A stretch of 64,000 bases of DNA from an uncultured Pseudomonadales bacterium (GTDB lineage Bacteria; Pseudomonadota; Gammaproteobacteria; Pseudomonadales; Azotimanducaceae). Position 1 is the stretch's first letter. Each line of letters begins with the position of its first letter. Under the pieces are notes generated by a model. It saw only the letters and a list, made by a program, of their open reading frames with translations, searched no databases and had not been told where the DNA came from. Made by a program: the position numbers and the translations under genes. Where the stretch lies: assembly GCA_943787425.1 (NCBI GenBank), contig CALSMJ010000003.1, positions 372,001 through 436,000 of the forward strand, written 5' to 3'. Positions 1 through 64,000 of the stretch are shown one piece after another.

Positions 1-2
1 TT

Positions 3-368
3 ATTCGAAACACATTGGCTAAGAAGGCCTTTGAGGGAACGGATTTCGAATGCATGAACGAAACATTGCTCGGACCCTGTGTGCTGGCGTTTGCTCTGGA
101 AGATCCAGGTGCCTCTGCGCGAGTGTTTAAGGAGTTCGCAAAAAACAACAGTGATTTCGAAATCAAGGCGTTGAGTGTGGGTGGAAAGTTGCTCCCCGCT
201 GATCAAATTGATGCGTTGGCCAAGCTGCCGACTCGAGATGAAGCTTTGTCATTGCTGATGGCTGTGATGCAGGCGCCGGTAACCAAGTTGGTTAGAACCA
301 TGAATGATATTCCTGGTCGGGTTACACGTGTGGTTGCTGCAGTTAAAGACCAAAAGCAAGCTGCCTGA
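3..368 (+). CDS. rplJ: 50S ribosomal protein L10 (5' truncated by window)
   Basis: C-terminal two thirds of L10, the stalk-base protein that binds 23S rRNA and carries the L7/L12 dimers. The frame is already open at base 3 (I-R-N-T-L), which corresponds to the internal VRNTL segment of the family. The TTG at base 15 is therefore an internal leucine codon and not a start. About 121 residues are visible of the usual 165-175. The C-terminal helix that binds L7/L12 is present and ends in KDQKQAA. rplL follows after 30 bp, the normal rplJL order. Confidence 0.95.
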   Translation: MRNTLAKKAFEGTDFECMNETLLGPCVLAFALEDPGASARVFKEFAKNNSDFEIKALSVGGKLLPADQIDALAKLPTRDEALSLLMAVMQAPVTKLVRTMNDIPGRVTRVVAAVKDQKQAA

Positions 369-398
369 TTAAACGATTAAAAAACGGAGATAGGACAC

Positions 399-779
399 AT
401 GTCATTATCAAAAGAAGATGTTTTGAATGCAATTGCAGAAATGAGCGTTATGGATGTAGTCGCGCTGGTTGAAGCAATGGAAGAAAAATTTGGCGTATCA
501 GCTGCTGCAGCGGTTGCAGCCGCACCGGCTGCTGCTGGCGGTGCAGAGGCGGGCGCTGCTGCCGAGCAGGATGAGTTTGAAGTAGTACTCGTCTCAGCGG
601 GTGAGAAGAAAGTGAACGCGATCAAGGTTGTTCGTGCCATTACCGGTCTTGGCTTGAAAGAAGCCAAAGATATGGTCGATGCGGCACCTTCTACAATAAA
701 GGAAGGCGCATCCAAAGATGAAGCTGAAGATCTTAAAAAGCAGCTCGAAGAAGCGGGCGCGACAGTTGAACTGAAGTAA
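399..779 (+). CDS. rplL: 50S ribosomal protein L7/L12
   Basis: Stalk protein that recruits translational GTPases. Length is 126 aa, typical of the family. It has an N-terminal dimerisation helix region (residues 1-33), a long Ala/Gly-rich flexible hinge (about 34-57) and a compact C-terminal domain containing [20 protein letters not shown], the factor-binding surface. The ATG is preceded by a purine-rich GGAGATAGG. It lies between rplJ and rpoB with an attenuator hairpin just downstream, as in other beta-operons. Confidence 0.98.
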
Positions 780-813
780 GACTGATTTCTTTGAGATCAG
801 TGGCAAAGCCCTA

Positions 814-844
814 AAGGCGCCGAGGAAACTCGGCGCCTTGTTTT
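814..844 (+). terminator. rplL-rpoB intergenic attenuator hairpin
   Basis: A perfect 11-bp stem (AAGGCGCCGAG at 814-824 and CTCGGCGCCTT at 829-839) is closed by a GAAA tetraloop and followed by TTGTTTT. It sits 35 bp after the rplL stop and 50 bp before rpoB. The position matches the partial terminator known in the E. coli rplL-rpoB gap, which lowers rpoBC transcription relative to rplJL. The short T-run suggests incomplete termination here too (inference). Confidence 0.8.
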
Positions 845-893
845 GCCGTTAATATTTGTTCGGTTGAGACCCAAAGTAAACCTGGAGGCGTTA

Positions 894-3800
894 ATGGCCT
901 ATTCGTATACAGAAAAAAAGCGTATTAGAAAAGACTTTAGTAAATTGCCGACGGTTATGGATATCCCATACCTTCTCGGGATACAGGTCAATTCTTATAA
1001 GCAGTTCCTTCAAGAAGAAGGCAGCCAAGAGGACCGTTTAGAGTCAGGTCTGCACGCTGCTTTTCGGTCTGTCTTCCCGATAGTCTCTTATTCGGGTAAC
1101 GCAGCGTTGGAGTACGTCGGGTATCGGCTAGGCAAAGCAGTTTTTGATGTTAAGGAATGTCAGTCGCGAAGTGTGACCTACGCGGTGCCTCTGCGAGTCA
1201 AAGTGCGTTTGATTATTTACGACAAAGACTCCTCGAATAAAGCGATCAAAGACATAAAAGAACAAGAAGTGTACATGGGTGAGATACCGCTCATGACTGA
1301 AAATGGCACGTTTGTCATCAATGGTATTGAGAGAGTGGTTGTTTCTCAATTACATCGGTCGCCTGGCGTCTTTTTTGATCACGATAAAGGTAAAACGCAC
1401 TCCTCAGGTAAGCTTTTGTATTCGGGCCGCGTGATCCCCATGCGCGGATCATGGCTGGATTTTGAATTTGATCCGAAGGATTTGGTTTATGTTCGGATTG
1501 ACCGTCGAAGAAAGCTGCCAGCAACCATCTTGCTGAGAGCGCTTGGCCTTGAAGCAGAAGAAATTTTAGATCTGTTTTTTGATACTGACGCGTTCCAGAT
1601 GACAGAAGACGGTTACACTTTGAGCCTAATTGCCAATCGATTGCGCGGCGAAACGGCGCAATTTGATATTACGAACAAAAAAGGTGAGGTTCTGGTTGCC
1701 GAGGGCACCAGAATTACAGCCCGCCATATCCGCGAAATGGAGAAACTCAATCTAACTGAGTTGTCGGTCCCTGCTGAATATGTTTGTGGTCATCGTTTGG
1801 CTAAGAATGTTGTCGACGAAGAAACCGGCGAGATCGTTGTGCCCTGCAATGCGATTATTACGCCTGAAATCCTTGAACAGCTTCAGGCTCTGAATGTCAC
1901 TGCTTTTGAGACAATCTATACCAACGATTTGGATCATGGCCCTTTTATGGCCGATACGTTGGATGCTGATCCTTGCACCAATCGACTCGAAGCGTTGGTC
2001 GAAATTTATCGAATGATGCGGCCGGGCGAGCCGCCTACTAAAGAGGCAGCTGAAAATCTTTTCAACAATCTGTTTTTCTCGTCTGATCGCTATGACCTCA
2101 CTGCGGTTGGTCGAATGAAATTTAACCGCCGTCTGGGTCGAGCGGAAGAAACCGGGGCGGGTACGCTCGACAACGACGATGTGCTTCAGGTTCTAAAATG
2201 TCTCATTAATATCCGAAACGGATTTGATATTGTTGATGATATTGACCATCTTGGTAATCGCCGGGTTCGGTCGGTCGGAGAAATGGCCGAAAATGCGTTT
2301 CGTTTGGGTTTAATTCGAGTCGAGCGCGCGGTTAAAGAGCGATTGAGTTTGGCGGAGTCCGAGGGCTTAATGCCGCAAGATTTGATCAATGCCAAACCGG
2401 TTGCAGCTGCGGTCAAAGAGTTTTTTGGTTCGGCGCAATTGTCTCAGTTTATGGATCAAAACAATCCGTTGTCTGAAGTCACGCATAAGCGCCGAGTGTC
2501 CGCGCTCGGACCAGGTGGCTTAACGCGCGAGCGTGCAGGCTTTGAGGTCCGAGATGTGCATGCAACGCATTATGGGCGCGTGTGCCCAATTGAAACCCCT
2601 GAAGGGCCTAATATTGGACTGATCAACTCCCTTGCAACCTATGCACGAACCAACAACTATGGTTTTTTGGAAAGCCCGTACCGTCGAGTTGTGGATGGCA
2701 AAGTCACGGACGAAATCGAATACCTTTCTGCGATTGTTGAAGCGGACTATGTGATTGCGCAAGCAAGCGCGCAAGTCGATAGCCGCGGTCGTCTGATGGA
2801 GGATTTGGTTGATGTTCGGCATCAAGGTGAATTCACCAAGATGGCGCGTGAGAATATCAATTTCATGGATGTGTCACCAAAGCAGGTTGTATCAGTTGCG
2901 GCGGCGTTGATTCCATTCTTAGAACACGATGATGCGAACCGAGCGTTGATGGGCTCAAACATGCAGCGTCAAGCGGTTCCGACCTTGGTGTCAGAAAAGC
3001 CGCTTGTTGGTACAGGGTTGGAGCGCGCCGTCGCTCGTGACTCAGGCGTTTGTGTCGTTGCCTTACGTGGGGGCGTGGTTGAAACCGTTGACGCGGCGCG
3101 AATCGTGATTCGGGTAAGCAATGCCGAAACCGAAAGCGGCGAGGCCGGCGTTGATATTTATGATCTCGTAAAGTACACCCGCTCGAATCAAAATACGTGT
3201 ATCAATCAACGGCCCTTAGTGAAAGAGGGCGATGTGATCGCAAAGCACGACATTTTGGCGGATGGCCCATCAGTTGATACGGGTGAGTTGGCGTTGGGTC
3301 AGAATATGCGAATCGCATTTATGACCTGGAATGGATACAACTTCGAAGATTCCATCTTGATATCGGAGAAGGTGGTTAAAGAAGATCGTTTTACGACCAT
3401 TCATATTCAGGAGTTAACCTGTATTGCTCGGGATACCAAGCTCGGCTCTGAAGAAATCACCTGTGATATTCCAAATGTTGGTGAAGGTGCGCTTGGCAAG
3501 CTCGACGAGTCAGGGATTGTTTACATTGGCGCCGAAGTAGCGGCTGGGGACATTCTAGTCGGTAAAGTAACCCCCAAAGGCGAAACCCAGTTAACGCCCG
3601 AAGAGAAGCTTCTCAGAGCCATCTTCGGTGAGAAAGCGTCTGATGTGAAAGACACCAGCCTTCGGGTTCCAAGCAGCTATAACGGCACGGTAATCGATGT
3701 TCGTGTCTTCACACGCGACGGGATAGAAAAAGATAAGCGCGCAAAAGATATTGATGCTGAGGCCCTGAAAGGTATCCGCAAAAATATTGAGGCTGAGTTT

Positions 3801-4964
3801 TCGATTATTCAGAACGCGACCTATGAACGTTTGGCAGCTGCTTTAACGGGCAAGGTGGTGGTTGCCGGTCCGAATCTAAAGAAAGGTGACAAGGTCACAG
3901 CAGCTTATCTAAAAGAGCTTGATTCCCAAGACTGGTTCAAGCTTCGAATGGAAAAAGATGAGCTGAATGAGCAGATTCAAGGTGCGGAACAGCGGCTTAA
4001 AGCACGTCGAGCAGAATTGGATGAGAAGTTCGAAGAGAGCAAAGGCAAGCTTCAGGGCGGCGATGATCTAGCGCCGGGCGTACTAAAAATCGTTAAGGTC
4101 TACCTCGCGATTAAGCGCCGCATTCAGCCGGGTGACAAAATGGCGGGTCGGCATGGTAATAAGGGCGTTATCTCAGTCATTAAACCTGAGGAAGATATGC
4201 CCTTCGATACCAATGGGCAGCCGATCGATATCGTTCTAAACCCCTTGGGTGTGCCAAAGCGAATGAACGTTGGGCAGATTCTTGAAACCCATCTTGGTTG
4301 GGCGGCAGAAGGGCTTGGTCTTCGAATCGGTGAAATGCTGGATGCTCAGCGAGAAATTGCTGAGGTTCGAGGCTTTTTGGACAAGGTCTACAATAAGAGC
4401 GGTCGCAAAGAAGATCTCGAGTCGTTGTCTGATGCTGAAATCCTCCAACTGGCAGGAAATCTTCGGGGCGGTGTGCCGATGGCGACCGGCGTTTTTGATG
4501 GCGCCAACGAAGAAGAAATTAAGCAGATGTTAACGCTCGCAGGCTTGCCGACAGATGGCCAAACATTGTTGTTTGACGGTTGTACCGGAGAGCAATTTGA
4601 TCGACCAGTAACGGTTGGAATCATGTATATGCTGAAGCTGAATCACTTGGTTGACGACAAAATGCATGCGCGCTCAACGGGTTCCTATAGTCTTGTCACG
4701 CAACAGCCGCTGGGTGGTAAAGCGCAGTTTGGCGGCCAACGATTCGGTGAGATGGAGGTTTGGGCGTTAGAAGCGTATGGCGCTGCCTATACCTTGCAGG
4801 AAATGCTGACAGTGAAATCGGACGACGTTCATGGCCGAACCAGAATGTATAAAAACATTGTGGATGGTGATCATCGAATGGAGCCTGGTATGCCGGAGTC
4901 ATTTAATGTGTTGGTGAAAGAGATAAGGTCCTTAGGGATTGATATTGAGCTCGAGCATGACTGA
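894..4964 (+). CDS. rpoB: RNA polymerase beta subunit
   Basis: Beta subunit of RNA polymerase, 1356 aa (E. coli 1342). I place the start at ATG 894 ([13 protein letters not shown]), which has a TGGAGG ribosome site 6 bases upstream. A TTG at 843 would add 17 unrelated residues and begin inside the attenuator's T-run. The rifampicin pocket is wild type: Asp521, His531 and Ser536 correspond to E. coli 516, 526 and 531. The C-terminus ends in IDIELEHD. rpoC follows after 66 bp. Confidence 0.98.
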
Positions 4965-5030
4965 GCGATAGGGTTTTATTCAACACACTAATTTTCGATC
5001 GGGCCTTGATGCCCAACTTGGAGGAACACT

Positions 5031-9257
<4,227 letters not shown>

Positions 9258-9305
9258 GCGGGTCGCTGCAGCGGTAGTTGACTCAATCCAAGCGGCTCTT
9301 TAGAA

Positions 9306-9330
9306 TGCGCCCCTCGCGTTGCGAGGCGCA
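9306..9330 (+). promoter_or_regulatory. hairpin in rpoC-rpsL gap
   Basis: TGCGC plus CTCGC pairs with GCGAG plus GCGCA (left arm 9306-9317, right arm 9321-9330) around a GTT loop, with a two-base CC bulge in the left arm. No T-run follows, so it does not look like a terminator. It lies 33 bp before the rpsL start and could be an attenuator, a processing site or a feedback element (inference). Its core palindrome recurs after ssb at 34,085. Confidence 0.4.
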
Positions 9331-9362
9331 TTGCCGCACCGAACTAGGAGTTTAGAAAAAGC

Positions 9363-9737
9363 ATGGCCAGGATTAATCAATTAGTCAGGAAACCACGAAA
9401 GCGAAAGGTGGTTAAAAGCGACGTACCGGCCCTTCAAGCGTGTCCTCAACGACGGGGTGTCTGTACACGGGTTTATACGACCACGCCAAAGAAGCCGAAT
9501 TCAGCACTTCGCAAAGTTTGTCGTGTGCGGTTAACCAATGGCATGGAAGTCACGAGTTATATCGGCGGTGAGGGGCATAACTTGCAGGAGCACTCGGTGG
9601 TTCTGATCCGAGGGGGCCGAGTCAAGGATTTACCAGGTGTGCGATACCATACCGTTCGTGGCGCATTGGACACATCCGGCGTCGCCAAGCGAACCCAGGG
9701 CCGATCTAAGTATGGAACCAAGCGACCTAAAGCTTAA
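9363..9737 (+). CDS. rpsL: 30S ribosomal protein S12
   Basis: Decoding-centre protein, 124 aa, the usual length, nearly collinear with E. coli S12. The streptomycin-resistance positions are wild type: Lys43 in TPKKPNS, and Lys88 and Pro91 in GGRVKDLPG. Asp89, target of the RimO methylthiolase in other species, is conserved. ATG start with a TAGGAG ribosome site upstream. First gene of the str group. Confidence 0.98.
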
Positions 9738-9829
9738 GGTTGATAGGCCAAAAATGTAAGAAACGCTCGTTATTTGCGAGAGTAAGGTCGAGTCTTTTTG
9801 ATCTCGATAAAACCTGAAGAGAGAGTGTC

Positions 9830-10300
9830 ATGCCAAGAAGAAGAGTCCCCGAAAAACGGGTCATTATCCCTGATCCCAAATTTCATAACCAAACCCTTGC
9901 CAAGTTCATGAATCATGTTATGAACAGCGGTAAGAAGTCGGTCGCTGAAAAAATCGTATACGGCGCACTGGATCGTATCCAGAGCCGCAGCGGCAAAGAC
10001 CCGATTGAGGTTTTTGACGCGGCGCTTGAAGCGGTTGCGCCCACGGTCGAAGTAAAATCCAGACGGGTTGGTGGCGCGACCTACCAAGTCCCTGTTGAAG
10101 TGCGACCCTCACGTCGAACAGCACTCGCAATGCGCTGGCTCGTCGATTCGGCTAGAAAACGTAGTGAGAAATCCATGGCTTTGCGATTGGCTGGGGAACT
10201 GCAGGATGCTTCTGAAGGGCGTGGGTCCGCAGTGCGTAAGCGTGAAGATACACACCGAATGGCCGAAGCCAACAGAGCTTTTGCGCATTATCGCTATTGA
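9830..10300 (+). CDS. rpsG: 30S ribosomal protein S7
   Basis: 16S rRNA 3'-domain assembly initiator, 156 aa. Starts [10 protein letters not shown] and ends AHYRY, with the characteristic [14 protein letters not shown] helix region. It has a GAGAGAG purine stretch before the ATG. In E. coli S7 represses the str operon through the rpsL-rpsG gap. Here that gap is 92 bp and contains a small CTCG/CGAG hairpin (9766-9780) that could play the same part (inference). Confidence 0.98.
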
Positions 10301-10332
10301 TTCTGCTGCCAACTTCTTAAGAGGTTTCGCCA

Positions 10333-12429
10333 GTGTCGCGCTCAACACCGATTCGCCGTTATCGTAATATCGGAATCGTCGCCCATGTGGATGCGGGTAA
10401 GACCACGACCACTGAGCGTGTTTTGTTCTATACCGGTATATCCCACAAAATTGGCGAGGTCCATGACGGCGCCGCCACGATGGATTGGATGGAGCAAGAG
10501 CAAGAACGAGGGATAACAATTACCTCGGCTGCCACGACCACCTTCTGGTCGGGCACTGCGCAGCAATTCGATCAGCATCGAATCAATATTATTGACACCC
10601 CAGGGCACGTCGATTTTACAATTGAAGTGGAGCGGAGTCTCCGGGTCCTTGACGGGGCGGTTGTCGTGTTCTGCGCAACATCCGGCGTCGAGCCGCAGTC
10701 CGAAACGGTTTGGCGGCAAGCCAATAAGTACGCTGTGCCTAGAATTGTGTTTGTGAACAAGATGGATCGCGCGGGCGCCGACTTTCTGAGAGTTGTCGAA
10801 CAAATCGAGCAACGGCTGGGTTCAGTCTGCGTGCCGATTCAGTTGGCAATTGGCGCTGAAGAACATTTTTCCGGTGTCATTGATCTGATCAAGCTGAAAG
10901 CGATTTACTGGAATGATAGTGATCAAGGCTTAACGTTTCAGGAGGCAGAAATCCCGGAAGCCTATCTTGCGATTGCGGATCGTTATCGAGAGCAAATGGT
11001 CGAAGCCGCAGCGGAAGCGAATGATGAGCTGATGGAGGCCTACCTTGAATCGGGTGAGTTGAGTGATGAGCAGATCAAACAAGGACTCAGGCAGCGTTCC
11101 TTAGCGAATGAAATTGTGCTGGCGCTCTGTGGGTCGGCGTTTAAAAATAAAGGCGTTCAAACGATGTTAGACGCGGTGGTTGAGTATCTGCCCGCGCCGG
11201 ATGAAGTCAAAGCGATTCGAGGGTTTCTCAACGACAAGGATGAAACCGAAGCCGTTCGTCCTGCCTCTGATGAAGCGCCTTTTTCGGCGTTGGCATTTAA
11301 AATTGCAACGGATCCGTTCGTAGGGGCATTAACCTTTATCCGTGTGTACTCGGGTGTTTTAAATTCGGGCGATTTTGTTTACAACGCGGTGAAAGGCAAG
11401 CGCGAGCGAGTTGGCCGCATGGTGCAAATGCACTCTAATGAGCGCAAAGAAATCAAAGAAGTGCGGGCGGGTGATATAGCCGCCGCCATTGGCCTGAAGT
11501 TGGCGACGACCGGCGACACCTTGTGCGATGAAAAGCACGTGATCACGCTTGAGCGAATGGATTTTCCCGAGCCAGTGATTCATGTTGCAGTGGAGCCTAG
11601 GAGTCAGGCAGATCAAGAGAAAATGGGGGTCGCTCTGAGTAAGCTTGCAGCGGAAGACCCGTCATTTCGGGTCCGTACAGATGAGGATTCTGGGCAGATC
11701 ATTATCGGCGGTATGGGTGAATTGCACCTAGACATTATTGTTGATCGGATGCGTCGTGAATTCGCGGTCGAGGCGAACATAGGTAAACCCCAGGTGGCGT
11801 ATCGGGAAACCATTCGTAAGGCGGTTGAGTCCGAAGGCAAGTTTGTCAGGCAGACCGGCGGTCGAGGCCAGTACGGTCACGTCTGGCTGAAGCTCGAGCC
11901 GATTGATGGCGCCGAGTTCGAATTTGTTGACAATGTCGTTGGCGGGGTCGTGCCGAGAGAATTTATCAGCGCCGTTGCTAAAGGGGCGGAAGAACAAATG
12001 GGTAACGGGGTCTTGGCGGGCTATCCGCTTCAGGGTGTTCGTGTCACGTTGTTTGATGGCTCCTATCACGACGTGGACTCTAGCGAGGTCGCTTTCAAGG
12101 TGGCTGCTTCGATGGCGGTAAAGTCCGGGGCGCTTGATGCGGATCCAGTATTGCTTGAGCCCGTGATGAAAGTTGAAGTCGTGACGCCGGAGGAGCACTA
12201 CGGCGACATTATCGGCGACTTAAATCGTAGGCGCGGTGTCGTATTGGGTATGGAAGATGTGCCGTCGGGGAAATCCGTTCGAGCAGAAGTGCCTATGTCA
12301 GAGATGTTCGGTTACGCGACAGATATGAGATCTGCGACGCAAGGCCGAGCCACCTTCTCAATGGAATTTGAGAAGTATAAAGAAGTGCCAAGCAATGTTG
12401 CCGATGCGGTGATCAGCAAAGCACGTTAA
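10333..12429 (+). CDS. fusA: elongation factor G
   Basis: Translocase GTPase, 698 aa (E. coli 704). GTG start ([15 protein letters not shown]). The P-loop [12 protein letters not shown] is near the N-terminus, followed by RGITITSAA (switch I), DTPGHVDF (G3) and NKMDRAG (G4). Domain IV carries [16 protein letters not shown]. The gene lies between rpsG and tuf in the normal str order, 32 bp after rpsG. Confidence 0.98.
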
Positions 12430-12463
12430 TTTAATCCTAGAATAATCTCGATTGAGGTAAACA

Positions 12464-13654
12464 ATGTCCAAAGAAAAGTTTGAGCGTACGAAACCCCACT
12501 TAAATGTAGGGACCATCGGCCACGTTGACCACGGTAAGACGACGCTAACGGCGGCGATCACGAAGGTTTGCGCGGAGACTTATGGTGGCGAATTTAAAGA
12601 TTTTAGCGCCATTGATAATGCGCCAGAAGAGCGCGCTCGTGGGATAACGATTTCGACCTCGCACGTCGAGTACGATTCAACCGAGCGTCACTATGCGCAT
12701 GTTGATTGTCCGGGACACGCGGATTACGTGAAGAATATGATCACGGGTGCGGCTCAAATGGACGGCGCGATTTTGGTGGTTTCGGCAGCAGATGGCCCGA
12801 TGCCACAAACGCGAGAGCACATTCTTTTGTCAAAGCAGGTTGGTGTGCCGTACATCATCGTGTTTTTGAACAAAGCGGACATGGTTGATGACGAAGAGTT
12901 ACTTGAATTGGTCGACATGGAAGTTCGAGAGTTATTGGATGCCTACGATTTCCCAGGGGATGACACGCCAATCGTTGTGGGCAGTGCTTTAAAGGCATTG
13001 GAAGGTGATACGTCTGAGATTGGCGCGCCGTCGATTGTGAAGCTGGTTGAGACGTTGGACAGCTATATTCCAGAGCCTGTGCGTGCGGTTGATCAGCCTT
13101 TCTTGATGCCGATTGAAGACGTTTTCTCGATCTCGGGTCGTGGCACGGTTGTAACGGGTCGAATTGCCCGCGGGATTGTTCGGGTTCAGGACGAAGTTGA
13201 GATTGTTGGGATTAAAGACACGGTCAAGACGACTTGCACGGGTGTAGAGATGTTCCGCAAGCTTCTTGATGAAGGTCGAGCGGGCGAAAACGTGGGTGTT
13301 TTGCTGCGTGGTACTAAGCGTGAAGACGTTGAGCGCGGTCAGGTCCTGACCAAGCCTGGCGCGATCACGCCGCATACGAAGTTTGAGGGCGAGGTTTACG
13401 TTTTGTCGAAAGACGAAGGCGGCCGTCATACACCATTTTTCAAGGGTTACAAGCCGCAGTTCTTTTTTGAGACGACGGATGTGACGGGTAGCTGTGAGTT
13501 GCCTGAGGGTACGGAAATGGTGATGCCGGGTGACAACGTTTTGATGGATGTTGAGTTGATTGCCCCGATTGCGATGGAAGAAGGTCAGCGATTCGCGATT
13601 CGCGAGGGCGGCCGAACCGTTGGCGCTGGCGTTGTAACAAAAATTAAAGACTAA
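12464..13654 (+). CDS. tuf: elongation factor Tu
   Basis: Aminoacyl-tRNA carrier GTPase, 396 aa. P-loop GHVDHGKTT at residues 19-27, RGITIS switch I, DCPGHADY (G3) and NKADMVDD (G4). It is the only tuf in the window. Many gammaproteobacteria have a second copy near tRNA genes upstream of the rif cluster, outside this window. ATG with a TTGAGG site. It closes the str group and is followed by the structured rpsJ leader. Confidence 0.98.
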
Positions 13655-13951
13655 GGGCTAGTAATTCAGCAGGAAGGCGGGTAGTATTCGCCTCCCTGCT
13701 AAGCCTTGTTTTGAAAAGGTAGCCGAGAAAGCGGAAACGCCGGCAGTGCCAGGGCAAAGTCGAGGGTAAAAGCCGACTTTTAGAACAAGATTCCGATAGG
13801 GGATCACGGGACGCTCGAAAGAGCAACGACACGACAGTGTGCCTTCCTTGAAAGAGGAGGGCACGCTTGCATTTAAATTTGGCTCACAAGCGATAAGAGC
13901 TAACCGACAGTAGTGCGCAAAAGGTGCACTGAAACGAAAGATAGGCGCGTC
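13655..13951 (+). promoter_or_regulatory. tuf-rpsJ spacer: structured S10-operon leader
   Basis: This 297-bp gap has no credible gene but holds four hairpins. (1) 13668-13700, 12-bp stem with one mismatch, followed by AAGCCTTGTTTT, possibly a tuf terminator. (2) 13722-13744, GCCG/CGGC enclosing GCG-GAAA-CGC. (3) 13756-13780, AAAGTCG/CGACTTT. (4) 13837-13866, 13 paired bases (three G-U) with a GAAA loop. In E. coli, L4 represses this operon by binding a leader hairpin and causing attenuation. Hairpin 4 is the candidate here. The assignment is inference from position and structure. Confidence 0.6.
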
Positions 13952-14263
13952 ATGCAAAATCAAAGAATCAGGATTCGACTCAAGGCGTTTGACCATCGGC
14001 TCATCGATGTGTCAACTCAAGAGATTGTCAATACGGCAAAGCGAACCGGTGCCCAAATTCGCGGCCCTATTCCGCTCCCGACGCGGAAAGAAAAGTTCAC
14101 GATTCTGATTTCACCTCACGTCGATAAAGATGCGCGGGATCAATACGAGATCAGAACCCATAAGCGCATGTTGGACATATTGGAGCCAACAGAAAAGACG
14201 GTCGATGCCCTAACGAAGTTAGATTTGGCAGCAGGGGTTGAAGTCCAGATCAATCTGGCCTGA
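13952..14263 (+). CDS. rpsJ: 30S ribosomal protein S10 (NusE)
   Basis: 103 aa, identical in length to E. coli S10. It is a 30S head protein and, as NusE, a partner of NusB/NusG in antitermination. The ATG at 13952 gives [23 protein letters not shown] 39 bases upstream would add 13 unrelated residues, so I reject it. First gene of the S10 operon, preceded by the structured leader. Confidence 0.97.
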
Positions 14264-14289
14264 TCGCGCAACTAATTCGGAGAGTGACA

Positions 14290-14943
14290 ATGACGATAGG
14301 CATTGTAGGTACAAAACAAGGTATGACTCGGATCTTTACTGAGGATGGGCGGTCGGTGCCGGTAACAGTGGTGCAAGCAACACCAAATCGAGTAACGCAG
14401 GTGAAAAGTATCGATCGCGATGGCTATCAGGCGATCCAAGTGACCTATGGTGCTGTGAAGGCTTCTCGAGTGAATCAGCCGCGTGCTGGGTTGTTTAAGA
14501 AAACACAGGTCGAAGCGGGCCGCACATTGACAGAATTCACAACCGACGCAGCAGACTTTGAGGTTGGCGCTGAGTTGACGGTTGCTAATTTTCAGGCAGG
14601 TCAAAAAGTGGATGTCACGGGGCAATCCAAAGGAAAGGGTTTTCAGGGCGTGATTAAGCGTCATAACTTCACAATGCAGGACGCAACCCACGGTAACTCA
14701 CTATCCCATCGTGCGCCGGGTTCTATCGGTCAGTGCCAAACCCCGGGCAGGGTTTGGAAAGGCAAGAAAATGGCTGGTCATATGGGCGCAGAGCAAGTGA
14801 CGACGCAGTCACTCGAAATTGTGCAGGTTGACGTTGAAAACAACTTGCTCTTGATCAAAGGCGCAGTGCCTGGTTCAAAGGGCGGGGCTGTCGTTATAAA
14901 ACCTTCCGTAAAATCTCGGAGTCAAACGGAGGCTGAATCTTGA
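14290..14943 (+). CDS. rplC: 50S ribosomal protein L3
   Basis: 23S rRNA-binding assembly initiator, 217 aa. ATG 14290 ([16 protein letters not shown]) is preferred over GTG 14284 because a GGAGAG ribosome site (14279-14284) overlaps the GTG. The [11 protein letters not shown] loop keeps the glutamine that PrmB methylates in E. coli (Gln150). Its TGA overlaps the TTG start of rplD. Confidence 0.96.
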
Positions 14944-15560
14944 ACTTAAATATTTCAGAACCGGGCGTCGGTCTCACTGATAAAGCGGTTGAGTTATCGG
15001 AAACGCTTTTTGGTCGACAGTATAACGAAGCACTCGTTCATCAGGTGGTCGTGTCTTACATGGCGGGTGCTCGTCAAGGGACGAGTGCGCAAAAGACGCG
15101 GTCGGAAGTGAGCGGTGGTGGTCGTAAGCCTTTTCGTCAAAAAGGTACCGGGCGTGCGCGTGCAGGCACCATCCGTAGTCCGATCTGGCGCGGTGGCGGT
15201 GTGACGTTTGCTGCCAAACCCCGTGATTATTCCGTCAAAGTGAATAAGAAGATGTATCGAGGTGCGATGCAATCGATATTTTCTGAGTTGGTGCGTCAGG
15301 ACCGGCTTATTGTGACGGAGGACTTCTCGGTCACGGCGCCAAAAACCAAAGAGGTGCTGCAGCGATTAAAGGATCTCAACTTAAACCAGGTTTTAGTGGT
15401 GGTTGAAGAAGTTGACGAGAATTTATACCTCGGTGCACGAAATATTCGACAAGTTGATGTCATCGACGTGCAAGGCGTCAATCCCGTGATTCTGTTGGGC
15501 TATGAGAAGGTGCTGTTCACAGTGGGTGCCTTGAAACGAGCAGAGGAGATGCTGGGATGA
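14940..15560 (+). CDS. rplD: 50S ribosomal protein L4
   Basis: 206 aa. TTG start (14940-14942) embedded in the rplC stop, so translation is probably coupled. A rare start codon in so highly expressed a gene is worth noting, but no ATG or GTG fits the N-terminus. The exit-tunnel loop [18 protein letters not shown] is present. In E. coli L4 is also the autogenous repressor of the S10 operon, which fits the structured leader upstream of rpsJ. Confidence 0.95.
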
Positions 15561-15856
15561 GTGCAGATGCAATTTATAACGTGATTTTAGGCGCTCATAT
15601 TTCAGAAAAGGCAACGGTTGTTGCCGAGCAGTCGAATCAATTTGTCTTCAAAGTCCGAAAAGAAGCAACTCGGCCTCAGATTAAGGCGGCCGTTGAGAAG
15701 ATTTATGGTGTGAGCGTTGCTGGGGTGACGGTTGCCAACGTGAAAGGCAAAGTCAAAAAGACGATGAGAGGTCTGAGTAAGAAGCCCAGCTGGAAGAAAG
15801 CTTATGTACGTGTGGTTGAGGGTCAAGAAATTGACTTCACCGCCGAAGCCAAATAG
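15557..15856 (+). CDS. rplW: 50S ribosomal protein L23
   Basis: 99 aa. It lies at the tunnel exit and docks trigger factor and SRP. The ATG overlaps the rplD stop in ATGA. Starts [20 protein letters not shown] and keeps the [20 protein letters not shown] loop and strand. Normal S10-operon position between L4 and L2. Confidence 0.97.
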
Positions 15857-15887
15857 CAAATTCAAGAATTGATACGCGAGAAGAATA

Positions 15888-16721
15888 ATGCCAGTCGTTA
15901 AAGCAAAACCCACATCGCCCGGTCGCCGGTTTGTCGTAAAGGTCGTCCATCCTGATCTCCACAAAGGCGAACCCTTTAAAGCCCTGGTTCAAGCAAAGTC
16001 CAAGAGTGGCGGACGAAATAACAAGGGAAGAATCACGACGCGTCATATCGGTGGTGGCCACAAACAGAAGTATCGAATCATTGACTTTAAACGCAATTCG
16101 AAGGATGGCATTAAAGCGGTGGTCGAGCGTCTCGAATACGATCCGAATCGAACCGCAAACATCGCGTTGCTGAAGTACGCCGATGGTGAGCGAAAATATA
16201 TCATCGCGCCTAAGGGCGTCTCGGCCGGTGATGAGATCCAGTCAGGGGAAGGCGCGCCAATTAAAGTTGGGAATTGCATGCCGATGCGCAACATTCCAAT
16301 GGGTAGTGTGATTCATTGTGTTGAGTTAAAAGCTGGCAAAGGTGCTCAAATTGCTCGCAGCGCGGGCACCTCCGTGCAGCTCGTCGCAAAAGACGGTCGT
16401 TATGTCACGCTGCGTCTACGCTCTGGTGAGATGCGCCGCGCATTGGCTGATTGCCGGGCGACTTTGGGTGAAGTGAGCAATTCCGAGCATAACTTACGAT
16501 CGCTAGGTAAAGCCGGCGCGACGCGCTGGCGTGGCGTTCGGCCCACGGTTCGAGGAGTTGTTATGAATCCGGTCGATCACCCGCATGGTGGTGGTGAAGG
16601 TAAGACCTCCGGTGGCCGGCATCCTGTTAGTCCATGGGGAATGCCAACCAAGGGGTATAAAACCAGAAAGAATAAGCGTACCGACAAGATGATTATTCGT
16701 CGTCGTCGCGCAAGTCGATAG
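15888..16721 (+). CDS. rplB: 50S ribosomal protein L2
   Basis: Peptidyl-transferase-centre protein, 277 aa (E. coli 273). The [12 protein letters not shown] motif with the conserved histidine needed for activity is intact. The basic C-terminus is [27 protein letters not shown] ribosome site precedes the ATG. Followed 10 bp later by rpsS. Confidence 0.98.
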
Positions 16722-16731
16722 GAGATAGGTT

Positions 16732-17010
16732 GTGCCTAGAAGTTTAAGAAAAGGTCCGTTTATTGATCTGCATTTGGCCGATAAGGTGGAGAAAGCTTTG
16801 GAGACAAATGACAAGCGTCCGATCAAAACCTGGTCGCGTCGGTCGATGATCGCGCCGGATTTTGTCGGGTTAACGATTCAGGTCCATAACGGACGTCAAC
16901 ATGTGCCAGTTTTTATCACAGAGGACATGGTGGGGCATAAGTTAGGTGAGTTTTCCTTGACTCGGACGTATCGCGGCCATGCGGCCGATAAAAAAGCAAA
17001 GCGACGGTAG
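16732..17010 (+). CDS. rpsS: 30S ribosomal protein S19
   Basis: 30S head protein contacting S13 and 23S rRNA, 92 aa. GTG start with an AGGAGATAGG site ([15 protein letters not shown]). It contains the conserved TWSRRSMI and [11 protein letters not shown] segments and ends DKKAKRR. Normal S10-operon position. Confidence 0.97.
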
Positions 17011-17046
17011 GTCGCAGTCTAGATCAAGGGTAATGAGGAACAGCTG

Positions 17047-17379
17047 ATGGAAGTTTCTGCAAAATTAAAAGGGGCTCGGATTTCGGCCCAGAAAGCGCGG
17101 CTGGTTGCTGATCAGATTCGTGGCCAAGCTGTGGGATCCGCATTGAATACGTTGACCTTTAGCACGAAGAAGGGTGCGCATTTGGTTAAGAAGTTGCTCG
17201 AGTCAGCAATCGCGAATGCTGAGCACAATGAAGGCGCGGATGTGGATGAGTTATCTGTTGCCAAGATATTTGTTGATGAAGGCACAACGATGAAGCGGAT
17301 TAAGCCCCGTGCCAAGGGTCGTGCGGATCGGATCTTTAAAAGAAGCTGTCATATCACGCTCGCAGTGGCAGACAGTTAA
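17047..17379 (+). CDS. rplV: 50S ribosomal protein L22
   Basis: 110 aa, E. coli length. Globular N-terminal domain and the long beta-hairpin ([20 protein letters not shown]) that lines the exit tunnel next to L4 and is a macrolide-resistance site. No insertions are seen there. A TGAGGA site lies before the ATG. Confidence 0.97.
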
Positions 17380-17409
17380 GTCATAATCGGTAGAGATTAG
17401 GAGACCGGA

Positions 17410-18087
17410 ATGGGTCAGAAAGTACATCCTACAGGCATGCGTCTCGGTATTGTCAAGCAACATACCTCGATTTGGTATGCGCAGGGACCAGCCTACGCCA
17501 AGAATCTACACGCCGACCTGAAGGTCCGTGAGTTCATCCACAAAAAGTTGGCGCAAGCGTCTGTGAGTCGTATCGATATTCATCGGCCAGCTCAAACGGC
17601 TCGAATTACGATCCATACGGCACGGCCTGGAATTGTGATCGGTAAGAAAGGCGAAGATGTCGAGGCGCTTCGTCAAGAGATCGGTCGAATGATGAAAGTG
17701 CCAGTGCATATTAATATTGAAGAGATCCGTAAGCCTGAGATCGATGCTTATCTGGTCGCACAAAACGTCGCGCAGCAACTAGAGCGCCGGGTGCAATTCC
17801 GTCGCGCCATGAAGCGCGTGATGCAAAACGCGATGCGACTCGGTGCAGAAGGGATAAAAGTCCAAGTGTCAGGGCGGCTTGGTGGCGCTGAAATCGCTCG
17901 CTCCGAGAATTATCGGGAAGGACGCGTGCCCTTGCATACGTTGCGCGCTGATATTGATTACGCTACCGCAGAAGCATTGACGACCTACGGCATCCTTGGT
18001 GTCAAGGTTTGGATCTTCAAAGGTGAAATTCTGGGTGTTCGCGAAGAAGCTGCGGCCGCCTCCAATACTGCTCAAAATTTTGGTTAA
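17410..18087 (+). CDS. rpsC: 30S ribosomal protein S3
   Basis: 225 aa (E. coli 233). mRNA-entry and helicase-associated protein. The N-terminal KH domain contains [16 protein letters not shown], and the C-terminal domain has [13 protein letters not shown] and [26 protein letters not shown] site precedes the ATG. rplP starts 7 bases after the stop. Confidence 0.98.
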
Positions 18088-18093
18088 GAGATC

Positions 18094-18507
18094 ATGCTAC
18101 AGCCTAAAAGAACAAAATTTCGGAAACAGCATAAAGGGTCTAATCGTGGACTCGCCCATCGTGGCAGCACGGTCAGCTTTGGTGAATTCGCGCTAAAGGC
18201 GGTTGGACGCGGTCGCATGACAGCGCGTCAAATCGAGTCGGCACGTCGGGCGATGACGCGTCGAGTACGTCGAGGCGGCCAGATTTGGATTCGTGTTTTT
18301 CCAGATAAGCCGATTACGCAAAAGCCACTTGAGGTCAGACAGGGTAAGGGTAAGGGTAACGTGGAATACTGGGTTGCTCAGATTAAGCCTGGGAAGGTGC
18401 TCTATGAGATGGAGGGTGTTTCCGAGGAAGTTGCACGTGATGCGTTTCGTCTGGCGGCCGCAAAGCTACCGTTTCCGACGACGTTTGTTAAACGCGTGAT
18501 TATGTAA
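18094..18507 (+). CDS. rplP: 50S ribosomal protein L16
   Basis: 137 aa, near the peptidyl-transferase centre and the A-site tRNA elbow. Starts [20 protein letters not shown]. It contains the conserved [18 protein letters not shown] stretch and [17 protein letters not shown], the region of the arginine hydroxylated by RoxA in E. coli. Normal S10-operon position. Confidence 0.97.
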
Positions 18508-18520
18508 TCGGGAGAAACTG

Positions 18521-18715
18521 ATGATTGATGTAAAAGAATTGCGATCGAAGACGCCGGCAGAAGTTCAAGATGTGTTAGTTGGCTTAGCCAAAGAGCAGTT
18601 TGGGCTGAGGATGCAGAAATCGATCGGCCAATTGACTCAAACCCATCTTTTAAAGCGAGTGAGCCGAGATATTGCGCGAGTGAAGACGGTAATGGGTGAG
18701 TCGAAGGACGTCTAG
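18521..18715 (+). CDS. rpmC: 50S ribosomal protein L29
   Basis: 64 aa, two-helix protein at the tunnel exit. Starts [19 protein letters not shown] and keeps [20 protein letters not shown] and the RVKTVMGE end. Start supported by a CGGGAG site. A 92-bp gap to rpsQ follows, longer than is usual inside this operon. Confidence 0.96.
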
Positions 18716-18807
18716 TAACGGTTGGGCTTGGTGGCGGCGCCAGTGAGGCAAATAGAATACAAGCGCTGGGCGAATGGCGCGGCACTAAAGAAATAGGACT
18801 GATTGTC

Positions 18808-19074
18808 ATGAGTGGTGAACAGAATTTAGCACGAAATGTGAGTGGTACGGTTGTCAGCAATAAGATGGACAAAAGTATCACAGTGTTGGTTGAACGCAGG
18901 ATTAAGCACCCAATTTATGGGAAGTACATCAAGCGTTCAAAGAAGATTATGGCGCATGATCCCGAAAACCAGTGTCAACCAGGGGACGCGGTGACGATTC
19001 AGGAATCACGGCCGATTTCTAAAAGTAAAACTTGGATGCTGACTTCGATCGATAAGCGGGCAGTAGAAATTTAA
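18808..19074 (+). CDS. rpsQ: 30S ribosomal protein S17
   Basis: 88 aa OB-fold protein, early 16S 5'-domain binder. The core reads [20 protein letters not shown] and [14 protein letters not shown], with the [19 protein letters not shown] end. Last gene of the S10 group; rplN (spc group) follows 47 bp later. Confidence 0.97.
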
Positions 19075-19121
19075 CACGGCATAGATCCGGCAAGTTTGCT
19101 TGCCTCAGTGGAGTTTAAAGC

Positions 19122-19490
19122 ATGATTCAAGTGCAATCGTATCTAGATATCGCCGATAACAGCGGCGCACGCCGGGTGATGTGTATCAAGGTGCTGGGTG
19201 GTTCCAAGCGACGGTATGCTGGCATTGGTGATGTGATAAAGGTCACGGTGAAAGAGGCGATTCCTCGTGGCCGTGTCAAGAAAGGTCAAGTGTTGGATGC
19301 GGTCGTTGTTCGCACTAGAAAAGGTGTGAGGCGTTCGGATGGGTCGTTAATTCGGTTCGATGGTAATGCAGCGGTTTTATTAAATGCCAATAAGCAGCCC
19401 ATAGGAACTCGGATATTTGGACCGGTAACTCGGGAGCTGAGAAACGAAAAGTTCATGCGAATTGTTTCTCTGGCACCAGAAGTTTTATAA
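19122..19490 (+). CDS. rplN: 50S ribosomal protein L14
   Basis: 122 aa, subunit-interface protein. Starts [19 protein letters not shown] and contains the [17 protein letters not shown] and RGRVKKGQV segments. It opens the spc group. The 47 bp before it show no obvious promoter, so transcription may continue from the S10 operon. Confidence 0.98.
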
Positions 19491-19502
19491 GAGATCGGAT
19501 TG

Positions 19503-19820
19503 ATGAAAAAGTTGAAGAAAAACGATTTGGTCGTCGTTCTTACTGGAAAAGATAAAGGTAAGACCGGAGAGATCACAAGGGTTCTGGATGCGCATAAGCT
19601 TTATGTCTCCGGCGTGAACATGATTAAGCGTCATACCAAAGGCAACCCGCAAGCGGGCAAGCCTGGCGGCATCATTGAAAAAGAGGCGCCGATCCAGATA
19701 TCGAACGTTGCTATTTTTAATCGGGCCACGAGCAAACCGGATCGGGTTGGTTTCAAAACCTTAGAAGATGGTAAGCAGGTTCGGATATTTAAGTCCACTG
19801 GTGAGCAGATAGACGACTAA
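19503..19820 (+). CDS. rplX: 50S ribosomal protein L24
   Basis: 105 aa KOW-domain assembly initiator. I use ATG 19503 ([20 protein letters not shown]) rather than the TTG three bases earlier. KOW motif with the [10 protein letters not shown] turn, then [12 protein letters not shown] and [12 protein letters not shown]-like strands. rplE begins 5 bases after the stop. Confidence 0.96.
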
Positions 19821-19824
19821 GACT

Positions 19825-20367
19825 ATGACAGATTTAAAAAAAATATATGACGAAGAAATTAAACCAAAGCTCAAAGAAGAACTGGGCTTGGCCAATGTGA
19901 TGCAGGTCCCGAGGATCACGCACATTACGTTGAATATGGGTGTGGGTGAAGCGCTGAATGATCGAAAACAGTTGGATGCTGCGGTGTCTGATATGCAAGC
20001 GATCGCTGGACAGAAGCCGATCATTACCAATGCACGACGTTCCATCGCGGGTTTTAAGATTCGAGAAGGCTATCCGATTGGCTGCAAGGTGACCTTGCGT
20101 CGCACCATGATGTATGAATTCTTGGATCGTTTAATCAGTATTGCACTGCCTCGACAAAGAGATTTTAGAGGCATTAGTCCAAAGGCCTTTGATGGGCGCG
20201 GTAATTTCTCCATGGGCTTCTCTGAGCAGATTGTCTTCGCTGAGATCGACTACGACAAAATCGACCGGATCCGAGGTTTGGATATCAACATTACAACCAG
20301 TGCTGAGACGGATGATCAAGGCCGTGCACTGCTGAGAGCGTTTAATTTTCCGTTGCGCGAAGCTTAG
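19825..20367 (+). CDS. rplE: 50S ribosomal protein L5
   Basis: 180 aa 5S rRNA-binding protein of the central protuberance. It keeps [36 protein letters not shown] and the [17 protein letters not shown] loop that contacts P-site tRNA. Length equals the typical 179. Normal spc position between L24 and S14. Confidence 0.98.
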
Positions 20368-20411
20368 GCCCAGCGTTTAACAGAATATCGAAAGAATAAA
20401 CCGAGGACACG

Positions 20412-20717
20412 ATGGCTAAGAAATCAATGATCAATCGCGAAAAGAAGCGCGAGAAGACCGTGCAAAAGTTTGCTGCTAAAAGAGCGATCTTAAAAGCTCA
20501 GATTAAGGACCTAAATTTGTCCGACGATGAGCGCTGGGCAGCGCAGGTCAAGTTTCAGAAGCTGCCTAGAAATGCCAGCCCGACACGACAAGTCAGACGT
20601 TGCGTTCTAACCGGTCGTCCGCATGCGGTGTATCGCCGGTTTGGATTGGCTCGGCAGAAGTTGCGTGAGGCTGCGATGCGCGGTGATATTCCCGGGCTTG
20701 TTAAGTCAAGCTGGTAA
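20412..20717 (+). CDS. rpsN: 30S ribosomal protein S14 (long, zinc-free type)
   Basis: 101 aa, the long form without CXXC zinc pairs, as in E. coli. Starts [15 protein letters not shown]. The conserved C-terminal half reads [14 protein letters not shown] and [16 protein letters not shown]. The short zinc-binding paralogue is not present in this window. Confidence 0.97.
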
Positions 20718-20733
20718 TCAGGAGAGACAGACT

Positions 20734-21132
20734 ATGACAATGCAAGATCCATTAGCTGACATGTTGACACGCGTGCGCAACGCGCAAGCCGCCAAGCATC
20801 CCAACGTGTCAATGCCTGCCTCCGGTACAAAAACCGAGATCGCTCGGGTGTTGAAGGAAGAAGGATACATAACAGACTTCAGCCATGGGGTTGACGATGC
20901 GGGTAAGCCGAGTTTGAACATCGCGTTGAAGTACCATGACGGCAAGCCAGTGATTGAGAAGATCGATCGGATGAGTCGTCCTGGTTTGCGTATTTATAAA
21001 AATAAGCAAGAAATCCCGAGCATTCAGTCTGGTCTGGGGGTCGTGATTCTGTCAACGAATAAAGGGGTTATGACGGATCGAGCAGCACGTGCGGCGGGCG
21101 TTGGTGGTGAGCTTCTCTGCTCAGTTTTCTGA
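20734..21132 (+). CDS. rpsH: 30S ribosomal protein S8
   Basis: 132 aa. ATG 20734 ([18 protein letters not shown]) has an AGGAGAG site. A longer reading from 20623 runs back into rpsN and is not credible. The C-terminal rRNA-binding block [23 protein letters not shown] is intact. In E. coli S8 represses the spc operon at the rplE mRNA. Confidence 0.97.
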
Positions 21133-21159
21133 TAAGACAGTCTTTAAAGGTTAATTTTC

Positions 21160-21693
21160 ATGTCTAGAATAGCAAATAACCCGGTACCCGTGCCCAAAGG
21201 GGTTGAAGTGACGATCGATGGTGCTGGTCTTAATGTCAAAGGGGCTAAGGGCGCGATGCAGTTGACGCTCCACGCCCTGGTAACCATCGCGCGCGAAGAA
21301 GATTCGTTGTTGCTGAAGGCCGTAGGGCCAACGCAGCAGGCAACGGCGCTTGCTGGAACCTTCCGGTCACTGGTCAGCAATATGGTTCAAGGCGTCAGCG
21401 AAGGATTCCAAAAACAGTTGGAGCTTCAAGGTGTTGGGTATAGGGCACAAGCGCAGGGTGCCAAGCTAAACCTAACCCTTGGATTTTCTCATCCCGTCGT
21501 CTACGAAGTGCCCGAGGGCATTGAAATTGAAACGCCATCTCAGACCCAGATAGTCGTTAAGGGTATCGATAAGCAGCAGGTGGGTCAGGTTTCTGCAGAG
21601 ATTAGAGCGTTTCGGCCGCCCGAGCCCTATAAAGGGAAAGGCGTGCGATACGCCAATGAATATGTCAAACGAAAAGAAGCTAAGAAAAAGTAA
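21160..21693 (+). CDS. rplF: 50S ribosomal protein L6
   Basis: 177 aa, two tandem alpha/beta repeats, near the factor-binding site. Starts [17 protein letters not shown]. The C-terminal repeat has [20 protein letters not shown] and [16 protein letters not shown], the conserved signature. Spc-operon position. Confidence 0.98.
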
Positions 21694-21750
21694 ACCTTAG
21701 CCGAATAGCAACAAAGACGCATTAAGCGTCTTGTCAGGAGACAAATCGAG

Positions 21751-22101
21751 ATGAAAAGTAAGCGGGATGCTCGTTTAAAAAGAGCACGTAAAGGTCGATC
21801 TAAAATCCGGGAACTTCTGGTCCCGAGGCTTTGTGTTTATCGGTCACCTCGGCATACCTATGCGCAGATTATTTCCGAAGATGGGGCGCAGGTAAAAGTT
21901 GCTGCCTCGACACTCGAGAGCGCTTTAAGGGATGGGCCAACAGGCAACATCGAAGGCGCGGCAAAGGTGGGTGCCTTAATCGCAGAGCGGGCTAAAGCCG
22001 CGGGATTTGAAAGAGTGGCGTTTGATCGCTCTGGGTACAAATATCATGGTCGGGTCAAGGCTTTGGCAGACGCGGCTCGTGAAGCCGGTCTGCAGTTTTA
22101 A
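21751..22101 (+). CDS. rplR: 50S ribosomal protein L18
   Basis: 116 aa 5S rRNA-binding protein. Starts [20 protein letters not shown], with [18 protein letters not shown] and the C-terminal [32 protein letters not shown] site precedes the ATG. Spc-operon position between L6 and S5. Confidence 0.97.
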
Positions 22102-22135
22102 AGCCGACAAGATAAGAACGAATTAAGGAATAGGC

Positions 22136-22642
22136 ATGGCTTACAACGAACGAGACAAGAACGAAGAAGGTATCCAGGAAAAACTGGTGCAGGTCAATCG
22201 TGTTGCCAAGGTGGTTAAAGGCGGCAGGATCTTCGGGTTCACAGCGTTGACGGTTGTCGGGGACGGTAACGGAAAAGTCGGATACGGTCGCGGTAAGGCA
22301 CGTGAAGTGCCGCAGGCTATCCAAAAAGCGATGGAAGCCGCAAGGCGAAATATGATTGATGTCGACCTCGACGGCACCACACTGCAGTATGAAGTCAATG
22401 CTCGACATGGCGCGTCAAAGATTTTTATGAAGCCAGCCTCAGAAGGTACTGGGATTATTGCTGGTAAAACCATGCGGGCAGTGCTCGAAGTGGCAGGTGT
22501 CCGCAATGTCTTGGCGAAATGTTATGGCTCAACGACACCAGTGAACGTGATCCGAGCAACGTTCAAGGGGCTGCAAAATATGCGTTCACCAGAGTCTATC
22601 GCCGATAAGCGTGGGCTCTCAGTAGAAGAGATTCTGGGATAG
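22136..22642 (+). CDS. rpsE: 30S ribosomal protein S5
   Basis: 168 aa. Contains the N-terminal loop [19 protein letters not shown] (spectinomycin-site loop, apparently wild type), [16 protein letters not shown], and the C-terminal domain with [33 protein letters not shown] precedes the ATG. Spc-operon position. Confidence 0.98.
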
Positions 22643-22648
22643 ATCATC

Positions 22649-22840
22649 ATGGAAAAGAAGACCGTCACAGTTACGCTAACAAAGAGCGTTCATGGCCGAC
22701 TTAAGTCACACAAAGCGTGTGTGGCAGGTTTGGGACTGCGTAAGATTCGGCAGTCCTCGGTTGTAGAGGACACGCCTTCAGTCAGGGGCATGATCAATAA
22801 AGTGGCCTACATGGTTTCTGTAGAAGAAAACAAGGCGTAA
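22649..22840 (+). CDS. rpmD: 50S ribosomal protein L30
   Basis: 63 aa. The small alpha/beta protein of the L30 family: [52 protein letters not shown]. It starts 7 bases after rpsE and is followed 14 bases later by rplO. Confidence 0.96.
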
Positions 22841-22853
22841 GGAGACAATCGAC

Positions 22854-23288
22854 ATGCGTTTAAATTCGATATCGGGTGCGCCAGGCAGTCGGCAAGCAAA
22901 GAAGAGAGTGGGTCGAGGTATCGGTAGTGGTCTTGGTAAGACTGCTGGTCGAGGTCACAAGGGTCAGAAGTCTCGTTCTGGGGGTAAGGTCCGCCCTGGG
23001 TTTGAAGGCGGTCAACAGCCTTTACAAATGCGGCTACCAAAATTCGGTTTTACAACGGAAAAGAGCCGTATTACCGGGGAAGTGACGCTGTCAGAAGTGG
23101 CCGCGGCAAATGCCGACGTTGTAACCCTAGAGGTCCTTCGACAGGCGGATTTGATCAATGGTAATACCAAGCGCGTCAAAGTGATCTTGTCTGGCAAGAT
23201 TGAAAGAGCCGTTACGGTGCAAGGATTGGGTGTGACCAAAGGCGCTCGGGCTGCAATCGAAGCAGCTGGCGGTGCGATCAAAGACTAA
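22854..23288 (+). CDS. rplO: 50S ribosomal protein L15
   Basis: 144 aa. The long glycine- and arginine-rich N-terminal extension ([39 protein letters not shown]) threads into 23S rRNA. A globular C-terminal domain follows, ending [22 protein letters not shown] site precedes the ATG. A 76-bp gap follows before secY. Confidence 0.97.
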
Positions 23289-23364
23289 CGAAAACGGCGT
23301 CGTGACCTTCGCTGGGAATCAGGCAGCATGGGTGCGCAAAATTGAGTGGGTTAAGGATTAAGAA

Positions 23365-24690
23365 ATGACGAGTGCACTAGCACAGGGCAAAGCAATGGCA
23401 TCTGGAGGCGGGTTATCAGAACTGCGCAGCCGTTTGCTGTTTGTGCTCATTGCGATCGTTGTGTATCGCATTGGTAGTCATATCCCCGTGCCTGGTATTG
23501 ATCCAGACCGTCTGCGCCTGCTGTTTAATCAAAATCAAGGCGGCATTCTGGATTTGGTCAATATGTTCGGTGGCGGTGCGCTCGAACGCATGAGCATCTT
23601 TGCGTTAGGCATCATGCCCTACATCTCAGCCAGCATTATTACGCAGCTTTTAGTTGCGACAACGCCGTCCTTGCAGCAGTTGCGCAAAGAGGGCGAAGCC
23701 GGTCGCAAGAAAATAGCGCAGTACACGCGTTATGGGACCCTCGCGCTGGCGCTCGTGCAGGGCATGGCGATGAGCAGTGGGCTGGAGTCGCAGGGGCTGT
23801 CTTATACCGGTAGCTTCATGTTCCATTTTGTTGCGGTTGCAACGCTGGTGACGGGCGCCATGTTCATTATGTGGTTGGGTGAACAAGTGACGGAGCGGGG
23901 CATCGGCAACGGTATATCGATTATTATTTTTGCGGGAATTGTTTCAGGGTTCCCTGGCGCCATTGGTCAGTCCTTTGAGCAGGCTCGTCAAGGCGAGATC
24001 CAAATTATTGCGCTGCTGGGTATTGCCGTACTGGCCATTGTGATCGTTGCCGGCGTGGTTTATGTCGAGCGGGGCCAAAGGCGGATCACGATCAACTATG
24101 CGCGCCGGCAGCAGGGCAAGCGAATGTACCAGGCGCAAAGCTCTCATCTGCCGCTTAAGGTGAACATGGCAGGTGTTATACCAGCAATTTTTGCGAGCAG
24201 TCTGTTGTTGTTTCCGGCCTCCCTAGGGCAGTGGTTTGGTCAATCCGAAGGCATGGAGTGGCTGCAGGACGTGAGCCTGTGGATTGCGCCAGGGCAACCA
24301 TTGAACATTATTTTATTTTCGATCGGTATCATCTTCTTCTGCTTTTGGTACACCTCCATTATGTTCAATCCGAAAGAGGTGGCGGATAACCTCAAGCGCT
24401 CTGGGGCATTTATACCCGGCTACCGACCAGGGGATCAAACCGCAAGGTACATCGACACCATTATCACTCGGTTGACGTTGTTTGGCTCTTTGTACATGAC
24501 AACGGTCTGCTTGTTGCCGCAGTTTCTGGTGATTCAATTTAATATTACCTTCCAGTTAGGGGGTACAGCACTGTTGATTGTGGTCGTGGTGATTATGGAT
24601 TTCATGGCGCAGGTTCAAACGCACTTGATGTCGCACCAGTATGAGTCGCTGATGAAAAAATCAAATCTTCAAAATTTTGGACGGCGCTAG
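23365..24690 (+). CDS. secY: preprotein translocase subunit SecY
   Basis: Inner-membrane channel of the Sec translocon, 441 aa with ten hydrophobic segments. The first is [20 protein letters not shown]; the family signature [15 protein letters not shown] follows, then the cytoplasmic loops, including one with [21 protein letters not shown], that bind the ribosome and SecA. C-terminus [12 protein letters not shown]. Normal spc position; rpmJ starts 12 bases later. Confidence 0.98.
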
Positions 24691-24701
24691 GAGTTAGGGC
24701 A

Positions 24702-24815
24702 ATGAAAGTAAGAGCTTCAGTAAAAAAGATGTGCCGAAATTGCCGAGTGATTCGGCGAAACGGTTCGGTGCGAGTGATCTGCACTGAACCAAAACATAAA
24801 CAACGCCAAGGATAA
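24702..24815 (+). CDS. rpmJ: 50S ribosomal protein L36 (zinc type)
   Basis: 37 aa, reading [19 protein letters not shown] and ending EPKHKQRQG, with TAA at 24813. The zinc ligands Cys11, Cys14, Cys27 and His32 are all present, so this is the zinc-binding (C+) form. It is one residue shorter than E. coli L36 just before EPKHK. Ribosome site TAGGAGTTAGGG. It closes the spc group between secY and rpsM. Confidence 0.95.
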
Positions 24816-24846
24816 CCGCGGTGATTAAGGTGGACAGGAGCAAAGC

Positions 24847-25203
24847 ATGGCTCGTTTAGCTGGAATTAATATTCCTGACGATAAGCATACAGAAATCTCG
24901 TTGACGTACATCTACGGAATTGGGCGTACAACCGCGAAAGCGCTGTGCGAAAAGACCGGGATAAGCGGCAACGCAAAGGTTGGAGAGTTGACCGAAGGCG
25001 AGCTAGATGATCTTCGCGGGGAAATCGGTAAGTTGAGTGTCGAGGGTGATCTTCGACGAGAGGTTCAGCTCAATATCAAACGACTTCTGGACTTGGGTTG
25101 TAATCGAGGGATTCGGCATCGTCGGAGTTTGCCAGTACGAGGGCAGCGTACCAAGACCAACGCGCGAACGCGTAAGGGTCCGAAGCGTCCGGTACGGAAG
25201 TAG
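24847..25203 (+). CDS. rpsM: 30S ribosomal protein S13
   Basis: 118 aa 30S head protein. Starts [20 protein letters not shown] and contains [36 protein letters not shown] and the basic tail [14 protein letters not shown]. First gene of the alpha group. In E. coli S4 binds a pseudoknot over this start; I could not establish a comparable fold here by eye. Confidence 0.98.
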
Positions 25204-25250
25204 TCGCACAACACTCCTTTAAAATTGTTTTAGTAAAGTAGGAAGACAGT

Positions 25251-25652
25251 ATGTCTGATACACAAAGTCAACAGGCGCCGGTAACACGGAAAAAAGGTAA
25301 ACGTCAGATCGCAGATGGATTGGCTCATATCCACGCCTCTTTTAATAATACGATCGTGACCATTACTGACCGTCAGGGTGGTGCGCTATCTTGGGCAACA
25401 GCCGGTGGGTCCGGATTTAGAGGCGCTCGTAAGAGTACGCCATTTGCAGCTCAGGTCGCCGCCGAACGTGCGGGCAACGCGGCGCTGGAATATGGTCTTC
25501 AGAATCTAGAGGTTTTTGTTAAGGGACCAGGTCCAGGACGTGAGGCTGCCGTAAGAGCACTTAATTCTGTGGGCTTCCGAATAACTAATATTACAGATGT
25601 GACACCAATTCCGCATAACGGATGTCGACCCCCTAAAAAGCGTCGGGTGTAA
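25251..25652 (+). CDS. rpsK: 30S ribosomal protein S11
   Basis: 133 aa platform protein. Core [20 protein letters not shown] and [17 protein letters not shown], tail [16 protein letters not shown]. The start codon is far enough upstream to include a short polar N-terminus ([10 protein letters not shown]) typical of gammaproteobacterial S11. GTAGGAAGACAGT precedes the ATG. Confidence 0.98.
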
Positions 25653-25667
25653 AAGAGGAGATTGCCA

Positions 25668-26288
25668 ATGGCCAGATATCTCGGCCCTAAGTTGAAGTTG
25701 TGTAGAAGAGAAGGTACTGACCTTTTCTTAAAGAGTGGTGTTCGACCCATTGAGTCGAAGTGTCGAATGGAGACTGCGCCCGGAATGCATGGTCACCGTC
25801 GGTCGCGTGCGACAGACTACGGTATCCAGTTACGCGAAAAGCAGAAGGTGCGTCGAATTTACGGCGTTCTGGAAAAGCAGTTTCGGAACTATTACAAGAA
25901 AGCCGATCGTCAGAAGGGCGCAACCGGTGAGAATTTGCTCCGAATCCTTGAGCGACGTCTTGATAACGTCGTCTATCGCATGGGGTTTGGTTCTACCCGT
26001 GCCGAGTCTCGTCAGCTTGTCTCGCACAAATCAATCCTTGTAAATGGACAGGTGGTCAATATCCCTTCTTACCAGGTTGAAGCTGGCGATACGGTGACGG
26101 TTCGGGAGCGTTCTCGAAGCCAGCTGCGCATTCAAGGTGCATTGAACTTGGCTGCGCAGCGGTCGTCTGTAGATTGGGTTGAAGTGAACGTGGATCGCTT
26201 GGAAGGCGTGTTAAAGGCTTATCCCGAACGTGACGAGCTCCCGTCAGAAATTAACGAAAATTTGATTGTTGAGCTTTACTCTAAGTAA
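25668..26288 (+). CDS. rpsD: 30S ribosomal protein S4
   Basis: 206 aa, equal to E. coli. ATG 25668 follows an AGAGGAG site; the TTG six bases earlier overlaps the spacer and is rejected. 16S assembly initiator with a C-terminal S4 RNA-binding domain ([20 protein letters not shown], then [10 protein letters not shown]). In E. coli it is the alpha-operon repressor. Confidence 0.97.
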
Positions 26289-26325
26289 GCGACTGAATTC
26301 AATTAAGATTAAGGAAGAATAAGGT

Positions 26326-27327
26326 ATGCCTCATTCGTCATTAGAATTTTTAACGCCTAAGCATATCCAGGTTGACCAAGTCAGCAGTACTCAGGCCCAG
26401 GTGATTCTTGAGCCGTTAGAGCGTGGCTTCGGCCATACTTTGGGTAATGCGCTGCGTCGCATCCTGTTGTCGAGCATGCCAGGGTGTGCGATCACGGAAG
26501 TAGAGATCGACGGCGTTCTGCATGAGTACAGTGCAATTGAGGGCGTTGAAGAAGATGTCATCGAGATATTGCTGAACCTGAAAGGTGTGGCGGTTAAGTT
26601 GAACACGGCTGATACGGCTGAACTGTCGCTGACAAAGACCGGTCCAGGCGTGGTCACAGCAGGGGACTTTCAGCTGGATCATGATGTCGAGATTGCAAAC
26701 CCAGATCATGTTATTGCGACGCTCAATAGCGCAGGCAAGCTCAATCTCAGAGCGACGGTCGGTCGAGGCCGCGGCTATCAACCAGCCGATACAGCAGTGA
26801 GCGAAGAGGATTCGGGTAGGGTGATTGGCAGTCTGTTGTTAGATGCGTCCTACAGTCCGGTCCGTCGGGTTGCCTATAAAGTTGACAGTGCGCGGGTTGA
26901 ACAGCGAACCGATTTGGACAAGCTGATTATTGATCTTGAAACCAACGGCACGATTGACCCCGAAGAAGCAATTCGCCGAGCGGCAACCATTTTGCAGCAG
27001 CAAGTAGCCGTTTTCGTAGATTTAGAAAGTAGTGATTCACCAGAAGAGAAGCAAGTCGAAGAACAAATCGATCCGATTCTGTTGAGACCGGTTGATGATC
27101 TTGAGTTGACCGTGCGCTCAGCAAATTGTTTGAAAGCAGAAAATATCTATTATATCGGTGATCTGATTCGTCGAACCGAAGTGGAATTGTTGAAAACGCC
27201 CAACTTAGGTAAGAAATCACTGACTGAAATCAAAGACGTCTTGGCGTCACGCGGATTGTCACTGGGAATGCGACTAGAGAACTGGCCACCCATGAGTTTA
27301 CGGGGTGACGATCGTTTGTTGGGTTAA
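26326..27327 (+). CDS. rpoA: RNA polymerase alpha subunit
   Basis: 333 aa. N-terminal assembly domain ([20 protein letters not shown]), an acidic linker rich in Glu/Ser (about residues 235-250), and a C-terminal domain that binds UP elements and activators ([35 protein letters not shown]). Length and architecture are standard. It lies between rpsD and rplQ. Confidence 0.98.
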
Positions 27328-27372
27328 ATTATCGGTCTGAACAAGCCGAGCTAAGTTAGATTAGGAACTACC

Positions 27373-27771
27373 ATGCGTCATAGAAAAAGTGGAAAGCAAC
27401 TCAACCGGAACGCCTCTCATCGAAAGGCCATGTTCAAGAATATGGCTTGCTCGCTAATGGAGCACGAGGTGATTAAGACAACCGTACCAAAAGCAAAAGA
27501 ATTGCGACGGTTCGCTGAGCCTTTGATCACGCTTGCTAAGCAGGATTCTGTCGCCAATCGCCGTTTGGCCTTTGCTAGAACGGGCGACAAAGCGGTGGTC
27601 GGTAAGCTCTTCACTGATTTGGGCCCACGCTTTCAGGATCGCCCTGGCGGCTACACGCGAATTTTGAAAGCAGGCTTTAGGGCGGGTGATAAGGCGCCAA
27701 TGGCCTATGTAGAGTTAGTTGATCGGGAAATTCCCGATGAAGAAGATTTGGATGCTGTCGAAGAAGCCTGA
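27373..27771 (+). CDS. rplQ: 50S ribosomal protein L17
   Basis: 132 aa (E. coli 127). Core [20 protein letters not shown] and the tail region with [21 protein letters not shown], followed by an acidic C-terminus ([11 protein letters not shown]). Last gene of the ribosomal cluster, with a strong terminator 20 bp downstream. Confidence 0.98.
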
Positions 27772-27790
27772 ACCAAGTTCAAGGCGATAT

Positions 27791-27822
27791 AAAAGGGCCG
27801 GTTTATCCGGCCCTTTTGCGTT
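27791..27822 (+). terminator. rho-independent terminator after rplQ
   Basis: Perfect 11-bp stem AAAAGGGCCGG (27791-27801), loop TTTAT, CCGGCCCTTTT (27807-27817), then GCGTTTG. The A-run and T-run are included in the stem, so it could work in both directions. It marks the end of the 27-kb ribosomal block. Confidence 0.9.
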
Positions 27823-27877
27823 TGATAAGGCGTCTTGATGCGTTTTAAGTTTTAGCCTGAAGCAAAGGATAACCGTG

Positions 27878-29059
27878 ATGATCACAACGTTTTCACCAAC
27901 CCCTAGGACGTTAATGGGACCTGGCCCATCGGATGTGCATCCGAGAATTTTGACGGCGATGGCGAAGCCGACAATTGGGCACTTGGACCCAGAGTTCATC
28001 CGATTAATGGATGAGATCAAAGTGATGCTGCAAGGGGTTTTTCAAACACAGAATGCGCTGACCCTCCCGTTATCAGCCCCAGGGAGTGCGGGAATGGAAG
28101 CGAGTTTCGTGAACCTGATTGAGCCAGGTGATAAGGTGATGATCCTCCAAAACGGCGTGTTTGGCGGCCGTATGGCAGAGAACGTTCGACGGTTCGGGGG
28201 CGACCTGGTGTTGCTCGAGACGGCCTGGGGACGTGCAATCGACCCGGAACAACTGCGAGCCGGGTTGCAGGCCCATCCGGATACTAAAATTGTTGCCTTT
28301 GTGCACGCTGAGACCTCAACGGGTGTGAGATCGGATGCAAAAAGTTTGTGTGAAATAGCCCATGCAGCCGGTTGTTTGACCATTGTAGATTGTGTGACGT
28401 CGTTGGTTGGTTGTGAGGTTGACGTCGACGGCTGGGGTGCTGATGTCGTTTATAGCGGAACGCAAAAGTGCCTGTCCTGCGCGCCCGGGCTCTCACCTTT
28501 TACCATGTCCGAGCGTGCGTCGAGCCTAACCCAAACACGCAAGACGCCGGTATCCTCTTGGTTTTTAGATATGAATCTCGTGATGGGATATTGGGGTGCA
28601 GGCTCAACGCGGGCGTATCATCATACAGCGCCGGTCAATGCGCTTTACGGGCTGCATGAAGCGTTGTTAATGGCGACAGAAGAAGGACTTTCGGCGGCAT
28701 GGGCGCGTCATGCGCGCAATCATGAAGCGCTGAAAGCAGGGCTTGAGGCAATGGGTCTAGAACTTTTTGTGCCAGAATCCGAGCGTCTCGCTCAGCTCAA
28801 CTTGGTTGAAGTGCCAGCCGGTGTCGATGAGGCTGCGATTCGACGCGCCTTACTCGGAGCTTATAACTTAGAAATCGGTGCTGGGTTGGGTCCGCTCGCG
28901 GGCAAGGTCTGGCGAATTGGGTTGATGGGATATGCCAGTCGCCCAGAAAATGTTTTATTGTGCGTATCGGCGCTCGAGGCGGTTTTAGCGCAAAGTAACG
29001 CGCCTATTCACCGGGGACAGGCGATCGATGCGGTCCAAAGTGTGTACGCGAGCGCGTAA
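27878..29059 (+). CDS. class V (alanine-glyoxylate type) PLP aminotransferase
   Basis: 393 aa from ATG 27878 (a GTG lies 3 bases upstream). Class V aminotransferase of the alanine/serine-glyoxylate group. It has the N-terminal LMGPGPSDVHPRIL, the glycine-rich APGSAGMEAS segment, the HAETSTGV substrate region, the VDCVTSLVG aspartate that pairs with the pyridine nitrogen, and SGTQKCLSCAPG with the PLP lysine at Lys197. It is probably cytosolic and transfers an amino group to glyoxylate or pyruvate; the exact donor cannot be read. It stands alone between the ribosomal terminator and convergent uvrA. Confidence 0.88.
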   Translation: MITTFSPTPRTLMGPGPSDVHPRILTAMAKPTIGHLDPEFIRLMDEIKVMLQGVFQTQNALTLPLSAPGSAGMEASFVNLIEPGDKVMILQNGVFGGRMAENVRRFGGDLVLLETAWGRAIDPEQLRAGLQAHPDTKIVAFVHAETSTGVRSDAKSLCEIAHAAGCLTIVDCVTSLVGCEVDVDGWGADVVYSGTQKCLSCAPGLSPFTMSERASSLTQTRKTPVSSWFLDMNLVMGYWGAGSTRAYHHTAPVNALYGLHEALLMATEEGLSAAWARHARNHEALKAGLEAMGLELFVPESERLAQLNLVEVPAGVDEAAIRRALLGAYNLEIGAGLGPLAGKVWRIGLMGYASRPENVLLCVSALEAVLAQSNAPIHRGQAIDAVQSVYASA

Positions 29060-29070
29060 TATTTGGCTGA

Positions 29071-31917
29071 CTAGGTGGTAAAAGCTTCCGCAAGCAACGG
29101 CTTTAAGTAGTGTCCGGTTGCCGAGCTTGGGTCAGCTGCCACCGTTTCCGGAGTGCCTTCGCAGATGATGCGTCCGCCGCCTGCGCCGCCTTCAGGGCCC
29201 AGATCAATGACCCAGTCTGCGGTTTTGACCACATCGAGGTTATGCTCGATCACAATCACGGTGTTACCACGATCCCGTAGTTTGTGGATGACGCCCAGTA
29301 GTTGATCAATATCATGAAAATGTAATCCGGTCGTTGGTTCATCCAAGATATAAAGGGTTCGGCCAGTATCGACTTTGGCGAGTTCCCGCGCCAATTTAAC
29401 GCGTTGGGCTTCACCGCCAGAAAGCGTTGTCGCACTCTGACCCAAACGAATGTAGCCAAGACCGACTTCTTGTAAGGTCTCCAGCCGTCGCCTGATCACG
29501 GGAACTGCGCCGAGAAAGGATACCGCTTCATCCACGGTCATATGCAGAACAGCATCAATGGATCGGCCTTTATAGAGAATCTCGAGGGTCTCGCGGTTAT
29601 AGCGTTTGCCTTCGCATTCGTCGCATTGAACGTAAATATCGGCCAAAAAATGCATTTCGACCTTAATCAAGCCATCACCTTGGCATGCCTCGCAGCGGCC
29701 CCCTTTAACGTTAAAACTAAATCGTCCAGACTTATAGCCTCTGGACCGAGCCTCAGCTGTACCCGCGAAGAGGTCGCGAATCGCGGTAAAGATATTGGTG
29801 TAGGTAGCCGGATTTGAGCGTGGCGTTCGACCAATCGGACTTTGACTGACATCAACGACTTTATCTAAAAACGTTAGGCCTTCAATTGCTGAGTGCGGCG
29901 CAGCCGTTAGGGTGGTTGCACCATTTAATGCCGTGGCGGCAACGGGGTAGAGGGTTTGGTTGATCAAGGTTGACTTGCCCGATCCAGACACGCCCGTGAT
30001 GCAGGTTAGCAGGCCGATTGGGATGGCGAGATCGAGCGTTTGCAGGTTGTTGCCGGATGCACCAAGAAGTTTTAACCATTGATCGTCTTTGGGCCGCTGT
30101 CGATCGCGCGGAATCGCGACCCGCCGAGCACCGGATAGAAATTGGCCTGTGATCGAAGTCGGGCAGTCAAGGATATCCTGGAGCTTACCTGAGGCCAGTA
30201 CCGAGCCGCCCAATTCGCCCGCACCAGGACCAATATCAACAATAAAGTCTGCCGCTCGAATGGCTTCTTCATCGTGTTCAACCACAATAACGGTGTTGCC
30301 GAGATCACGCAGCCTGTTCAAGGTGCTTAGAAGGCGTTGATTGTCGCGCTGATGAAGGCCGATAGAGGGTTCATCCAGAATATACATAACGCCAACGAGA
30401 CCTGCGCCAATCTGACTGGCAAGGCGGATGCGCTGCGCTTCACCGCCTGAAAGCGTGTTGGCAGGTCGTGCAAGCGACAGATAATTAAGTCCCACGTCGA
30501 TTAGGAAACCCAGGCGGGCCAAAATTTCGCTGACAATCTTTTTGGCTATTTCGGCCTCTTGACCCGCGAGATCAAGGTTTCGCAGACACTGATAGGCTTC
30601 TTCAATACTAAGATTTGAGATGTCGGCATAATTCTTGGATTGAATGGTGACGGCTAAGGCGCCGGGATTTAAACGCTGGCCGGCACAGGCGGTGCACTGT
30701 CGCTCATGAAGCCATTGACCCAGTTGGTCTTTGACGGCTTGGGAGCTGGTCTCCTCATAGCGCCGCTCAAGGTTCGGAATAATGCCCTCGAACCGATGCT
30801 GCCTCAGCACGCGTTGGCCAGTCTGGTCAGCATAGTAAAAAGGAATTTCGGTCTCGCCGCTGCCGTACAAGATGACCGTTTGATGCGCCTCAGACAGGTC
30901 ACAAAATGGTTGCTCTAAAGAAAAATCATAGTGGGCCGCGATTTGCTCCAACAATTGATAATAATAAACGTGCCTGCGGTCCCAGCCTGAAATTGCACCC
31001 TCCGAGATGGCCAGTTCATCGTCTCGGATAATTGCGTCAGGATCGAAAACCCGCTTGGTTCCAAGACCGTCACACGTTTTGCAGGCGCCGTTAGGGTTAT
31101 TGAACGAGAAGATCCTTGGCTCCAAGGCCGGCATCGAATAACCGCATGTAGGGCAGGCGTAATTCGCTGAAAACAACAGATTCGTTTTATCGGGCTCGTC
31201 CAGATACGCGATAATTGCCAGCCCCCCGGAGGCTTGGATGGCTGTTTCAAAGGAGTCCGCTAAGCGGGTCGCAAGATCGGCTCTAACGCTGAAACGGTCA
31301 ACAACGACCTCAATAGAATGTCGCTTCTGTTTATCAAGGGTCGGCAAATCATCAAGATCGGTCACCACGCCATCAATCCGTGCTCGCACGAAACCTTGGG
31401 CGGCTAATTGTTTGAAAACTTGCTGATGCGCCCCTTTCTTCTGCTGAACAATCGGTGCGAGCAACATAAGCCTGGTTTCGAGCGGCGTTTCTAAAACGAG
31501 ATCAACCATTTGAGCGACGGTTTGTGCTTTAAGAGGTTGATGATGGTCTGGGCAATGTGGGGTGCCAACGCGCGCGAACAATAGACGCAGATAGTCTGCA
31601 ATTTCGGTAATGGTGCCGACCGTTGATCGTGGATTATGCGACGTCGATTTTTGTTCGATCGAAATCGCGGGCGATAGCCCTTCGATATGATCGACCTCGG
31701 GCTTTTCCATAATGGCAAGAAATTGCCGAGCATAGGTTGAAAGACTTTCAACGTATCGCCGTTGACCTTCTGCATATAGGGTATCGAAGGCTAAAGATGA
31801 TTTCCCAGAACCCGAAAGCCCGGTAATGATCGTTAAGGAATCTCGCGGAATATCGAGATCAACGTTCTTTAGATTGTGGGTGCGAGCGCCCCGGATCGAA
31901 ATCGTTTTCTTAAGCAT
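29071..31917 (-). CDS. uvrA: excinuclease ABC subunit A
   Basis: DNA-damage sensor of nucleotide excision repair, 948 aa from the ATG at 31917 ([19 protein letters not shown]). A reading from 32025 would add 36 atypical residues. Two ABC ATPase modules: the first Walker A is [12 protein letters not shown] and the second [10 protein letters not shown]. Signature motifs are [12 protein letters not shown] and [12 protein letters not shown], and zinc-binding Cys clusters include CPTCGY, CKTC, CEAC and CDEC. Converges on the aminotransferase with an 11-bp gap. I saw no LexA-type CTGT-N8-ACAG box upstream. Confidence 0.97.
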
Positions 31918-32188
31918 GGTCGATATCCCGAGGTCATCATTCTGCTGTTTTTGGTGCCGCGTTGTCTCATAATGAGGCAAGCTGATGCGCGGATTCGTGC
32001 GAGTCATCGCAAAGCCTGCTATCATCCCGCGCCCAAGCTTTGCTGCGCAAAAACAGACGTCGTGCCCGCTTTAGCGGCGAGATAATGAGGGTCTTTCAGC
32101 GCTTCTTGATGGCAACCAACAAGCTGGTAGCGATACTAAGGGTTTGAACGTCATTTCGCAAAGATCAGATTGCCTTTAAGTGAGATCC

Positions 32189-33358
32189 ATGAACACATCA
32201 GAACGAACGACGGCGGCCATAGTAAGCCTTTTGTATTTCGTTCGAATGCTGGGGTTGTTCAGCATTTTGCCGGTTTTTACCCTGGCTGCGAGCAAACTCT
32301 ATGGCAGTGGTCCTATTTTGATAGGACTCACCCTCGGGATCTATGGGTTGTTTCAAGCCGTGCTGCAGGTGCCTTACGGCTATCTCTCCGATCGGTTTGG
32401 GCGCAAGCCAATGCTCATTGTGGGCCTCTTTATTTTCATTCTTGGAAGCGTGATTGCAGCGCTGGCGGACCGCATAGAGTGGGTGTTGGTTGGTCGAGCC
32501 TTACAAGGTTCTGGCGCGATCGCTGGCGTGCTGTTAGCGGTGCTCGCCGATGGTGTGCGATTTGAATATCGGGCGCGCGCCATGGCAATGGTGGGGGGCA
32601 GTATCGGTCTCGCCTTTGGTGGATCCCTCGTGCTGGGGCCACTGCTGTATGCTTATGGTGGCCTGCAAGCATTGTTTTATCTTGCCGCATTGACTGGTAC
32701 GCTCGCGCTGCTACTGGTTTGCTTTGTGTTGTCGGGGCCGAGCAGCGGGCCGGTCGATGCGCCTGAGATGGGTCGCACCGGGGATGCCGGGGTGGGGTAT
32801 CGTCCACAACTTCTGATGTTAAATCTGAGTATTTTTATGAATCATTACTTGCTGATGTCGAGTTTTTTAGTGATTCCGATCATGCTCGATCAATTTGGGA
32901 TCGCGATTGATGATCATTCGATGTACTACCTATGGATACTGCTCGGCTCTTTCGTGCTGATGTTGCCGTGGGTCATTCGGTGGCGGGGTTCAGTGGATCT
33001 TTTAGTCAAGATCTTGCCGGCAATCGCAGTGATGGTGATGGGATTTCTGGTTTTAGCCTGGTCCCCAACATTGACCTTGTTTGTAATGGCCTTGTTGGTC
33101 TTTTTTGTCGGCTTTAATTATCTCGAGGCCACGCTGCCGGCACTTGTATCCAAAGTTGCACCGAGCGCGCGCCGAGGGATGGCAATGGGGGTGTACTCTT
33201 CGAGTCAATTTCTAGGGATATTTGCCGGCGGCAGTGTCGGCGGATTATTGATTGCGCTGACTGATATTGCCACGTTGCTGGTCGTTAATGCTGGGCTTTT
33301 GGTCCTCTGGGCCATTGCTTTAATGACGCTGCAGCCAAGATCAAAACCGCCTCGGTAA
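32189..33358 (+). CDS. MFS transporter, YajR-like
   Basis: 389 aa from ATG 32189, about 12 hydrophobic segments. MFS motif A appears in the loop after TM2 as GYLSDRFGRKPM. The N-terminus (YFVRMLGLFSILPVFTLAA) resembles the YajR group of drug/H+ antiporters. The protein ends soon after TM12, so the extra C-terminal domain of E. coli YajR is missing. Divergent from uvrA and upstream of ssb, an arrangement also known in pseudomonads. The substrate is unknown. Confidence 0.85.
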   Translation: MNTSERTTAAIVSLLYFVRMLGLFSILPVFTLAASKLYGSGPILIGLTLGIYGLFQAVLQVPYGYLSDRFGRKPMLIVGLFIFILGSVIAALADRIEWVLVGRALQGSGAIAGVLLAVLADGVRFEYRARAMAMVGGSIGLAFGGSLVLGPLLYAYGGLQALFYLAALTGTLALLLVCFVLSGPSSGPVDAPEMGRTGDAGVGYRPQLLMLNLSIFMNHYLLMSSFLVIPIMLDQFGIAIDDHSMYYLWILLGSFVLMLPWVIRWRGSVDLLVKILPAIAVMVMGFLVLAWSPTLTLFVMALLVFFVGFNYLEATLPALVSKVAPSARRGMAMGVYSSSQFLGIFAGGSVGGLLIALTDIATLLVVNAGLLVLWAIALMTLQPRSKPPR

Positions 33359-33569
33359 TGAGTCGTGTGAACGGTAAATCGAAATCTGGCCTGCCCAATA
33401 GCCTGTGAAGAGGTTATGATTTATTGAAAACGGTGGCACCCCTTTAACCAAGATCGGGTATCGACTGCACACTGGGTCACCTTGATCAAGGTTAAAATCT
33501 AAAGCGCGCTGCAAAGTATTCGATAGGCTCTGCAGTTCAAAAATTGTTGGTCGACGTAAGGGAGTCGTT

Positions 33570-34064
33570 ATGGCAAGAGGCATTAATAAAGTAATCATAG
33601 TGGGTAATCTAGGTCGAGACCCCGAAACTCGATATTTACCCTCTGGCGGGGCAGTCACCAACGTATCTGTCGCGACCTCAAAAGCGTGGCGAGATCGTGA
33701 ATCTGGTGAGCAGAAGGAGCGGACTGAATGGCATCGCGTGGTCTTTTTTAATCGCTTGGCTGAAATTGCTAGCGAGTATCTAAAGCGCGGTTCCAAAATT
33801 TATCTTGAAGGCGAGCTCCGAACCCGCGAGTGGGAACGAGATGGTCAAAAGCATTACACAACGGAAATTGTTGCCGATGAAATGCAAATGCTCGACGGCC
33901 GAGGCGGCATGGATGGCGGCAGTGGCCAAGGGCCTTCTGGCCCGGGCGCAAGTCAAAGCAGTGGGCAAGGGGGCGGTCAACCAAATTCAGGTGGCGGCGC
34001 TCGCGCCGCGGATGATTTTGGCCCGCCGCCATCAGATGACTTTGATGATGATATCCCGTTCTAG
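33570..34064 (+). CDS. ssb: single-stranded DNA-binding protein
   Basis: 164 aa. N-terminal OB fold ([20 protein letters not shown], then [17 protein letters not shown]), a Gly/Ser/Gln-rich disordered linker (about residues 110-150) and the acidic tip DDFDDDIPF that recruits repair and replication proteins. The ATG has an AAGGGAG site. The 211-bp gap upstream holds no gene and no SOS box that I can see. It follows the MFS gene. Confidence 0.97.
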
Positions 34065-34084
34065 CGTGGCCTAGGCAACTTTGT

Positions 34085-34106
34085 CCTCGCGTTGCGAGAG
34101 ATTCTT
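34085..34106 (+). terminator. weak terminator-like hairpin after ssb
   Basis: CTCGC-GTT-GCGAG (34086-34098) followed by AGATTCTTTTT. Only five base pairs, so a weak terminator at best. The palindrome with its flanking C, CCTCGCGTTGCGAG, is repeated before rpsL (9312-9325). Confidence 0.4.
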
Positions 34107-34170
34107 TTTAAAAGGCAACGCCACGCTCTGAAGACTCGGGTCTTGAGAGCAGATTGAAGTAGATTAAGGC

Positions 34171-34797
34171 ATGAATCAAACGATGAAAAAGCGGACGCTA
34201 CCGCTGTTTCCAATCCAAGCTGTTTTGTTCCCAGGCGGCGTGTTGTCATTGCCGGTCATTGAGGCACGCGATCTGGACATCGTGGCTGAGGTGGCAAAAG
34301 ACGATAAGGCTTTAGGTGTCGTACTGTCTGAAGAGACTCGTTCGGGTTCGTCCATATTGGGTCGAAGTGCGCCGAATATTGCGCGGGTCGGGACGCTCGC
34401 ACGAATCGAAGACTTTGATCAGAATGGACAGGGTCAATTAACCCTGATGATTCGGGCAGAAGGTAAGTTTAAGATTTTAGATACCTTTGAGAATCCTAAC
34501 CGAGCGTTGATCGGTGAGATCATCATGGTGCCTCCGGAGCCCGTTATTGCAACCGGCCCGGAAGACGCCTCTTTAGTGGATGTCCTTGAGCATTTGATGG
34601 CACACCCCGCGGTTCAATTCAAAGCAAGCCAAGTCGATTATCAAACGTTATCGAGTCTGGGTGGTCGTTTGGCGGAACTGCTACCGTTGAGGAATACCGT
34701 TCGGCAGCGGATGCTTGAGATTAATGATCCTGTAACGCGGCTGAGCCATCTTGAGAAAATTCTAGATCAAATGCAGATCGAAGCCGACGCGTCCTAG
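34171..34797 (+). CDS. LON substrate-binding-domain protein
   Basis: 208 aa with the stand-alone N-terminal domain of Lon protease (LON_substr_bdg family). LPLFPIQAVLFPGGVLSLPV and IEARDLD form the first strands, and GTLARIEDFDQNGQGQLTLM the central region. A helical C-terminal part follows. No ATPase or protease domain is present, so it is not Lon. Such proteins are widespread in proteobacteria and their role is unclear. Start at ATG 34171 (MNQTMKKRT); ATG 34183 is also possible. Confidence 0.85.
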   Translation: MNQTMKKRTLPLFPIQAVLFPGGVLSLPVIEARDLDIVAEVAKDDKALGVVLSEETRSGSSILGRSAPNIARVGTLARIEDFDQNGQGQLTLMIRAEGKFKILDTFENPNRALIGEIIMVPPEPVIATGPEDASLVDVLEHLMAHPAVQFKASQVDYQTLSSLGGRLAELLPLRNTVRQRMLEINDPVTRLSHLEKILDQMQIEADAS

Positions 34798-34886
34798 TAG
34801 GCCGTCTCCATCAGGAGGCGATTGGAGGTCATCGAATCGGTTGGGGTGAGCGAGTATAATGTTGAGGGTTGCGGGATAAGAATAGA

Positions 34887-36152
34887 ATGAGTATTGAGCA
34901 GGACATACGCCGGATTGGCGAGCGGGCAAAAGGCGCAGCCTCAGTCGCGCGTAAAGCGAGCACCGCCGATAAAAACGCCGCGCTTGCCCTGATCGCCGCG
35001 GCAATCAGGGCTTCGGCTGACGCATTACTGCGCGCGAACGCCGAAGATCTTGATCGAGCGAAAACCGCCGGACTGGATGCGCCGAGTTTAGATCGCCTAG
35101 CCTTAACACCCGCAAGCATTGATTCGATGAGTGAAGGGCTGTTGCAGATTCAAGCGCTGCAAGATCCTGTTGGTCAGATCAGTCAGCTCGCAGCCAGGCC
35201 GAACGGGTTGGAAATCGGCAAGATGCGCACCCCGATCGGGGTCATTGGCATTATTTATGAGTCTCGCCCCAACGTTACCGTTGATGCCGCGGGCTTGTGT
35301 ATCAAAAGCGGTAATGCCGCGATATTGCGGGGCGGTTCTGAATGTATTTCAACCAACCTTGCGCTGTTTGAGTGTATTCAAAGCGGGCTTGAAGAAGCCG
35401 GCATGGATTCTAGCTGGATTCAATTGGTTCAAACCACCGACCGCGAAGCCGTTGGCGCTTTGCTCGGACTCGATGGCTTGGTCGATCTGATTATCCCAAG
35501 GGGCGGGAAAGGCCTGATTGAACGCGTGAGCCGCGAAACCAGAATTCCAGTGTTGAAGCATTTAGATGGTAATTGTCATTTGTTTGTCCATGAGGATGCG
35601 GACCTTTCCATGGCGCAATCCCTTATTCTGAACGGAAAAACTCAGCGTTATGCTGTTTGTAATGCGCTGGAAACGGTGTTGCTCCATCGCGCATTACCAG
35701 GAGCCTTTTTGGACGAGCTCATGTTGGCACTGCGCGCGCAGGGCGTCGAGATTAGAGTCTGTGAGGCCACTCGAGCGCGGCTTGCTGCACCTGATCAGGT
35801 GAGTCTTGCTGAGGCATCAGATTGGTCGGCTGAGTATCTTGGACCGATCCTTGCCGTGAAAACGTGTGCGGACCTGGATGACGCGATCCGGCACATCAAT
35901 CAATATGGCTCGAATCATACGGACGTGATCGTCACCGCGGGATTGCGTGCAGCACAGCAGTTCTTGCGGGAGGTCGATTCGAGTTCGGTGATGGTCAATG
36001 CGTCTTCGCGCTTCGCTGATGGATTTGAATATGGTCTTGGCGCCGAAATCGGCATTTCAACGGATAAACTGCATGCTCGAGGCCCCGTTGGCCTTGAGGG
36101 CTTAACCAGCGAGAAGTTCGTCGTAATGGGCACAGGACAAATTCGGCAATGA
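34887..36152 (+). CDS. proA: glutamate-5-semialdehyde dehydrogenase
   Basis: Second step of proline synthesis: NADPH reduction of glutamyl-5-phosphate. 421 aa from ATG 34887; the TTG at 34869 is rejected. Aldehyde-dehydrogenase fold with the cofactor region RTPIGVIGIIYESRPNVT, LDGNCHLF, the nucleophile segment QRYAVCNALETVL and VMVNASSRFADG near the end. proB is not adjacent. The stop overlaps the nadD start (ATGA), implying coupling. Confidence 0.96.
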   Translation: MSIEQDIRRIGERAKGAASVARKASTADKNAALALIAAAIRASADALLRANAEDLDRAKTAGLDAPSLDRLALTPASIDSMSEGLLQIQALQDPVGQISQLAARPNGLEIGKMRTPIGVIGIIYESRPNVTVDAAGLCIKSGNAAILRGGSECISTNLALFECIQSGLEEAGMDSSWIQLVQTTDREAVGALLGLDGLVDLIIPRGGKGLIERVSRETRIPVLKHLDGNCHLFVHEDADLSMAQSLILNGKTQRYAVCNALETVLLHRALPGAFLDELMLALRAQGVEIRVCEATRARLAAPDQVSLAEASDWSAEYLGPILAVKTCADLDDAIRHINQYGSNHTDVIVTAGLRAAQQFLREVDSSSVMVNASSRFADGFEYGLGAEIGISTDKLHARGPVGLEGLTSEKFVVMGTGQIRQ

Positions 36153-36796
36153 ACGATGAGCCCGTGGATCTTGCGATTCTAGGCGGTACTTTTGATCCGG
36201 TGCATGTAGGACACCTCCGAATCGCAAGGTTGGTATCGGATTTGTTGTCAGCCCGAGTCTGTTGTGTGCCAAGTAATATACCCCCGCATAAGTCTTCAAC
36301 GGTTGCGACGCCACTCCAGCGCTTACAGATGCTGCGTCTAGCCGTGTCGGCAGACCCCAGGCTCTGTGTTGATGACCTGGAGCTCGAGCGAGGCAATCGA
36401 TCCTATACGCTTGAAACGTTAAAAATTTTTCGGCGCCGCCTAGGGTCATCACCTCGGCTTTACTTTGTTTTGGGCATGGATGCTTATCTGAACCTGCCCA
36501 GCTGGTTGGGTTGGCGGCAATTGCTGGATTATGCGCATTTAGTCGTTTGTCGTCGTGAGACGGATCAGACGTCTGCGGCAGGCCTGCTGGCATTTGAAAG
36601 ATCGCATCAAGTCGAGACGACAGGTATGCTGAAGGCGTCGGCCCACGGTAAACTTTTTTTTGTGGACAATGCTGCGGTTGCGGTCTCGTCAACAGAGATT
36701 CGAAAGCACCTAAAAACAAAATGTGATCCTTCAGCGTTTTTAGACCCAGCGGTATACGCTTATATTCTCCAAGAGCAGCTGTATGCTGCTTCTTAA
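36149..36796 (+). CDS. nadD: nicotinate-nucleotide adenylyltransferase
   Basis: Converts nicotinate mononucleotide and ATP to deamido-NAD, 215 aa. Nucleotidyltransferase motif GGTFDPVHVGHLRIA (HxGH) and the C-terminal SSTEIRKHL. ATG overlaps the proA stop by 4 bases. Normal gene order proA-nadD-rsfS-rlmH. Confidence 0.95.
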   Translation: MNDEPVDLAILGGTFDPVHVGHLRIARLVSDLLSARVCCVPSNIPPHKSSTVATPLQRLQMLRLAVSADPRLCVDDLELERGNRSYTLETLKIFRRRLGSSPRLYFVLGMDAYLNLPSWLGWRQLLDYAHLVVCRRETDQTSAAGLLAFERSHQVETTGMLKASAHGKLFFVDNAAVAVSSTEIRKHLKTKCDPSAFLDPAVYAYILQEQLYAAS

Positions 36797-36814
36797 TCAA
36801 TCCGGATATCAAAG

Positions 36815-37168
36815 ATGAATACAGATGCATTGACGCAATTAGTAATTTCGGCGCTAGAAGATGTGAAAGGTCAGGACATTGTTGTGCTGGACGTGCGGGA
36901 ACAGACTGATATTACCGATACCATGGTGGTTGCGACGGGCCAGTCTGCACGGCAAGTCAAAGCGTTGGCGGCAAATGTTGTAGAAAGCGCAAAGCATGCC
37001 GGGGAGATGCCTTTAGGCGTTGAGGGGGAAGAGGAAGGGGCGTGGGTTTTGGTAGACTTAGCAGATGTCATCGTGCACGTGATGCTGCAGGAAGTCCGGG
37101 ATCAATATGATCTTGAGAGTCTATGGAGCCTGTCTTTCAATCGTTCCGAGGATGACATCACGTTGTGA
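36815..37168 (+). CDS. rsfS: ribosomal silencing factor RsfS
   Basis: 117 aa. Binds L14 and blocks subunit joining during starvation. Conserved DIVVLDVREQTDITDTMVV, ATGQSARQVKALA, GVEGEEEGAWVLVDLADVIV and HVMLQEVRDQYDLESLW. Its TGA overlaps the rlmH GTG. Confidence 0.95.
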   Translation: MNTDALTQLVISALEDVKGQDIVVLDVREQTDITDTMVVATGQSARQVKALAANVVESAKHAGEMPLGVEGEEEGAWVLVDLADVIVHVMLQEVRDQYDLESLWSLSFNRSEDDITL

Positions 37169-37632
37169 AAATGGAGTTGATCGCCTCTGGAAAGCAGCCG
37201 CCGAATTGGGTCACAGATGGATTTAGTGAATATCAGCGAAGACTGCCACCGGAGTGCGCGCTTTTCCTGACCGAATGCAGTACCGCCAAGCGTATCAAAG
37301 GTGGGCGCGCGGCAGATTATCAATCTGCCGAAGAACAGGTTTTATTGCGGCAAATCAAGGCGGGTAGTTTTGTTGTTGCTTTAGATAAGTCAGGCCGGCA
37401 GGTTTCGACGGAAGATCTTTCAAGCCGGTTGTCAGACTGGATGCTAAACTATCCGAAAGTGCAATTTTTGATTGGGGGTCCGGATGGGTTGTCTCAGAAT
37501 TGCCTCGCGCGAGCTGATTGGGTGCTGAGTCTTTCAACGTTGACCTTTCCGCACTTCATGGTTCGGGTATTGGTGGCCGAACAGCTTTACCGGGCTTGGT
37601 CAATTTTGAAAAATCATCCCTACCATAAATAA
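37165..37632 (+). CDS. rlmH: 23S rRNA pseudouridine-1915 N3-methyltransferase
   Basis: SPOUT methyltransferase, 155 aa. GTG start (MKMELIASGKQPPNWV); ATG at 37171 is the alternative. The knot carries FLIGGPDGLSQ and LSLSTLTFPHFMVRVLVAEQ, then the C-terminal YRAWSILKNHPYHK, matching the family end. Acts on 70S ribosomes. Coupled to rsfS and 2 bp from mrdA. Confidence 0.96.
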   Translation: MKMELIASGKQPPNWVTDGFSEYQRRLPPECALFLTECSTAKRIKGGRAADYQSAEEQVLLRQIKAGSFVVALDKSGRQVSTEDLSSRLSDWMLNYPKVQFLIGGPDGLSQNCLARADWVLSLSTLTFPHFMVRVLVAEQLYRAWSILKNHPYHK

Positions 37633-37634
37633 CC

Positions 37635-39542
37635 ATGCGCGAAGCTCTAGCCTTAAAAGATCATCGTAGCGAAAGTCAGATCTATGTTGAGCGGGCGGCA
37701 ACGGGCGCTGGTGTGGTCTTCGTACTTTTCAGTCTGCTCCTGCTTCGAGTAGGCTATCTGCAAACTGTCCAATACTCCGACTCGGTTGCCCGCTCAGAAA
37801 AAAATAGGGTACAAGTGATTGCTCGGCCCCCGGTTCGTGGTTTGATTCTAGATCGTCAGGGCGTATTGCTTGCAGAAAACCGGCCCTCGAGAAACCTTGA
37901 GGTGATCCCGGAGCAAATAAAGCGTTCGCAGGACACGCTCTTTCATTTGGCCGCTGTGCTTGAGATGAGTGAGGAGGAAATGGCGCGGTTTCGCCAGGTC
38001 AGTGGTCGCAAAACCAGACGCTTTGAATCCGTCCCGGTGCTGTTTGACCTGTCGGATGAACAGGTGGCTCGGTTCGAGGCGAATCGATTTCGATTCCCAG
38101 GTTTATCGGTGCAAGCCAAATTGGTTAGAAATTATCCGCAGGGTGCGCTCATGGCGCATGCTGTGGGCTCTGTTCGTCGGATTAATGATCGGGATGCCGC
38201 ATCGTTGAATGCAACCGCTTATGCCGCAACGGATCATATTGGCAAGTTAGGGGTTGAGCGGTTTTATGAAACCGATTTGCTCGGGCAGGTCGGGTATGAT
38301 CGGGTTGAGGTCAATGCGCGAGGTCGGATGATGCGCGTCTTAGATGGCGTGAAACCGACCAATGGTCAGAATCTGTCTTTATATTTGGACGCTGGTCTGC
38401 AAGCTGCTGCGGATCGCGCGCTTGCCGGTCGGCGCGGAGCAGTTGTCGCGATCGACCCTAAAACCGGCGGTATCTTGGCGCTACTCAGTCGCCCGGCCTA
38501 TGACCCCAACTTGTTTGTTCAAGGCATATCGCATCAGGACTACAATGCGTTGCGAAACTCCATCGATGCCCCCTTATTCAATCGGGCGATTCAAGGCCGG
38601 TATCAGCCCGGATCAACCCTCAAACCTTTTATCGGCCTGATCGCGTTAGGGCATTCAACCATTTCAGTGTCCGACAGTATTGAGGATCCTGGTTGGTATC
38701 AGTTGCCTGGCAATGAGCGCCTTTATCGTGATTGGAACTGGACCAAAACCGATGACGGTGGGCATGGCCGCGTTAATATCGAAAAAGCCCTTTATCGTTC
38801 GTGCAATGTTTATTTCTATGATCTCGCGGTGCGGCTGGGCATTGATCGACTCTCACAGGATCTAAAACAATTTGGCTTTGGGCAAGCCGCTGTCCTGGAC
38901 TTACCGGATGCCGATGCGGGTTTGCTGCCGAGCCGTGCGTGGAAACGAGATCACCGTAAATTACCGTGGTATCCGGGCGATACCGTCAATCTTGGAATCG
39001 GTCATGGTGACATTCTGGTAACACCGCTTCAGATGGCCACAGCCGTTACGGCTTTGGCCAACCGAGGTCGATGGGTTGCGCCACGAATGGCTCAAAATCA
39101 GCCTTTTCAGGGCGTGGCAGAGGGGCTTCCTGCTGGTGCGGGTGCGTTACCCGAAGAGGTTTGGGCGCCGATTATCGGTGGAATGGAAAAAGTGGTCCAT
39201 CGAGGGAATCAGATTTATGGGGAAAATGGGACTGCCTGGTCGTATATCGGTCGAGATATCGAATACCGAATGGCGGGTAAATCAGGGACGGCACAGGTCG
39301 TCGCCATTGAGCAAGGTGAGGTTTATGAGGCCTCAATGATTGAAGAACGAAAGCGTAAGCATGCTTGGTTTATTGCATTTGCGCCAATTGAAGATCCAAA
39401 GATTGCCCTGGCAGTTTTGCTTGAAAATGGCGGCGGCGGCAGTGAAAACGCCGCACCCGTTGCTCGGGAAATTATTGATTATTATCTCCTGGAGCGGGCC
39501 GACAGAGGGTCTCCGGATGTTGCGATGGTTAGCGGCCGATGA
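37635..39542 (+). CDS. mrdA: penicillin-binding protein 2 (elongasome transpeptidase)
   Basis: 635 aa. Short cytoplasmic tail, one membrane anchor (about residues 24-46), pedestal domain and transpeptidase domain. Active-site SXXK: Ser327 and Lys330 in QPGSTLKPF. SXN is RSCN, and KSGTAQV is present near the C-terminus. PBP2 cross-links glycan in the lateral wall with RodA. The stop overlaps the rodA ATG, so the pair is co-translated. It leads a rod-shape and wall-remodelling group running to dacA. Confidence 0.97.
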   Translation: MREALALKDHRSESQIYVERAATGAGVVFVLFSLLLLRVGYLQTVQYSDSVARSEKNRVQVIARPPVRGLILDRQGVLLAENRPSRNLEVIPEQIKRSQDTLFHLAAVLEMSEEEMARFRQVSGRKTRRFESVPVLFDLSDEQVARFEANRFRFPGLSVQAKLVRNYPQGALMAHAVGSVRRINDRDAASLNATAYAATDHIGKLGVERFYETDLLGQVGYDRVEVNARGRMMRVLDGVKPTNGQNLSLYLDAGLQAAADRALAGRRGAVVAIDPKTGGILALLSRPAYDPNLFVQGISHQDYNALRNSIDAPLFNRAIQGRYQPGSTLKPFIGLIALGHSTISVSDSIEDPGWYQLPGNERLYRDWNWTKTDDGGHGRVNIEKALYRSCNVYFYDLAVRLGIDRLSQDLKQFGFGQAAVLDLPDADAGLLPSRAWKRDHRKLPWYPGDTVNLGIGHGDILVTPLQMATAVTALANRGRWVAPRMAQNQPFQGVAEGLPAGAGALPEEVWAPIIGGMEKVVHRGNQIYGENGTAWSYIGRDIEYRMAGKSGTAQVVAIEQGEVYEASMIEERKRKHAWFIAFAPIEDPKIALAVLLENGGGGSENAAPVAREIIDYYLLERADRGSPDVAMVSGR

Positions 39543-40681
39543 GCGGTGATTTTGTCCGTCGACTGCCAGGCGGAGGGCGGAGTTTTCGAAACCATCGAGG
39601 GGCTTTTACCTGGTTCAACCTTGATCCGTGGCTTATGCTAATTTTGTTGTCGATTGTGGGTTTTGGTCTGGTCGTACTGCATAGTGCGTCGGATGGCAAC
39701 TGGGAGGTGGTTGCGGCGCAGTTGGTCCGGCTTGGCTTAGGGTTTGGTTTGATGATTTTGATTGCTCAGATCCCGCCTTATTTTATGCTGAGAACCGCAC
39801 CCTTGCTGTATGGGTTGGGCCTCATATTATTGTTGCTCATCTATCCCTTTGGAACCGAAGTGAATGGTTCTCGACGCTGGCTGAGGGTGCCCGGTGTTTT
39901 AAACTTTCAGCCGTCTGAGTTGATGAAGCTCTTCCTGCCGATGGTTTTAGCTTGGTATTTTCATGAGCGGCACTTGCCGCCAGGGCTCAAACCGGTGGTG
40001 GTGAGTTGTTTGTTACTGGTGTTGCCGGCTGGGCTCATTATCATACAGCCGGATCTGGGTACGGGTTTGATGATAGCCACCTCGGGCTTTCTTGTTCTGA
40101 TCTTGGCCGGATTACCTTGGCGCTATATCCTGCGTGGCAGCGTCTTAGTGCTGATCTCGGCGCCGATCCTTTGGCTCGTCATCAAAGATTACCAGCGAGG
40201 TCGAATCCTGACGATGTTTGATCCCGAGCGAGATCCCTTGGGGGCTGGCTGGAATATCATTCAGTCAAAAATTGCAATCGGATCAGGTGGCTTTAGTGGT
40301 AAGGGATTGTTGAACGGCACGCAATCGCACTTGGATTTTCTTCCAGAAAGTAGCACAGATTTTATTATCGCCGTGCTCGCTGAGGAACTGGGGTTTCTGG
40401 GCGTGGTTTCTTTGCTCGTTCTGTACGGTCTTTTTATTCTAAGGGGGCTCATGATGTCGCTCAATGCACAAGACACGTTTGGCCGACTCCTCTGTGGCAG
40501 CATCACCTTTACCTTTTCGGTTTATGTCTTCGTGAATATTGGCATGGTCTCGGGTATCCTTCCCGTAGTTGGCGTACCGCTGCCCCTGGTCAGCTATGGC
40601 GGAACCGCTTTGCTGACCCTTTTTGCAGGCTTTGGCTTGATGATGTCGATTCATAGCCATCGCCGCATTACGTTACTTTGA
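39539..40681 (+). CDS. rodA: peptidoglycan glycosyltransferase RodA
   Basis: SEDS-family polymerase of the elongasome, 380 aa with about ten membrane segments. Conserved GSRRWLRVPG, FQPSELMKLFLP, QPDLGTGL, the extracellular catalytic-region loop (ILTMFDPERDPLGAGWNIIQ), FLPESSTDFI and GVPLPLVSYGGTALLT. It pairs with PBP2 encoded immediately upstream (4-bp overlap). Confidence 0.97.
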   Translation: MSGDFVRRLPGGGRSFRNHRGAFTWFNLDPWLMLILLSIVGFGLVVLHSASDGNWEVVAAQLVRLGLGFGLMILIAQIPPYFMLRTAPLLYGLGLILLLLIYPFGTEVNGSRRWLRVPGVLNFQPSELMKLFLPMVLAWYFHERHLPPGLKPVVVSCLLLVLPAGLIIIQPDLGTGLMIATSGFLVLILAGLPWRYILRGSVLVLISAPILWLVIKDYQRGRILTMFDPERDPLGAGWNIIQSKIAIGSGGFSGKGLLNGTQSHLDFLPESSTDFIIAVLAEELGFLGVVSLLVLYGLFILRGLMMSLNAQDTFGRLLCGSITFTFSVYVFVNIGMVSGILPVVGVPLPLVSYGGTALLTLFAGFGLMMSIHSHRRITLL

Positions 40682-40698
40682 ATTAGGATTTCCTGGCT

Positions 40699-41700
40699 AT
40701 GAGCGTTCGAATGACACAACAGATGGGACGTTTGGCGTTCTTTATCGCGGTTTATCTTGCGGCGCTGGTACCGGTCAAGGCCGATTACACGGGCCGCCCA
40801 GAAGTGCTTGCATTCATTTCAGAACTCACCGCGGGCGATGGGTTTGATCAAGCCGAGCTGCTCCAAGCATTCGAAGAAGCAAGCTACCAGCAGTCAATCA
40901 TTGACGCCATTTCAAGGCCGGCTGAACGCGTGATGACCTGGGCCACGTATCAGGATATTTTTCTCACCAAGGCGCGTGTCGAACAGGGCAAAGCCTTTGA
41001 ACAACAGTATCGTGACAGCTTTGATCGGGCAGAGGCTCAGTGGGGTGTCGATCGGTGGATCATTCTCGCAATTTTAGGTGTTGAGACGTCTTACGGACGA
41101 AACAAGGGGCGTTATCGTGTGATCGATGCGCTCTCAACGCTTGCGTTTGATTATCCGCCTCGATCCGGATTCTTTCGGAAAGAATTGCGCGAACTGTTTT
41201 TGTTAGCGCGTGAGCAGCAAAAACCCGTTACCGGTCTTTTGGGGTCCTATGCCGGCGCAATGGGGTATGGTCAATTTATTCCCAGTAGTTATCGGGCCTA
41301 CGCGGTTGACTTTAATGACGATGCCTTCATTGATATCTGGAATGAACCCGTGGATGCAATCGCCAGCATTGCAAACTACCTAGCCGTTCACGGTTGGCAA
41401 AGAAACGGCCCCATACTGGCGCCAATGACCTCAAAAACGGCGTTGCCCTTAGAATTTTTTAATCAGCAGTTGAAACCTTCCCTGTCTGCCCAGAAGCTCA
41501 CCGAAGTGGGCATTACAGTCGATGAACCGCTGCTAGAAGGACCCGCATTGAAGGTGGCGCCACTGCGGTACGAGGGTAAGGATGGGGCAGAAACTTGGCT
41601 TGGTTTTCAGAATTTTTATTCAATCACGCGTTACAACCGGAGCCGGCTTTACGCCATGGCCGTGTTCCAGTTGAGCGAGCGCTTGAAGGCTGCGGCATAA
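40699..41700 (+). CDS. mltB: lytic murein transglycosylase B
   Basis: 333 aa, cleaves the MurNAc-GlcNAc bond with 1,6-anhydro product. Catalytic Glu129 in LGVETSYGRNKG, then GSYAGAMGYGQFIPSSYRAYA and FIDIWNEPVDAIASIANYL. The N-terminus has a signal peptide ending around LVPVKA with no lipobox cysteine, so it is probably soluble in the periplasm, unlike E. coli MltB, which is a lipoprotein. The stop shares its last A with the rlpA ATG. Confidence 0.93.
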   Translation: MSVRMTQQMGRLAFFIAVYLAALVPVKADYTGRPEVLAFISELTAGDGFDQAELLQAFEEASYQQSIIDAISRPAERVMTWATYQDIFLTKARVEQGKAFEQQYRDSFDRAEAQWGVDRWIILAILGVETSYGRNKGRYRVIDALSTLAFDYPPRSGFFRKELRELFLLAREQQKPVTGLLGSYAGAMGYGQFIPSSYRAYAVDFNDDAFIDIWNEPVDAIASIANYLAVHGWQRNGPILAPMTSKTALPLEFFNQQLKPSLSAQKLTEVGITVDEPLLEGPALKVAPLRYEGKDGAETWLGFQNFYSITRYNRSRLYAMAVFQLSERLKAAA

Positions 41701-42689
41701 TGGACCCAAGCAACGGGGCACTGTTCAGCGAGTGGCGCAGGCGTTGTGTGTTGCTGATTACGCTTGGCGCGCTGGCTAGCTGCCAGTCAGATGGGCGTAA
41801 AATGGCGCCGGGCATGTTTGAAAATGTCTTGAGCGCAATGGATTCAGTCCTCGCGGGCACACCGCAAGCTGAGGATGCGCAGCCTAAGGCGCAAACCCAG
41901 ACCGATGGGTCGCAAGCTGCAGCGACCGAGGACCAGCCAGCGCTTGCGCCATTAAGCGATGCTGAGCTTGATGCTGAGAGTCCACATTTGGGTGATGAGG
42001 CCTTGATCTTTGGTTCAAGCGATGAGGGCGTTAGACCACCTTGGAATAGCCCTTACGAAGTCTTTGGTGACCGCTACGAGGTTAAAAAGTCTAGTCTAGG
42101 TTATGTCGAGGTGGGTATTGCATCCTGGTACGGTCAGAAATTCCAGGGTCGAAAAACGTCCAATGGTGAAATCTTCGATATGAATCTTGCCTCTGCTGCA
42201 CACAAGTCGTTGCCCATTCCAACGATGGTGCGGGTCACGAATCTTGATAATGGCAAGAAAATACAGGTTCGGGTAAATGATCGGGGGCCGTTTCATGATG
42301 ACCGAATTATCGACTTATCCTTCGCGGCGGCTAAAGCCTTGGGTTTCTCAACGCAAGGCACGGCGCCGGTCGTCGTCGAGGCGATTGATGCGCTCAACTA
42401 TCCAGACAAGGCTCAAAAGCAGAAGCCAGCTGGGCCAAAAATTTATTTGCAGGCGGGGGCTTTCCAATCAATTCAGAGCGCTCAAAACCTAAAAAGAGAC
42501 ATAGAAGCCAACTTGATGCTTCAGCGCTTGAAGGCGGTGGTCCGCGTGCTTGAGAGTGAGTTTGAAAAAGATAGCACGTTGCATAAAGTTTGGATTGGAC
42601 CGATCCAAACGACCAAAACGGAGGCGGCGGTGACCCGGATTTTGGTTCAAATGGGGCTGGCGAAACCGGTCAAAGTTGTTGCCAATTAG
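41700..42689 (+). CDS. rlpA: RlpA septal-ring lipoprotein (DPBB and SPOR domains)
   Basis: 329 aa from ATG 41700. Lipobox LASC near residue 24, then an Ala/Gln/Glu-rich spacer. The double-psi barrel reads GIASWYGQKFQGRKTSNGE, AAHKSLPIPTMVRVTNL and VRVNDRGPFHDDRIIDLS. A C-terminal SPOR domain (YLQAGAFQSIQSAQNLKRDI) binds denuded septal glycan. In P. aeruginosa RlpA is a lytic transglycosylase for naked glycan. A reading from 41595 overlaps mltB by 105 bp and is rejected. Confidence 0.93.
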   Translation: MDPSNGALFSEWRRRCVLLITLGALASCQSDGRKMAPGMFENVLSAMDSVLAGTPQAEDAQPKAQTQTDGSQAAATEDQPALAPLSDAELDAESPHLGDEALIFGSSDEGVRPPWNSPYEVFGDRYEVKKSSLGYVEVGIASWYGQKFQGRKTSNGEIFDMNLASAAHKSLPIPTMVRVTNLDNGKKIQVRVNDRGPFHDDRIIDLSFAAAKALGFSTQGTAPVVVEAIDALNYPDKAQKQKPAGPKIYLQAGAFQSIQSAQNLKRDIEANLMLQRLKAVVRVLESEFEKDSTLHKVWIGPIQTTKTEAAVTRILVQMGLAKPVKVVAN

Positions 42690-42753
42690 CATGCTTGCGC
42701 CTGCCGGGTTAAAGTGGGCGCTGCCAGCAGTGCCCTCGTGTAGAAGGACCAAA

Positions 42754-43920
42754 ATGATGATACAAAGCGTGTTCTTTCTCCTTAGTGTCGCCTTGTTTCA
42801 AGGAGCCGTCGCGGCGCCCAGAATCATTCCCGCGCCGCCCCAATTGGCGACTGAGGGCCATATTCTTATGGATGCCGCAACGGGCACTGTGATCATTGAA
42901 GAGAATGCCGAGATGAGGCTGCCACCAGCAAGTCTTACAAAGATCATGACCAGCTACATCATTGCATCAGAGATCCAACAAGGTCGAATCAGCCTAGACG
43001 ATTTAGTCCCAATCAGCGTGAAAGCCTGGAAGATGGAGGGCTCTAGGATGTTCATACGAGAGGGCACCGAGGTCAAAGTGTCTGATTTGATTCGAGGGAT
43101 CGTTATTCAATCGGGCAACGATGCCAGTGTTGCGATGGCAGAATTTATCGCGGGTGACGAGCAAGCCTTTGCCGATATTATGAATCAGTTTGCTCAAAAG
43201 CTGGGTATGACCCGCACCCAATTCAAAAATGCAACGGGTTTGCCGGATGAAGGGCATTACACCACGGCGAAAGATTTATCGCTTTTGGCCCGGGCGCTGA
43301 TTCGCGATTTTCCAGAGCACTACAAGGTCTACAAAGAAAAGTATTTCTCCTATAACGATATCCGACAAGCAAACCGAAACAGTTTGCTGTGGCGAGATGA
43401 TGCAGTAGATGGCATCAAAACGGGTCATACGCAGGCCGCAGGATTCTGTTTGGTGGCCTCGGCTGAGAAGGAGGATATGCGTCTCGTTTCGGTCGTGATG
43501 GGCGCAACGTCTGAGCGCGCGCGGACAACCGAGTCTCAAAAATTGATCAATTACGGCTTCAGATATTATGACTCTGTCCAGCTTTACGACGGTCTTGAAA
43601 GCCTCAGACGCGTGAAAGTTTGGGGAGGATTGCATGAGTCGCTTGATGTTGGGATTGAGGCACCTGCTCGTTTAACAATTCCGAATGGCGCGCGTTCGGC
43701 ACTCGCCGCAGAAGTAACGCTTGATCCCGTGATCAAAGCACCGGTACGGCAAGGGCAAGCGCTCGGCGTGTTGAGGATCTCACTAGAAGGCGAGACGCTG
43801 CTGGAAAGACCGGTCGTTGCGCTCAATGGCGTCGATGAGGCTGGCTTGGTTTCCAGCCTGATCGATGAGGTCAGTTTGTTTTTCTTATCGCTGTTTTCAG
43901 GCGATCCATTGGCCCTTTAA
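42754..43920 (+). CDS. dacA: D-alanyl-D-alanine carboxypeptidase (PBP5/6 type)
   Basis: 388 aa from ATG 42754, with an AGAAGGA site; an ATG at 42676 would overlap rlpA and mask the signal peptide. Signal peptide ends near GAVAAP. SXXK is Ser60-Lys63 (ASLTKI), SXN is QSGND, and KTG is GIKTGHTQ. The C-terminal beta domain ends in an amphipathic membrane anchor (VSLFFLSLFSGD). Trims the terminal D-Ala of pentapeptides. Confidence 0.95.
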   Translation: MMIQSVFFLLSVALFQGAVAAPRIIPAPPQLATEGHILMDAATGTVIIEENAEMRLPPASLTKIMTSYIIASEIQQGRISLDDLVPISVKAWKMEGSRMFIREGTEVKVSDLIRGIVIQSGNDASVAMAEFIAGDEQAFADIMNQFAQKLGMTRTQFKNATGLPDEGHYTTAKDLSLLARALIRDFPEHYKVYKEKYFSYNDIRQANRNSLLWRDDAVDGIKTGHTQAAGFCLVASAEKEDMRLVSVVMGATSERARTTESQKLINYGFRYYDSVQLYDGLESLRRVKVWGGLHESLDVGIEAPARLTIPNGARSALAAEVTLDPVIKAPVRQGQALGVLRISLEGETLLERPVVALNGVDEAGLVSSLIDEVSLFFLSLFSGDPLAL

Positions 43921-43923
43921 GGT

Positions 43924-44187
43924 ATGGATGATCCGCCTCGAATTGAATTCCCGTGTGATTACCCGATCAAAGTCATAGGTGTGTCGAGTCCAGAATTTAG
44001 GTCTGCGGTGATCGCGATTGCGAAAGCCTTTGACCCAAGCTTAACCGATCAAAAAATTGCTTTTAGACCAAGTGCGGCCGGTAATTATGAAGCGATTAAG
44101 GTGTCGCTCGTTGCAACAGGCGCAGATCAGTTGGCAAGTTTATTTGAGCAGTTAAAAGCGGTTCCGGGTTTGAAGATGGTGCTTTAA
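43924..44187 (+). CDS. YbeD/DUF493 family protein
   Basis: 87 aa, small ferredoxin-like alpha/beta protein of the DUF493 family. Conserved IEFPCDYPIKVIGVSSPEF, RPSAAGNYEAIKVSLVATG and the C-terminal LKAVPGLKMVL. Always between dacA and lipB in related genomes. Function not established; the fold suggests ligand binding and regulation. lipB starts on the next base. Confidence 0.9.
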   Translation: MDDPPRIEFPCDYPIKVIGVSSPEFRSAVIAIAKAFDPSLTDQKIAFRPSAAGNYEAIKVSLVATGADQLASLFEQLKAVPGLKMVL

Positions 44188-44862
44188 ATGGAATCATTGA
44201 GGACCCAGGGCTTTGTCGTAAAGTATTTAGGGGTCCAAGACTACGAACGTGTTTTTGCCGCGCAGCAACAATTTACCCGCAATCGGCTAGCACAGGATGC
44301 TGATGAGTTATGGGTCCTCGCCCACCCGCCAGTTTTTACGCTAGGGCAGGCAGGTAAACCGGAACATGTGTTGGATGCGGGCTCGATTCCGCTGGTGCGG
44401 TCTGATCGAGGCGGGCAAGTGACCTACCATGGCCCTGGTCAGGTTGTGGTTTATACCCTACTGAATATCAGACGTCTGAACTTAACGGTTAAATCATTGG
44501 TCACCAGCATTGAGCAGTCAGTGATCGATTATTTAGGCGGTTTAGGACTTCAGGCGGAAACACGAATCGGTGCGCCAGGTGTTTACGTACAACAGCAAAA
44601 GATTGCGGCCCTTGGTCTTAGAATCACCCGAGGTTACAGCTATCATGGCCTGAGTTTGAATGTCGCGATGGATTTGGCGCCTTTTGACCGCATTAACCCT
44701 TGCGGCTATGAAGGTCTTGAGATAACAGATCTGAAACGACAAGGTGTGGATTGCACAGTGGCCGAAGTCGAAGTGGGATTGACCCAAGCGCTGATCACTC
44801 GGCTAAAGGCCCGGGCTGGTCAGGGCAAAAGCGGTCTTACGACACAAGGAGCAGTATTGTAG
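44188..44862 (+). CDS. lipB: lipoyl(octanoyl) transferase
   Basis: Moves octanoate from acyl carrier protein to lipoyl domains, 224 aa. Conserved [16 protein letters not shown], the Lys-containing [12 protein letters not shown], and [22 protein letters not shown], which carries the catalytic cysteine-region sequence. The stop TAG shares its G with the GTG start of lipA. Confidence 0.96.
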
Positions 44863-45827
44863 TGGTTGAAAAACGAAACCGTCTGGTTCAGGGCGAAAAG
44901 CTTAGGGGCCAGGAGAAAGTTCGGAGGATTCCGGTCAAGGTGATCCCGAGTGATACGCTGCTGCGCAAGCCGGACTGGATCAGAATCCGGTTAACGGCAA
45001 ATCCCGAAGTCGACCGAATCAAAGGCATTCTCAGGACGCGAAAGCTGGCGTCGGTTTGTGAGGAGGCCAGTTGCCCGAATCTGCCTGAGTGTTTTTCGCA
45101 TGGTACGGCGACGTTCATGATTATGGGGGAGATCTGTACGCGTCGATGTCCCTTTTGTGATGTGGCCCACGGGAAGCCCAATCCGTTAGATCCTGATGAG
45201 CCTCGGCAGTTGGCTGAAGCGGTAGCAGAAATGGATTTGAAATATGTTGTGGTGACCTCGGTTGATCGCGATGACTTAAAAGACAGCGGCGCTGGGCATT
45301 TTGCCGCGTGCATCGCAGCGGTTCGGGAACACAATCCAAGCACGCGATTGGAAGTTTTAGTCCCTGATTTTCGAGGTCGAATGGACATCGCCTTGGCGAT
45401 TTTACGGGACACGCCACCGGATGTGTTCAATCACAACCTAGAGACGGTACCGCGGCTGTATAAGAAGGCTCGGCCGGGCGCCGATTATCAGTGGTCCTTA
45501 GCGTTACTAAAGCGTTACAAAGCCATTCAGCCCTCGGTCATCACCAAGTCCGGATTGATGTTGGGCTTGGGCGAGGACTTAGCCGAAGTCGAAGCGGTGA
45601 TGCGCGATCTGCGCGCGCATGACGTTGATATGCTCACGCTCGGTCAATATCTTCAGCCAAGCCGGGATCATCTTGCGGTTGAACGCTATGTGCATCCGGA
45701 TGAGTTTGCGGCCTTGGCCGAGACCGCGCGCGCTATGGGGTTTTCACAAGTTGCCAGTGGCCCATTGGTGCGCTCCTCTTATCAAGCAGATCAGCAGGCT
45801 AAGGCGCACTTGGCCCAGCGCATATAG
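44862..45827 (+). CDS. lipA: lipoyl synthase
   Basis: Radical-SAM sulfur insertase, 321 aa, exactly the E. coli length, from GTG 44862 with an AAGGAG site at 44846-44851. The auxiliary cluster is [12 protein letters not shown] and the radical-SAM cluster is CTRRCPFC. The C-terminal family end [13 protein letters not shown] is present. A reading from 44751 overlaps lipB by 112 bp and is rejected. The last 29 bases overlap the 3' end of the convergent MoeB-like gene. Confidence 0.96.
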
Positions 45828-46554
45828 GGCAGTCGGCTCTTTTTTTAAACCTGAACTGATGCCAGCGATTGGTCTTGCCATCAAAGGTGGTCAGCTGGCC
45901 GGTATGATCCTGAGCGATGCCGAGGAGGACCCTAAGGGTCTCTAAAGCAAGCAGGCTGCCAATGACGCCGACGAGCGGCGCGATCACGCCAGTGGTGGCA
46001 CAATCTTGTTGCGCCAGCGCATCCTCTCCGTAGAGGCATTGATAACAAGGGCTGCCTGGAACGCTTGGATCAAACGTTAGTAGCTGCCCTTCAAGCCTGA
46101 TTGCAGCGCCTGAAATTAAAGGTGTGCTGCCTTGAACACAGGCCCGGTTAATCTCTAACCGCGTTTCGAAATTATCGGTGCAATCTACCACCGCATCGAC
46201 GCCGGCGACGATGGCATCGAGGGCCTGGCCCGTAACCCGTTGAGCGATCGGAACGATTTCAAGGCTGCTATTAATTTGTGACAGTGCGTGCGCCGCAGAA
46301 TCAACCTTGTTGCGGGATAGGTCTGCTTCAGTGTGAACGATTTGGCGCTGAAGATTTCCAAGATCGACAAAGTCGCCGTCAACTAAAGTGATCTTGCCAA
46401 TGCCGGAGGCGGCAAGATACAGCGCAACCGGACTGCCTAGGCCGCCCAATCCAATGATAGCGACCTTGGCTTTGAGCAGTTTCTCTTGGCCCTCAAGGTC
46501 CACTTCGGGCAGTAGGATATGGCGACTATAACGCAACAGTTCTGCGTCGTTCAT
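45799..46554 (-). CDS. moeB: MoeB/ThiF-family adenylyltransferase
   Basis: 251 aa E1-like enzyme that adenylates the C-terminal glycine of MoaD or Thi[20 protein letters not shown], nucleotide loop [33 protein letters not shown] and [14 protein letters not shown] are typical of the family. Zinc ligands are CYQC and the C-terminal CPIC. No rhodanese domain. MoeB and ThiF are hard to separate by eye. Adjacency to prmC/prfA/hemA matches the gene called moeB in pseudomonads. ATG overlaps the prmC stop. Confidence 0.85.
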
Positions 46555-47387
46555 AGGGTCTCCTTTCGATGTCCCATCACCGCACGCGGATTGCCAGCAA
46601 GATCCCAGTGTGCAGTCGGGGCGTAGCCGGCAAGGCGCATCTCGCGCATCACTGTATCTTGTTGAGTATAACCGTGCTCGAGCAGCAGATAGCCATCATT
46701 GGCTAACAGGCGGGTGCTCTGATGGATGATCGTCTTTAAATCCGCATAGCCATTGTCTGATGCAACGAGGGCGGATTGCGGTTCAAAAACCAAGGCAGCC
46801 AGATGTGAATCAAGCGGGTCGATGTAGGGCGGATTGGCGACAATGATATCCGCTACCATTCCGTCAAAACAGGCTAGCCAATGAGCCGCGACGAAATTCA
46901 GATTGCGCAACCCTGCGCCGTTGTGTTGTGCAATGCGGAGCGCTTCGATCGACGCATCGGTTGCGATCACCGACCAGTCTGGGCGAGCGGCTGCAAGGGT
47001 TACCGCAATGACGCCAGAGCCTGTCCCGAGGTCGATGATGGTTTTAGGGGCGCTATTCGATTGATTGAGAATGATCTCGATCAATAATTCGGTCTCTGGT
47101 CTTGGGATCAGCGTATCGGGCGTGACCTTAAAGTCCAGATCCCAAAACGACTGAGTGCCGATGAGATACGCCACCGGGTGTCCTTGCCGCCTGCGCTCGA
47201 TCAGTGCCTGGAGTTCGATTAAATGCGTGCTGCAAAGTAAGGACTCTGGATGCGCGATGATATCGCTACGACTGAGCCCGGTCACGTGACCAAGCAATCG
47301 TGCCGCATCCCGTCGATCGTCGGGCTCGTTGCCGAGGGCTGCGCTGGCTTCAACAAGCGCTTCTGCAACGGATTTAGCCATCGCCAT
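46551..47387 (-). CDS. prmC: peptide chain release factor N5-glutamine methyltransferase
   Basis: 278 aa. Methylates the GGQ glutamine of release factors. SAM site [15 protein letters not shown] and the catalytic VANPPYIDP (NPPY). N-terminal helical domain. Starts at ATG 47387 (or 47381), 14 bases inside prfA, its substrate's gene. A start at 47447 would overlap prfA further and lacks support. Confidence 0.95.
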
Positions 47388-48474
47388 TTTGATCCAAGCC
47401 CAGGGCAGACAATAAATCGGCTTGGTGTTCGCTTCTGAGGGGCTCAATCACAGCATCAAGCTCTCCTGCAATGATTTGCGGCAAGCGATGAAGGGTCAGA
47501 TTGATTCGGTGATCGGTCACGCGACCGTCCGGATAATTATAGGTTCTTATCTTTTCGGACCGATCGCCGCTGCCAACGAGGGACTTACGCTGCTGCGCTT
47601 GCTCCTGGCTTTGCTCACTTTGCGCCTTATCCAGAAGTTTGGCTTGGAGCAGGCTCATCGCGCGCGCACGATTTTTGTGTTGCGATCGTTCATCTTGGCA
47701 TTCAACAACGATGCCAGTCGGCAGGTGCGTGAGCCGGACAGCTGAGTCGGTTTTGTTAACGTGTTGGCCCCCTGCGCCACTAGCCCGGTAGGTGTCAACG
47801 CGAAGATCGTTTTTTTCAATGTCAATGCCGTCGATTGCTTCGATCTCAGGTAAAACCGCAACCGTGCAGGCAGACGTGTGAATCCTGCCTTGCGATTCGG
47901 TTTGCGGGACACGTTGCACGCGGTGGGCGCCAGACTCAAACTTGAGTTGTCCGTAGACTTGAGCGCCCTCAAAGCGAACGATCACTTCCTTAAACCCGCC
48001 GTGCTCGCCCTCTCGCTGGTTAATGATTTCGGTCTTCCAGCGTTTGGTTTCGGCATAACGCAAATACATTTTAAGCAAGTCGCCAGCAAATATTGCGGCT
48101 TCATCGCCGCCGGTGCCGGCTCGGATTTCGATAAACACGTTATTCGCATCATTTGGGTCTTTCGGCAGCAGCAGAATTTGCAGTTCGCTCTCGAGCTCGG
48201 TTTGGGTTGCCAGCAAGGTTGTTAGTTCCTCGCGGGCCATGGCTTTGAGTTCCTCGTCGGCGTCATTCAGCATGAGTTCCGTGTCGTGCCGCGCCGCAGT
48301 GATTTCTTGGTATTTATTAAATTGCACGACGACCGGTTCTAGTTCAGCGTACTCTTGGGAGTAGGCTCGAAAGCGGTCCTGATCATTGATAACGGTTGCA
48401 TCGCTCAGCAGCGCCGATAATTCTTCGAAACGTTCTTGAATTTGACTGAGTTTGGTTTCAATCGAAGCTTTCAT
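47374..48474 (-). CDS. prfA: peptide chain release factor 1
   Basis: 366 aa, reads UAA and UAG. The tripeptide anticodon position is Pro-Gln-Thr in [15 protein letters not shown] (E. coli has Pro-Ala-Thr), and the catalytic motif is [10 protein letters not shown]. The C-terminal [14 protein letters not shown] matches the family. It starts on the last base of the hemA stop (TAATG), so hemA-prfA-prmC-moeB form one transcription unit. Confidence 0.97.
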
Positions 48475-49739
48475 TAAGCGTTGTCATCCTGATTTAAGCC
48501 GAGCAAGGTTTTGGCCTGCTCAATGGCTGCAACATCGCCGTCAATGATCAGAGATTTCAGGCCAACGCTTGGGGTGTGGGCAAGTTTTTGGGTGAGTTGT
48601 GTGGCAAGTGTTTTGAGCACCGAGTCGATGTCATCTCCTTGTTTTGCTCTGGCCATGGCTTTGGCTAATTCGGTGTCTTTAAGGTCCTCGAGCTGTTTAC
48701 GATACCGGACAACCAGATCTTGCCCGGCTCGAGTTTTTTCGCCGTGCGCATAGGTGATGGCGGCATCCCGCACAATGGCTTCGGCGGCAACAGCGGCGGA
48801 TCGCCTTAAGTCCATGTTCTCAGACACGATATTCTGAAGATCATCGAGGCTGTAAAGATAAACATCTCGAAGGCTTGTAATCTCGGGCTCGATGTCTCGC
48901 GGGACGGCCAAGTCGACTAAAAACATGGGTGCGTGTTTTCGCCGCCGCAGGGCCTGCTCAACCATCCCTTTGCCAATGATCGGCAGACTCGCTCCGGTGG
49001 CGGAGATAACCAGGTCGAAGTGTTCAAGATTTTCCGGGAGTTGTTCGAGGCCCAAAACTTCGCCGCCGCAGCGCTCAGCAAGGCGGTTCGCATTGGTCTT
49101 GGTTCGATTGGCGATGGTGATTTGGGTGACGCCAGCATCGAGTAACTGTTTTGCTGCCAGCTCAACCATATCGCCAACGCCAACGAGTAAGCAGCGACAG
49201 TCGGAGAGGTTGGTGAATAAATTTTTAGCGAGTTTGATCGCGGCGGCAGGGGTTGAGATTAAATGCTGGCCGATCGCCGTGTCTGTTCGAACTTGTTTGG
49301 CAACTTGAAAAATTTGTTGGAATAAGCGGTGTAGCGTCGCACCTACGGTGCCGGCAGCGGTTGCTTCGGCAAAGGCGGCTTTAACTTGACCTGTGATTTG
49401 AGGCTCGCCTAAGACCATCGAGTCCAGACCGCTGGTGACCCGCATGAGATGCTTGGCGGCGTCCTCCGCCAAATGACTGTAAAGGCTGTCTTGCAAAAGC
49501 GTTGAATCTAAATTGTGGTAGCGAGCAAGCCAATCGCCAAGGCGGGTGAGATCCTGCGGGTGCCCGATCGCCACCATTTCTGTTCGATTACAAGTAGAAA
49601 GAATAAGCGCTTCGCGCAAACCGATTTCATGACACATTTGCTGCAAGGCCGGCGCGAGAGCGCCCGCGGAAAACACGACCTGCTCTCTGACAGCAAGCGG
49701 CGCTGTTTCATGGTTGATGCCGAGCAGTAGAAGTTTCAT
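48474..49739 (-). CDS. hemA: glutamyl-tRNA reductase
   Basis: First committed step of C5 tetrapyrrole synthesis, 421 aa. Catalytic Cys50 in LSTCNRTEM, followed by [17 protein letters not shown] and the NADPH site [15 protein letters not shown]-terminal dimerisation helices. First gene of the minus-strand hemA-prfA-prmC-moeB unit. The 242-bp gap to the divergent TPR gene must hold both promoters; I could not assign boxes with confidence. Confidence 0.97.
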
Positions 49740-49981
49740 GATTTAATTCAGTCGATTCCAAATCGGATGACTTTGTTCTCTCGTAAAATTAGAATGACAT
49801 TCGAAGGCGGGCCTTCGCCGGAATGGGCCTATTGTACGTGGGTTCGTCGCGAAAATCAGTTGCCGTTTTGAGTTCAGTCGGCGCCGGTAGTGCACGATAA
49901 GCGCTACAACGATCAGCATGATAGGGGTTTGATATCAGTAACCATTGCAAAACAAGCATCCTGAGCGCGCCGCGATCATCA

Positions 49982-51718
49982 ATGGGTTGGCGGGTCATGC
50001 TCATGCTCACCGCCTGCTGTGGTTTCCTGGCTGGCTGTGCGAGCCAAGCGCCGGACGCTGCGGCGCCGGCGTTAACTGAAGTAAATGGCCCAACGGATGC
50101 GATTGCTGCAACCCCGCCCGAGCCAGAAGTGTTGGCCTTTCCAGAAGGGACATTGCTTGCGCTGCTAACAGCGGAAGTAGCCGGTTATCGTGGTGATTAT
50201 CAATACGCGCTAGATCAATACCTCTTGGAGGCGGAGAAGACGCTGGACCCCGGGGTGGCTGCTCGAGTAACCCGGCTCGCCGCTTATATGAAGGCGGATG
50301 ACAAGTTGTACCAGGCGGCGTCGCTTTGGGTGCAAGCGGACCCAGAGTCCTTAGAAGCGCATCAGTTTTTGGCGGACCAGTTGGTCAAGCGAGCATTGTA
50401 TGTTGACGCGTTAAAGACGATGCAGACGATTGACCGCCTTGGAGGTGAGGCCCAGTTCGATTACTTCGCCTATCGAGTTGGACAAATGACCCTAAAGGAT
50501 CGACAAGCTTTGCTGGTCGGCCTTGATGAGATGTTGGTGGTGAATCCGAACGAGCCACAGGTTCTTTTTTCAAAAGCGGCACTGCTTGAGGCACTGGGTG
50601 AAGGTCAAGCTGCGCTGGAGACCGCGAACGCTTTGCTGCGTTTAAAGCCCGATGAGCTGAATTTCATTATTTTAAAAGCCAATCTTTTATCGGATTTGAA
50701 CCAAAAGCGGGCGGCTCGAGCGCTCTTGAGCGAGCAGTTAGTAAGGAATCCGGACCAGCCTAGGTTACGTCTACTGCTTGCGCGGCTGTTGTTCGAGGCG
50801 CAAGCCTTTTCTGATGCCCGGGCGCAGTACCAGATGCTGCATGAGATTCGACCAGAAGATGGCGAGATCCTGTTTGCCTTGGCGATGCTGAGTATCGAGC
50901 AGGAGGATTTCTCGCAAGCCAGACGACACCTTGGACGACTTGTAAGAACGGATCAAAGGGTCAATCAGGCGCAATATTATTTGGGTTTAGTTGCTGAAAA
51001 AACGGGCGATGTTGCTTTGGCCCTGCGCGAGTTTGCCAAAGTGAATGGCGGCTACGAGTATTTGTCAGCCCAAGGTCGAATTGTAGAGCTGATCAGTGTT
51101 AACCAGAGTCTTGAGGATGCAAGGGCCCATCTGGCCGAGAAGAAGCTGGCGCACAAGGGCCTTCGAGCACAATTTGACCTGATCGAGGGCCAGCTTTTAT
51201 CGAGAGTTGATGCCAAGGACGCGCTTTTTAAGCACTTAGATGAAGCGATCGAGGCGCAAGCAGATGACATACCCTTACTGTATTTTAGGGCGATGAGCGG
51301 GCAGAAATATGACCGGCTCGACATCTTAGAGCGCGATTTAAAGCAGGTTTTGGCGTTGGACCCGGATAATGCGGACGCGATGAATGCGTTGGGTTATACC
51401 TTGGCGGACCAAACCGATCGATACGACGAGGCCTATGTTCTGATTGAGAAGGCGTTATCGCTAAAACCTGATGAGCCCGCTTTCATCGATAGCATGGGCT
51501 GGGTTTTATATCGTCTGAATCGGTATGAAGAAGCGATAGACTACCTCGAACTGGCGTTTGAGCAGTTCCCAAATGATGAAGTCGCGGCCCATTTGGGCGA
51601 GGTCTTATGGCAGTCTGGAAAAACCCGGCGGGCCAAACGGGTTTGGAAAGAAGCGCTCTCCGAGACCCCTGACAGCACCTTCTTGCAATCTGTCGTAAAG
51701 CGCTTCCTTGGCTCTTAG
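49982..51718 (+). CDS. TPR-repeat outer-membrane lipoprotein
   Basis: 578 aa. Signal peptide with lipobox LAGC at residues 16-19, so lipidated; the residue after Cys is Ala, which suggests outer-membrane sorting by Lol. The rest is almost entirely helix-turn-helix pairs. The clearest TPR units are near the end (DNADAMNALGYTLADQTDRY, PDEPAFIDSMGWVLYRLNRY, EEAIDYLELAFEQFPND). It lies just upstream of lolB, as its pseudomonad counterpart does. A protein-protein scaffold is likely; partner unknown. Confidence 0.85.
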   Translation: MGWRVMLMLTACCGFLAGCASQAPDAAAPALTEVNGPTDAIAATPPEPEVLAFPEGTLLALLTAEVAGYRGDYQYALDQYLLEAEKTLDPGVAARVTRLAAYMKADDKLYQAASLWVQADPESLEAHQFLADQLVKRALYVDALKTMQTIDRLGGEAQFDYFAYRVGQMTLKDRQALLVGLDEMLVVNPNEPQVLFSKAALLEALGEGQAALETANALLRLKPDELNFIILKANLLSDLNQKRAARALLSEQLVRNPDQPRLRLLLARLLFEAQAFSDARAQYQMLHEIRPEDGEILFALAMLSIEQEDFSQARRHLGRLVRTDQRVNQAQYYLGLVAEKTGDVALALREFAKVNGGYEYLSAQGRIVELISVNQSLEDARAHLAEKKLAHKGLRAQFDLIEGQLLSRVDAKDALFKHLDEAIEAQADDIPLLYFRAMSGQKYDRLDILERDLKQVLALDPDNADAMNALGYTLADQTDRYDEAYVLIEKALSLKPDEPAFIDSMGWVLYRLNRYEEAIDYLELAFEQFPNDEVAAHLGEVLWQSGKTRRAKRVWKEALSETPDSTFLQSVVKRFLGS

Positions 51719-51722
51719 AACC

Positions 51723-52245
51723 TTGCCTGGCATTAAAGTGCTCTTGCTTGCGAGTTTATTGATGCTTGCGGGATGCCAGTCGCGCTCGCCATCTGATGAT
51801 GCCTGCTGGAGATGAGCCTGTCCTAGTCAAAGGACGGCTCTCGGTGACGGGTTTGAACATCAACCCTAATTTTTCACTTGCGCAGCTTGATGCGCGGACA
51901 CAGAAGCTCAAAATCAGCGCGGCGTTCGGACTGGGCGCAATTGAAGTGGTTTTTGTTGGTGGGCGCGTGCAGCGGGGTTTAGTCGATCAAGTTGAAATGA
52001 ATCGCGCCGCGTTGCAATCCGCGTTGCTTGATGCCACCGGTCTGGATATACCGCTATCAGTCATCCCTGCCTGGATTCGGGGGTTGCCGCATGAACGGTA
52101 TAAATGGCGCAGCTTGGAATCAGGGTTCGAGCAACTGGGCTGGCAGATTGTCATATCGCAAGCGCCGGTCGCGGGGCACCCGCAACGGATCGAAGCGGTA
52201 AAGGGTGAAACCAAAGTGATTTTGGGGATCAAGGTATGGCAATAG
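51723..52245 (+). pseudogene. lolB: outer-membrane lipoprotein receptor LolB, frameshifted as given
   Basis: Two frames together make LolB. Frame A (TTG 51723 or GTG 51738) gives a lipoprotein signal peptide with lipobox LAGC, then CQSRSPSDDA, and stops at 51813-51815. Frame B (+1), open from about 51766 to 52245, gives the LolB barrel: VKGRLSV near the start and IPLSVIPAWIRGLP, which aligns with the E. coli PLNSLRQWILGLP. The shift falls between the lipobox and about 51812. It may be a sequencing error, a real mutation or recoding. Position between the TPR gene and ispE supports lolB. Confidence 0.75.
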
Positions 52246-53114
52246 CCTCAGCGCTGTCGCTGCTTGCGCCCGCGAAACTTAACTTGTTTTTGCATGTCCT
52301 TGGGCAAAGGCCCGATGGGTATCATGACTTGCAGTCTGTTTTTCGATGCATCAGTTTGTTTGATGAGGTTCAAATACAGGCGCGCGCAACGAATCAACCG
52401 CTGACCTTGAGCTGTGACGTTGATCTTGGGGACCCGCAAGACAATCTGGTGCTGCGGGCGGCGGCCTTGTTGCAGCGAAAGTCGAACACCCGTTATGGCG
52501 CTCACGTCAGCTTAAAAAAACAGATTCCGGTCGGGGCTGGGCTGGGCGGTGGCAGCAGTGATGCGGCAGCGGTTTTGGTGGGCCTGAATCATCTATGGTC
52601 TTTAAAGTTCTCAGTGGCAGATCTACAGCATTTGGGTGCAGAATTGGGCGCAGATATTCCGTTTTTTATTCAGGGCGGCGATGCATGGGTCTCGGGTGTT
52701 GGCGAGCAAATTGAACCGCTTCATCTGGCTGCGCGTTGGTATGTTGTGGCCTATCCTGATGTGGTGATTCCGACAGCGGAGATTTTCTCGGATCCTGATT
52801 TGACACGCGACGCCGAGCCAAGCACAATAGCGCGCTTTCTGAAGGCGGAGTCAGCTGAGGTTTGGCGAAATGACCTCGAAGCGGTCGCTACGCGGCGATA
52901 CCCTGAAGTAAGACGGTTAAAAAACTGGTTAAGCCAGCACGGCGCTGCTAAAATGTCGGGCTCCGGCAGTGCAGTGTTTTTAGAAGTTACATCACAAGCG
53001 CAAGCGCAAGCGATCGTCGCCGGGATGCCACCACCGTGGCAAGGATTTAAGGTGGCCGCTGGGAGGATCAAGAGCCTGCAGCGCCAGATTAGCGAGCTAG
53101 ACAAGGAAAATTGA
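52236..53114 (+). CDS. ispE: 4-diphosphocytidyl-2-C-methyl-D-erythritol kinase
   Basis: GHMP kinase of the MEP isoprenoid pathway, 292 aa. Substrate-site lysine in LLAPAKLNLFLHV, ATP loop PVGAGLGGGSSDAAAVL and C-terminal KMSGSGSAVFLEV. The ATG lies inside the last 10 bases of lolB, so translation is probably coupled. A tRNA-Gln promoter starts at its stop codon. Confidence 0.96.
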   Translation: MAIASALSLLAPAKLNLFLHVLGQRPDGYHDLQSVFRCISLFDEVQIQARATNQPLTLSCDVDLGDPQDNLVLRAAALLQRKSNTRYGAHVSLKKQIPVGAGLGGGSSDAAAVLVGLNHLWSLKFSVADLQHLGAELGADIPFFIQGGDAWVSGVGEQIEPLHLAARWYVVAYPDVVIPTAEIFSDPDLTRDAEPSTIARFLKAESAEVWRNDLEAVATRRYPEVRRLKNWLSQHGAAKMSGSGSAVFLEVTSQAQAQAIVAGMPPPWQGFKVAAGRIKSLQRQISELDKEN

Positions 53115-53137
53115 TCGAGGGTCTCGGCGTTCGGTCG

Positions 53138-53143
53138 TATAAT
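53138..53143 (+). promoter_or_regulatory. candidate -10 element for tRNA-Gln
   Basis: Perfect TATAAT 24 bp after the ispE stop and 62 bp before tRNA-Gln. The -35 is weak: TTGATC (53111-53116) is 21 bases away and no better hexamer occurs at 17. The transcript may continue into prs. Confidence 0.5.
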
Positions 53144-53204
53144 GAAAAAAGTTTAAAGTTGATCCTAAAACGGCAGTTAGGGATCATCGGCGAGTGTTTC
53201 GAAT

Positions 53205-53280
53205 TGGGGTGTCGCCAAGTTGGTAAGGCACAAGGTTTTGATCCTTGCATGCGGGGGTTCGAGTCCCTCCACCCCAGCCA
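53205..53280 (+). tRNA. tRNA-Gln (anticodon TTG)
   Basis: Acceptor stem TGGGGTG (53205-53211) pairs with CACCCCA (53270-53276). Discriminator G and encoded CCA at 53278-53280. The anticodon stem CAAGG/CCTTG encloses TTTTGAT with anticodon TTG at 53238-53240. T-arm GGGGGTTCGAGTCCCTC. 76 bases. The ispE / tRNA-Gln / prs position is the same as in pseudomonads. Confidence 0.97.
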
Positions 53281-53308
53281 CTTTCCAAGTCTAAGGCGAT
53301 CGTAAACC

Positions 53309-54289
53309 GTGGCTGAATTAAAAATCTTTACTGGCAACGCGCACCCCGTTTTAGCGAACCGGGTGGCTGATCGGTTGCGGATTGATTTAGGCGATGCCCA
53401 GGTGGGTCGCTTTAGTGATGGCGAAGTCAGTGTTGAAATTATCGAGAATGTGCGTGGCAAGGATGTTTTCATCATCCAGCCGACCTGTACCCCGTGTAAC
53501 GATAATCTGATGGAACTCATCGTTATGGTCGATTGCCTGCATCGAGCTTCAGCAGGCCGGATTACGGCCGTCGTTCCTTATTTCGGTTATGCCCGCCAAG
53601 ATCGCAGGGTGCGCTCGGCAAGAGTTCCGATTACCGCCAAGGTTGTCGCAGATATGCTGACCAGTGCAGGAATCGATCGAGTGCTGACGATGGACTTGCA
53701 CGCGGATCAGATTCAAGGGTTTTTTAATGTGCCCGTTGACAATATTTACGCAACGCCTGTGTTATTGGTCGATATCGAGCGTCGCGTTGACGCCGGAGCC
53801 TACGGCGATGTGATGATTGTTTCGCCAGATGTGGGGGGTGTCGTTCGAGCCAGAGCCATTGCAAAGCAGTTGAATGACTCGGATTTGGCGATTATCGACA
53901 AGCGTCGGCCAGAAGCAAACAAGTCCGAGGTGATGCACATCATCGGGGATGTTAAGGGGCGTACATGCATTTTAGTGGACGATATTGTGGACACCGCCGG
54001 CACCTTGTGTGCTGCTGCGTCTGCCTTGAAGTCTGAAGGGGCAGGGAAGGTCGTTGCGTACTGCACCCATGCCGTTTTATCGGGTAAGGCGATCGACAAT
54101 ATTCGTGCTTCCGAATTAGATGAACTGGTGGTCACTGATACGATCCCGCTCAGCGAGGAAGCGCAATCTTTATCCAAGATTCGTCAGTTGAGCATTGCCG
54201 AAGAGTTGGCAGAGTCGATTCGGCGCATTAGCAACGAAGAATCATTAAGCGCGCTGTTTGCGAAACGCATTCAGTCGGCACTTTTTTAA
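53309..54289 (+). CDS. prs: ribose-phosphate pyrophosphokinase
   Basis: Makes PRPP from ribose-5-phosphate and ATP, 326 aa. GTG start ([20 protein letters not shown]). Flexible-loop and ATP regions [11 protein letters not shown] and [10 protein letters not shown]; the PRPP-binding signature [14 protein letters not shown]. Supplies nucleotide, His/Trp and NAD synthesis. Located between tRNA-Gln and rplY. Confidence 0.97.
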
Positions 54290-54292
54290 ACG

Positions 54293-54344
54293 CCCTGCGT
54301 TAGCAGGGATGACCCCCAGATTGCGTGGTCGCAGCGCACTCTGG
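54293..54344 (+). promoter_or_regulatory. two hairpins in prs-rplY gap
   Basis: Hairpin A: CCCTGC-GTTA-GCAGGG (54293-54308). Hairpin B: CCAGA, TGCG, 9-base loop, CGCA, TCTGG (54316-54344) with a single T/C internal mismatch. Neither has a T-run. They end 19 bp before rplY and may form an untranslated leader for L25 (inference). Confidence 0.35.
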
Positions 54345-54363
54345 ATAGACCAAGGAGAGTAAC

Positions 54364-55011
54364 ATGGCAGCTGAATTCGAGCTAAACGCCGAAACAAGAG
54401 CTGATTTAGGGAAAGGTGCGAGCCGCCGCCTACGTCTGCACGCTGATCTGGTTCCCGCCATTATTTATGGTGCGGGTAAGGATCCTCAATCTTTATCGAT
54501 TCCCCATAAGGATTTGATGAAGGCAACTGAAAACGAAGCATTCTTCTCTCACATTCTGACGATCAACGTCGGTGGTGAAAAGCAAAGTGCCATCATCAAA
54601 GATCTGCAACGACATCCTTCGAAGGTTCGGATTATGCACGCTGATTTCCAGCGAATTCTGCTTGATCAGGCGATTACGGTTGAGGTGCCCTTCCACTTTT
54701 TGAATGAAGAATCTTGTGTGGGTGTCAAAACCGGTGGCGGTCAAATTTCACACAACATGACCCAGATTACGATCAGCTGTTTACCAGGTAATTTGCCTGA
54801 GTATATTGAAGTAGATTTACAATCTGTTGAAGTTGGGCAGGCGCTCCACATGTCAGATGTGCAACTACCAGAAGGCGTAACCATACCCGCGCTCGCGCAA
54901 GGCGCTGATTACGATCAGGTGGTTGTCTCAGTCAACATCAATAAGCGTGCTGAAGCCGAGAAAGCAGCCGATGCCGCTGAATCTGATGATGCGCCTGCTG
55001 CCGAAGAATAA
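54364..55011 (+). CDS. rplY: 50S ribosomal protein L25/general stress protein Ctc
   Basis: 215 aa, the long (Ctc/TL5) form with a 5S rRNA-binding N-terminal domain (ETRADLGKGASRRLRLH, VPAIIYGAGKDP, KVRIMHADFQRI) and a beta-rich C-terminal domain ending in an acidic tail (AAESDDAPAAEE). E. coli L25 has only the first domain. AAGGAG before the ATG. Order prs-rplY-pth-ychF is standard. Confidence 0.96.
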   Translation: MAAEFELNAETRADLGKGASRRLRLHADLVPAIIYGAGKDPQSLSIPHKDLMKATENEAFFSHILTINVGGEKQSAIIKDLQRHPSKVRIMHADFQRILLDQAITVEVPFHFLNEESCVGVKTGGGQISHNMTQITISCLPGNLPEYIEVDLQSVEVGQALHMSDVQLPEGVTIPALAQGADYDQVVVSVNINKRAEAEKAADAAESDDAPAAEE

Positions 55012-55034
55012 ATTCGGGTCCTGAGGTCCGGTCT

Positions 55035-55631
55035 ATGTCGGTCCAGCTCATTATTGGCTTGGGAAATCCAGGCGAGCAATACACCAACACCCGCCATAAT
55101 GCGGGTGTTTGGTTTCTGGACGCGGTTGCGCGTGAATTCGGTGGTGTAATGAAAGCCGAGAAGAAATTCTTCGGTGCGGTAGCGACAATTTTAGTCGCTG
55201 GCGCCCCAGTCAAACTGTTGGCGCCAAGCACCTATATGAATGATAGTGGTCGATCGGCGGCGGCTTTGATCAACTTTTACCAGATTGACCCGGAAAAAGT
55301 TTTGATTGCCCACGATGAGCTCGATCTCGAGCCGGGTATTGCGCGTATTAAAACCGGCGGCGGGCTTGCCGGTCATAACGGGCTAAAAGATATTTCTCGT
55401 TGCCTGTCTGGATTTCAAGGCTACCATCGACTGCGCGTTGGTATTGGGCGGCCGTCGTCTTCGGGCGGGGTCGCGAACTACGTTTTGAAGCCGCCGGGTA
55501 AAACCGAGCGTGCTGACATCGATGAGGCGCTTCATCGCAGTGTGGGGGTGTTGCCGGATATGGTCTCAGGTGCCTGGGAGGCCGCCATGTTGGCGCTGCA
55601 CACTCGGGTCGACAAGGGGGAATCAATTTGA
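55035..55631 (+). CDS. pth: peptidyl-tRNA hydrolase
   Basis: Recycles peptidyl-tRNA that drops off ribosomes, 198 aa. Conserved GLGNPGEQYTNTRHNAG with catalytic His21, then STYMNDSGRS, AHDELDLEPGIARIKTGGG and AGHNGLKDI. Starts 23 bp after rplY; ychF follows in 18 bp. Confidence 0.96.
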   Translation: MSVQLIIGLGNPGEQYTNTRHNAGVWFLDAVAREFGGVMKAEKKFFGAVATILVAGAPVKLLAPSTYMNDSGRSAAALINFYQIDPEKVLIAHDELDLEPGIARIKTGGGLAGHNGLKDISRCLSGFQGYHRLRVGIGRPSSSGGVANYVLKPPGKTERADIDEALHRSVGVLPDMVSGAWEAAMLALHTRVDKGESI

Positions 55632-55649
55632 GGGTGTTGGGAGTCAGTT

Positions 55650-56741
55650 ATGGGGTTTAATTGCGGTATTGTTGGTTTGCCGAATGTGGGTAAATCCACC
55701 TTATTCAACGCATTGACCAAGGCCGGTATTGCTGCAGAGAATTTTCCATTTTGCACCATCGAGCCGAACTCCGGGGTGGTCGCGATGCCGGATCCGCGGC
55801 TGGACGCGATTGCTGAATTGGTGAAACCTCAAAAGGTTATTCCGACCTCGATGGAATTTGTTGACATCGCGGGCTTAGTGGAAGGCGCATCGAAAGGCGA
55901 GGGTCTCGGCAACCAGTTTTTAGCCAATATTCGCGAAACCGATGCCATTGCACACGTGGTTCGCTGTTTTGAAGATGAAAACGTCACGCACGTCTCGTCA
56001 ACGATTGACCCTGTCAGAGACATCGAAATTATTAATACCGAATTGCAGTTGGCCGATCTGGATACCATCGAGAAGGCGATCGCACGGGTTCAACGCATTG
56101 CCAAAAGCGGCAACAAAGAAGCACTGGTTGAAATGAAGGTTTATCAGGACCTGATGACCCACGTGGATGCAGGACAGCCCGCTAGAACGTTTTTGCTTGA
56201 TGATGATCAAGCTGTTTTGATTCGGCACTTACACCTTTTGACCATGAAACGCGTGTTATATGTAGCCAACGTTGATGAGCAGGGTTTTACGGATAATCCT
56301 TTATTGACCGCGGTCGAGGCGATTGCGAGCAGCGAGGGCGCCGAGGTTGTTGTGATCTGCAATAAACTAGAAGCAGAGATCGCGGAACTTGAGGACGATG
56401 AGAAAATGGAGTTTCTGACCGACTTGGGTATGACCGAGCCAGGTCTGGATCGGGTGATCCGAGCAGGCTATCGCTTGCTTGGCCTACAGACTTTCTTTAC
56501 AGCCGGACCAAAAGAAGTTCGTGCCTGGACTGTTCGTCAAAAAGCAACGGCGCCGAAGGCAGCGGCGGTCATCCACACCGACTTTGAAAAAGGCTTCATC
56601 CGTGCAGAAGTCACAGGGTTTGATGACTTTATTGCCGGTCGAGGAGAGGCTGGCGCGAAAGAAGCGGGTAAGTGGCGGCTCGAAGGCAAGGAATATTTAG
56701 TGCAAGACGGTGACATCATGCATTTTCGGTTTAACGTTTAA
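55650..56741 (+). CDS. ychF: redox-regulated ATPase YchF (Obg family)
   Basis: 363 aa P-loop protein that prefers ATP over GTP and binds ribosomes. G1 [16 protein letters not shown]3 region [26 protein letters not shown] as the altered G4, and a C-terminal TGS domain ending [17 protein letters not shown]. Standard length. The stop shares its final A with the next ATG. Confidence 0.96.
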
Positions 56742-57070
56742 TGTCTATTTTGACGGCTTGGCTTTCCATCGGGCTCTTGCGGCAAGGCTTGCAGGTCGCC
56801 GCGCTCGCTTCAGCGATAATATTACCTTTTGCTGGTGCGCCGGATTACACGGCAACCTGGGACTTGTTCTTCAATGGGGTTTTGCCCGCAATGGTGCCGA
56901 TTTTTCTGATTTTGATTGGATTCGATGTAATGATGTGCAAGGTGCTTTCGGATGATGCGGACCCTAAAGAGGTGGCGCGGTTGTCCACAATCCTTAGATG
57001 TCACTACTGGGTTGCGGCACCCGTGCTAATAGCCTTCGGTACGTTCATCGCGCCAGCCCTCATTCCTTGA
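56741..57070 (+). CDS. small membrane protein of unknown function
   Basis: 109 aa, not recognised. About three hydrophobic stretches: near residues 12-30 (QGLQVAALASAIILPFAG), 45-65 (VLPAMVPIFLILIGFDVMMC) and 88-108 (YWVAAPVLIAFGTFIAPALI). Between them is a charged loop (LSDDADPKEVARLSTI). The ATG overlaps the ychF stop (TAATG), suggesting co-translation. The stop codon overlaps the -35 box of tRNA-Met. Probably a real conserved inner-membrane protein. Confidence 0.7.
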   Translation: MSILTAWLSIGLLRQGLQVAALASAIILPFAGAPDYTATWDLFFNGVLPAMVPIFLILIGFDVMMCKVLSDDADPKEVARLSTILRCHYWVAAPVLIAFGTFIAPALIP

Positions 57071-57095
57071 CAAAAAAATGACAAGAACGGACAAT
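57067..57095 (+). promoter_or_regulatory. sigma70-type promoter of tRNA-Met
   Basis: Consensus -35 TTGACA (57067-57072), 17-base spacer, -10 GACAAT (57090-57095), then a GC-rich discriminator (GCCGTCCGC), as in stringently controlled stable-RNA promoters. tRNA-Met starts at 57115. Confidence 0.75.
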
Positions 57096-57114
57096 GCCGT
57101 CCGCAATTAACGAT

Positions 57115-57191
57115 GGCTACGTAGCTCAGCTGGTTAGAGCACAGCATTCATAATGCTGGGGTCGGTGGTTCAAGTCCACCCGTAGCTACCA
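57115..57191 (+). tRNA. tRNA-Met, elongator (anticodon CAT)
   Basis: Acceptor GGCTACG (57115-57121) pairs with CGTAGCT (57181-57187) with a G-T pair at the end. Anticodon stem CAGCA/TGCTG, loop TTCATAA, anticodon CAT at 57149-57151. T-arm GTGGTTCAAGTCCAC, discriminator A and encoded CCA to 57191. The fully paired acceptor start argues for elongator rather than initiator tRNA. It marks the left edge of the accessory region. Confidence 0.95.
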
Positions 57192-57199
57192 ACTCGCTT

Positions 57200-57287
57200 T
57201 TCGGCGCAAAGCGCCGAAGAATGTTGAGCCTTCAGCCCCCAGAGCCGACAGCGTTTTCGCCGAAGGCGAAAATCGCGAGAGGCGATT
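57200..57287. repeat. three consecutive inverted repeats after tRNA-Met
   Basis: TTCGGCGC-AAA-GCGCCGAA (57200-57218), TTTTCGCC-GAA-GGCGAAAA (57254-57272) and AATCGC-N5-GCGATT (57271-57287). None has a T-run on the + strand. They lie in the first 100 bp after the tRNA 3' end, where a terminator or attachment-site structure could be. Confidence 0.6.
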
Positions 57288-57301
57288 CCCTTTAGAATTC
57301 T

Positions 57302-57332
57302 GTGCCCAAATCGTGCCCAATTCGCGCCCAAA
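57302..57332. repeat. three 11-bp-phased direct repeats (GTGCCCAA)
   Basis: GTGCCCAA at 57302, GTGCCCAA at 57313 and GCGCCCAA at 57324, each 11 bp apart, on one face of the helix. They lie 110-140 bp from the tRNA 3' end. Candidate arm-type binding sites of a lost integrase (inference). Confidence 0.55.
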
Positions 57333-57575
57333 GGCCACACCTTCTTAAGCAACTCACCCGGCTCAATCTCAAAGTAGTCACTCAATGCACTGATCGTATC
57401 CGTGTTTGTGTTGTAACCCGGCACGTTTGAAATGCTGGTCAACGTCGGACGGGAAATTCCAGTTTCTTCACTGACCTCATTCAAAGTAATTCGGCGCCCT
57501 TCTTTGAGCGTTTGTGCCGTCACATAACACGGCCAGCCATTGCAGAGAGACGATTGTCCTTGGCCAACAACGGCT

Positions 57576-58066
57576 AATGTCGTCATCGCCTTGAAGACGC
57601 CGTACGACGACGGCAACTTCACATGTCGTCCGAAGGCGGCCCCACTCAGTCCAATGGAATTCATGGGGCGCCTGGCAGCGCTGGTGCCCAGACCACGGGT
57701 CAACCTGACCCGGTTTCATGGGGTTTTCTCACGGGGCGGCCTTCCGTACAACAGCAAACTGCGCGAGTACGTTGTTCCGCAGAAACCGGTAGAAGAACAA
57801 GAGAACCCGAAACCAAAGGCTTATTTGAGACCGGGCCGCGTTCGGATGGGCGCAACGGCTCAAGCGCGTGTTTGCCATTGATATAGAGAAGTGCGAAAAG
57901 TGTGGCGGGCCTGTCCGGATCATCGCATCAATTGAAGATCCTGATGTTATTCCCGATGCGTCGGACCGTTCAGATCCTGAAGCACCTGGGGCTGGATCAG
58001 CGAGAGGATCCACAGAACCGTTCACCGCCTAGAGACCTGACTGATCAACAAACGACGCTATTCTGA
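57576..58066 (+). pseudogene. IS91-family transposase remnant
   Basis: C-terminal part only, in three frames. Frame 1: ALKTPYDDG, then FMGRLAALVPRPRVNLTRFH, GVF and NSKLREYVVP. Frame 2, from 57847: WAQRLKRVFAIDIEKCEKCG and GPVRIIASIEDPDVI. Frame 3, from 57971: QILKHLGLDQREDPQNRSPP, ending at TGA 58066. These blocks are the familiar end of IS91/ISCR transposases. The N-terminal zinc finger and HUH catalytic region are absent and two frameshifts separate the blocks, so it is inactive. Confidence 0.85.
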
Positions 58067-58313
58067 TTCCCAGCACATTGACTATACATCGGTGACAGTC
58101 TCGATCGGCCGAGGTTCGGATTCTAGAGACATATCGCCGAATTTCTGAGCCCAAATAATCCAGCTCGTGAAGGAAACGGGGGATAGAGGGGATTACGGGC
58201 AACCCCCAGGGATGACGATACTATTCTGAAGGTTGAAAAAGGGCGTCTATATCTTCTAACCGCAGTGGGTTTGAATATCGAAGATCCACTGTTTCGCTCG
58301 ATATTGGTAACGG

Positions 58314-58790
58314 CTAACCAGCCTGAGAGTCTAGTTGGATTTCCACGAAGATCAGTTGTGGTGCGGCTTTTATCAGGCTGGCCTCATCGGGCAATTTATT
58401 GTCGTCAAGCTTGATGCCATAGACTTTGGCGTCCCGTGGAAGGGCGCTAAGATAGTCTCGCACGCGATCTCGTAATTCCGTAGTGTCTGTCTCCCAGAGG
58501 CGTGCCTTACCGGTGTAGGTTGTTCTTGCAATTTCCAATGCAACGGCTGCGTCGCCGCCGCGCAGGTTCATCCACCAGCGGGTGCTGTGAGCTGACAATA
58601 GCCAAACGGTATCTCGTTTCCGTACGTAGCTAAGCGGTGTTATGAAGCGCCGGCCACTCTTGTGACCTGTAAAGTGCAGTAATGTCAGAGAACCACTGGC
58701 AATCTTGTGTAATGGTGAGCGCAGCAGCGCCTTAACAATCGGGTTGGCAATTTTATAGGCCAGGTTTTCGATACTTTGGATTATGCTCAC
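58314..58790 (-). CDS. DUF385/deazaflavin-type nitroreductase-like protein
   Basis: 158 aa, GTG start with an AGGAGAC site. The split-barrel core HFTGHKSGRRFITPLSYVRK, then WLLSAHSTRWWMNLRGG, resembles the F420H2-dependent quinone reductase/nitroreductase (DUF385, Ddn-like) family, best known in actinobacteria. An F420 or flavin cofactor cannot be decided from sequence. It is last in the minus-strand cargo beginning at tetR. The 247 bp between it and the IS91 remnant hold nothing I recognise. Confidence 0.7.
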   Translation of the reverse strand: MSIIQSIENLAYKIANPIVKALLRSPLHKIASGSLTLLHFTGHKSGRRFITPLSYVRKRDTVWLLSAHSTRWWMNLRGGDAAVALEIARTTYTGKARLWETDTTELRDRVRDYLSALPRDAKVYGIKLDDNKLPDEASLIKAAPQLIFVEIQLDSQAG

Positions 58791-58917
58791 GCTGTCTCCT
58801 GTGGTGATGAGTCGGTAATATTGTGTGGGTATTGGGCTGTAACGCCTTGGCAGATTAGTGCCGTTGTATCGACGCGGCGCTGTGCAGCGATGGCCGAGAT
58901 ACAGCCGATTGAGTTCA

Positions 58918-59553
58918 TCATGGCGAGACTAAACCACGACTGCGGGTCCTCTGGTAAGCGACAAGGCGTAACGATAGCGCGAGTAGCCCAAGAGTTGTGT
59001 AGATTAAATCAATAGTCCTGGCGCCAGCACTTGCGGCTTGCCCTGCATAACTCACCCAGATAGCCGCCCAGAAAAACCAGATGCCCGCCAGGTGAAGGTA
59101 GCGCCAGTGCTCTCGGTGCATTCTGCGCCGCACCGGGAAAAATGAGGTGACAGTCATTGCAGTCAGGAAGACGTAACTGATCATGCGCAGGAAAAGATCA
59201 TGGTCGTTGTGCAGTTCCTCCCAGTAATAGGTGTTGTGCCGGGCCAGCATTACCCCAATGAACGCCGCCTGCCAACCGAAGCCGGCAGCGAAAGAAAGGC
59301 CGAGGTAACGGCGGTTACGCAACAACCAGTTGGCGAACTCGCTGGGGGCGAGCTGATTTAGGGGGGAGGCAATAAAGGCGAGAAACACCCAGGGTGACGC
59401 TAGTTGCACCGAGAGCCGGATCATTTCTACTGCGGCTTCGGGCGTGGCAAAGCCGGTTGTTGTCAGGCCAATCAAGATAACCGCAAGCGTCAGTGCTGCC
59501 ACTAGGAAAAAAAACGACCATCCGTTTAAGGCGCGTCCGCGCAGCCTACTCAT
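58918..59553 (-). CDS. ferric-reductase-like transmembrane protein
   Basis: 211 aa with about six membrane segments, resembling the ferric reductase-like/MsrQ domain. NRRYLGLSFAAGFGW and the WRYLHLAGIWFFWAAIW helix, whose His could bind haem, are visible. The preceding helix reads GWQAAFIGVMLARHNTYYW, so the usual His in the YxxxH position is missing or displaced. No NAD or FAD domain. It lies 109 bp downstream of a PhyH gene. Electron transfer in the inner membrane is an inference. Confidence 0.65.
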   Translation of the reverse strand: MSRLRGRALNGWSFFFLVAALTLAVILIGLTTTGFATPEAAVEMIRLSVQLASPWVFLAFIASPLNQLAPSEFANWLLRNRRYLGLSFAAGFGWQAAFIGVMLARHNTYYWEELHNDHDLFLRMISYVFLTAMTVTSFFPVRRRMHREHWRYLHLAGIWFFWAAIWVSYAGQAASAGARTIDLIYTTLGLLALSLRLVAYQRTRSRGLVSP

Positions 59554-59662
59554 GCCACTTTCGGTCGCGTCATGTTGAACACATAGTTAACTCTTTCTTC
59601 CCAAAACATAACGTACCTTTTTGTTGGCCGGTCGAGTCCGGAGTTAACGTCGCAGGCTGAAA

Positions 59663-60463
59663 CTATCGACGAACAGAAGGGTCGTAAAACCCCAGCCCCC
59701 GATACATATCAAATCCAGTAATTTGTCTAATTTCAGGCGACAGTTCGGCAAGCCTTTTCGGCGGAATGTTCAGGTATTGGTTTTCTTCTTGACGTACCCA
59801 ACCTACGGAATAGGTCAGGATGACGCCGTAGCGCCAGTCTTGCGCTGTATTGGCACCGGCACCATGCAATGTGCCACCCATCCAGAAAAGTACCGATCCA
59901 GCCGGCATTTCTGCCTGAACAATTTCCTCGTCTTTAGCAATCCGATCTTCAGGCCATTTGTGACTGCCTGGTACCAACAGCGTTGCACCATTGTCCGCAC
60001 GGAAATCTGATATTGCCCACATACTCGCGACGATGAGATTGGGACGTGGTTTTGGGAAAAATGTGAATGAATCTTCCTCCCGGTGCAATACCTGACTTCT
60101 TGCACCAGGCCCGACTTCCAATGCTGCGGTAATATGCAACTGGTAGCCGAATTCTCCATTAGGCAGGAGAAGGGTTTCGCAACATTGTTTTGAGAGAGGG
60201 TGGACAACAAGTTGATCAGTGATAGTCGGTGAACGTGCGACCAATCCAGCCACGCGGCGGGTTCGGCCCGGATAAAATTGTGTCGGATCTTCTTTTTCAA
60301 TCTCAATTACCCGGGCTTTTTCCATGTGTGGGGCCAACTCTTCTTTAACAGACTGACGTAAATTGGCATTCGTCACGCCGGTGATGACTACGCATCCGGC
60401 ATCATCTAACGCCTCAGCGATTTCATTACTTGGCGATTTAACTGAGAATTGAGGGATAGACAT
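59663..60463 (-). CDS. phytanoyl-CoA dioxygenase family protein, copy 1
   Basis: 266 aa, likely Fe(II)/2-oxoglutarate oxygenase. Iron-ligand positions are His127-x-Glu129 (VLHREEDSF) and His200 (GGTLHGAGAN), with Arg211 (DWRYGV) for 2-oxoglutarate. The Glu replaces the usual Asp of HxD. ATSMW-type core VASMWAISDFRADNGATLL and VPGSHKWPE are typical. ATG with GGAGAACG. It is 55 bp after its paralogue, most likely in one operon. The substrate is unknown; PhyH enzymes hydroxylate lipids, small metabolites and halogenated or phosphonate compounds. Confidence 0.82.
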   Translation of the reverse strand: MSIPQFSVKSPSNEIAEALDDAGCVVITGVTNANLRQSVKEELAPHMEKARVIEIEKEDPTQFYPGRTRRVAGLVARSPTITDQLVVHPLSKQCCETLLLPNGEFGYQLHITAALEVGPGARSQVLHREEDSFTFFPKPRPNLIVASMWAISDFRADNGATLLVPGSHKWPEDRIAKDEEIVQAEMPAGSVLFWMGGTLHGAGANTAQDWRYGVILTYSVGWVRQEENQYLNIPPKRLAELSPEIRQITGFDMYRGLGFYDPSVRR

Positions 60464-60518
60464 AGTGAGGCGTTCTCCAAGATCCTTTGTTATTCGACAG
60501 CCAAAAATATGAAAACGA

Positions 60519-61310
60519 TCAGCTTACAGAGCGATCATAAAACCCCAGCGCTCGATACATATCGAACCCGGCAATTTGGCGAACTTCAGGTGATAGCTCA
60601 GCAAGCCTTGCTGGCGGTATATCCATGTATTGATTTTCTTCTTGGCGAACCCAGCCAACCGAATAAGCAAGGACAACACCGTAACGCCAGTCTTGCGCTG
60701 TATTCGCGCCAGCTCCATGTATCGTCCCACCTAACCAGTAAAGCACTGAACCTGCTGGCATTTCTGCGGGAATAATTTCTTCGTTTTTAGCAACCCGCCC
60801 TGCTGGCCACTTATGGCTGCCTGGCACAAGCAAAGTTGCGCCATTGTCCGCGCGGAAATCAGTGATCGCCCACATGCTGGCGACGATGAGGTTGGGACGC
60901 GGGACGGGGAAGAAAGTGAAGGAGTTATCATCCCGGTGTAGTATCTGGGTTCTTGCACCAGGCCCGACTTCCAACGCTGCGGTAATATGCAACTGGTAGC
61001 CGAATTCTCCATTAGGCAGGAGAAGGGTTTCGCAACATTGTTTTGAGAGGGGGTGTGCAACAAGTTGATCCGTGATAGTCGGTGAACGCGCAACCAATGC
61101 TGTCACACGACGGGTATGGGGTGCGTAGAAATCTTCCGGATCATCCTCTTCAACCACATCGGCTTTTTTCATGTGTAGCGCCAACTCATCTTTAATAGAT
61201 TGTCGTAACCCAGCATCTGTCACACCAGTCACGACGACACACCCGGCCTCATTCAAGGCCTCAGTGATTTCACTGCTCGGCGACCCAGCTGAAAGTATTG
61301 GAATCGACAT
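60519..61310 (-). CDS. phytanoyl-CoA dioxygenase family protein, copy 2
   Basis: 263 aa paralogue of the gene downstream. Canonical facial triad: His125-x-Asp127 (ILHRDDNSF), His198 (GGTIHGAGAN), and Arg209. Same VASMWAITDFRADNGATLL core. ATG with AAGGAGACAG. One tract (about 60958-61051) is nearly identical in DNA to copy 1 while the flanks differ more, as after gene conversion. First gene after tetR, 53 bp apart, probably TetR-controlled. Confidence 0.85.
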   Translation of the reverse strand: MSIPILSAGSPSSEITEALNEAGCVVVTGVTDAGLRQSIKDELALHMKKADVVEEDDPEDFYAPHTRRVTALVARSPTITDQLVAHPLSKQCCETLLLPNGEFGYQLHITAALEVGPGARTQILHRDDNSFTFFPVPRPNLIVASMWAITDFRADNGATLLVPGSHKWPAGRVAKNEEIIPAEMPAGSVLYWLGGTIHGAGANTAQDWRYGVVLAYSVGWVRQEENQYMDIPPARLAELSPEVRQIAGFDMYRALGFYDRSVS

Positions 61311-61363
61311 TTTGCTGTCTCCTTGACTATAGAGTTCACATTGTGACGCTTTGGCTTCCTTGT

Positions 61364-61993
61364 CTATTTCAGCAAACCTGCTCCGACTGTTTCAGTGACA
61401 ACACCTGCCAACATAAGCTTCATTGCCCATACTCTTTGGTTGACTACCTCATCTAACTCAATGTGTCCTGTCATCCAGAAAATGACCAGACCCCATGAGT
61501 GAGCCGAAAACTGCTTGGCTAATTCCTCAAGGTCGAATTTGCCTTTCAGTTTTTTCTGAGCCTCAAGCCGGCTAAGGCATTCGTAGTAGAAGGGAATGTC
61601 CCTTCCGAACATTGCCTGAGTCAGTGCAGGATTGTTGTTTGCCATCAATGCTGCTCTTGTCATCGCAGCAGCGTATTGGGGAGTTTGCTGAATCTGACCT
61701 TTCATGACCTCGCAAGACATAATGAGATCAGCCACCGGGTCATCACTCACTCTCCTTTGAATCTCCTGCTCCAGTTGGTCGAATAAGTCTTTGAGGCTTT
61801 CAAGAATGACCCCATCCTTGGTGCCGTAAAGGTTGTAGATGGTAGCGACTGCAACACCTGCACGTTTTGCCAAGTCTCGGATGATCAATCCTTCATAGCC
61901 GGATTCATCCAACATTTCTCTGGCGCAGGTGAGTATTCGAGCCTGACGCTCAATCTGCCGAGCCGATTCATATTTCCTGCCGTTTGGTTTCAT
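61364..61993 (-). CDS. TetR/AcrR family transcriptional regulator
   Basis: 209 aa from ATG 61993 (TTG at 62011 is an alternative). N-terminal HTH in ILTCAREMLDESGYEGL and IIRDLAKRAGVAVATIYNLY (recognition helix about residues 38-48). The C-terminal ligand domain is variable (HSWGLVIFWMTGH). Divergent from the Rieske gene, with a large inverted repeat between them. It probably represses both directions until an inducer binds (inference). Confidence 0.88.
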   Translation of the reverse strand: MKPNGRKYESARQIERQARILTCAREMLDESGYEGLIIRDLAKRAGVAVATIYNLYGTKDGVILESLKDLFDQLEQEIQRRVSDDPVADLIMSCEVMKGQIQQTPQYAAAMTRAALMANNNPALTQAMFGRDIPFYYECLSRLEAQKKLKGKFDLEELAKQFSAHSWGLVIFWMTGHIELDEVVNQRVWAMKLMLAGVVTETVGAGLLK

Positions 61994-61996
61994 AAA

Positions 61997-62038
61997 AGCA
62001 TCTGACAACAAAATTTAAAGCATTTGACAATAAATTTG
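61997..62038. repeat. 22-bp-period direct repeat upstream of tetR
   Basis: AGCATCTGACAACAAAATTT (61997-62016) and AGCATTTGACAATAAATTTG (62019-62038) are near copies two helical turns apart, immediately upstream of tetR. Each contains TGACAA. Could be a second regulator site or duplicated promoter elements. Confidence 0.55.
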
Positions 62039-62078
62039 GAACATGATCCAGTTTATATTAAAGTTTAGATCGTGTTCC
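62038..62078. promoter_or_regulatory. candidate TetR operator between tetR and Rieske gene
   Basis: GGAACATGATC (62038-62048), 19-base spacer, GATCGTGTTCC (62068-62078): an 11-bp inverted repeat with one mismatch. The spacer holds TATATT (62054-62059), a possible -10 for the Rieske gene. Location in the divergent gap supports control by the TetR regulator (inference). Confidence 0.6.
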
Positions 62079-62097
62079 ATGTTTTGAGGAAAGCGTG

Positions 62098-63090
62098 ATG
62101 GATGCAGAAACGACTGCCTACTTAAAGAAAGAGGTCAATCATGAATTTGCTCGTTTCGAAGAATGCAGTAAGCCTGAAAACTTTGATGCACTCCCTGATA
62201 TCCCGACTGGCCGTTATATAAGTGATGATTTTTTCGCCCTGGAGCAAGAGCGAATCTGGTCCAAGACATGGTTGTTAGCTGGGCACGCCGATGAAGTAAC
62301 CGACATCGGCAGCTACAAACTTTGGGAGAGTAGCGGTACCCCAATTTTGATCGTTAGGGGCAGAGACAATCAGATTCGTGCCTTCTACAACACCTGTACT
62401 CACAGAGGTGGCCCGCTCGTCCGTCAGGAGTCTGGACAGGAAAAAGTCTTCGTCTGTAAGTATCACTGCTGGGCATTCAGTCTCGACGGGGCACTGAACC
62501 ATGTCCCTGATGAGCATGAGTTCATTGCCATCGATAAGTCCAAGCGAGGATTGAAGCCAATTCGCTGTGAAATGTTTGGCAATTGGATTTACGTGAACCG
62601 TGATCCCAACGCGATGCCTTTGGATGAATTCCTCGGCCCACTCACCCGGGAACTGGCTGATTTCGAACCTGACAATCTGCGTTTCGTCACACGCTATTAC
62701 TTTGATCTGGAATGTAACTGGAAGATCACGATGGATGCCTTTCAAGAGGTGTATCACCTCAAGCATATTCATCCCAATACCGTAGATGCGGCTATTGATC
62801 ATCGAAGTGCCAGTATGGCGTTGTTTCCGCAAGGCAGTTCGCGGATGTTTGTTGCAGCAAAAACGGGAGAGACAAAATTCACCTCGATACCAGCGCAGTC
62901 TCCTCTTGAGGAAGGTGAGCAACACGAGATCGTTAGAAGCGGCTCTCTTTCCTACAACATGTTCCCAAATATCGTGACACCAATCGGTGCCTATGAGTTT
63001 CCTTACCTGCAGTTCTGGCCAACATCAAAACGAACCACTCGATTTGAAGTGACGTTCTTCAGTCGCGACGACAATGTCAATCCTGGGTGA
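62098..63090 (+). pseudogene. Rieske non-haem iron oxygenase alpha subunit, C-terminally truncated
   Basis: 330 aa from ATG 62098 with GAGGAAAG. Rieske cluster ligands Cys100-x-His102 (CTHRGG) and Cys120-x2-His123 (CKYHCW). The catalytic domain begins with DAFQEVYHLKHIH: Asp213, His220 and His225. The family normally has 400-460 residues, with the third iron ligand (Asp) roughly 150 residues after the first His. That part is missing because the frame ends at 63090 where esterase sequence begins. Likely inactive. Substrate unknown; no reductase or beta subunit nearby. Confidence 0.8.
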
Positions 63091-64000
63091 TGGTGTGGTT
63101 TCACGGCGGGGCGCTCCTGGAGGGTGCGGGGGAGCTCTATCCCGGCGATGCGCTCACACGCAAGGGCGTGATTCTGGTCACAGTCAACTATCGGCTCGGC
63201 CCCCTCGGGTTCTTTGCCCACCCCGAGCTCTCTGAAGAAGGTGGCGGCTATTCGGGGAACCAGGGGTACCGTGACCAAATTGCCAGCCTGGAATGGGTTC
63301 GGGACCACATCGAGGGCTTTGGGGGCGACCCGAGCAATGTCACGATCTTCGGCGAGTCGGCCGGGTCCTGGGCCGTCAACGTGCTCCAGGCCAGCCCGTT
63401 AGCCCGGAGTCTCTTTCACAAGGCGATCGGCCAGAGCGGTGCGAGGTTGCTGCCACTATCGGAACTCCGGCAGGATCGCCCATGGGCGAGGTCGGCTGAA
63501 GACCGTGGTCTCAATCTTGCCGACCAATGGGCGAGAAGCAGAGGGGCGTCCCTGGCGGAACTGCGGGGGATTTCAGGCCGGGAGATCATTGCGGGTTACG
63601 AGGCCAGCCCCGAACTCTTCTGGGACTTCGACGCCCTTACCATCGTCGACGGCGAGGTGCTGGAAGAACAGATCTACACGACCCTCGCAGCCGGCCGTCA
63701 GGCTGACATACCCTTGCTGCTGGGGTCCAATGAAGACGAGGGAATCGCATTCGATGTTGACATGCTGGAGCCTGAGACGGCCGCGCAGATCGACCACCGA
63801 AGCAAGCTGGAAGCGGCCATCAAAACCCAGCTTCCCGAACTCGAGTTTGTACAACGTGATGCACTGTACCCGAGCGATGATCGGTTGGCCGCGCGGGAGT
63901 CTTATATCCGGTTCCAGACCGACGTTGCATTTACGCAGCCGCTGCGGCAATGGGCCGAGTTGATGGTCAATGTTCCCAGTCCGGCTTACCTCTACTGGTG
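63090..64000 (+). CDS. type B carboxylesterase, N-terminus missing, runs off window
   Basis: The frame is open from 63084 to the window end (303 codons from ATG 63090). Oxyanion-hole WFHGGALL at the very start, GFFAHPEL, GGDPSNVTIFGESAGSWAVN with the nucleophile at residue 90, and LLGSNEDEGIAF with the acidic triad residue. The ~100 residues before HGG in this family are absent. ATG 63090 overlaps the Rieske TGA (TGATG), probably by chance. Base composition is clearly more GC-rich than the genes to the left. Confidence 0.75.
   Translation, partial: MVWFHGGALLEGAGELYPGDALTRKGVILVTVNYRLGPLGFFAHPELSEEGGGYSGNQGYRDQIASLEWVRDHIEGFGGDPSNVTIFGESAGSWAVNVLQASPLARSLFHKAIGQSGARLLPLSELRQDRPWARSAEDRGLNLADQWARSRGASLAELRGISGREIIAGYEASPELFWDFDALTIVDGEVLEEQIYTTLAAGRQADIPLLLGSNEDEGIAFDVDMLEPETAAQIDHRSKLEAAIKTQLPELEFVQRDALYPSDDRLAARESYIRFQTDVAFTQPLRQWAELMVNVPSPAYLYW

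Follow-up and report, generated by a model that had tools for sequence, protein, structure and literature searches.

A probable chromosomal rearrangement scar with ISCR/IS91-type debris, joining a truncated Rieske oxygenase gene to a truncated carboxylesterase gene in a Pseudomonadales bacterium

In the analysis of a 64,000-nucleotide window from an uncultured Pseudomonadales bacterium (contig C3, positions 372001 to 436000), we found that a span of about 1.65 kb, at the right-hand end of the window and just beyond it, holds the broken remains of three genes and one mobile element. We consider it about 80% probable that this is a real chromosomal rearrangement scar of this make-up, best explained by deletion and illegitimate recombination at ISCR debris; no function is expected for the arrangement. 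Where several unrelated genes have been cut beside the remains of a mobile element, deletion and illegitimate recombination around insertion elements are the usual cause. The genome comprises 3.26 Mb in 8 contigs and is 93.7% complete, with contig C3 accounting for 559 kb. The relevant features are as follows.

59663-60463, minus strand: PhyH-type (phytanoyl-CoA dioxygenase-like) gene matching PF05721 (Pfam), one of a tandem pair
60519-61310, minus strand: second PhyH-type gene of the tandem pair, its ORF visibly similar to the PF05721-matching copy, with a relative at the same place in genome G209
61364-61993, minus strand: intact gene for a TetR-type regulator (PF00440), divergent from the Rieske gene and inside the 86.4% DNA match to G209
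62098-63085, plus strand: native part of the truncated gene for a Rieske oxygenase alpha subunit (Pfam Rieske and Ring_hydroxyl_A), with a 95% identical complete homologue in G209
63085/63086, no strand: break, 63085 being the last base in common with G209 by the end of the blastn match and by base-by-base comparison
63087-64000 and on to C3:436436, plus strand: N-terminally truncated gene for a type B carboxylesterase, a GC-rich block matching PF00135 from profile position 106

The Rieske gene and its break

The Rieske ORF (62,095/62,098 to 63,090, plus strand) contains the Rieske [2Fe-2S] domain (PF00355, E = 2.4e-17 in the Pfam search), and its match to Ring_hydroxyl_A covers only profile positions 2 to 143 of 208. 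A sequence-only reading of this DNA had the Rieske sequence stopping mid-domain at about 63,085. The position was right, with the correction that the Rieske frame, which ends NVNPG followed by a stop codon at 63088 to 63090, takes its final G and its stop from bases past the break. Separate alignment of the Rieske part, which that reading had proposed, yielded a complete homologue in G209, a genome of another genus, with 95% identity in a frame of 421 residues. The DNA identity of 86.4% extended over 61362 to 63085 and ended at 63085 (blastn), and base by base both genomes read ATCCTG before the sequences part; the G209 protein continues for 87 residues past this point with a sequence that differs from that of the window. 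A PhyH-like gene, a TetR gene, and the Rieske gene are arranged in G209 as in the window, with a gene for a LysR regulator coming next after Rieske. The compared G209 stretch has a single PhyH-type gene, whereas the window has a tandem pair (59663-61310), the second copy of which gave no NCBIfam match at 1e-5.

At an E value of 1e-60, a Rieske match was obtained in 21 of 97 relatives including the genome itself, the others showing at most 46% identity. Six of the 14 congeners matched at this threshold (42-44% identity) and eight did not, several of these eight genomes being incomplete. Among 206 family genomes searched at 1e-95, only G209 and G176 (81% identity, frame of 419) matched besides the genome itself. 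No homologue with exactly the ends seen here was found among the relatives searched, the 95% identical complete Rieske protein continuing differently past the break.

The nearest solved relative of the window protein by sequence is the carnitine monooxygenase CntA (6y9c), in which the iron ligands are His208, His213, and Asp323 (PMC7948474). In the segment EVYHLKHIHP of the window protein, YH and HP match the two ligand histidines by alignment and by their spacing of five. As in other Rieske oxygenase alpha subunits, the Rieske domain and the first part of the catalytic domain are thus present, whereas, compared with CntA and full-length G209, the last approximately 87 residues are missing, among them the stretch in which the third iron ligand would be expected. 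The motif GEDNENLPWIQ, which is conserved in the G209 and G176 proteins, is located in this lost part. The window protein therefore does not contain a complete catalytic domain with a His-His-Asp site (Ring_hydroxyl_A ends at 143 of 208), and, given that the third ligand, an aspartate, would lie beyond the break, we infer that the truncated protein is dead.

Selection on the retained part was compared over 330 codons between the window and G209 with G176 as the outgroup, the last codon straddling the break. Eight amino acid changes fell on the window branch and six on the G209 branch, with six not assignable. Changes at third codon positions numbered 23 and 26, those at first positions 13 and 6, and those at second positions 6 and 4, respectively; dN was 0.032 and dS 0.51 between the two genes. 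These counts gave no clear sign of relaxed selection on the Rieske part, which makes it probable that the break is young compared with the split between the window and G209. The excess at first and second positions on the window branch leans toward some relaxation, at a size for which significance cannot be claimed, and because first positions changed more on this branch the amino acid counts may make the break look younger than it is.

The esterase gene and the joint

The Rieske and esterase frames differ and overlap in GTGATG. The esterase reading starts with GTG at 63087, begins VMVWFHGG, and runs for 449 codons (ORF at locus L002:1188-2537) to C3:436436, 436 bases beyond the end of the window. 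That the esterase lies in another frame and sets in at HGG without its N-terminus, as had been claimed, was borne out by the COesterase match of the whole gene (PF00135), which spans profile positions 106 to 511 of 515. The motifs HGG, GESAG, NEDEG, and FHAAE, at residues 5, 88, 214, and 349 of the 448-residue reading, are common to type B carboxylesterases such as p-nitrobenzyl esterase (1qe3), and we take them, from what is familiar of the family, to supply the oxyanion HGG and the catalytic Ser, acid, and His. The C-terminal end is thus that of the family, whereas the start is deficient by about 105 profile positions; the N-terminal part of the fold is absent, and the protein would be missing strands needed for folding. 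Of the six closest relatives listed, five have frames of 542-558 residues, compared with 449 codons here; the sixth has a frame of 423, with a match beginning 55 bases from a contig end.

The stop codon TGA of the Rieske reading overlaps an in-frame esterase ATG, both frames are open, that of the esterase for its full 449 codons, and constraint on the Rieske part is little reduced, all of which would fit a functional arrangement in which shortened Rieske and esterase proteins are made with stop-start coupling at TGATG. We regard such an arrangement as very improbable, given that the lost Rieske part holds GEDNENLPWIQ, the expected site of the third iron ligand, and that the esterase is without some 105 N-terminal profile positions. 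The ATG moreover corresponds in the alignment to a methionine that p-nitrobenzyl esterase also has (MVWIHGG), so that the TGATG overlap looks like chance. The idea that the coupled pair is expressed and has been kept, as an operon emerging from gene halves joined by an ISCR-type element, deserves hardly any credence.

The rise in GC content noticed at the joint was confirmed, with values of 0.493 in the 300 bases before it and 0.643 in the 300 after (0.49 vs 0.64). The 1-kb interval from 63,001 to 64,000 was the GC-richest (0.608) among 101 such intervals over 101.9 kb, followed by 64,001 to 65,000 (0.566). Values in 100-base intervals were 0.56-0.72 inside the esterase gene and 0.51-0.57 over the ISCR pieces that follow it, and to the right of these pieces they fell unevenly to 0.38-0.44 about 350 bases further on. 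The GC-rich block thus amounts to approximately 1.35-1.4 kb, the esterase gene, with ordinary GC on either side, and in composition this gene is foreign-looking for the region. No donor for it was found in 206 family genomes (best identity 55-58%, in 6 genomes besides its own), in 97 relatives (best 51%), in a contig search of the best 80 of 348 relatives (top identity 46%), or in plasmids (247 records, all below 60%).

The joint might also have arisen by plain deletion, with the esterase gene once lying 3' of the Rieske gene, a single deletion fusing the two, and the ISCR debris being unrelated and older. This account competes with the mechanism within our preferred explanation, not with the reality of the scar. 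The Rieske/esterase joint itself carries no visible ISCR sequence, and hydrolase genes do occur near the Rieske cluster, given that G209 has an alpha/beta hydrolase gene of another type (HGGG and GDSAGG, by eye) about 2.3 kb past Rieske. However, the next gene after Rieske in G209 is that for the LysR regulator, tblastx at 1e-12 gave no match to the window esterase in the 20 kb of G209 compared, and the esterase composition is foreign to the region. We consider plain deletion rather unlikely.

ISCR-type debris and the right flank

Directly behind the esterase stop codon, at C3:436437-436464, is a 28-base motif (CAGTCGnTnTTGCTGAAAAnGCTGTnGG). With a pattern derived from the same two sites that it then found, a genome-wide search at no more than 3 mismatches returned only this site and C5:175412-175439, both beside ISCR remnants. 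At these two main sites the motif is in the opposite orientation to the transposase, the C5 site lying upstream of the transposase gene; a weaker motif-like site is present at L041:4316-4344. The DNA that follows the esterase stop shares a 31-base inverted similarity with DNA upstream of the C5 transposase gene, which 0 of 500 shuffles equaled; the result was again 0 of 500 for a weaker one near a fragment on contig C4. These tests flatter the similarity, both regions having been chosen after BLAST had revealed it. The motif was considered as terIS and this assignment was dropped, the region upstream of ISVsa3 being dissimilar (266 and 430 of 500 shuffles as good). The upstream regions of the ISVsa3 and C5 transposase genes, compared with each other, likewise showed no significant similarity (163 of 500 shuffles as good), and no ISCR end, oriIS or terIS, was identified at any joint.

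The motif is followed by two pieces of a transposase gene that read in the esterase's direction. Both are internal, corresponding to about residues 185-228 and 197-253 of a copy on contig C5 in one comparison and to 190-228 and 196-251 in another, and therefore provide no readable footprint of transposition. The second piece is 86% identical to the C5 copy over 162 bases and has its best NCBIfam match in ISCR_clade_Ia (NF052416), with an E value of 2.3e-4 over 50 residues, far below the curated cut-off; the first had no NCBIfam match at 0.1, and Pfam gave none in the transposase pieces or in the piece of a short-chain dehydrogenase/reductase (SDR) gene beyond them. The C5 copy is near full-length and frame-broken, with matches to Zn_Tnp_IS91 and Y2_Tnp (Pfam); its best NCBIfam match is again NF052416 (1.1e-98, also below the cut-off), and it covers residues 10-483 of ISVsa3 in several frames, being degenerate. 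A copy labeled ISVsa3 is 64.2% identical to it, and at least 5000 plasmid records, annotated with an IS91-type transposase or unannotated, matched it at up to 64.5%. The scar fragments and the C5 copy appear to be of the ISCR clade Ia/IS91 family kind, the scar differing from such elements in that it has only internal transposase pieces without recognized element ends.

Seven matches to the C5 transposase were found in the genome: itself, the two at the scar, and four elsewhere. The last are short decayed pieces at C3:456741-456950, C4:447777-447887, C3:294528-294746, and C5:182498-182602, of which those at C3:456741 and C4:447777 correspond to the middle part of the protein that the scar pieces also cover. 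The ORFs around four of the ISCR pieces other than those at the scar were listed and, by eye, followed no rule of sitting at broken genes. Beside the C5 copy, a protein piece (AAMKANSEKVALLSPTDNSVLAYPGLDGQADH) occurs twice within 5 kb (L040:5459-5818 and 9557-9922), suggesting local duplication. A fragment of an IS3-family transposase gene (NF033516 positions 284-344 of 369) is located about 12 kb to the right of the scar, at L002:14257-14649 (C3:448156-448548), between intact-looking carboxylesterase and alpha/beta hydrolase genes.

Homology to a PRK06197-type SDR oxidoreductase starts at about C3:436712, where the last 94 residues of the gene remain, matching PRK06197 positions 234-304 of 306. 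The corresponding gene of the congener G012, the one in which the frame was readable and is called intact, encodes 308 residues with a PRK06197 match over its length, so that about 214 of 308 residues are missing here. Relatives of the SDR were found at 1e-12 in 10 of the 97 genomes including its own, and six of these are among the 14 congeners. In G012, G008, and G004 the genes next after it are related to the serine hydrolase genes at the scar, where the SDR remnant is succeeded by two serine hydrolase genes and a sensor kinase gene; in G014 and G002 the DNA that comes next resembles a stretch located about 8.5 kb further along in the genome of the window, and in the short flank of G010 nothing more was seen after it. 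An amidohydrolase-like gene precedes the SDR gene in G012 and G014, that of G014 being recognized by eye, and the long relatives of the G012 amidohydrolase in the genome of the window show 30-36% identity and lie elsewhere. Because congeners share the gene order at the SDR gene and the amidohydrolase is only distantly represented, the right flank looks native and appears to have lost DNA here, in a genome that is not complete.

Origin and meaning of the scar

We propose that the scar has two cut ends and a filler. On the left, the PhyH-TetR-Rieske cluster, known from another genus, would have lost the last approximately 87 Rieske residues; on the right, the loss from genus-native chromosome would have taken the first two thirds of the SDR gene, of which 94 of about 308 residues are left. 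The 1.63 kb between them would be a filler composed of the 3' four fifths of the foreign-looking esterase gene and the two ISCR/IS91-type transposase pieces, with the joints presumably made by illegitimate recombination and deletion around ISCR copies. The sequence-only reading, in which both genes were broken at one point by deletion or illegitimate recombination unless the joint was an assembly chimera, accords with this proposal on the side of recombination. Its fusion of two genes was too simple, given that the esterase runs on into ISCR-type fragments and a third truncated gene, and several joints are therefore involved.

ISCR-type elements pick up DNA from the 5' (terIS) side of the transposase, and the esterase is on that side of the transposase fragments. 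This position fits the esterase gene having been brought in by rolling-circle transposition of an ISCR element, a step that we regard as plausible but less likely than not, no element end being seen and about 185 transposase residues being missing between. IS91 targets the tetranucleotides GTTC and CTTG, whereas the bases at 63,085 are CCTG/GGTG, a mismatch that carries little weight, since the target would be visible at the oriIS end alone. According to PMC13393415, transposition of ISCR by rolling circle, and hence the carriage of adjacent genes, is suggested, the mechanism not being experimentally proven.

By way of Rieske and esterase relatives, the 97 relatives and 206 family genomes yielded no second instance of the joint, which counts against our reading; this search was indirect, the joint DNA itself having been searched in its own genome. 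Plasmids searched for distant DNA similarity to L002:2500-3200, which covers the esterase end, the ISCR pieces, and the SDR remnant, gave nothing. In an assembly chimera, sequence from different organisms or distant places would have been joined, and the breaks would exist in no cell. The genome is incomplete and in 8 contigs, assembly errors arise at repeats such as ISCR copies, the joint separates stretches of sharply different GC content, and the relatives and family genomes searched yielded no second one in which both halves have close relatives. Given, however, that the GC-rich block is only about 1.4 kb long and is flanked by DNA of ordinary GC, two or more false joints would be needed close together, within 1.65 kb, inside a contig of 559 kb. 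The ISCR pieces are also no more than 86% identical to the other copies and would thus not easily mislead an assembler. We consider a chimera improbable, and a real rearrangement remains our preferred reading.

The scar looks like an ordinary rearrangement scar, with an ordinary explanation that opens no new question. For annotation, the Rieske and esterase ORFs should both be left out of any count of working enzymes. The locus also illustrates that ISCR-type debris can lie at a scar involving several genes on a chromosome contig, such ISCR/IS91-type transposases being, in the collections examined, most evident on plasmids of clinical genera.
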